In this document: positions 1 through 34,128 of the stretch, one piece after another
Position numbering within the stretch: the stretch's first letter is position 1
Layout: the number at the start of each line of letters is the position of its first letter
Origin: Williamsia sp.
Lineage (GTDB): Bacteria > Actinomycetota > Actinomycetes > Mycobacteriales > Mycobacteriaceae
Direction: 5' to 3'
Assembly (NCBI RefSeq): GCF_016462415.1
Contig: NZ_JAEMTF010000013.1
Location: 30,970 to 65,097 of the forward strand
DNA length: 34,128 bases
Position numbers and translations under genes: made by a program
The notes under the pieces: generated by a model
The model's database searches: none
What the model saw: the letters and a program-made list of their open reading frames with translations, nothing else
Told to the model about the DNA's origin: nothing

Positions 1-1511
1 GTGGTCGGGTCGTGCAGGACGAGGACGTCGGGGGCGGCGAGGAGCGCGCGGGCCAGGGCGAGGCGTTGGCGCTGACCGCCGGACAGGCTCGCCCCCCGCT
101 CGGTCACCGGATGATCGAGTCCCGTCGGGTACAGCGCGACGACCTCGTCGGCGGCCGATGCCGCCAGCGCCGCGTCGAGAGCGCCCGGCGGGGCGCTCGC
201 CGAGGTACCCCAGTCGATGTTCGACCCCAGCGTGCCCGTGAACAGATGGGCGTCGTGGTGCTCGACGACGAGCGCGTGCCGTCGGGTGCCGGTCGGGATG
301 TCCTCGATCCGGCGGCCGTCGACGGTGACCGATCCCGCGGGTGCGGTCGGATCACCGGCCAGCAGTTCCACGAGGGCGACCGCATCGCGTGCCGACGGCG
401 CGAGCACGGCCACGTACTCCCCCGGCGCGATGTCGAGGACGAAGTCGGTGAGTCCACCGTGGGCGCGAGCGTCGATGCGCACCGCACCACGGGTGTCGGT
501 CGGTGTGGACCCGCCCGATTCGGCGTCGGTATCGGCCTCGCCGCGCAGCGGCGGCGCGGCCAGCACCTGCGCGACACGATTCGCGCTGGCCCGGGCCTCG
601 GCCACCCAGCTCGGCACGATGGCCAGCAGGGCGAAGGGGTCGATGAGGAACTGCGCGAGGCCGATGACGGTGATCAGGGCACCGATGCCCATGTCGCCGG
701 TGAGCGCGAAGTACACCGCGGCGACCGCGACCCCCATGGCGGCCAGCGCGCCGGCCGCAGCGGAGGCGCCCGCGTGCACGCTCTGGATCCGCGCAGCACG
801 CAGGGCGGCGGCCAACGAGGTGCGGCTCGAGCGTCGGTATCGGTCGGACGCGGCACCGGTGGCCCCGATCCCCTGCAGCGGTCGGAGTCCGCTCACGAGG
901 TCGGTGGCCAGTCCCGAGGTGCGGCCGACCGTGTCCTGCTGCGCCTCGACGCGGCGCGCGATCAGGGGCGCGGTGACCTGCAGACCCAGCACCACGACGG
1001 GGATGCCGACGAGCACCATCGCGCCCAGCACCAGGTCGATCGTCAGCAGCACCACGCCGCAGGCGACGGTCCCGACGACCGCGCTCACGACGCGCGGGAT
1101 GTAGTCGATGACGTACGAGGTGTTGTCGGCGTCGGTCGTGGAGATCGACAGCAGTTCGCCCGACGACCAGGCGTCGTCGCGACCGGCCGCGACGGCCAGC
1201 CCGCCGGGTTCGAGTGCACGACCGCTGAGTTCGTCGCGCAGCAGGTGTGATTCGCGCGCGATCCCGAACATCAACTGCCGGGCGCCGAGGCGGTAGAGGA
1301 CGGTGAGCACGACGAAGACCGCGGCGAGCACGGCCGTCCACACGGCTATCGAGACATAGGAACCGGACGAGACGGCGCGATCGACGATCACGCCGATGAG
1401 GATCGGGATCGCGACCTCACACAGCTGATACCCGGCGATGAGGACCGAACCGCCCACCAGCCATCGGGCGTTGCGGGTGATGGTCCGGCGCAGGACCCAT
1501 CCCCCGGTCAC
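1..1511 (-). CDS. ABC exporter half-transporter (TMD-NBD), C-terminus cut by window edge
   Basis: This frame is open from a GTG at 1511 to the left edge of the window, so the C-terminus is missing. The N-terminal ~300 residues form a six-helix exporter membrane domain and the rest is a nucleotide-binding domain. The signature LSGGQRQR is intact. The Walker A position reads APSARDAVA with no GxxGxGK[ST], and the Walker B region reads VLVLHDPT, so the Asp-Glu pair is His-Asp. The NBD is therefore degenerate, as in one half of heterodimeric exporters, and it should need a partner with good Walker motifs, probably encoded further left. The protein is a clear paralogue of the one at 5371-7119. The GTG overlaps the mbtH stop (GTGA), so the two genes are co-translated. 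Context suggests siderophore export; the substrate is inferred. Confidence 0.9.
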
Positions 1512-1726
1512 GCCCGCATCTGCTCCCGGAGGGAGCGCGGACGCATGTCGGTCCAGTTCTTCTCGATGTGGTCGAGGCAGCTCGCGCGGTCGGTCCCGGT
1601 GTCGCCGAACACGACGGTCCAGCCACCGGGGACGTCGGAGAACGACGGCCACAGCGAATACTGGTCCTCCGCGTTCACCAGCACCACGAAGGTGCCGTCG
1701 GTGTCGTCAAAAGGATTGCCGGACAA
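1508..1726 (-). CDS. mbtH: MbtH-like NRPS accessory protein
   Basis: This 72-residue protein has the full family pattern: NPFDD near the start, SLWPxFxxVPxGW in the middle, and CLDxIExNWTDMRPxSL at the end. MbtH proteins bind and activate NRPS adenylation domains, so a siderophore NRPS is expected nearby, most likely left of the window. I chose the TTG at 1726 because it gives the usual (M)SGNPFDD terminus and has an AGAGGAAG ribosome site a few bases upstream. The longer in-frame extension to 1822 is Arg-rich and unlike the family. The stop overlaps the GTG of the downstream ABC gene. The gene diverges from the formyltransferase gene, with an iron box between them, so iron repression is likely. 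Confidence 0.95.
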
Positions 1727-1792
1727 TCCACTTCCTCTCGTCGAGCGTCGGCACCGGGCGCACGAACGCGTGGCGCCCGCGGTGCGGACGCA

Positions 1793-1823
1793 TTTGATAC
1801 CTGAACGGGGCGATGGTATCAAA
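1793..1823. promoter_or_regulatory. Inverted repeat with outward-facing -10-like arms
   Basis: TTTGATACC (1793-1801) and GGTATCAAA (1815-1823) are perfect 9-bp inverted arms with a 13-bp spacer. Each arm read outward contains TATCAA, which could serve as a -10 for mbtH (left) and for the formyltransferase (right). The right arm overlaps the iron box by three bases. It could be paired promoters or a second operator; I cannot tell which. Confidence 0.5.
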
Positions 1824-1839
1824 GGTAAGGCTAACCAAA
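1821..1839. promoter_or_regulatory. DtxR/IdeR-type iron box
   Basis: AAAGGTAAGGCTAACCAAA matches the 19-bp actinobacterial iron-box consensus (TTAGGTTAGGCTAACCTAA) at 15 of 19 positions by my count, including the whole GGT..AGGCTAACC core. It lies between mbtH and the formyltransferase gene and just downstream of a possible -10 (TATCAA, 1817-1822). Bound Fe-IdeR/DtxR would then block rightward transcription, and probably leftward as well. Confidence 0.8.
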
Positions 1840-1863
1840 TCGGTGGCCAGGCAAGGGGTGACT

Positions 1864-2811
1864 GTGCGCGTCGTGATGCTGGGCTACCAGACCTGGGGAC
1901 ACAAGACCCTGGAGGCGTTGGTCAAGTCACGTCATCAGGTCGAGCTGGTGGTGACCCACCCACCGAGCGAGCACTCCTACGAGTCGATCTGGGCCGACTC
2001 GGTGGAAGATCTCGCCCGCAGCGAGGGTATCGATGTCCACCTCGCGAAGCGACCCACCGACGAGTTGATCGCCGCTGTCACCGACATCGCGCCCGACGTG
2101 ATGGTGGCCAACAACTGGCGTACCTGGCTCCCCCCGGAGCTGTTCGCCATCCCCGAGCACGGGACACTGAACCTCCACGACTCGCTGCTGCCCGAGTTCA
2201 CCGGCTTCTCGCCCGTCATCTGGGCACTCATCAGCGGTGCGTCGCAAACGGGTCTGACCGCGCACATGATGGACGACGACCTCGACACCGGCGGCATCAT
2301 CACCCAGCGCGCCGTGCCGATCACCGACACCTCCACCGGTACCGGTCTGGTGCAGGCGACCATCGATCTCATCCCCGAGGTGCTCATCGAGGCGCTCGAC
2401 GCGATCGAGTTCGGGACCGCCGAGCTGACCCCACAGGACCTGAGCCGACGGACCTTCTTCCACAAGCGCGCCGACATCGACAGCCTGGTCGACTGGACGA
2501 AGCCCGCCGGCGAGATCGAGCGGTTCGTGCGCGCTCTGCAGGACCCGTATCCCAACGCCTACACGTGGTTTCACGGTGAGCGGTTGCGTATCACCGCCGC
2601 GCACCTCTCACGCAGCATCTACGGCGGGACGCCCGGCCGGGTGTTCATCGCCGAGGACGACGGGATGGTCATCGTCGCGGGCAGCGAGGCGTACCGCGGG
2701 GGCTCGCGGGGCCTGGTCATCGACCGGTTGCGCACCGACGACGGTGTCGAGCACAAGGCGTTGGACTACTTCACCCGCGGCGGCGGGTACCTGACGAACA
2801 CACCTGCCTGA
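1864..2811 (+). CDS. Formyltransferase (Fmt-like) for siderophore hydroxamate assembly
   Basis: The protein has 315 residues and a formyl-THF transferase fold. [13 protein letters not shown] near residues 105-117 is the family signature. N103, H105 and D141 (in DLDTGG) occupy the catalytic Asn-His-Asp positions of methionyl-tRNA formyltransferase. The opening [18 protein letters not shown] and the [10 protein letters not shown] motif match the CchA/Rft type, which formylates N5-hydroxyornithine for siderophores such as coelichelin and rhodochelin. It is therefore more likely a siderophore tailoring enzyme than housekeeping Fmt. The GTG at 1864 follows AAGGGG with good spacing; GTG 1858 is possible. 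The ATG at 1813 would lie inside the iron box and add unconserved residues. No hydroxylase or NRPS gene is visible here; both would lie outside. Confidence 0.9.
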
Positions 2812-2917
2812 GGCGCTCGCCCCACAGATGCCGGGGCCGGTTGTCGGTGGTCAGTTGTACGGTTCGCTCCATCTTGTTCGTCCGCGTCGCCCCGGCGACT
2901 CGTTCTCTGGAGTGCAC

Positions 2918-3565
2918 ATGACCGATCCACAGCTGTCCCTCGTCGCCGCCCTGCTCGACCGTTCCGGCTCCATGCAGTCCATCGCCGACGACACCCGTGG
3001 CGGTTTCGACGCGTTCGTCGCGAAGGAGCGGGAGGCCGACGGGCGGACCGTCGTGACGCTCGCGCAGTTCGACAACGTCTACGAGTTGGTCTACGAGAAC
3101 CGTCCGATCGCCGATGTCCCGCCACTGGAGTTGCTGCCGCGCAACGCCACCGCACTCTATGACGCCATCGGGAAGCTGGTCACCGACGTGGGCGTGGCGC
3201 TCGCCGCGAGACCCGAGCACGAGCGCCCCGGGTCGGTCACCGTCGTGGTGATGACCGACGGCCACGAGAACTCCAGCCGGGAGTGGACGAACTCCGCTGT
3301 GCGGGCGTTGATCACACAGCAGGAGCGGGTCTACGACTGGGACTTCGTGTTCCTCGGGTCCAACATCGATGCGGTGGAGGTCGGCGCCGATCTCGGTTTC
3401 GACCGTGAGAAGTCGATGACCTACACCTCATCGCCCGCCGGTGTCGCCGCCGCCTTCGAGTCGGTCTCGGGATACCAGGGGCGCAAGCGGAAGTCGCGGC
3501 GCGCCGGCACCGTACCGACCGGCGGGTTCACCACGACCGAACGGCAACGCTCCCGCGGGGAGTGA
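2918..3565 (+). CDS. von Willebrand factor type A domain protein
   Basis: This 215-residue cytosolic protein is essentially one VWA domain. The metal-site motif DRSGSM (D14, S16, S18) follows a hydrophobic strand, and VVVMTDGHENSS gives the later acidic metal ligand. The C-terminus is basic and low in complexity. There is no signal peptide or membrane segment. The ATG at 2918 begins a normal VWA strand; the upstream in-frame extension to 2828 has no family support. The gene ends 6 bp before the convergent ABC operon and starts 107 bp after the formyltransferase gene. Its role is unknown, and a link to siderophore metabolism rests only on location. Confidence 0.85.
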   Translation: MTDPQLSLVAALLDRSGSMQSIADDTRGGFDAFVAKEREADGRTVVTLAQFDNVYELVYENRPIADVPPLELLPRNATALYDAIGKLVTDVGVALAARPEHERPGSVTVVVMTDGHENSSREWTNSAVRALITQQERVYDWDFVFLGSNIDAVEVGADLGFDREKSMTYTSSPAGVAAAFESVSGYQGRKRKSRRAGTVPTGGFTTTERQRSRGE

Positions 3566-3571
3566 CCCGGT

Positions 3572-5371
3572 TCAGCTCGATCGCGCGTTCCAGGCGTCCC
3601 ACAGCTCGGCGTAGCGCCCGCCTGCTGCGGCGAGATCATGGTGCGTGCCGTCCTCGACGACGCGGCCGTGCTCGAGCACCACGACCCGGTCCGCGGCCGC
3701 AGCCTGTGTGAGTCGATGTGCGACAACCAGAGTCGTGCGGCCGCGCGTGGCCGCGGCGGCGGCCTGCTCCAGACCCCGGGCACCGAGGCTGCCCGCCTCG
3801 GCCGTCGCCTCGTCGAGGACGGCGACCGCGGGATCGGCCAGGACGAGCCGGGCCAGGGCGAGCTGTTGGGCCGCCGCCGCGGTGAGCTCATGGCCGAGTT
3901 CGCCGATCACGGTGTCCATCCCGTCGGGAAGGGCGTCGACCCATTCCAGCGCGCCGACCACGTCGAGGGCGGCACGGACCTCGTCCCGTCCGGCCGTCGG
4001 GTGGGCCAGTCGCACATCGTCGACGAGAGGGCCGGCGAAGACGTGCACCTCCTGGCTCACGATGGTGACCTGTCGACGGAGCTGGTCGACGGTGAGGTCG
4101 GCGACCGGGACCCCGCCGATCCGAGCCGATCCGCGGGTAGGTGCGTACTGGCCGGCGGCGATCGCCGCGAGCGTCGTCTTGCCCGCGCCGGTCGACCCGA
4201 CCAGGGCCACCCGCTCGCCGGGCGCGATCCGGATGCTCACCCCGTGCAGCACCGGATGCCCGGGGGTGTAACCGAACTCGATGTCGGACAGCTCCAACGA
4301 GGTGTCGGTCGGTTCGGCGAGCACCTCGGTCGGCCGGGTGGCATCGTCGGGGATGTCGACCACACCGACGAGTCGCGCCAGGCTTGCGCCCGCGGACTGC
4401 ACCTCGTCGAAGCTGTGCAGGATGGTGGCGATCGGGAAGAACAGCCGGTGGAACAGCAGGGCGGCCGCGGTGGCCGCGCCGACGGAGACCATGTCCCCGC
4501 GCACCAGGAAGAAGCCGGTGATGAGGACGGCGGCCAGGCCGACGAACTCGGCGCGGTTGGTGCGTCCGACGAATCGGGTGAACAGCGTGACGATCCCGAT
4601 GGAGATGTCACGTGCGCGCACGGCGGCGGCGTCGATCTCGCCGAGGTGCCGGTCCTCGAGTCCGTAGGCGTGCACGGTTCGCGCGCCGACCATCGCCTCC
4701 ATCAGCTTCTGTGAGCGGGTGGCGACGGCCCTGCGCTGCACCGCGTATCGCGGTGCCGACCGGGTGAGATACCACCGGAGGCTGACGATGTAGAGCGGCG
4801 CGGCCAGCAGACCGGCCAGCCCCAGTCTCCAGTCGAGCCCGGCCATCGCCGCGATGCCGAGAATCGCCATCAGCATCGACGTGATCATCGTCGGCAGCAC
4901 ATCGGTCACGGCGCGGCCGATGGTGTTGACATCGTCGCCGATGCGCGACAACAGATCTCCCTTGCCCGCCTGCTCGACTGTCGTGGTCGGAAGGGTCAGG
5001 GATCGCTCGATCACGCGTTCGCGCAGACGTGCCAGCAGCGTCTCGCCCAGCTTGCTGACCAGATACGTCGACACCCCGGTGGTGATCCCGCCGACGATGG
5101 CGGCGACGACGATGACCACCGCGATCACGGTGATCGACGAGACCGGATCGCGGTCGCGTACGCGGTCGATCAGTTCGGCGAAGACGTAGGTGGGCAACAC
5201 CGACGCCCCGGCCGCGACGATGCCGACCAGCAGCATCACGGTGGTCGAGCCGGCGTTGCGACGCAGCTCGGCGCGCAGCCATCGCCAGGAGTCGCGGGCG
5301 GTCGCGATCGGGAGGAGCGTGTCGGGGGCGTCGGCGGGATCGTCGGTCGCCGTGGTCGAAAGAGCGGCCAT
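3572..5371 (-). CDS. ABC exporter half-transporter, catalytic-Walker partner
   Basis: This 599-residue protein is a six-TM exporter domain (about 40-320) plus an NBD. Walker A is canonical (GSTGAGKTT, 392-400), Walker B has Asp520-Glu521, and the switch His is H552. The signature LSGGQ, however, is replaced by LTAAAAQQ (496-503). This is the exact complement of the upstream partner at 5371-7119, which keeps LSGGQ but has lost its Walker residues. The two should form a heterodimer with one working ATP site. The ATG overlaps the partner's stop (TGATG), so it is the last gene of the SIP-Fep operon. Siderophore export or recycling is inferred from context. Confidence 0.93.
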   Translation of the reverse strand: MAALSTTATDDPADAPDTLLPIATARDSWRWLRAELRRNAGSTTVMLLVGIVAAGASVLPTYVFAELIDRVRDRDPVSSITVIAVVIVVAAIVGGITTGVSTYLVSKLGETLLARLRERVIERSLTLPTTTVEQAGKGDLLSRIGDDVNTIGRAVTDVLPTMITSMLMAILGIAAMAGLDWRLGLAGLLAAPLYIVSLRWYLTRSAPRYAVQRRAVATRSQKLMEAMVGARTVHAYGLEDRHLGEIDAAAVRARDISIGIVTLFTRFVGRTNRAEFVGLAAVLITGFFLVRGDMVSVGAATAAALLFHRLFFPIATILHSFDEVQSAGASLARLVGVVDIPDDATRPTEVLAEPTDTSLELSDIEFGYTPGHPVLHGVSIRIAPGERVALVGSTGAGKTTLAAIAAGQYAPTRGSARIGGVPVADLTVDQLRRQVTIVSQEVHVFAGPLVDDVRLAHPTAGRDEVRAALDVVGALEWVDALPDGMDTVIGELGHELTAAAAQQLALARLVLADPAVAVLDEATAEAGSLGARGLEQAAAAATRGRTTLVVAHRLTQAAAADRVVVLEHGRVVEDGTHHDLAAAGGRYAELWDAWNARSS

Positions 5372-7119
5372 CAGCGCAGCACCGCCCGACGGTAGTCGTC
5401 GTCGGACTCGCTGAGCTCGGCGTGCGAGCCGGAGGCGGCCACCCCGTCGCCGCGCAGCACCACGACCCGGTCGACGCCGGCCAACAGGGTGGGGCTGCTC
5501 GTGACCAGGACGGTGGTGAACCCGGTCTCGCCGCGGTGGCGCATCGCGGTGATCCCGTCGGCGACGGTCTTCTCGGTGACCGAGTCGATGGCGGTGGTCG
5601 GGTCGTGCAGCACCAGTACCGACGGCTCGACGAGCAGCGCCCTGGCCAACGCGACGCGCTGACGCTGACCGCCGGACAGGCTCGAGCCGCGCTCGGTCAC
5701 CGGCGCGTCGAGGCCCGCATCGTGCATGGTCACCACGTCGGTCGCCGCCGAGGAGCGCAGCGCGTCGGTGACGAGCTCGGGGTCGGGATCCGGCGCGCCC
5801 GCGGTGATGTTCGACCCGAGGGTGCCGGTGAAGATGTCGGTGATGTGCGGCTCGACGACCATGGCGTCGCGCGCCTGCCGGTGCTCGATCTCGTGCAGGT
5901 GGTTCGCCCCGAGCCGCACGGTCCCGCGGTACTCCTCCGGCGGGACCCGACCGGACAGGATCGCGACGAGCGCCTCGGCGTCGGCCGAGTTCGGTGCGAC
6001 GACGCCCAGGAACTCGCCGGGTTCGACGGTCAGGTCGACCCCGTCGAGGGAGCCGTAGCCCAGCCCCGACAGTTGCAGTCCGTAGGGCGGCTCACCCGGG
6101 TCGCGCTCGCCGTCGGGCAGCAGCGACGGTGCCGCGAACACCAGCGACAGCCGGTTGGCCGACGCCCGTGCCTCGGCGACCCAGCTCGGGACCACCGTCA
6201 GCTGGGTGAGCGGCTCGATGAGGAACTGCGCCAGTCCGATGACGGTGACGAACTGTCCGATGCTGATGTGGCCGTCGAGCGCGAGCCATCCGGAGGCGAT
6301 CGCGATACCCGCGGACAACAGATTGCTGATGGTCGCCGACACGCCGGCGAACCCGCGCTGGGTGCGCGCCGCGCGCAAGGTCGCCTGCAGCGAGGTCTGG
6401 CTGATGTCCCGATAGCGTTGCGCGGCGGCCTGTTGCGCCCCGATGCCCCGCAGCGGACGCAACCCGGCGACGAGGTCGGTGGCCACGGCGGTGGCCCGGC
6501 CCACCGTCTCCTGCTGGTCCTGCACGCGGCGGGTGATCAGCGGTGCGCTCAGGTGCAGGACGGCGAGCACGACCGGTGTGCCCACCAGGACACCGAGTCC
6601 CAACGGCACGTTGATGATCATCAGCGCGACGGCACACGCGAGGGTGGCGGTGACGGCCTCGACGATCCGCGGGATGTAGTCGAGCATGTACGAGGTGTTG
6701 TCGGCATCGCTGCCGGCGATGGTGAGCAGCTCACCCGACCGCAGGTCGGTGCGAACGCCTCTCGGCGAGAGGATCTTCGCGGCGACCTCGACGCGCAGGG
6801 TGCATCCCTCCCCCGCCTCGGCCCAGGTGAGGATCCGCGCACCGAACCGCCAGGTGAGCGTCAGCGCCATGAACAGACCGAACAGCACCGCGATCCACAC
6901 GACCAGTGCACCGAGGTCGCCGGTGCTGACCGCCTTGTCGATGACGACGCCGATCACGACGGGCACGAGCACCTGGGTGATCTGGTGCAGGCCGTAGAGC
7001 AGGGAGCCGGTGGTCAGCCAGCGGCGGTTACGAGCCATCCCGAGCAGCAGGATGCGAGAGCCGGTGAGCACGGTGGCCGACCGGGTCTCGCGCGTACTGC
7101 TCGTGTCCGCGGCGCTCAT
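5371..7119 (-). CDS. ABC exporter half-transporter, degenerate-Walker partner
   Basis: This 582-residue TMD-NBD protein retains SLSGGQRQR (480-487). Its Walker A site reads APNSADAEA (375-383) and lacks the lysine. Walker B reads VLVLHDPT with His505-Asp506 in place of Asp-Glu, and the switch His is replaced by SSP near 541. It can donate a signature motif but should not hydrolyse ATP itself, which fits the neighbouring half-transporter at 3572-5371. The ATG at 7119 overlaps the stop of the FepC-like gene (ATGA). The 74 extra residues of the longest ORF are Arg-rich and lie antisense to coding sequence, so I rejected that start. It is paralogous to the gene at 1-1511. Confidence 0.93.
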   Translation of the reverse strand: MSAADTSSTRETRSATVLTGSRILLLGMARNRRWLTTGSLLYGLHQITQVLVPVVIGVVIDKAVSTGDLGALVVWIAVLFGLFMALTLTWRFGARILTWAEAGEGCTLRVEVAAKILSPRGVRTDLRSGELLTIAGSDADNTSYMLDYIPRIVEAVTATLACAVALMIINVPLGLGVLVGTPVVLAVLHLSAPLITRRVQDQQETVGRATAVATDLVAGLRPLRGIGAQQAAAQRYRDISQTSLQATLRAARTQRGFAGVSATISNLLSAGIAIASGWLALDGHISIGQFVTVIGLAQFLIEPLTQLTVVPSWVAEARASANRLSLVFAAPSLLPDGERDPGEPPYGLQLSGLGYGSLDGVDLTVEPGEFLGVVAPNSADAEALVAILSGRVPPEEYRGTVRLGANHLHEIEHRQARDAMVVEPHITDIFTGTLGSNITAGAPDPDPELVTDALRSSAATDVVTMHDAGLDAPVTERGSSLSGGQRQRVALARALLVEPSVLVLHDPTTAIDSVTEKTVADGITAMRHRGETGFTTVLVTSSPTLLAGVDRVVVLRGDGVAASGSHAELSESDDDYRRAVLR

Positions 7120-8003
7120 GCCTCGCGCACGTCGGGGACGGCCGAGAGGTCCCGCCTGGCGCGGGCGGTCCGCGAGGCACGCGGGATCACCATCGGGGTG
7201 CCGGTCTCCGGGTCGTCGATGATCTGGCAGCGCAGCCCGTAGACGTCCTCGACCAGCTCGGCGGTGATGACGTCGGCGGGATCGCCCTGCGCCACTATCG
7301 ATCCCGACTTCATGGCGATGATGTGGTCGGCGAAGCGGCACGCATGGTTGAGGTCGTGCAGCACGGCGACGATCGTGCGGTCCTGCTCGGCGTTGAGCTC
7401 GGCGAACAGGTCGAGCAGCTCGATCTGATGGGCGATGTCGAGGAACGTCGTCGGCTCGTCGAGCAGGATCAAGGGCGTCTGCTGGGCGAGGACCATCGCC
7501 ACCCAGACGCGTTGGCGTTGCCCACCGGACAGTTCGTCGACCGGTCGCCCGGCGATGGACGTGACGCCGGTGGCCTCCATCGCCTGCGCCACCGCACGCT
7601 GATCGTCACGGGAGTACTGGCGCATGACCTTCTGGTGCGGGAAGCGTCCCCGGGCGACGAGGTCGGCGACGGTGATGCCCTCGGGGGCGATCGACGACTG
7701 CGGGAGCAGGCCGAGTCGGCGCGCGACCTCCTTCGTCTTGAGCGAGGTGATGTCGGCGCCGTCGAGGATGACGTGTCCGGCCGTCGGCTTGAGCAGGCGG
7801 GCCAGCCCGCGGAGCAGCGTGGACTTGCCGCAGGCGTTGGGGCCGACGATCGCGGTGATCGCACCGGTGGGGATGTCCACGCTCAAGCCGTCCACGATCG
7901 CCGCGGCGCCGTATCCCAGCGAGAGGTCACGTGCGCCCAACGAGGTGTGTGTCATCGACTTCTCCTGTGTCATCTTCTCCTGGGTCATCTTCTCCTGGGT
8001 CAT
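7116..8003 (-). CDS. FepC-type iron-siderophore ABC importer ATPase
   Basis: This is a single-domain ATPase of 295 residues from the first start, or 279 from the last. Walker A is GPNACGKST (54-62), the signature is LSGGQRQR (158-165), and Walker B is LILLDEPT (178-185). TFLDIAHQIELLDLF and VLHDLNHACRFAD are typical of ferric-siderophore and cobalamin importers. It should energise the two FecCD permeases encoded just upstream. The first ATG (8003) overlaps the permease stop. The start is ambiguous because three 15-bp repeats give four consecutive ATGs (8003, 7988, 7973, 7955), each with its own Shine-Dalgarno. Domain homology begins only after the last one, so MTHTSLGARDLSLGYG is probably the native terminus. 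Confidence 0.95.
   Translation of the reverse strand: MTQEKMTQEKMTQEKSMTHTSLGARDLSLGYGAAAIVDGLSVDIPTGAITAIVGPNACGKSTLLRGLARLLKPTAGHVILDGADITSLKTKEVARRLGLLPQSSIAPEGITVADLVARGRFPHQKVMRQYSRDDQRAVAQAMEATGVTSIAGRPVDELSGGQRQRVWVAMVLAQQTPLILLDEPTTFLDIAHQIELLDLFAELNAEQDRTIVAVLHDLNHACRFADHIIAMKSGSIVAQGDPADVITAELVEDVYGLRCQIIDDPETGTPMVIPRASRTARARRDLSAVPDVREA
7959..8003 (-). repeat. Triplicated 15-bp start/ribosome-site unit
   Basis: Three head-to-tail 15-bp units, ATGACCCAGGAGAAG twice and ATGACACAGGAGAAG once, encode MTQEK three times. Each unit holds a start codon and an AGGAG placed correctly for the next ATG. The native start after the array is ATG 7955, and AGGAGGA upstream of 8003 serves the first. 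The third unit differs by one base. Slippage or unequal exchange at this array could change the N-terminus without shifting the frame. Confidence 0.9.
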
Positions 8004-9073
8004 CGACTCCTCCTGGCTTGTACGACGAGCAGCCAGATGAGGTAGAGGCCGCCCACCGACACCGTCACCGCGCCGACCGGGAGCTGCGCGGGCGCGACGA
8101 TCTTCTGTGCGACGAGGTCGCTGAACAACAGCAGGAACGCCCCCATCACCGCCGATGAGACCATGCCGACCCCGGGCGCCCCGGTGAGTCGACGGGCCAG
8201 CTGCGGTGCCGCCAACGCGACGAAGGCGATCGGTCCTGCGGCCGCGGTCGCGACGGCCACCAGGATCACCCCGACCACGAAGTAGGCGATGCGGGCTCGC
8301 TCCGGTCGGACGCCGAGCGCACCCGCGGCGTCGTCGCCCATCTGCAGGATCGGCAGCTGCGGACCGATGGCGACAAGGGCCACCAGGGCGATCGCCACGC
8401 ACACGAGCACCGGGTAGAGCTGTCCCCACTCCAACCCGTTGAGTGACCCCTGCTGCCAGATCGACGCCGTGATCGCCTGCTGCAGTTTGATCTTGATGAT
8501 GATCCACTGGTTCACCGAGCTGAGCACGGCACCGATCGCGATACCGACGACGATGAGTCGGAACCCGGCGACGCCGTTCCTGTACGCCAGCGAGTAGACG
8601 ACGGCCGCGGTGATCAGTCCACCGATCATCGCGCCGGCCGCGGTCGTGTAGTAGCTGCCGCCGAGCATGCCGATGGCCACCAGGGCGCCGGTGTAGGCGC
8701 CGATCTCGAAGCCGATGACATCGGGACTGCCCAGCGGGTTACGGGTGAGCGCCTGGAAGATCGCACCCGAGATCCCCAGGGCCGCACCGATCACCAGGGC
8801 GAGCAGGATCCTCGGCATGCGGTAGTCGAGGACGACGACCTGATCGAAGCTGTGGTTCTGTCCGGTCAGGACCTCGATCACGCCCGCGGGCGAGACCGGG
8901 TACTCCCCGACGCCGAGGGCGAAGACCGCCAGCACCAGGGCGCCGACGCCGAGGATCGACAGGACGGTGATGGTGCGCCACGAGGCCCGCAACGACAGCC
9001 GCGGTCCGCGCCGTACGACGACCTGACGTGCGCCGAAATCGACGGGCGGCAGACGTTTCTCGGGCGCGGTCAC
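8000..9073 (-). CDS. FecCD-family iron-siderophore permease (FepG-like)
   Basis: This 357-residue integral membrane protein has about ten predicted helices. It carries the family signatures RMPRILLALVIGAALGISGAIFQALTRNPLGSPD and AAAGPIAFVALAAPQLAR...LPVG in the usual places. It forms the inner-membrane channel for a ferric siderophore together with the permease at 9070-10131 and the ATPase at 7116-8003. The GTG at 9073 overlaps the upstream stop (GTGA), and the stop overlaps the first ATG of the ATPase gene, so expression is coupled. No substrate-binding lipoprotein gene is present in the operon. Confidence 0.95.
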   Translation of the reverse strand: MTAPEKRLPPVDFGARQVVVRRGPRLSLRASWRTITVLSILGVGALVLAVFALGVGEYPVSPAGVIEVLTGQNHSFDQVVVLDYRMPRILLALVIGAALGISGAIFQALTRNPLGSPDVIGFEIGAYTGALVAIGMLGGSYYTTAAGAMIGGLITAAVVYSLAYRNGVAGFRLIVVGIAIGAVLSSVNQWIIIKIKLQQAITASIWQQGSLNGLEWGQLYPVLVCVAIALVALVAIGPQLPILQMGDDAAGALGVRPERARIAYFVVGVILVAVATAAAGPIAFVALAAPQLARRLTGAPGVGMVSSAVMGAFLLLFSDLVAQKIVAPAQLPVGAVTVSVGGLYLIWLLVVQARRSR

Positions 9074-10131
9074 AGGCCGGTCGCATTCGAACGACGGATG
9101 AGCCAGATCAGTACGGGCGCGCCGACGAACGCGGTGACGATGCCGACCGGCAGTTCACCCGGCGGGATGACGACCCGACCGACGATGTCGGCGGCGAGCA
9201 TGAGCGACGGCGCGGCGAACACGCAGTAGGCACAGATCCAGCGCCAGTCCGGGCCGGTGAACCAGCGCACGGCGTGCGGCACCATCAGTCCGACGAACCC
9301 GATCGGCCCGGCCGCCGCGGTGGCCGACCCCGCGAGCAGTGTCACCGCGACCAGCCCGAGCACCCTTGTGCGGCGCACGTTCCCGCCCATCGCGGCGGCG
9401 AGGTCGTCGCCCAGCGCGACCGCGTTGAGGGAGCGGCTGACGAAGATCGACAGCACCACACCGACGACGACGAACGGCAGGATCACCCACACCACCGACA
9501 TCGGACGGCCGTCGAACGCGCCGGCGTCCCAGAAACGCAGTTGGTCGAAGGCACGCGGGTTGCGCAGCCGGATCGTGTAGCCGACGCCGTCCATCACGGC
9601 GCCGATGGCGACACCGGCGAGCAACACCCGCACCGGGGTGGCCTCGGCGCGGCCGGTCATGCCCACCAGGAAGACGAACACCATCGACACCAGGGCGCCG
9701 ATGAACGCGAACCAGATGTAGGACATCACCGACGTCAGGCCGAGGAAGGCGATCGCCGACACCACGAACAGGCTCGCGCCCGAATTGATCCCGAGGATCT
9801 GGGTGTCGGCCAGCGGGTTGCGGGTGACGCCCTGGATCAGGGCACCGCACAGACCGAGGGCGAGGCCCACGACGATGCCCAGGATGGTGCGCGGGATCCG
9901 TAGATCGTGCACGATCCACTCGTTGCCGGTGTCGGTGTAGTTCGTCAGGGCACGCCACACCGTGCCGAGCCCGACGGACTGCGTTCCGATGGCGAGACTG
10001 AGCACGCACATGACCACGAGGACCCCGACGGCCACGAGAAGACCGGACCAGCGGCGACGCCCGAGGTCGGTCGGTGCGCTGCCCCCGGATTCGGGGGCAG
10101 CGAGATCGGACGGACCCAGGGTCGACACCAC
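9070..10131 (-). CDS. FecCD-family iron-siderophore permease (FepD-like)
   Basis: This 353-residue polytopic membrane protein has a cytosolic N-terminus of about 25 residues. It carries the FecCD signatures LRIPRTILGIVVGLALGLCGALIQGVTRNPLAD and AAAGPIGFVGLMVPHAVR...PPGELPVG. It pairs with the downstream FepG-like permease as a heterodimeric channel. The start is a GTG at 10131, 9 bp after the reductase stop. I see no strong ribosome site, so translational coupling is likely. A second GTG follows directly at 10128. Confidence 0.94.
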   Translation of the reverse strand: MVSTLGPSDLAAPESGGSAPTDLGRRRWSGLLVAVGVLVVMCVLSLAIGTQSVGLGTVWRALTNYTDTGNEWIVHDLRIPRTILGIVVGLALGLCGALIQGVTRNPLADTQILGINSGASLFVVSAIAFLGLTSVMSYIWFAFIGALVSMVFVFLVGMTGRAEATPVRVLLAGVAIGAVMDGVGYTIRLRNPRAFDQLRFWDAGAFDGRPMSVVWVILPFVVVGVVLSIFVSRSLNAVALGDDLAAAMGGNVRRTRVLGLVAVTLLAGSATAAAGPIGFVGLMVPHAVRWFTGPDWRWICAYCVFAAPSLMLAADIVGRVVIPPGELPVGIVTAFVGAPVLIWLIRRSNATGL

Positions 10132-10140
10132 GCGCGATGC

Positions 10141-11019
10141 CTACAGACCCGCGCGCTCGAGCGCGAGGTCGAATTCCTCCGAGGCGACCTTGTCGCCCTT
10201 GCCGTCGGCCAACGCGCGCTCGTACACCGCGACCAGCTCATCGCTCATCGACTCGAACTTGCGGTCCCAGGTCTCGGAGTCGAACCGCCAATAGCCGATG
10301 ATGTCGAACTGCGCGGCGGTGAAACCGTGGTCGGACCGCAGCCGTTTGCGGATCTGCCGCGACGGCAGGGCCTCGCCGGCGAACCAGCAGTAGCCGCGAC
10401 CCTCGGGATGGACGAAGTCGCCGACCAGGGTGGTGAGCGCACTCTCGGCGTATCCGTTGCCGGTGCCCACCGATGTCACCATCTCGACGCCCTCACGGCG
10501 GGGGAGGTAGGCCAGATCAGAGTCGTCGCCGACCTCGACGATCGCCGTCGCGCACGTTCCCTCGGGCAGTTCGTCGATGATGCGCGCCACCGCGGGCAGA
10601 CCCGAGAGGTCGGCGACCAGCAGCTGCCAGTCGGCGTCGGCGGGGGGTCGGTACCAACTCCGGGCGTGCGCGAGAACCACCTGGTCGCCGCGGTGCACCG
10701 AACGGACCCAGTCGCTCGCGATCCCGCGTTCGTGCAGGACGAAGTCGACGGTGATCTGCCGCGGACCCGGCCCGCGCAGACGGACGGTGTAGTTGCGGCC
10801 GGGCGGTGCTGTGTCGGCGTCGAAGTAGGCCCATACGCCGTCACGCTCTTCCATCGCCGGCGGGCAGTTCTCCCCGCTGCGCGGAAAGTAGATCCCGACG
10901 GCGTCGTCACCGGAATCGGGCAGACCCAGATCGGCGAGGTCGGGAACGTCGAACACGACTCGGCGAAGGCGTGGGGTCAGGTCGGTGATGGCCACGACGG
11001 CTCCGAACACGGTTCCCAT
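10141..11019 (-). CDS. Siderophore-interacting protein (FAD/NAD(P)H ferric-siderophore reductase)
   Basis: This 292-residue ViuB/SIP-type flavoprotein has an N-terminal FAD-binding barrel with RNYTVR near residue 75, the usual RxYTxR flavin motif. A C-terminal SIP NAD(P)H domain contains YCWFAGEA and the IGYWR-like end typical of these reductases. It reduces imported ferric siderophore in the cytosol to release Fe(II). It is the first gene of a six-gene leftward operon. The ATG at 11019 lies immediately downstream of an iron-box-like half site, so iron repression and a short or absent 5' leader are likely. Confidence 0.94.
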   Translation of the reverse strand: MGTVFGAVVAITDLTPRLRRVVFDVPDLADLGLPDSGDDAVGIYFPRSGENCPPAMEERDGVWAYFDADTAPPGRNYTVRLRGPGPRQITVDFVLHERGIASDWVRSVHRGDQVVLAHARSWYRPPADADWQLLVADLSGLPAVARIIDELPEGTCATAIVEVGDDSDLAYLPRREGVEMVTSVGTGNGYAESALTTLVGDFVHPEGRGYCWFAGEALPSRQIRKRLRSDHGFTAAQFDIIGYWRFDSETWDRKFESMSDELVAVYERALADGKGDKVASEEFDLALERAGL

Positions 11020-11020
11020 G

Positions 11021-11040
11021 AAACGAAGGCTACCCTTAGT
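11021..11040 (-). promoter_or_regulatory. Weak iron-box-like site before the siderophore reductase operon
   Basis: On the plus strand GGCTACCCTTAG (11028-11039) matches the right half of the iron-box consensus (GGCTAACCTWA) with one mismatch. The other half is poor, giving roughly 11 of 19 overall. Its place directly before the ATG of an iron-uptake operon supports function more than the score does. Confidence 0.4.
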
Positions 11041-11087
11041 TCGTGAGCGTTCGACAGTCGGCCGACCGAGTGCACCGAGATGTGGGC

Positions 11088-11143
11088 AAGAAAAAGCTTC
11101 GACCGAGCTGCCGGGTCGGGGGTCTGGCAGCTCAGCCGAAGCT
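11088..11143 (-). terminator. Strong Rho-independent terminator
   Basis: AGCTTCG (11095-11101) pairs with CGAAGCT (11137-11143), and inside it GAGCTGCC (11105-11112) pairs with GGCAGCTC (11126-11133). A 3-nt internal loop separates the helices and the apical loop is 13 nt. Read leftward, the hairpin runs directly into TTTTTCTTG. It separates fadA2 (or the candidate sRNA) from the iron-regulated operon. Confidence 0.85.
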
Positions 11144-11184
11144 GTCTTGGATATCGAGTGACGCCGGTCTGGCGTTACACATTT
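11088..11184 (-). ncRNA. Candidate small RNA with two hairpins and intrinsic terminator
   Basis: On the minus strand TTGCGC (11220-11215) and AATAAT (11196-11191), 18 bp apart, form a good sigma-70-type promoter in this GC-rich genome. About 7 bp downstream a transcript would begin near 11184. It would fold an 8-bp hairpin (11158-11178, one G-U pair), pass a short linker, and end in a strong hairpin with a U-tract. There is no convincing ORF. It may instead be only the 3' end of the fadA2 transcript. Confidence 0.35.
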
Positions 11185-11266
11185 CCTGAAATTATTTTTC
11201 TGGTGCCGTCACCTGCGCAAACCCCTCGGAAGTCACGTCGCGCAGACCACGGTCACCGATGGGCGA

Positions 11267-12598
11267 TCAGGCCTCGACGATGGCCGTGACGCCCTGTCCA
11301 CCTGCAGCACAGATCGAGATCAGTGCGCGGCCGCCACCGTTTGCGTGCAGCTGCTTGGCCGTCTGGGCGACGATGCGTCCGCCGGTCGCGGCGAACGGGT
11401 GACCGGCCGCCAGCGACGATCCGTTGACGTTGAGCTTCGTACGGTCGATCGAGCCCAGGGCGGCGTCGAGACCGAGACGGCCCTTGCAGTACTCGTCGGA
11501 CTCGAACGCGGCGAGCGTGCAGAGCACGACCGAGGCGAATGCCTCGTGGATCTCGTAGTAGTCGAAGTCCTGCAGCGTGAGGCCGTTGCGCTCGAGCAGA
11601 CGCGGGATCGCGTAGGTGGGCGCCATCAGAAGGCCGTCGGGGCCGTTGATGTAGTCCACCGCGGCGGTTTCGACGTCCACCAGGTGCGCCAGCACCGGCA
11701 GGTTCTTCTCCGCGGCCCACTCATCGCTGGACAGCAGCACCGCCGACGCACCGTCGGTGAGCGGCGTGGAGTTGCCCGCGGTCATCGTCGCGTCGCCGAG
11801 TCCGACACCGAAGACCGGCTTGAGCTTCGCCAGCTTCTCCACCGAGCTGTCCGGACGCAGGTTCTCGTCACGGGTCAGGCCCAGGAACGGGGTGATCAGG
11901 TCGTCGAAGAAGCCTGCGTCGTACGCCTTGGCCATGTTCTGGTGGCTGGCCGCGGCGAGCGCGTCCTGATCGGCGCGCTTGATGCCGAACTCCTTGGCCG
12001 TGATGGCGGCGTGGTCACCCATCGACATGCCGGTGCGCGGCTCGCCGTTCTTGGGGATCTCGATGCCGATCTTGGGCAGCAGTGCAGCGATCGCCTTGAG
12101 GCGGTCGCCGGTGCTGCGGGCCCGGTTGACCTCGAGCAGCGCCTTGCGCAGCGGCTCGGAGACGCCGATCGGCGCGTCCGAGGTGGTGTCGACGCCGCCG
12201 CCGATTCCGGCGTCGTACTTGCCGGTCGCGATGCCGTCGGCGACGAGCGAGATGGCCGAGAGGCCGGTGCCGCAGGCGTGCTGGACGTCGATGCCCGGGG
12301 TGTACGGCGACAGGGCCGACCCGAGGACGGACTCGCGAATGAGGTTGAAGTCGCGCGAGTGCTTGAGGACGGCACCGCCTGCGACCATGCCCAGACGCTC
12401 ACCCTGCAGACCGAAACGGCTCACGAGGCCGTTGAGGGTGGCGGTGAACATGTCCTGGTTGCTGGCCTTGGCGTACGCCTTGTCCTGGCGGGCGAACGGG
12501 ATGCGGTTGCCGCCGACGATCGCGACCGGCCGAACCGTCTTCGCCTTGGCGGCGCTGGACTTGGCTCGAGTGCTCTTGGATGTTCCTGCTGTTGCCAC
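11267..12598 (-). CDS. fadA2: Thiolase / acetyl-CoA acyltransferase (FadA2/FadI-like)
   Basis: This 443-residue thiolase has nucleophile Cys109 (VQHACGTGLSAIS), the EIHEAF active-site His near 350, and the C-terminal ICAAGGQG acid/base Cys near 430. Thiolases cleave 3-ketoacyl-CoA in beta-oxidation or run the reverse condensation. A basic Ala/Lys/Ser N-terminal tail of about 20 residues precedes the domain. The gene is divergent from fabG4-htdX, as Rv0243 is from Rv0242c-Rv0241c in M. tuberculosis, which supports the FadA2 name. The ATG at 12598 lies 41 bp from an operator-like site at 12640-12659. Transcription probably ends at 11088-11143. Confidence 0.95.
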   Translation of the reverse strand: MATAGTSKSTRAKSSAAKAKTVRPVAIVGGNRIPFARQDKAYAKASNQDMFTATLNGLVSRFGLQGERLGMVAGGAVLKHSRDFNLIRESVLGSALSPYTPGIDVQHACGTGLSAISLVADGIATGKYDAGIGGGVDTTSDAPIGVSEPLRKALLEVNRARSTGDRLKAIAALLPKIGIEIPKNGEPRTGMSMGDHAAITAKEFGIKRADQDALAAASHQNMAKAYDAGFFDDLITPFLGLTRDENLRPDSSVEKLAKLKPVFGVGLGDATMTAGNSTPLTDGASAVLLSSDEWAAEKNLPVLAHLVDVETAAVDYINGPDGLLMAPTYAIPRLLERNGLTLQDFDYYEIHEAFASVVLCTLAAFESDEYCKGRLGLDAALGSIDRTKLNVNGSSLAAGHPFAATGGRIVAQTAKQLHANGGGRALISICAAGGQGVTAIVEA

Positions 12599-12639
12599 TG
12601 CTGATCTCCCCGGGTGTCGGATGGAAGCTATAGCGTATT

Positions 12640-12659
12640 CTTACTCGCGAGTAAGTTAC
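12640..12659. promoter_or_regulatory. TetR-type operator in the fadA2/fabG4 divergent promoter
   Basis: The sequence is CTTAC-TCGCGA-GTAAG followed by TTAC. The first 16 bases are a perfect palindrome. The same CTTAC-N6-GTAAGTTAC pattern recurs at 23905-23924 beside the Rv0238-like TetR gene. It sits 41 bp from the fadA2 start and 76 bp from the fabG4 start, well placed to repress both. Confidence 0.75.
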
Positions 12660-12735
12660 TTGTCGAACCCCGCCGGGTGCCAATGCGCAACCGCCGGGTG
12701 GGGTGGGGAAAACCAAACCAACAAGGAGTCATGAC

Positions 12736-14091
12736 GTGGCAAACACCGGCCTGTACTCGCAATTCGTTCATTCGCTTCCGGGCGCGTTCATCGCCAAGCA
12801 GGCGGGCCTGCCCGTGCCGCCGCCGCTGCGTCGGTACAAGCCGTCCGACCCGGCGCTGACCGGTCCGGTCCTGCTGGGCGGATCCGGGCGACTGATCGAG
12901 CCGCTGCGTGAGCTGCTCGACACCCCCGACTACGAGGTGATCCACAACAACGTCACCGGGAAGTCGGCCGACAAGTTCGGCGCCGTGGTCCTCGACGCCA
13001 CCGGCATCACCTCCCCTGCCGATCTGAAGGAGCTCTACGAGTTCTTCACCCCGACGCTGCGGTCGGTCACGCCGTCCGCGCGTTTCCTGGTCCTGGGCAC
13101 CACCCCCGAGCTGATCACCGACCCGAACGAGCGCATCGCGCAGCGCGCACTCGAGGGCTTCACCCGCTCGCTGGGCAAGGAGCTCCTCAAGGGTGCCACC
13201 GTGCAGCTCGTCTACGTCGCGCCCGACGCCCCGACCGGCCTGTCCGGTCTGGAGTCGACCGTCCGCTTCATCCTCTCGGCCAAGTCGACCTTCGTCGACG
13301 CGCAGGTCATCCGCATCGGAACCGGTGAGGCCACCCCGCCGGCGAACTGGGACAAGCCGCTCGAGGGCCGTGTCGCCGTCGTCACCGGTGCCGCGCGCGG
13401 CATCGGCGCGACCATCGCCGAGGTCCTCGCCCGCGATGGCGCACACGTCATCGTCGCCGACATCCCGGCCGCCGGTGAGGCGCTGTCGAAGACCGCGAAC
13501 AAGGTCAAGGGCACCGCGTTCCCCGTCGACGTGACCGCCGCCGATGCGGGCGCGACGCTGGCCGAGCTGGCCAAGGAGCGCTTCGGCGGCATCGACATCA
13601 TCGTCAACAACGCAGGCATCACCCGCGACAAGCTGCTCGCCAACATGGACGCCTCGCGCTGGGACTCGGTCATCGCCGTGAACCTGCTGGCACCGCAGAA
13701 GCTGGTCGACGACCTCATCGCCGCCGACGCACTGAAGTCCGGTGGCGCGGTCATCGACGTCTCGTCGATCGCGGGCATCGCGGGCAACCGCGGTCAGACC
13801 AACTACGGCACCTCGAAGGCCGGCGTCATCGGCCTGGTCGACGCCTACGCGCCGATCCTCGCCGAGAAGGGCATCACCATCAACGCGGTGGCCCCCGGCT
13901 TCATCGAGACCGCCATGACCGCCGCGATCCCGCTGGCCACCCGTGAGGCGGGGCGCCTGATGAGCTCGCTGCAGCAGGGCGGTCAGACCGTCGACGTCGC
14001 CGAGACCGTGGCGTACTTCGCGAGCCCGGCGTCGTCGGCCGTGACCGGCAACGTGGTCCGCGTGTGCGGCCAGGCCCTGCTGGGTGCCTGA
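12736..14091 (+). CDS. fabG4: High-molecular-weight 3-ketoacyl reductase FabG4
   Basis: This 451-residue SDR has an extra N-terminal domain of about 210 residues, the mark of mycobacterial FabG4 (Rv0242c, of similar length). The C-terminal half has the nucleotide motif TGAARGIG (217-224), NNAG (291-294), the catalytic DVSS (Ser343/344), Tyr357 and Lys361. It reduces 3-ketoacyl thioesters, with CoA esters and NADH reported for the family. The GTG at 12736 follows AAGGAG (12723-12728) by 7 bp and gives [16 protein letters not shown]; the upstream in-frame start at 12703 lacks support. The next gene, htdX, starts one base after its stop. Regulation through the operator at 12640-12659 is likely. 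Confidence 0.95.
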
Positions 14092-14092
14092 G

Positions 14093-14986
14093 ATGGCAAC
14101 CGTCGCACTCACCCGCCTCCCGGCGACCTCGGACGTCTACCGCAGTGCGGTGCTCGGGATGCTTCCCGGCATCGGCAAGAGCGGTCCGGTCCGGCCCGAC
14201 GCCTCTCTGCCCGACACCGTCTACACGGTGTCGAACCTGACCACCGACGCCGACCAGGTCCGGGCGTACTGCTCGGCGACCGGCCTGCAGTTCGGTGAGT
14301 TCCTGCCGCTGACGTTCCCGTTCGTCGCACAGTTCCCACTGATGATGCAGACCATGGTCGCCCGGGACTTCCCGTTCGGCGCGGTCGGTTCGGTGCATCT
14401 GGAGAACCGCATCCACCGACTGCGGCCGATCTCGATCGGCGAGCCGCTGTCGATCGCGACGCACGCGGAGAAGCTGCGCGAGCACCGCAAGGGCATCCTC
14501 GTCGACGTGGTCAGCCGTATCAGCGTGGGCACCGAGCTGGTGACCGAGCAGGTCTCGACGCTGCTGAGCCAGCAGCGCACGAGCCTGTCCGACGGCGAGC
14601 GGTCCGCCCCGCCGAAGGATCATCGGCCGCCGGCACCGGATGTGTCGCTCGCGGTGGACCTCGGGCGCATCCGTGCGTACGCCGGGGCCAGCGGTGACCG
14701 GAACCCGATCCACATGGCCAACCTGACCGCCAAGGCGTTCGGTTTCCCGCGTGCCATCGCGCACGGGATGTGGACCGCAGCAGCGATTCTGGGCAGCATC
14801 GAGGCACACCTGCCCGGCAATGTCGTCTACGAGGCGAAGTTCGGCAAACCGATCCTGTTGCCCGCCAAGGTCAACGGCTACGTCGACGCGGTCGATGGCA
14901 AGTCGGGCACGTCGGGTTACGACGTGTCGGTGCTCAACCGCAGCAAGGGCTACCCGCACCTGACCGGGACCCTGCGCGGCGCCTGA
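14093..14986 (+). CDS. htdX: MaoC-like (R)-3-hydroxyacyl dehydratase HtdX
   Basis: This 297-residue double-hotdog protein has the hydratase-2 motif YAGASGDRNPIH near residues 196-207, holding the catalytic Asp and His, followed by FPRAIAHGM. An N-terminal hotdog-like half precedes it. It hydrates or dehydrates trans-2-enoyl and (R)-3-hydroxyacyl thioesters. The order fabG4-htdX divergent from fadA2 is that of Rv0242c-Rv0241c. The ATG at 14093 is one base after the fabG4 stop. FabG4, HtdX and FadA2 together could run part of a beta-oxidation-like or reverse elongation cycle. A terminator follows at 15003. Confidence 0.93.
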   Translation: MATVALTRLPATSDVYRSAVLGMLPGIGKSGPVRPDASLPDTVYTVSNLTTDADQVRAYCSATGLQFGEFLPLTFPFVAQFPLMMQTMVARDFPFGAVGSVHLENRIHRLRPISIGEPLSIATHAEKLREHRKGILVDVVSRISVGTELVTEQVSTLLSQQRTSLSDGERSAPPKDHRPPAPDVSLAVDLGRIRAYAGASGDRNPIHMANLTAKAFGFPRAIAHGMWTAAAILGSIEAHLPGNVVYEAKFGKPILLPAKVNGYVDAVDGKSGTSGYDVSVLNRSKGYPHLTGTLRGA

Positions 14987-15002
14987 ACCGTTCTCTGTAC
15001 CC

Positions 15003-15040
15003 GAACTCCCCGTCGTGATCTATGTCACGGCGGGGAGTTC
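15003..15040. terminator. Stem-loop terminator after htdX
   Basis: GAACTCCCCG (15003-15012) pairs with CGGGGAGTTC (15031-15040). The stem continues through a T-G wobble into CGTGA/TCACG, giving a 16-bp helix with a 6-nt loop. There is no U-tract, as is common in actinobacteria. It separates htdX from the next gene. Confidence 0.75.
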
Positions 15041-15118
15041 GTGCATCTAGGTTGTTCGTTACGACTACACAATCACTGAGCTCGAAGACGTCGGGCCGAT
15101 CACGAAGGAGTGAGTTCC

Positions 15119-15664
15119 ATGGCTGCAGATTTCATCGACAAGGCACAGAACAAGGCGCAGGAAGTCGCCGGCGAGGCGAAGAAGGCGGTCGGTGACGCCA
15201 CCGACAACGACGACCTCAAGGCCGAGGGCACCGCCGACAAGGCCGGCGCCAAGACCAAGCAGGCCGGCGCCAAGGTCTCCGATGCCGCCGAGGATGCCAA
15301 GGACGCCGCCTCGGACGTCGCCGACGAGGCGAAGGACAAGGCCGAGGACGTCAAGGCCAAGGCCGAAGACGCCGCGCAGGACGCCAAGGAGCAGGCCAAG
15401 GACGTCGCCCAGGACGCGAAGGTCAAGGCAGACGAGGTCGCCGACAAGGCGAAGGACGCTGCCGCCGACGCGAAGGCCCAGGCCAAGGACGTCGCGCAGA
15501 GCGCAGAGAAGAAGGCGAACGAGGTGGCCGACAAGGTCGCGTCGAACATCCGCAGCATCAACAGCCGCGACGTGGAGAAGGCCGCCACCAGCCCGGCCCT
15601 CATCGCAGGTGTCGTGGCGGTCATCGCCGGCATCATCGCGGCGATCGTGATCAAGCGCCGCTGA
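15119..15664 (+). CDS. CsbD/LEA-like amphipathic repeat protein with C-terminal membrane anchor
   Basis: This 181-residue protein consists almost wholly of Ala, Lys, Asp and Glu. The first ~55 residues resemble CsbD stress proteins (KAQNKAQEVAGEAKKAVGDA, then DDLKAEGTADKAG). Residues ~55-145 are degenerate 11-residue repeats of the LEA/apolipoprotein kind (KAEDVKAKAED, QAKDVAQDAKV, KAKDAAADAKA), predicting a long amphipathic helix. It ends with a hydrophobic helix (SPALIAGVVAVIAGIIAAIVI) and KRR. That suggests a tail-anchored stress or membrane-coating protein. The ATG at 15119 follows GAAGGAG by 8 bp. It is monocistronic between two terminators. The function is inferred from composition. Confidence 0.85.
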   Translation: MAADFIDKAQNKAQEVAGEAKKAVGDATDNDDLKAEGTADKAGAKTKQAGAKVSDAAEDAKDAASDVADEAKDKAEDVKAKAEDAAQDAKEQAKDVAQDAKVKADEVADKAKDAAADAKAQAKDVAQSAEKKANEVADKVASNIRSINSRDVEKAATSPALIAGVVAVIAGIIAAIVIKRR

Positions 15665-15678
15665 TCTCTTCGGCAATC

Positions 15679-17846
<2,168 letters not shown>

Positions 17847-17855
<9 letters not shown>

Positions 17856-18332
17856 CGTCAGGCGCTGTTCGTACGTGCGGACCGCGCCGATCAGGATCCC
17901 GAACACCCGGTGGGCCGTCGCCAGATCGGCCTCGTCGACATCGGCGAGCGCGCCACGGGTGAGTTCGCCGAGCGGACCGAAGAACTCGCGTGCGACCTCC
18001 ATGCCGTGATCGTCGTAGCGCAGGATCACCCGGCGACGATCGTTCGGATCGGGCTCACGGCGGATGTGCCCGGAGCTGATCATCCGCTCGACGAGGTAGG
18101 TCATGGCCGCCGACGACATCCCCAGCGAGCTTCCCAGCCGACCGACGGTCAACGGGGCGCCCTCGACGTCGGCCACCATGATCCGCAACAGGGCCTGGAA
18201 ATCGTTGGCGCCGAGCTCGTGTTGGCCCGCGAACACCCGGCCCAACTGCTCGGACGCGGCCGCGAGGGCGCGCATGTCCGCCGCCATCGCCGACTCGAGT
18301 TCTGCACGTTCCACGTCGGGCAGCCTACCCAC
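17847..18332 (-). CDS. MarR-family transcriptional regulator
   Basis: This 161-residue protein has a winged-helix core: TVGRLGSSLGMSSAAMTYLVERMISSGHIRREPDPNDRRRVILRY holds the recognition helix and the DRR wing. Flanking helices would form the dimer interface. It is divergent from the MMPL transporter gene with about 56 bp between starts, the classic layout of a local repressor of an efflux gene. The GTG at 18332 has GGGAG three bases upstream; a GTG at 18314 is an alternative. The ligand is unknown. Confidence 0.9.
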
Positions 18333-18355
18333 GACTCCCGGATAAGTCTCACTTG

Positions 18356-18368
18356 CTTAACAGTTCAG
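18356..18368. promoter_or_regulatory. Candidate MarR operator
   Basis: CTTAAC-A-GTTCAG is an imperfect palindrome, with arms CTTAAC and GTTCAG differing at one symmetric position. It lies midway between the divergent marR and MMPL starts, just upstream of a -10-like GATTGT. Binding there would block the MMPL promoter. No second copy was found, so support is modest. Confidence 0.4.
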
Positions 18369-18388
18369 TTTCTGAGATTGTCGGTTTC

Positions 18389-20566
18389 GTGAACAACTCG
18401 AGTGTGAACAACCCGAGCGTGGAGACCACGAGCACTCGGACCTCCTCCGCCTGGGATCGCCTCGCCTCCGTCGTCAGCGGTCGTCGATCGTGGGCCCTCG
18501 GCCTGGTGATCCTGATCCTGGCCATCGCGTTCATGACCGTCGTCGGCGAGAACGGTTCCGGCGACGACTCGCCGGTGTCGCTGCCGGACTCGGCCCAGTC
18601 CGCGCAGATCGACGACGTCCTCGCGGCGTTCCCGGACGCCGACGTCACCCCGGCGATCCTGGTGGTGGACCGGCGCGACGGCGCCGCGCTCACCGACACC
18701 GACCGAGCGGCGATCGGGGACGCGCGGATTCGGATGCTCGCAGTCAACCGTTCACTGCCCGCAGGTCAGAGCTCCACCGAGGGCCCGACCGTCGTCGTCG
18801 CGCCGGACGGCAAGGCGGCCATCGCCACCGTCGGTGTCTCGTCGTCGCTGAGCGGCTTCGGCCTGCGCGACACCGTCGACGAACTGCGCGACGCCGCCGA
18901 CACCGGCCTGCCGTCGGACCTGCGGACGCACGTCACCGGCGGCCCCGCGTTCGCGGCCGACATCGCCAACTCGTTCTCCGGCGCCAACGTGACGCTGCTC
19001 GCGGTCACCGCGCTCGTCGTCGCCCTGCTGCTGATCGCGACGTACCGCTCCCCCGTCCTGTGGCTGGTCCCGCTGATCGTGGTCGGCCTCGCCGATCGCA
19101 TCGCGAGCTCCGCGGGAACCGCACTCGCCGCCGCGACCGGCCTGAGTTTCGACGGATCGACGTCCGGCATCACCAGCGTCCTCGTGTTCGGCGCAGGCAC
19201 GAACTACGCGCTGTTGCTCATATCGCGCTACCGAGAGGAGTTGCGGCGCTTCACCGACCACCGCGACGCCTTGCGCGCCGCGGTCCGACGGGCGGGACCG
19301 GCGATCGTGGCCAGCAACGTCACCGTCGTCCTCGCCCTGCTGATCCTGCTGCTCGCCGCGCTGCCGAGCACCCGCAGCCTCGGCGCCTTCGCTGCCGCCG
19401 GACTGTTCATCGCCGCGGTCTTCGTCCTGTTCGTGCTGCCGCCGGCATTGGGTCTGTTCGGGCGAAAACTGTTCTGGCCGTTCGTCCCACGTGCCGATAC
19501 CGACGCGGGCGCTGCACATGACACCGTCGAGCGCGGCGTGTGGCATCGGGTCGCGACCGGCGTGGTCGGGCACCCGGTTCGATCGGCGATCGCCGCGTTC
19601 GCGCTGCTCGTCATCTGCGCCGCAGGCCTGTTCGGCACGTCGATCGGGCTGTCGCAGACCGAGCAGTTCCGTGTCAGCGCCGATTCTGTCGTCGGGTTCG
19701 ACGTTCTCGACGAGCACTTCCCCGCCGGTCAGTCCGACCCGACGACCGTGACCGCATCCACCGCGGTCGCCGGTCAGGTCGACGCCGCGCTCACCGGTAC
19801 CCCTGGGGTGGAGTCGGTTCGACAGACCGGCACGTCCGACGCAGGCCAGACCCGGTGGAGCGTCGTACTGACCTCTCCCCCGGCCTCGAGCGGCGCGTTC
19901 GACACCGTCTCGACCATCCGGTCGACCCTGTCCGACATCGATTCGGCCGACGCATTGGTCGGCGGCAGCGACGCCCAGGCGCTCGACACCCGCAACGCCG
20001 CGGGCGACGACCGTCTGCTGCTGATCCCGCTGATCCTCGCCGTCGTGCTGGCCGTCCTGTTCGTCCTGCTGCGCGCCGTCCTGGCGCCACTCGTCCTGAT
20101 CGCCGTCACCGTGTCGAGCACGGTCGCCGCACTCGGACTGGGCAGCTGGGTCAGCGAGCACGTGTTCGGATTCCCCGCCCTCGACAACAACGTCGTGCTG
20201 TTCGCGTTCCTGTTCCTGGTCGCTCTCGGCGTCGACTACACGATCTTCCTGGTCACCCGGGCGCGCGAGGAGAGTGCGGGCCACCCCATTCCGACGGCGA
20301 TGATCCGCGCCGTCTCGGCGACCGGTGGTGTCATCACCAGCGCCGGTATCGTTCTCGCCGCGGTGTTCTGCGTTCTCGGGATCCTGCCGCTGATCACGCT
20401 GACCCAACTCGGGATCATCGTGGGTCTGGGAATCCTGTTGGACACGTTCGTGGTTCGCACCGTCGTGGTACCGGCCCTGTTCACCCTCATCGGCGAGCGG
20501 ATCTGGTGGCCGAGCCATCCCGGGCTCGATCGACCCCGGGCTGCCGAGACCTCTGTCCCGGGCTAA
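18389..20566 (+). CDS. MMPL/RND-family membrane transporter
   Basis: This 725-residue RND-type protein has two similar halves. Each starts with one TM helix and a periplasmic domain, then five TM helices. The second half has the proton-relay pair Asp616-Tyr617 (LGVDYTIFLVTRAREE). The first half has GAGTNYALLLISRYREE, with Asn272 where other MMPL proteins have Asp. The family exports lipids, siderophores or drugs. MarR divergence favours an inducible exporter. I favour the GTG at 18389 with a -10-like GATTGT close upstream (leaderless), but GTG 18404, 18419 and TTG 18353 are open. The GT2 gene follows after 9 bp. Confidence 0.93.
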   Translation: MNNSSVNNPSVETTSTRTSSAWDRLASVVSGRRSWALGLVILILAIAFMTVVGENGSGDDSPVSLPDSAQSAQIDDVLAAFPDADVTPAILVVDRRDGAALTDTDRAAIGDARIRMLAVNRSLPAGQSSTEGPTVVVAPDGKAAIATVGVSSSLSGFGLRDTVDELRDAADTGLPSDLRTHVTGGPAFAADIANSFSGANVTLLAVTALVVALLLIATYRSPVLWLVPLIVVGLADRIASSAGTALAAATGLSFDGSTSGITSVLVFGAGTNYALLLISRYREELRRFTDHRDALRAAVRRAGPAIVASNVTVVLALLILLLAALPSTRSLGAFAAAGLFIAAVFVLFVLPPALGLFGRKLFWPFVPRADTDAGAAHDTVERGVWHRVATGVVGHPVRSAIAAFALLVICAAGLFGTSIGLSQTEQFRVSADSVVGFDVLDEHFPAGQSDPTTVTASTAVAGQVDAALTGTPGVESVRQTGTSDAGQTRWSVVLTSPPASSGAFDTVSTIRSTLSDIDSADALVGGSDAQALDTRNAAGDDRLLLIPLILAVVLAVLFVLLRAVLAPLVLIAVTVSSTVAALGLGSWVSEHVFGFPALDNNVVLFAFLFLVALGVDYTIFLVTRAREESAGHPIPTAMIRAVSATGGVITSAGIVLAAVFCVLGILPLITLTQLGIIVGLGILLDTFVVRTVVVPALFTLIGERIWWPSHPGLDRPRAAETSVPG

Positions 20567-20575
20567 CCTTCCCCC

Positions 20576-21478
20576 GTGGAGGCCCTCACGGTGATGATCC
20601 CGGCGCGCAATGTGGCGACCACGGTCGAGCGCGCCATAGCCTCGGTGGCCCGAGCCCTGCCCCGCGACGGGCGGATCCTGGTCGTCGACGACGCGAGCGA
20701 GGACGACACCGCGGCCGTCGTGCAGCGCGTCGCACGGCGGGATCGACGCGTCGGTCTGCTCGACGTCGGCGGGCGACGTCTCGGCGTGACCGGCGCCGCC
20801 AACGCCCTGCTCGACGCCGCCGAGACCCCGTTGGTGGCACGGATGGACGCCGACGACGTCAGTCTGCCCTGGCGGTTCCGGTCCCAGCTGTCCCTGATGC
20901 GCCGCCACGATCTCGACCTGGTGTTCTCGCCTGCGCTGTTCGTCGGCCCCGGACGGTTCGCCGCCGCACCGCAGCCGCTGCTGGGCGCCAACCCCCGGTC
21001 GCTGTCGTACGAGCTGCTGCTCAACTGCGCGGTCATGCAACCGTCGCTCACCGGCCGCCGCAGCGCGATCCTCGACGCCGGCGGGTACCGCACGGTCCCG
21101 GCCGAGGACTGGGATCTCTGGATGCGACTGGCGCTCAACGGGACCCGGATGGGCCGGACGTCCCTTCCGTCGGTCGCCTACCGCAGGCACGCCGCCCAGA
21201 CCTCGTCACAGGAGTCCTACAAACAGGCCGTGGCCGCGGACGCCCCGACCGCACAGGTGCACCGCGACCTGTGTCGTTCGACGTTCGGTCGCGAGTACCG
21301 CGCCTACTCCGCGCTGACCGGCCCCGGTGCACCACCGGACGAGGTCGCCGACGCGGAGCAACTCATCGACGACGTGGCCGAGCGGGCGGCGGATTTCCCT
21401 CCTGCCGAACGGATCTCGATCCGTTCGACCGCGCACGGCCTCCGACTCCGCCTGCGCGGGCGCTACCCGACGGTCTGA
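20576..21478 (+). CDS. Family 2 glycosyltransferase
   Basis: This 300-residue GT-A fold enzyme opens with VMIPARNVATTVERAIASV and has VVDDAS (37-41) for nucleotide binding, the metal-binding DAD at 91-93, and an EDWDLWMRL acceptor/catalytic motif around 177-185. It has no membrane segment, so it acts in the cytosol; donor and acceptor are unknown. The GTG start at 20576 lies 9 bp after the MMPL stop. TAACCT about 8 bp upstream could be its own -10. Co-expression with MMPL would fit export of a glycosylated lipid, which is inference. The 3' end overlaps the convergent iclR gene by 16 bp. Confidence 0.9.
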   Translation: MEALTVMIPARNVATTVERAIASVARALPRDGRILVVDDASEDDTAAVVQRVARRDRRVGLLDVGGRRLGVTGAANALLDAAETPLVARMDADDVSLPWRFRSQLSLMRRHDLDLVFSPALFVGPGRFAAAPQPLLGANPRSLSYELLLNCAVMQPSLTGRRSAILDAGGYRTVPAEDWDLWMRLALNGTRMGRTSLPSVAYRRHAAQTSSQESYKQAVAADAPTAQVHRDLCRSTFGREYRAYSALTGPGAPPDEVADAEQLIDDVAERAADFPPAERISIRSTAHGLRLRLRGRYPTV

Positions 21479-22338
21479 CCCGCACCCAAGCCGGGATCGC
21501 GCGCCAGATCGTCGGCCGCCGACATCAGGGCCGCGATGTAGGCCTCGCGCTCATCGCGGGTGACGGACGGTCGCAGCGGGCCCATCTGCAGTTCGTGGGC
21601 CGCCTGCCCACCGACGACGACTGGTGCGGCGAGATAGCTGACCGGCAGCGCGGTGTCGTCGTCGAGTTCGTCGGCCGTGTAGGCCCGGGCCGTGAGCGCG
21701 GACAACTGCGTCAGCACCTTGGCGCGCAGTCGTGGCCGCAGCAGGTCGCTCCCGACGACGTCGAGCAGGTCCGCCAGGACCTCGACCAGACCCGCGTCCT
21801 CCGACGCCGGCCGGAACAGCACGTATCGACGACGCTGCACCAGCGCGAGCAGGTGTTCGCCGGCGACGCCGGCATCGGCCGCCCACCCGTCGCGCTCGGG
21901 TCCGCCGCGCCAGGGCATGACCGCGGCACCGGCCGGGTACGCCAGCGGAACACGGTGTCCCACGGGGAGACCCGGGATGTCGCGTGCACCACCGTGGGCC
22001 TTGGCCAGCACGGTCAGCGCACCGATGTCGATGCGGCTCAACGTCACACCGCACCCCACCTGCGCCCCGAGCGCTGCGAGGCGTGCCGCGACGGAGTCGG
22101 ACGGGGCCAGGCGCGCACCGACACCGGCCAGTGCCGGTCCCACCGCATAGCGGCGGTCGGTGTCGCGCGTGACCCACGACGCGTCGGCGAGTTCGCGAAG
22201 CACCGCGGTGGCCGTCGCCCGGGCGATACCGAGGGCGGCGGCGATCTCACCCACCCCCATCGGGCGGTCTGCGGACGCCAGCATCCCCACCACTGCGATC
22301 ACCCGACGTGTCGGCGGCGACGGAGATCGATCGACCAC
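21463..22338 (-). CDS. IclR-family transcriptional regulator
   Basis: This 291-residue protein has an N-terminal winged helix ([30 protein letters not shown]) and a C-terminal ligand-binding domain, less conserved than in typical IclR proteins. It is divergent from the SDR gene, which it probably controls. The GTG at 22338 follows GAGAGGAG by about 6 bp and gives [20 protein letters not shown]. The longest ORF, to 22551, runs through the SDR promoter and start and was rejected. Confidence 0.85.
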
Positions 22339-22429
22339 AGCCGACTCCTCTCGTCCTGGGCGGATGCTTGTCAGCTCGAGCGGGCAGTCCCTACACTGAG
22401 CCGCGCGTCGAAATAATAGACCAGTGTAT

Positions 22430-22443
22430 GACGAATATTCGTC
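22430..22443. promoter_or_regulatory. 14-bp perfect palindrome upstream of the SDR gene
   Basis: GACGAATATTCGTC is a perfect palindrome in the iclR/SDR divergent region, 21 bp before the chosen SDR start and just after AT-rich promoter-like sequence (AATAATAGA, TATGAC). It is a plausible operator for the IclR protein, although it is not a known IclR consensus. Confidence 0.45.
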
Positions 22444-22463
22444 GTCCGACCCAGGGAGCACCG

Positions 22464-23255
22464 ATGATCCAGGACCGATTCCGATTGGACGGGCAGGTGG
22501 CGGTGGTGACCGGCGCGGGTCGTGGACTCGGCGCCGCCATCGCGATCGCATTCGCCGAGGCAGGCGCCGACGTCGTCATCGGATCGCGTACCGAGTCCCA
22601 GCTCGACGAGGTCGCAGAGCAGGTGCGCGCCCTGGGTCGCCGCGCCGTGGTGGTCGCGGCCGATCTCAGCGACCCGGAGGTCACCGCAGGTCTGGCCACG
22701 ACAGCGAAGAACGAGCTCGGCCGCCTCGACATCGTCGTCAACAACGTGGGCGGCACCATGCCGAACGCGCTGCTCGACACCAGCGTGAAGGCGCTCGAAG
22801 GTGCGTTCCGTTTCAACGTGTCGACCGCGCACGCACTGACCTGCGCCGCGGTGCCGTGGATGCTGGAGAACACCGACGGCGGATCGATCATCAACATCAC
22901 CTCGGCGATGGGACGGCTGCCCGGCCGGGCGTTCGCCGCCTACGGAACCGCCAAGGCCGCGCTCGCCCACTACACCCGGCTCGCCGCCGAGGACCTGTCG
23001 CCGCGGATCCGGGTCAACGCCATCGCACCCGGCGCGATCGCCACCTCGGCACTGGAGATGGTCACCTCCGACGAGGGCATGCGGACCGGGCTGGAACGGG
23101 CCACCCCCCTGCGGCGCATCGGCCACACCGACGAGATCGCTGCGGCCGCACTGTATCTCGCCTCCGCGGCCGGCGCCTACACGACCGGGAAGATCCTCGA
23201 GGTCGACGGTGGGATCATCAAGCCCAACATGGACCTGCCGCTACCCGATCTGTGA
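22464..23255 (+). CDS. Short-chain dehydrogenase/reductase (SDR)
   Basis: This 263-residue classical SDR has the nucleotide motif TGAGRGLG (16-23), NNVG (93-96), catalytic Ser147, Tyr160 and Lys164 (YGTAK), and the PGAIATSAL and EVDGG end motifs. It is an NAD(P)(H)-dependent alcohol or ketone oxidoreductase; the substrate is unknown. I chose ATG 22464 for the AGGGAG site 5 bp upstream; ATG 22428 would add 12 residues and place the palindrome inside the gene. The divergent IclR suggests catabolic, substrate-induced control. The 3' end overlaps the convergent tetR gene by 15 bp. Confidence 0.92.
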
Positions 23256-23864
23256 GACGTGCTCTCCGGTGACCTTCTTGTCGCCGGCCAGACCGTGCCA
23301 CCCCATGCCGAACACGAGGTCGGTGGCGCTGTCGAGATCGATGTCGCCCTCGGTGATCCGGTCGGCCACCGCCTCACCGGCTCCGACGAGTGCGACCGCC
23401 ATCAACTCGAAGTCGGTCTCGGTCGCCTCGACCGTGGTGCCCCGGCGGAGCAGGTCGGCGATCATCTCGATGAGTCGAGCGCGGCTCGCATCGACGATCG
23501 CGGTGAAGTTCGACTGCGCGGTGGCCACCCGATAGAGCACCCGCCACGACGCCCGGTTGGTGTCGACGAAGTGCAGGAACTCGTAGATGACGGTGCGGGC
23601 CTGGTCGCGCTGCTTGAGGTTCGGGTCGAACCCGGTGCTCATGGCCTCGATGAACCGGCTGCCCTCACGGTTCACGCAGGCGGCGAACAGCTCGTCCTTG
23701 GAACCGTAGTAGAGGTAGAGCATCGGCTTGCTGATGTTCGCGGCGGCGGCGATGGTGTCCATCGCGGTCTCGCGGAAGCCCTTCTCGGCGAACACTGCGA
23801 CGGCTGCGTCGAGCATCTGTTGTTCGCGCACTGCGCGGGGGAGCCGCTTCGTGCCACCGGCCAT
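23241..23864 (-). CDS. TetR-family regulator, Rv0238-like
   Basis: This 207-residue protein has an N-terminal TetR HTH ([30 protein letters not shown]) and an all-helical ligand domain. The opening [20 protein letters not shown] and the linkage to lpqI resemble, from memory, M. tuberculosis Rv0238, which also lies between lpqI and htdX-fabG4-fadA2. A palindrome 39-60 bp upstream of its ATG (23903-23924) matches the fadA2/fabG4 operator, so it probably represses itself and that divergon. The ligand may be an acyl-CoA, which is inference. It follows the other tetR after 56 bp. Confidence 0.92.
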
Positions 23865-23902
23865 GGTCCACCGCCTTCCACCCGGTCCGAACTGAAGACC
23901 TC

Positions 23903-23924
23903 AACTTACCAGGCAGTAAGTTAC
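23903..23924. promoter_or_regulatory. TetR operator shared with the fadA2/fabG4 promoter
   Basis: AACTTAC-CAGGCA-GTAAGTT is a perfect 7-bp-arm inverted repeat, followed by AC. Bases 23905-23924 share CTTAC-N6-GTAAGTTAC with 12640-12659. It lies just upstream of the tetR start at 23864 and overlaps the stop codon of the preceding tetR (23921-23923). Confidence 0.75.
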
Positions 23925-24532
23925 GAACGCTCGACCGTGGCGACGTCGGCCCGACGGTAACCCACCGATTCGAGTGCCGCGGCGACGGTCATCTCGGCGA
24001 GATGGGTGTCGACGGCACCGAGTGCGGGCATCAGCGTGCGGAGCAGGAGTGGCCCGGTCAGCAGGTCGCAGATCTCGTCCGAATCGGCGACGGCGGCGAT
24101 GTCACCGCGATGGGCGGCCTGGTCGAGAGCACGGCGGACGGCCGCACGTCGCGGGGTCATGATGTCGTCGAACAGACGAGAACGCAGGGTGTCGTTGCGT
24201 GAACTCTCCTCGATCAGACCCGGCATCGCCCGGATGACCAGGGGATCGGTGAAGAACGCGATCTGTTGCTTCTGCACTGCGTCGAGGTCCGCGGGCAGAT
24301 CGCCGCAATCGGTACGGGGATCGAACACGACGCGGGAACTCATGGCCGCGGAGACGATCTGGGCCAGCGATGCATACCGGCGGTACACGGCCGGTCGTGT
24401 CGTGCCTGCGGCACGGGCCACCGCGTCGATGGTCGTCGCGCCGTAGCCGATCTCGACGATCATTCTCGCCGCCTCATCGAGAATGGCGTCGTCAATCGAC
24501 GAATCTCGTGGTCGCCCGGTGTTGACCATCAT
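23921..24532 (-). CDS. TetR-family regulator (second)
   Basis: This 203-residue TetR has an HTH around residues 27-55 (TTIDAVARAAGTTRPAVYRRYASLAQI) and a helical C-terminal domain related to the TetR_C group that follows PAVYRRY-type HTHs. It is distinct from the adjacent Rv0238-like TetR and I know no specific target. The start is ATGATG at 24532/24529. A TTACA-AGC-TGTAA palindrome 4 bp upstream suggests autoregulation. It is also divergent from a small membrane ORF at 24636, a possible target. Confidence 0.9.
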   Translation of the reverse strand: MMVNTGRPRDSSIDDAILDEAARMIVEIGYGATTIDAVARAAGTTRPAVYRRYASLAQIVSAAMSSRVVFDPRTDCGDLPADLDAVQKQQIAFFTDPLVIRAMPGLIEESSRNDTLRSRLFDDIMTPRRAAVRRALDQAAHRGDIAAVADSDEICDLLTGPLLLRTLMPALGAVDTHLAEMTVAAALESVGYRRADVATVERS

Positions 24533-24535
24533 ACA

Positions 24536-24548
24536 TTACAAGCTGTAA
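24536..24548. promoter_or_regulatory. Candidate autoregulatory TetR operator
   Basis: TTACA-AGC-TGTAA is a perfect palindrome with a 3-bp spacer, starting 4 bp upstream of the tetR start codon; CGTAACG follows directly. Its half-sites differ from the CTTAC-N6-GTAAG site, so it should be read by the second TetR. Confidence 0.55.
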
Positions 24549-24574
24549 CGTAACGGTGCATGAGGACGACAGTA

Positions 24575-24610
24575 GCAGTGCGGAGGGACAAATGTCTCGG
24601 GGGGCACTGC
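24575..24610 (+). other. Stem-loop in the leader of the small membrane ORF
   Basis: GCAGTGC (24575-24581) pairs with GCACTGC (24604-24610). An inner helix GGGAC/GTCTC (one G-U pair) closes an AAAT loop. It ends 10 bp before the GGAAGGAAAG ribosome site of the ORF at 24636. It may be a 5'-UTR regulatory hairpin; no known riboswitch is recognised. Confidence 0.4.
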
Positions 24611-24635
24611 TCGGTCAGTCGGAAGGAAAGTTCCG

Positions 24636-24938
24636 TTGGGTGACGTTCTGACATGGACGGTGGTGTTCGCGACTATCGCGAGCTCACTGGCCATTTCCAC
24701 CGTCACCATCCTCGTCATTTCGCGGCTCGGGGATATGGGGAGTATTCCCGAGGCCGCGGAGCTCGCGGCGTCGCGTCCCACACCGGGACATCTGACGCGC
24801 ACGGACCTGCGGGCACTACGCGATTCCGAACGAATTCTACGTGGGGTACTTCGTTCGGAAACGCATCCATTGTCCCACCGCCTCGGTGGCGACGCGGACA
24901 TCTCGTGTCCGGATGCGTTCCCGCGTAGTGCCCGCTGA
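24636..24938 (+). CDS. Small predicted single-TM protein (uncertain)
   Basis: This ORF would encode 100 residues. A hydrophobic helix at about 5-29 (LTWTVVFATIASSLAISTVTILVI) is followed by a polar, charged tail with no domain I recognise. TTG 24636 is preceded by GGAAGGAAAG at good spacing. Codon use is less GC-rich at third positions than in the neighbours. The last third is built from the nested inverted repeats of 24809-24935, which is unusual for coding DNA; the ORF could be fortuitous or dual-purpose. It is divergent from the second tetR. Confidence 0.4.
   Translation: MGDVLTWTVVFATIASSLAISTVTILVISRLGDMGSIPEAAELAASRPTPGHLTRTDLRALRDSERILRGVLRSETHPLSHRLGGDADISCPDAFPRSAR
24809..24935. repeat. 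Cloverleaf-like set of nested inverted repeats
   Basis: A 14-bp perfect closing stem (GCGGGCACTACGCG 24809-24822 with 24922-24935) encloses two arms. One is an 11-bp perfect hairpin (TTCCGAACGAA 24824-24834 with 24850-24860). The other is an 8-bp stem (ACGCATCC 24861-24868 with GGATGCGT 24911-24918). Inside that are CCACCG/CGGTGG (24875-24889) and CGGACA/TGTCCG (24895-24911, sharing one base with the stem). It lies between the second tetR and lpqI and overlaps the end of the small ORF. No known RNA family was recognised. Confidence 0.8.
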
Positions 24939-24956
24939 CGCCGTCTGAACCGACCG

Positions 24957-26174
24957 TCAACAGGCACCCGCACCGGTCGCGCGCAGGTTGCGCGCCACCG
25001 ACCGGTCCACCTGGGCCTGGGACAGACGCTTCGCCCGCACCGCCGAGGTGAGCGCGGCCAGTACGTCGGGGACCTTGTCCGTGCTGAGCCACAACGCCAG
25101 ATCGGCCCCGGCGGTCAGGGCCCGCACGACCGCCTCCTCGATCCCGTACCGCGCGCTGATCGCGGCCATCCCGCTGAGGTCGTCGGTGAAGATCGGGCCG
25201 TCGAAAGCCCTGCCGCCGTATCCGGTCCCCGTTCGCAACAGCCGCATCGCCGGTGCCGAGATGCTGGCGGGCAGTTCATCGCCCGTGAGCCCGGGAACGA
25301 TCAGATGCCCGACCATCACCCCCGCCGTCGGCACCGCTCGGGTCGCCTGACCCGGCAACAACGTCCGGTACGGCACCAGATCGTCCGACTTCAGCTGCGA
25401 CAGCGGCGGCGTGCGGACCGTGCCGGTGTGCGAGTCACCCGATCCGTGTCCGTGACCCGGGAAGTGTTTGAACACCGGCATGACGCCCGCGTCGCGCAGA
25501 CCGTCGGCGAAGGCACCCGCGTACCGGGCGACGACCGCCGGATCGTCGGAGAACGACCGGTCACCGATCACCTCGTCGTCGGACTCGTCACTCACGTCGG
25601 CGTCCGGCGCGAAGTCGACGGTGATCCCGAGTCTCTTCAGACCCGCCCCGGTCCTCGCCGCGATTCGGCGCACCTCGGCCGGCGTGGAGGTCGCCGCCAG
25701 TTCGCGGGCCGACGGGCTGTCGATACCCAGCTCGGACAGCCGCGACACCCGACCACCCTCCTGGTCGACCGTCACCATCAGCGGCCGCTTCGACCGCGCC
25801 GCGATGGCTTTCAGTCGACCGTCGGCCAGGATCGAGAAGTCGGTGAAGCTGCCGACGAAGATCCCACCCACGTGATAGGTGTCGACGACGCGACGCGCGT
25901 CCTCCGTTCCGCTCACCCCGACCACCAGCATCGCGGCGAGCTTGTCGCGCAACGACATCGACGCCGTGATCGCCGACGCGCATCCGGCGGCGACCGCGTT
26001 CGAGGTGCTCGGTGCCGACGAGGTCGATGAAGAAGCCGCCGCGGAGGTCGTCGAGGTCGCACCCGTCGAGGTCGCGACGCCGTCGGCCCCGCTGCCGCAA
26101 CCCGCCAGCACCGCGACCAGACCCATCACGCCGACGGTCACACCATGACGGCGTCGCGCCTCCGGTTTCCACAT
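24957..26174 (-). CDS. lpqI: Lipoprotein beta-N-acetylglucosaminidase (LpqI/NagZ-like, GH3)
   Basis: This 405-residue GH3 enzyme is made as a lipoprotein: a basic start, a hydrophobic stretch and lipobox LAGC with lipidated Cys26, then a Ser/Thr/Ala linker to about residue 60. The catalytic domain has VDQEGGRVSRL and the NagZ-type KHFPGHGHGSGDSHT near 234-248, whose Asp-His pair is the acid/base. FTDDLSGMAAI near 331 supplies the nucleophile Asp. It releases GlcNAc from muropeptides outside the membrane, as M. tuberculosis LpqI (Rv0237) does. ATG 26174 starts a proper signal peptide; the longer ORF adds an unneeded leader. Adjacent tetR and aftD match the mycobacterial order. Confidence 0.94.
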   Translation of the reverse strand: MWKPEARRRHGVTVGVMGLVAVLAGCGSGADGVATSTGATSTTSAAASSSTSSAPSTSNAVAAGCASAITASMSLRDKLAAMLVVGVSGTEDARRVVDTYHVGGIFVGSFTDFSILADGRLKAIAARSKRPLMVTVDQEGGRVSRLSELGIDSPSARELAATSTPAEVRRIAARTGAGLKRLGITVDFAPDADVSDESDDEVIGDRSFSDDPAVVARYAGAFADGLRDAGVMPVFKHFPGHGHGSGDSHTGTVRTPPLSQLKSDDLVPYRTLLPGQATRAVPTAGVMVGHLIVPGLTGDELPASISAPAMRLLRTGTGYGGRAFDGPIFTDDLSGMAAISARYGIEEAVVRALTAGADLALWLSTDKVPDVLAALTSAVRAKRLSQAQVDRSVARNLRATGAGAC

Positions 26175-26265
26175 GGCAAGCAGTCTGACACGGCGCGATT
26201 CCCGCACGAATGCCCAGTCCACGGACTATTCTCGTCCCACACCACAGGGGACGAAGGACACCATC

Positions 26266-26787
26266 ATGGCAACCACGGACCAGCAGACCTCGGACCTGAT
26301 CATGATCGCCTACGACGGCACCGAGAACGCGGATCGGGCAATCGATTACGCGGGACGGTTCCTCGCGGGCCGACGCGCCGTCGTGGTCACCGCGTGGGAG
26401 ACCGGCTCGCATCAGACCGCCCGCCTGTCGTCGTTGTCGGGCGGGATGCAGACGATGGTGGGCGTCTCGGTCGACACCGAGGTCGACGAACTCCTGCGGA
26501 TCGAGGCCACCACCCTCAACGCGCGGGGTGTCGAACGGGCCCGTGCCTGCGGGATGGAGGCGGACGGACGCCTGGCCGAGGTGGAGTCGACGGTGTGGGG
26601 CGCGCTGGTCGACGCCGCGGACGAGCTGGCCGTGGACGTGCTGGTCACCGGCACCCGCGGCGCGTCCGGACTCAAGGCGCTGCTGCACAGCAGCGTCGCC
26701 GAGGCGGTGTTGAAACACTGTCGCCGACCGGTGCTGGTCGTCCCGGCCCGATGCACCGCGAACGCCACGGCCGCCGCGCACTCCTGA
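26266..26787 (+). CDS. Universal stress protein (UspA family)
   Basis: This single Usp domain has 173 residues. It opens with LIMIAYDGTENADRAIDYAGRFL and ends with the ATP-binding pattern GTRGASGLKALLHSSVAEAVLKH, then RRPVLVVP. Such proteins bind ATP and act in dormancy or stress adaptation; the specific role is unknown. ATG 26266 follows GAAGGA by 8 bp, and TATTCT at 26227-26232 could be the -10. It sits between lpqI and the DUF2613-like gene, a place with no Usp gene in M. tuberculosis as I remember it. Confidence 0.92.
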   Translation: MATTDQQTSDLIMIAYDGTENADRAIDYAGRFLAGRRAVVVTAWETGSHQTARLSSLSGGMQTMVGVSVDTEVDELLRIEATTLNARGVERARACGMEADGRLAEVESTVWGALVDAADELAVDVLVTGTRGASGLKALLHSSVAEAVLKHCRRPVLVVPARCTANATAAAHS

Positions 26788-26864
26788 GCGGCACCGAAAC
26801 CGGGCGGGGCGGATGGTAGTTTCGACGCGAGCAGTACGACGTCGACCTCAGGAGCACCACACCC

Positions 26865-27065
26865 ATGACCGACAACCGCCTCATCGCCGGAGCCATCGCC
26901 GGGATCATGGGCGTCATCGTCGCCATCGCGGTCGTGTTCCTCGGCGGGTACATCTCCTCCGACGACAACCCGTCGACCGACGTCAACAGCTTCAACGCGG
27001 ACAACGGTTTCGTGAAGGGCTCGGTCGACTACGGCACGCGTGACAACGCCGGAGTGCAGAACTGA
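26865..27065 (+). CDS. Small membrane/secreted protein, DUF2613-like (Rv0236A-type)
   Basis: This 66-residue protein has one hydrophobic segment (LIAGAIAGIMGVIVAIAVVFLGGYI) and a short polar tail outside. Size, hydropathy and position directly before aftD match the small Rv0236A protein of M. tuberculosis (DUF2613). The function is unknown; a link to AftD or cell-wall assembly is inferred from linkage. AGGAG lies about 11 bp before ATG 26865. Its 3' end overlaps the longest aftD start by 26 bp, suggesting co-translation. Confidence 0.85.
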   Translation: MTDNRLIAGAIAGIMGVIVAIAVVFLGGYISSDDNPSTDVNSFNADNGFVKGSVDYGTRDNAGVQN

Positions 27066-30000
27066 CGTCCGTCCCCGCTCGGTGGATGATCAGCGTCTGA
27101 CCCGACGCGGGGTCGCGCTCGCGGCTCTGGCCGCTCTGATCGTCACGTTCGTCCAGTCCCCCGGCACCATCGCCGCCGACACCAAGCTCGATCTCACCGC
27201 CGACCCCGTCGGCTTCCTCGCCCGCGCGACGCACCTGTGGTCGTCGCAGGCTACCTTCGGTCAGGTCCAGAACCAGGCCTACGGCTACTTCTTCCCGCAC
27301 GGGGCGTTCTTCGTCCTCGGCGACGTCGTCGGCCTCCCGCCGTGGGTCACCCAGCGGCTGTGGTGGGCCGTGCTCGTCTTCGTCGGGTTCCTCGGCATCG
27401 TCCGGCTCGCCGAGGCTCTGGGTGTCGGTTCCCGGGGCTCCCGGATCGTCGCCGCGGTCGCCTTCGTGCTCAGTCCCCGCGTCCTGACGACCCTGGGATC
27501 GATCTCCTCGGAGACGACGGTGATGATGCTCGCGCCGTGGGTGTTGATCCCGGTGGTGATCGCCCTCAATCACCCACAGCTGCGATCGTCGTTGCGTCAG
27601 TTGGCGTTCCGATCGGCCTGCGCGGTCGCGCTCATGGGTGCGGTCAACGCCGTCGCCACGCTGGCCGCGTGCGGTATCGCCGTCGTGTGGTGGCTGGCGC
27701 ACGCCCCGGTCGTCACCGGCTCGGCGCAGAACAGGCCCGCCGCGCGGTGGGTCCGGTTCTCGCTGTGGTGGGCGCTCGGGGTGGCGCTGGCGTGCGCCTG
27801 GTGGATCGTCCCGCTGCTGATCCTCTCGCGGGTGAGCCCGCCGTTCCTCGACTTCATCGAGTCGTCGCGCGTCACCACGGAGTGGACCTCGCTCACCGAG
27901 GTCCTGCGCGGCACCAGTTCGTGGACGCCGTTCGTCTCCCCGGAGCGGGTCGCGGGATCGTTGCTCGTGAACCAACCGGCGGCCGTGGTCGCGACCGGGG
28001 TCGTCGCGGCGGCCGGACTCGCGGGACTCGCCATGCGCCGCATGCCCGGACGAGGACGTCTGGTCACGGCGCTCGTCGTCGGGCTGCTGCTGATGTGCCT
28101 GGGCTTCGCCGGGCAGCTCGGTTCGCCGGTCGCCGAACCGATCCGGGTGTTCCTCGACGGCGCGGGCGCGCCCCTGCGCAACGTGCACAAGTTCGACCCG
28201 ATGATCCGCATCCCCCTGGTCCTGGGCATCGCGCACCTGCTCGCGCGTATCCCGCTGCCGGGCACCGTGTCCTGGCCGCAGGCGGGTCGCGCGGCCGCCC
28301 ATCCGGAACGGTCACCGGCACTCGCCGCGACGATCGCGTTGCTGGTCGCCGTGGTGGGCGCCGGCTCGCTGGTGTGGACCGGACGCATCGCCCCGCAGGG
28401 AACCTACGACGAGATCCCCGACTACTGGTCGCAGACCGCCGACTGGTTGACGGCGAACTCGGGTCCCCGCGAGCACCCGGAACGCACCCTGGTGGTGCCG
28501 GGGGCACCGCTGGCCGACCAGAGCTGGGGACTGACCCGCGACGAACCGCTGCAGCCGCTGGCCGGTGTGCCGTGGGCCGTGCGCGACGCGATCCCACTGG
28601 TCCCGCCCGGTGCGATCCGGGCACTGGACTCGGTGCAGCGGCTGATCAGCTCCGGTCGGGGGTCGGCGGGGATGGCGGCGACCCTGGAACGACAGGGCGT
28701 CGGATACGTCGTCCTGCGCGCCGACCTCGATCCCACCGCATCGCGCTCGGCGCGACCGATTCTGGCCCAGCAGGCGCTGACGTCGTCGCCCGGTCTGGTG
28801 CGCGTCGCGCGGTTCGGGCCCGAGGTCGGTCCGCGGAGGATCAAGGGGATCGTCGGCGACGACGGGTTGGCGCCACAGCTGCCCGCGATACAGATCTTCG
28901 CGGTCCGTTCGGCCGCCGCGGGCACCTCGAGCGCGGGCACCGGACCGTCGGTGGTGGACCTCGACGCGATGCCGCGGATCGTCGGAGGTCCCGAATCGCT
29001 GGCGCGCCTGCAGGATCACGCCGCACTGACCGGTGCACCGCCGCTGGGCCCGGCGCTGCTCGACGCCGACGCCCGACGCGCCGGTGTCGACGACTCGGGT
29101 CCGTCCGGCGCCATCGTGACCGACACACCCACCGACCGAGAGACCGACTTCGGTCGCGTCGACGACCACAGCTCGGCCATCCGTGCCCCCGGGGACCGGC
29201 GGTCGACCCAGAACGCCGTACCCGACTACCCCGTACCGGGCGCCGGCCTGGTGCGCGGGCAGTGGCTGCTCGACGGCGCCCCGGATCAGGTGTCGGTCAC
29301 CGCGTCCGGATCTGCCTCGGATGCAACGCAGTTGGGGCAGACCTCGCCGGCGAACTCCCCCGCCGCGGCGTTCGACGACGACCCGAACACCTCGTGGATC
29401 AGCCGGGGCATCGACTCCGCGGTGGGCCAGTGGCTGCAGGTGAACTTCACCCGCCCGCGCTCCGACCTCGCCGTGACCGTCACCCCGGGCAAGGCCCTCG
29501 GCGCACCGGTCACGAGCCTGCTGGTCACCACCGAGGCCGGCAGCTCGGTCGCCCAGGGCCTCACGCCGGGCGCGAAGACCACCATCGTCGCTCCGAGCGG
29601 ACCGACCCGCTGGATCCAGGTGCGTGCCATCGGCACCGACAACAACACCGCCGGCAGCCAGTTCGCGATCGCGGAGATGTCGCTCACCGACACCCGCAGC
29701 GGCACCGATCTGGCCATCCGCCACCGCGTCGTCCTGCCGCCGTTGGTCGCGGGCCGGTCGGTCGCCGGCTGGGATCTGGGCACCGAGCTCGGCGGCCGGA
29801 CGGCGTGCGCGGCAGACGCAGATGTCACGCGCTGTTCGGCGGCGCTGGCCCTACCGCCCGAGGAACCCGGTGTCTTCACCCGGGTGCTGTCGGTGCCCGA
29901 GGCCATCGACGTCACCCCGCGTGTCTGGTTGCGCGGCGCCCCGGGAACAGCCCTCACCACCCTGCTGGCCGCTCCGGGATCGGTGCGCGCCCAGGGCGCC

Positions 30001-31401
30001 TCGCTGGTCGTCGATCCTCGCGGCACGGCCTCGGCGGCCGTCGACGGCGAACCCGGCACGTCCTGGATCGCCCCCGAGTCGACCACCACACCCGGCGCGG
30101 CACCCCCATCGCTGCGGCTCACGTTGCCCGCGGCCCAGCGCGTCGACACGATGACGATCACCCGTCCCCGCGGGCTGTACCCGGCTGCGCCGGTGCGGGT
30201 CGCGGTCGACCTCGGCACCGGCCGACAGGTGCGGAAACTGCCGGCCGACGGCCGGATCACCCTCGATCCGGCGGTGACCGACCGCGTCTCGGTGACGGTG
30301 CTGTCGTCGGCCGATCTCATCGACGTCAACAGCCTCGGCTTCGCCAAGCAGGCACCGGTGGGTATCGCCGAGATCGCCGTCGGCGGCGCGCCGCCCGCGC
30401 CGTCGGCCGACCGTGTCGTCACGGTGGGCTGCGATGCCGGCATCGGGATGGCCGTGGCGGGCCGCGTGGTGCCGTTGACGGTGACCACCACCGCACGCCG
30501 CCTTCTCGACGGAGACCCGGTCGCCGCTTCTCCCTGCGGCACGGACTCGGTGGCCCTGCCCGCCGGCGAGCAACAGGTGTCGATCACCCCCGGTGCGGCG
30601 TTCACGGTCGACTCGGCCACGCTCCAGCGCCCAGCGGCAGGGTCGCCGAGTGGGAATCGGGCGCAGCGAGGTTCGGAGCGAGAGCGGGCCCTGGCGCCAG
30701 AGGAATGGGGTGCCGATCACCGGACGGTCGACGTCGCGGCGTCGGGCTCGGCTCGTGTCCTGGTGGTTCCGGAATCACAGAACGCGGGCTGGCACGCCCG
30801 GGCAGGCGGTCGGGAACTGACCCCGATCGTCGTCGACGGCTGGCAGCAGGGGTGGATCGTGCCCGCGGGTGTCGCCGGGACGATCACGCTGGACTATCCG
30901 CTCGACGGCCCCTATCGCTGGTCGCTGCTGATCGGACTGCTGGCCGTGGCAGCCCTGTTCGCCGCCACGCTCATCGGGCGACGACGCCCGACGCGTGACG
31001 ATCGGCTGCCGGCGGCGACGCCGATCCGGGCGCCGCTGGCCGCCGCCGTCGCACTCGTGGTGGCCCTGACACTGCTCACCGGGTGGCCGGGTGCCCTGGC
31101 AGCTGTCGCAACCGCCGCGGCGGGTCAGTGGATCCGACGTCGACGTCCCCGGGCACTGCCGCTGGTGGTCGCCGCGATGTTCACACTGGCCGCCGCCGGA
31201 TTGTCACTCGGCCCGTGGCGGTCGCCGTCGGGCTACACCGGTTTCAGCTGGTGGGTTCAGCTCGCCGCGCTGATGGCGGTCACGCTCGTGGCCGCCGGGG
31301 CCGTGCCGGCGTCGCGGTCGGCGGCGGCCTGGCGTCGCTCACTGCGGCGACGTTCGGCGTCCCGCATCGCGCGCCGTGCCGGGTCCTCGATCAAGCCGTA
31401 G
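27040..31401 (+). CDS. aftD: Alpha-(1->3)-arabinofuranosyltransferase AftD
   Basis: This protein has up to 1453 residues; mycobacterial AftD has about 1400. The N-terminal ~450 residues are a GT-C membrane domain starting with SPGTIAADTKLDLTADPVGFLARATHLWSS...NQAYGYFFPHG, which holds the acidic loop motif for decaprenyl-phospho-arabinose. The large outer part contains two F5/8-type carbohydrate-binding modules (about 745-810 and 985-1045). Hydrophobic helices return at ~1290-1430. It branches arabinan of arabinogalactan and lipoarabinomannan. GTG 27040 overlaps the upstream gene; GTG 27082 is equally plausible. The 3' end overlaps the convergent acyltransferase gene by 145 bp. A repeat-like insertion lies at 30640-30708. 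Confidence 0.95.
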   Translation: MTTPECRTDVRPRSVDDQRLTRRGVALAALAALIVTFVQSPGTIAADTKLDLTADPVGFLARATHLWSSQATFGQVQNQAYGYFFPHGAFFVLGDVVGLPPWVTQRLWWAVLVFVGFLGIVRLAEALGVGSRGSRIVAAVAFVLSPRVLTTLGSISSETTVMMLAPWVLIPVVIALNHPQLRSSLRQLAFRSACAVALMGAVNAVATLAACGIAVVWWLAHAPVVTGSAQNRPAARWVRFSLWWALGVALACAWWIVPLLILSRVSPPFLDFIESSRVTTEWTSLTEVLRGTSSWTPFVSPERVAGSLLVNQPAAVVATGVVAAAGLAGLAMRRMPGRGRLVTALVVGLLLMCLGFAGQLGSPVAEPIRVFLDGAGAPLRNVHKFDPMIRIPLVLGIAHLLARIPLPGTVSWPQAGRAAAHPERSPALAATIALLVAVVGAGSLVWTGRIAPQGTYDEIPDYWSQTADWLTANSGPREHPERTLVVPGAPLADQSWGLTRDEPLQPLAGVPWAVRDAIPLVPPGAIRALDSVQRLISSGRGSAGMAATLERQGVGYVVLRADLDPTASRSARPILAQQALTSSPGLVRVARFGPEVGPRRIKGIVGDDGLAPQLPAIQIFAVRSAAAGTSSAGTGPSVVDLDAMPRIVGGPESLARLQDHAALTGAPPLGPALLDADARRAGVDDSGPSGAIVTDTPTDRETDFGRVDDHSSAIRAPGDRRSTQNAVPDYPVPGAGLVRGQWLLDGAPDQVSVTASGSASDATQLGQTSPANSPAAAFDDDPNTSWISRGIDSAVGQWLQVNFTRPRSDLAVTVTPGKALGAPVTSLLVTTEAGSSVAQGLTPGAKTTIVAPSGPTRWIQVRAIGTDNNTAGSQFAIAEMSLTDTRSGTDLAIRHRVVLPPLVAGRSVAGWDLGTELGGRTACAADADVTRCSAALALPPEEPGVFTRVLSVPEAIDVTPRVWLRGAPGTALTTLLAAPGSVRAQGASLVVDPRGTASAAVDGEPGTSWIAPESTTTPGAAPPSLRLTLPAAQRVDTMTITRPRGLYPAAPVRVAVDLGTGRQVRKLPADGRITLDPAVTDRVSVTVLSSADLIDVNSLGFAKQAPVGIAEIAVGGAPPAPSADRVVTVGCDAGIGMAVAGRVVPLTVTTTARRLLDGDPVAASPCGTDSVALPAGEQQVSITPGAAFTVDSATLQRPAAGSPSGNRAQRGSERERALAPEEWGADHRTVDVAASGSARVLVVPESQNAGWHARAGGRELTPIVVDGWQQGWIVPAGVAGTITLDYPLDGPYRWSLLIGLLAVAALFAATLIGRRRPTRDDRLPAATPIRAPLAAAVALVVALTLLTGWPGALAAVATAAAGQWIRRRRPRALPLVVAAMFTLAAAGLSLGPWRSPSGYTGFSWWVQLAALMAVTLVAAGAVPASRSAAAWRRSLRRRSASRIARRAGSSIKP
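30640..30708 (+). other. Repeat-like insertion inside aftD
   Basis: This in-frame stretch encodes SPSGNRAQRGSERERALAPEEWG, a hydrophilic Arg/Glu/Ser segment unlike the flanking beta-rich domain. The DNA is purine-rich (GCGCAGCGAG, CGGAGCGAGAGCGGGC), resembling the short GAGCGCAGCGAG-type repeats found in related genomes. It looks like an inserted repeat translated as a surface loop. It may also be a normal linker. Confidence 0.35.
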
Positions 31402-32495
31402 CTGGCGGCGGACACCCCGATCGTGACGAGCAGGGTCAGCAGCCACACGGCCCACATCGATCCGCCGAAGACACCGAACCCGAACAGCGAGAACACCGCG
31501 GACAGCACCGCCAGGTGCCAGATGAAGATCGCGTACGACCACCGACCGAGGGCCTGCATCACCGCCGAGTCGAGGAAGCGGAACCGACCCGCCGGACGCA
31601 GGACGATCGGGGCGAGCACACCGAAGCCGACGATCCCACCCAGGACGATCTTCGCCGCGAACTGAGCCGACGACACCTCCGCGAGCCCGGTGGGCCCGGC
31701 GAGCGGTGTGCAGGCCGCGGCGTAGGCGAGGGCGGCCACGCCGGTCATCGAGACCCGGTGCCCCCCGATCCAGCGCGCGATCCGACCCCGCGTCGGTGTG
31801 GCCGCCATCTCCGCGAGAACCATCCCCACCACGAACCACGGAAGGTGCCCGGGAAGCCAGTTCTTCGGTGCCACCCCCGCGGCGAGCGGCAGGGCGTCGG
31901 CGATCCATCCCCACGACAGGCTGATCGCGGCCGCACCCAGGAGCACCGGGATCCGCAGCCGTGCGCGGTCGCCGCGCAGCCGGACCACGGCGAACGCGAT
32001 CAGCGGCAGCAGGGCGTAGAAGCTGACCTCCACCGACAGCGTCCACATCTGCGTCATCCCCAACGTGAGTGACAGCGGAACGTAGATCTGGGCGATGAAC
32101 AGGTTCGCGAGCCAGACCGTCGGCGTCGCGCCGCGAGCGTCCGGTAGCAGGACGAGGACGAAGACCACGACCACCAGGTACGCGGGCCAGATCCGTACCA
32201 CCCGATGACGCAGGTAGCGGCGGAACCCTGGCGCCGCCGGTCCACCCCGGGCCGCGGAGGCGTGCGGACGCCACAGCAGGAACCCGGACAGGGCGAAGAA
32301 GAGGGCCACGGCCAGGTCGAGGCGCCCCCAGACGGCGCCGAGCACCGAACCGTCGACAGACCGGGTCTGGAAGGCGACGTGAGTGGTCAGGACTCCGATC
32401 GCGGCGAGCGCCCGCATGCCCTCGAGGGCCGGGATGAAGCCGGAACGGGGTGGCGCCGCGCGGAGACGGTCGTCGGCGCCCGCGCTGGTGACCAT
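31257..32495 (-). CDS. Acyltransferase-3 family integral membrane protein
   Basis: This 412-residue protein has about ten TM helices and the acyltransferase-3 start FIPALEGMRALAAIGVLTTHV, where the His is catalytic. It also has LFFALSGFLLWRP, the R-rich loop FRRYLRHRVVRIWPAY, and the closing YGLIEDPARR. Such proteins O-acylate (acetylate or succinylate) cell-envelope glycans. Next to aftD it may modify arabinan or mannan, which is inference; an acyltransferase (Rv0228) lies in this region of M. tuberculosis. The last 47 codons lie antisense to the aftD 3' end. It is divergent from the DUF3068 gene. Confidence 0.92.
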   Translation of the reverse strand: MVTSAGADDRLRAAPPRSGFIPALEGMRALAAIGVLTTHVAFQTRSVDGSVLGAVWGRLDLAVALFFALSGFLLWRPHASAARGGPAAPGFRRYLRHRVVRIWPAYLVVVVFVLVLLPDARGATPTVWLANLFIAQIYVPLSLTLGMTQMWTLSVEVSFYALLPLIAFAVVRLRGDRARLRIPVLLGAAAISLSWGWIADALPLAAGVAPKNWLPGHLPWFVVGMVLAEMAATPTRGRIARWIGGHRVSMTGVAALAYAAACTPLAGPTGLAEVSSAQFAAKIVLGGIVGFGVLAPIVLRPAGRFRFLDSAVMQALGRWSYAIFIWHLAVLSAVFSLFGFGVFGGSMWAVWLLTLLVTIGVSAASYGLIEDPARRAMRDAERRRSERRQAAADRDAGTAPAATSVTAISAAS

Positions 32496-32643
32496 GGGCC
32501 GAAACTACCCGGCGTCCGGTCATGGGCGACAAATCGCCGTCTAGCAGCGACGGAGCGATCGGCCCGGCTGTTAGTCTCGCTCGCAAGGTGGAATGCGCTC
32601 GCTCACCACACCGACACGAGAAGTTCTAAAAGGAGTTTGCGCC

Positions 32644-34107
32644 ATGGCGTCAGGCCGAATGTCGGTTCGGGAACTCGTGGGGCCGGTCCTCATCTTCGTG
32701 GGTGCACTGCTGGTGGTGGTGGCCATCGCCTCCCCGCTGTACCTCGTGGGACAGCTCGAGAAGACCCCGATGGACACCGACTTCACCACGGTGGCGTCGT
32801 CGCAGCGACCCGATGGCGGCACCGGCAGCCAGGCGTTGCCCGCCCAGATCCTGAACCGCTGCTCGCTGTCGGACTCGAAGCCCGAGGTCTCCGACGCCAA
32901 CCTCACCCGCCAGCAGCGCGTGGTCGTGGTCAAGCCGGCCAACTCCGAGAAGGTCACCTTCCAGGCCGGCACGTCGACCCGGATCAACCAGATCCAGATC
33001 TCCGGCGAAACCGTCGCCCCGAGTTCGGATTCGACCAGCGGCGGGGGCTGCCTCGGCGCCCTGCTGCTCGCGACGAAGGACCGCGTCACCACCGATCGCA
33101 GCACCGCACTGCCCGCACTCGGCGGTGGCGGCAGCTCCGAGGTCCAGCTCGACGCGTCGGACAAGACGGTCACCATCCCCGACCGCACCGGCCTGCAGTA
33201 CCGGTTCCCGTTCGACGTCGACAAGTCCAAGACCTACAACTACTTCGACCTCACGACCCGCACCTCGAGCCCGCTGAAGTACGTCGACTCCTCGGAAATC
33301 AACGGCGTCAAGGTCTTCCACTACACCCAGGACGTGCCGGAGGCGAACCTCGCGAGCCTCAAGGACGCGAACGACCAGTCCCCGCAGGGCACCACACTGA
33401 GCCAGGCGTCGTCCTGGTACGGCGGGTTCCCCGACATCGACCGGACCCAGAAGCTCCCGGCCGAGCTGTACCACAAGGCAACTCGTGATCTGTACGTCGA
33501 TCCGGTCAGTGGCACGATCATCAACGCGCGCGAGCACGTCCAGGAGTACTTCAAGATCTCCGGCGTCAGCGACGACGCCCCGGCCGCCCTGCGCGACTAC
33601 AAGCTGACCAACCTCGACGCCACCTTCGTCTACGACCAGAAGACGCAGGAGTCGTTGGCCGACAACGCCAAGGACCTCGCCTCGCCGGTCCGACTGTGGG
33701 GCCGTTGGCTGCCGATCGTCTTCGGCGTGCTCGGCGCCATCGCATTGGTCGCCGGCGTCTTCCTGCTGCTGCGCGGACCGCGTCGCCGGGCCGCGACCGC
33801 GGGCGGTGCCACCGATCCGTACTACCCCGTCGCCACCCACGACGACGGCGGACCCGACGACTCCGCGTTCCGCGACTCCGATTACCGGGACCCCGGGTAC
33901 CGCGACGAGGAATCCGACCGCCCGACCACGGTGTTCCCGGACCTTCGCAAGGACACCGGCGGCTCGGGCGGCACCGATGACGATGCGACGCAGAACATCC
34001 CGCGCGTCACCGACGATCCGTCGCAGGCCGGATGGTCGGATCCGGACGGTCCCGGATCGGCCGAGACCCGCCGTGACGATCCCTGGCGGGGCCCGGACAA
34101 CCGGTAG
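32644..34107 (+). CDS. DUF3068/PorA-family membrane protein (Rv0227c-like)
   Basis: This 487-residue protein has one TM helix near the N-terminus (VLIFVGALLVVVAIASPLYLV), a ~320-residue extracytoplasmic domain and a second TM helix (WLPIVFGVLGAIALVAGVFLLL) before a cytosolic tail. The outer domain has WYGGFPDIDRTQKLPAELYHKATRDLYVDPVSGTII and NAREHVQEYFK, typical of DUF3068. The tail, rich in Asp, Arg and Gly, is probably disordered and longer than usual. The function is not established; Rv0227c is the M. tuberculosis counterpart. ATG 32644 follows AAAAGGAG by 9 bp. Only 21 bp follow before the window ends. Confidence 0.92.
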   Translation: MASGRMSVRELVGPVLIFVGALLVVVAIASPLYLVGQLEKTPMDTDFTTVASSQRPDGGTGSQALPAQILNRCSLSDSKPEVSDANLTRQQRVVVVKPANSEKVTFQAGTSTRINQIQISGETVAPSSDSTSGGGCLGALLLATKDRVTTDRSTALPALGGGGSSEVQLDASDKTVTIPDRTGLQYRFPFDVDKSKTYNYFDLTTRTSSPLKYVDSSEINGVKVFHYTQDVPEANLASLKDANDQSPQGTTLSQASSWYGGFPDIDRTQKLPAELYHKATRDLYVDPVSGTIINAREHVQEYFKISGVSDDAPAALRDYKLTNLDATFVYDQKTQESLADNAKDLASPVRLWGRWLPIVFGVLGAIALVAGVFLLLRGPRRRAATAGGATDPYYPVATHDDGGPDDSAFRDSDYRDPGYRDEESDRPTTVFPDLRKDTGGSGGTDDDATQNIPRVTDDPSQAGWSDPDGPGSAETRRDDPWRGPDNR

Positions 34108-34128
34108 CAAGGCCTGCTTCTCCGACTG

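Follow-up and report, generated by a model that had tools for sequence, protein, structure and literature searches.

Putative FdmR operators at fatty-acid degradation genes of Williamsia and its relatives

We regard it as highly likely that the Williamsia ortholog of FdmR represses β-oxidation genes and its own gene via the palindrome AACTTAC-N6-GTAAGTT, with long-chain acyl-CoA releasing the operator. Two sites in the window (the whole stretch of 34,128 nucleotides analysed here) are very probably binding sites of an FdmR-type repressor, and the earlier reading of an autoregulated TetR is supported. The FdmR mechanism is already known (2021), reportedly through the PNAS study of Dong et al. 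on FdmR (Rv0238/M. marinum), and the window is its Williamsia case. Sequence comparison supports a larger regulon in Williamsia and its relatives: the first-pass annotation had seen two of seven candidate sites and predicted a FadA2-FabG4-HtdX regulon, which is supported as far as it goes and appears too small. The two-site guess thereby becomes a genome-wide list of genes that are probably under one acyl-CoA sensor in Williamsia and relatives, and exact operators are now defined for testing in actinobacteria.

Both sites in the window match CTTAC-N6-GTAAG. Operator 1 (12640–12655, no strand assigned) is a perfect 16-bp palindrome, CTTACTCGCGAGTAAG, in the intergenic region between two divergent genes, one for a fadA2-type acetyl-CoA acyltransferase (thiolase; 11267–12598, minus strand; NCBIfam PRK09268, 763 bits against a cutoff of 539) and the other fabG4 (3-oxoacyl reductase; 12736–14091, plus strand; NCBIfam PRK08261, 672 bits against a cutoff of 410; PDB FabG4 5vp5, 607 bits). 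Next to fabG4 lies a MaoC hydratase gene (14084–14986, plus strand; Pfam MaoC_dehydratas) that we take to be htdX, chiefly from synteny. Operator 2, CTTACCAGGCAGTAAG (23905–23920, no strand assigned), lies upstream of the tetR start, its centre about 48 bp 5′ of the ATG at 23864, and its arms reach AACTTAC/GTAAGTT (23903–23922). TTAC directly follows both palindromes, giving 14 fixed bases in common; the earlier claim of two such sites, starting at 12640 and 23905 with these 14 bases identical, is borne out by the letters. When the window was shuffled 100 times with dinucleotides preserved, the exact pattern never appeared, and a window search allowing up to one mismatch returns the same two sites and no others. 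A promoter-like pair for fadA2 (TCGACA, 18 nt, AAGAAT; 12637–12666, minus strand), which is a consensus match only, holds operator 1 in its spacer (1 pair found versus a shuffle mean of 0.1); no such pair was found at operator 2.

The regulator itself (23241–23864, minus strand) is a TetR-family protein of the FdmR (Rv0238) type with Pfam TetR_N and TetR_C_46 domains. Its best match by both sequence and fold is PDB 3f1b (251 bits, 60% identity), a TetR-like regulator from Rhodococcus sp. RHA1 whose title names no function and which is very likely an ortholog. In a search with the predicted structure (pLDDT 86.5), the next nearest folds are those of FasR of M. tuberculosis, a long-chain acyl-CoA sensor solved with C20-CoA and with DNA, while Bacillus FadR appears among the best ten. 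Bacillus FadR is an acyl-CoA-responsive TetR that acts on acyl-CoA dehydrogenase and ETF genes, and its operator differs from CTTAC-N6-GTAAG. Membership in the FasR, FadR and KstR families was rejected: FasR shares 23–24% identity with the window TetR and its NCBIfam model scores 86.8 bits against a curated cutoff of 330, the NCBIfam FadR model scores 47.9 bits against 200, and KstR scores 23.9 bits against a curated equivalog cutoff of 280. The window TetR is 51–59% identical to the TetRs of 18 Mycobacterium-like regions and sits in a conserved lpqI-tetR-htdX-fabG4-fadA2 neighbourhood (LpqI in 77/80, HtdX in 74/80 and FadA2 in 75/80 named loci). It is probably the Williamsia ortholog of FdmR, a placement made via this neighbourhood. 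Operators at fatty-acid degradation genes, as expected of FdmR orthologs, are found in our own searches with CTTAC-N6-GTAAG and its relaxed form. That Rv0238 is FdmR was unknown to the first-pass annotation.

According to two papers (PMC12403877, PMC9262360), FdmR (Rv0238) represses fatty-acid degradation genes in response to long-chain acyl-CoA and also regulates fadE5, and the window TetR resembles it in type and in having sites at such genes, fadE5 included. By this model, a TetR-family homodimer would bind AACTTAC-N6-GTAAGTT and, when bound, repress fatty-acid β-oxidation genes as well as fdmR itself. As reported for FdmR, the ligand would be long-chain acyl-CoA; it would enter the C-terminal pocket, and the loaded FdmR would leave the operator, turning the pathway on. 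Conceivably, the Williamsia protein reads the same operator but senses some other ligand, such as a dicarboxylic or branched-chain acyl-CoA, and the C-terminal domain is indeed less conserved than the DNA-binding helix; we consider this unlikely, however, as the targets are general β-oxidation genes, including FadE5 and ETF, and long-chain acyl-CoA sensors are among the nearest folds.

Throughout the Williamsia genome (4,952,409 bases), CTTAC-N6-GTAAG occurs at 4 exact places, compared with 1 for the same pattern read backwards as a control. When one mismatch is allowed, the motif is found at 9 places and the backward control at 25; as the motif shows no enrichment here, the signal resides only in the exact or near-exact palindrome. 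Each of the 4 exact sites precedes either this tetR or genes of fatty-acid oxidation, which excludes a motif that is common genome-wide with no lipid link. The two outside the window precede an acyl-CoA dehydrogenase pair (FadE24/FadE23-like) and the ETF genes (etfBA, named from NCBIfam matches under curated cutoffs). A relaxed pattern gives 7 sites versus 0 in the backward control, and the three that it adds precede fadE5, a FadE25-like dehydrogenase and an acyl-CoA-oxidase-like gene. The names FadE24, FadE23 and FadE25 are presumptive, and a PDB sequence search with the FadE24-like protein gave no match at E 1e-60. From these positions, we infer as candidate direct targets fadA2, fabG4-htdX, fdmR, the FadE24/FadE23-like pair, etfBA, fadE5, the FadE25-like dehydrogenase and the acyl-CoA-oxidase-like gene.

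In loci picked independently of the site, the exact pattern precedes fabG4 in every one of the 74 named loci whose FabG4 start could be aligned, and the backward control gives 0 in 1.58 Mb. The first-pass annotation had called for a scan of related genera, and across 101 genomes of the family, site presence follows TetR presence: the site is found in 91/91 genomes with this TetR (at least 41% identity), while nine of the 10 genomes without the TetR also lack the site and the tenth is only 66% complete. The conservation before fabG4, the window shuffles, the genome-wide rarity and the relaxed-pattern counts lead us to reject a chance origin of the sites.

Directly 5′ of fdmR lies a second TetR-family gene (TetR_C_11; 23921–24532, minus strand), which went unmentioned in the first-pass annotation. 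Its adjacency to fdmR and the contact of operator 2 with its TAA stop codon (23921–23923) could suggest that the sites belong to another regulator such as this one, with FdmR binding elsewhere. We consider this very unlikely: the second gene is confined to one Williamsia clade (4/80 named loci), against the exact site at every alignable fabG4 start and before tetR in 61/80 loci, and site presence tracks FdmR over the 101 genomes. The second TetR is thus rejected as the binder on its distribution.

The likely FdmR operator recurs at unlinked genes. In 29 genomes of 28 genera, we count 135 exact sites, of which 31 are at FadE24-like genes, 27 at fadA2/fabG4, 14 at DUF4442, 10 at SDR, 6 at etfB and 3 at FadE23-like genes. 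The remainder, after correction, are 19 at tetR and 25 at other genes (18 and 26 as filed by the script); the one site refiled is L151:6683, which a tetR match follows at 37 bp. The gene caller shortens some starts, so site–gene distances are approximate and this tetR site had been filed as "other". A neighbour was scanned for 17 of the approximately 25 other sites; several of these neighbours, among them a pseudouridine synthase (L104) and a dihydrolipoamide-dehydrogenase-like protein (L100), are not connected with lipids. That something else accounts for the conservation of the sites, such as overlapping promoter elements or short divergence, with no acyl-CoA regulation, is extremely improbable: operator 1 does overlap a promoter-like pair and related genomes are non-independent observations, yet the same palindrome stands at unlinked genes, an A at position −2 outside the search letters (77%) and the pyrimidine/purine spacer edges are conserved whereas the mid-spacer is not, and two genomes of one genus (L307, L308) that keep fabG4-fadA2-htdX without FdmR have no such site there.

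The first-pass annotation described Rv0238, htdX, fabG4 and fadA2 as close neighbours in M. tuberculosis. TetR, HtdX, FabG4, FadA2 and FadE5 lie within 14 kb in 18/20 Mycobacterium-like regions; of the remaining two, one is truncated where its contig stops and the other has no TetR. The site is found between fadA2 and fabG4 in 19/20 of these longer regions (the exception also lacks tetR in the region) and in 30/30 short FabG4 loci. FabG4 of M. tuberculosis has matches in 388/396 genomes of genus g29, which we take to be Mycobacterium (g3 being presumably Corynebacterium), with 80–89% identity among the matches listed. In this Williamsia, unlike in these loci, tetR is parted from htdX by a block of about 8 kb (15119–23255, no strand assigned), and fadE5 lies on another contig with its site retained. 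The block encodes CsbD, an aldo-keto reductase, an alpha/beta hydrolase, MMPL, GT2, an IclR regulator and an SDR; it had been described as an insertion, and it is indeed real and clade-specific, with its MMPL, GT2 and SDR genes at ≥50% identity in 4/80 named loci, all Williamsia.

The proposed autoregulation also divides along these lines. Of the 80 named loci, 61 carry the exact pattern no more than 150 bp upstream of tetR and 19 do not, which supports autoregulation in the group of Williamsia, Gordonia, Rhodococcus and Nocardia. Whereas the Williamsia tetR operator is intact, the 18 Mycobacterium-like regions holding tetR have no exact site there and a degenerate one in only 4/18, and autoregulation looks to have decayed in these genomes.

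Beyond the window's family, FdmR is found in at least 5 of 16 sampled families of the order, namely this family and four sister families, in which the operator arms have drifted to CCTAC and form apparent paired units with a 16-bp period. In genus g8 (G007, G037), neither FdmR nor CTTAC-N6-GTAAG was found, and the stretch separating fadA2 from fabG4 holds two GCTACTCnnGAGTAGC-type palindromes 22–23 bp apart; the top-scoring TetR matches in this genus (90 and 101 bits) appear FasR-like by eye. A rule of "no TetR, no site" for every lineage therefore fails in spirit in g8. Tentatively, and with somewhat less than an even chance of being right, we suggest that FdmR is an old fatty-acid switch and that rewiring of its operator and regulon is under way: a single 16-bp unit in the window's family, CCTAC-armed pairs with a 16-bp period in sister families, autoregulation that has decayed in Mycobacterium, regulator and site lost together elsewhere and, in one FdmR-less genus, replacement by another regulator reading GCTACTC-N2-GAGTAGC at the fadA2/fabG4 promoter. 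We found no published account of the reach into four sister families, the CCTAC drift with 16-bp doubling, the joint absence of regulator and site, or the FdmR-less genus with similar palindromes.

The likely FdmR targets include FadE23-FadE24, which are described as upregulated by isoniazid in mycobacteria, with their control ascribed to SigE (PMC11980559). Another paper counts the region preceding Rv0238 among its candidates, with a probable increase in sensitivity to isoniazid (PMC8613195). Derepression of FdmR targets by built-up acyl-CoA may be one possible link to isoniazid.

The palindrome CTTAC-N6-GTAAG occurs only twice within the window, at 12640-12655 (operator 1) and 23905-23920 (operator 2), with TTAC directly following each copy and 14 fixed bases identical between them. 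Two such matching sites had been reported in the first-pass annotation and are confirmed here, and none of 100 dinucleotide shuffles of the window yields a match. Operator 1 lies in the gap between the divergent fadA2 (11267-12598, minus strand; NCBIfam PRK09268) and fabG4 (12736-14091, plus strand; NCBIfam PRK08261), the latter followed by the gene for an HtdX-type MaoC protein. Operator 2 lies ~48 bp upstream of the start of the TetR gene fdmR (23241-23864, minus strand) and abuts the stop codon of a second TetR gene directly upstream of fdmR (23921-24532; TetR_C_11).

Across the whole Williamsia assembly (4.95 Mb, 243 contigs), the exact palindrome is rare, occurring at 4 places against 1 for the same pattern read backwards. 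The third place lies upstream of two consecutive acyl-CoA dehydrogenase genes, which we take to be FadE24/FadE23-like, and is accompanied by a second copy with one mismatch 22 bp further on, while the fourth precedes ETF beta-type and ETF alpha-type genes, named from best NCBIfam matches that score below curated cutoffs. Allowing one mismatch is uninformative because the backward control exceeds the motif (25 versus 9 places); the relaxed form TTAC-Y-N4-R-GTAA gives 7 places versus 0. The three sites thus added lie before FadE5 (five FadE5-type PDB chains match at 847-850 bits, the chain named FadE5 at 820), a dehydrogenase matching PDB 3pfd (705 bits) that is presumably FadE25-like, and an acyl-CoA-oxidase-like gene whose start is taken as the ATG just 3' of the site. 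The earlier proposal of an autoregulated TetR over lipid genes is supported and widened.

The window is close to Williamsia maris (TetR 97%). TetR was found in 92 of 101 family genomes at E 1e-20, and 91 were counted as orthologs, a match of 30% identity (G004) being left out. All 91 carry at least one exact site; within the same 101 genomes, 9 of the 10 lacking the ortholog have zero. The tenth, a 66% complete genome in which TetR was not found (G014), has three exact sites. The nine genomes without TetR ortholog and site belong to only three genera (g3, g5 and g8) of a related set, and because of this kinship they do not constitute nine independent tests.

The fadA2/fabG4 and tetR promoters were compared in 80 named loci (the highest-ranking of at least 568) from Williamsia, Gordonia, Rhodococcus, Nocardia and related bacteria, selected independently of the site. 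The exact site is found upstream of fabG4 in all 74 loci whose fabG4 start could be aligned, and no more than 150 bp from tetR in 61/80, with no occurrence of the backward control in 1.58 Mb. Mycobacterium-like genomes likewise carry the exact site in 30/30 short FabG4 loci and, in longer regions, between fadA2 and fabG4 in 19/20; the exception (L380) also has no tetR in the region, which alone was examined. Of the 18 longer regions that hold tetR, 4 have a degenerate site at that gene and none has an exact one. A degenerate or missing tetR operator, set against an exact fadA2/fabG4 operator in 19/20, suggests weakened autoregulation in these genomes.

We combined every exact site of 28 further genomes (131 sites in 111 regions) with the four own-genome sites (135 exact sites, 29 genomes, 28 genera). 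The script assigned 31 to FadE24-like genes, 27 to fadA2/fabG4, 18 to tetR, 14 to DUF4442, 10 to a 660-residue SDR (PRK07201), 6 to etfB, 3 to FadE23-like genes and 26 to others. One of these others (L151:6683) is really 37 bp upstream of a tetR match. Among the neighbours scanned at 17 of the 26 are FadD6- and FadD2-like ligases, lipases and a FadH/OYE-type reductase, as well as a pseudouridine synthase and further proteins without a lipid link. DUF4442, a family with no function assigned so far, adjoins the operator in 14/29 genomes (L101, L111 and 12 more), and this frequent proximity suggests a role in acyl-CoA metabolism.

The TetR model (pLDDT 86.5) has as its top fold match 3f1b of Rhodococcus RHA1 (60% identity), followed by FasR with C20-CoA and with DNA, and Bacillus FadR is within the ten best. 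ISKPMLYLY, the stretch of the recognition helix, does not vary among the 13 aligned orthologs. Curated cutoffs for FasR, FadR or KstR membership are not reached.

PMC12403877 and PMC9262360, citing Dong et al. 2021 PNAS, describe FdmR (Rv0238) as a repressor that responds to long-chain acyl-CoA and as a regulator of fadE5; the same work is cited in PMC10501769 and PMC10701892. The comparison with published FdmR covers what such citing papers state. By analogy, the window TetR would bind the observed sites as a dimer on each palindrome, repress, and be released by long-chain acyl-CoA. On operator 1 it would block polymerase at the fadA2 promoter, where a promoter-like pair has its spacer taken up by this operator; no such pair was found at the tetR operator. 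The mechanism is already known in kind, and the result is useful and solid rather than surprising. Rv0238 is among five TetR regulators retained by all mycobacteria studied in PMC4482099, whose motif table covers divergently placed regulators and lacks Rv0238 among the rows examined. This operator is not reported from outside Mycobacterium in the literature covered on Rv0238/FdmR, including with acyl-CoA or Rhodococcus, which takes in few subscription papers.

Beyond the family, strong TetR-profile matches (E 1e-55 or better) occur in 5 of 16 families (f1, f5, f12, f14 and f15) in an order-wide sample of 150 genomes. Among 14 TetR-bearing regions from the latter four, 8 hold TetR, htdX, fabG4 and fadA2 together, the remainder being cut short or having genes elsewhere. 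Exact CTTAC sites are kept near tetR or fabG4 in f5 and f12; the best sites in f14 and f15 drift towards CCTAC...GTAGG or CCTAC...GTAAG, with no convincing site in one f14 region (L297). As a raw count over the five top-scoring sites of each region, 12/14 regions (L291-L296, L298-L302 and L309, but not L297 or L310) have a further copy, in most cases weaker, whose start lies exactly 16 bp from that of the first. In two g3 genomes (L307, L308), fadA2-fabG4-htdX is retained, and neither FdmR nor a site was found. Genus g8 (L305/G007, L306/G037) also keeps the genes with no FdmR found, and its fadA2-fabG4 gap contains a pair of GCTACTCnnGAGTAGC-type palindromes (spacing 22-23 bp; one with a single mismatch in L306) where relatives carry the FdmR operator. 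One more GCTACTCnnGAGTAGC near-copy lies beside an SDR-like gene in G037.

Several observations concern the loci themselves. The second TetR gene is present in 4/80 named loci, Williamsia in every case. Between htdX and fdmR, 15119-23255 encodes CsbD, an aldo-keto reductase, an alpha/beta hydrolase, an MMPL transporter, GT2, an IclR regulator and an SDR; this is a Williamsia-clade block, and its MMPL, GT2 and SDR have counterparts of at least 50% identity in 4/80 named loci. An AftD-type arabinofuranosyltransferase (Pfam GT-C_AftD) lies at 27082-31401, as the M. tuberculosis neighbourhood would lead one to expect. Finally, a record titled Kitasatospora arboriphila (L191) has the same locus, its TetR sharing 78% identity with the window's, and is possibly mislabelled or contaminated.
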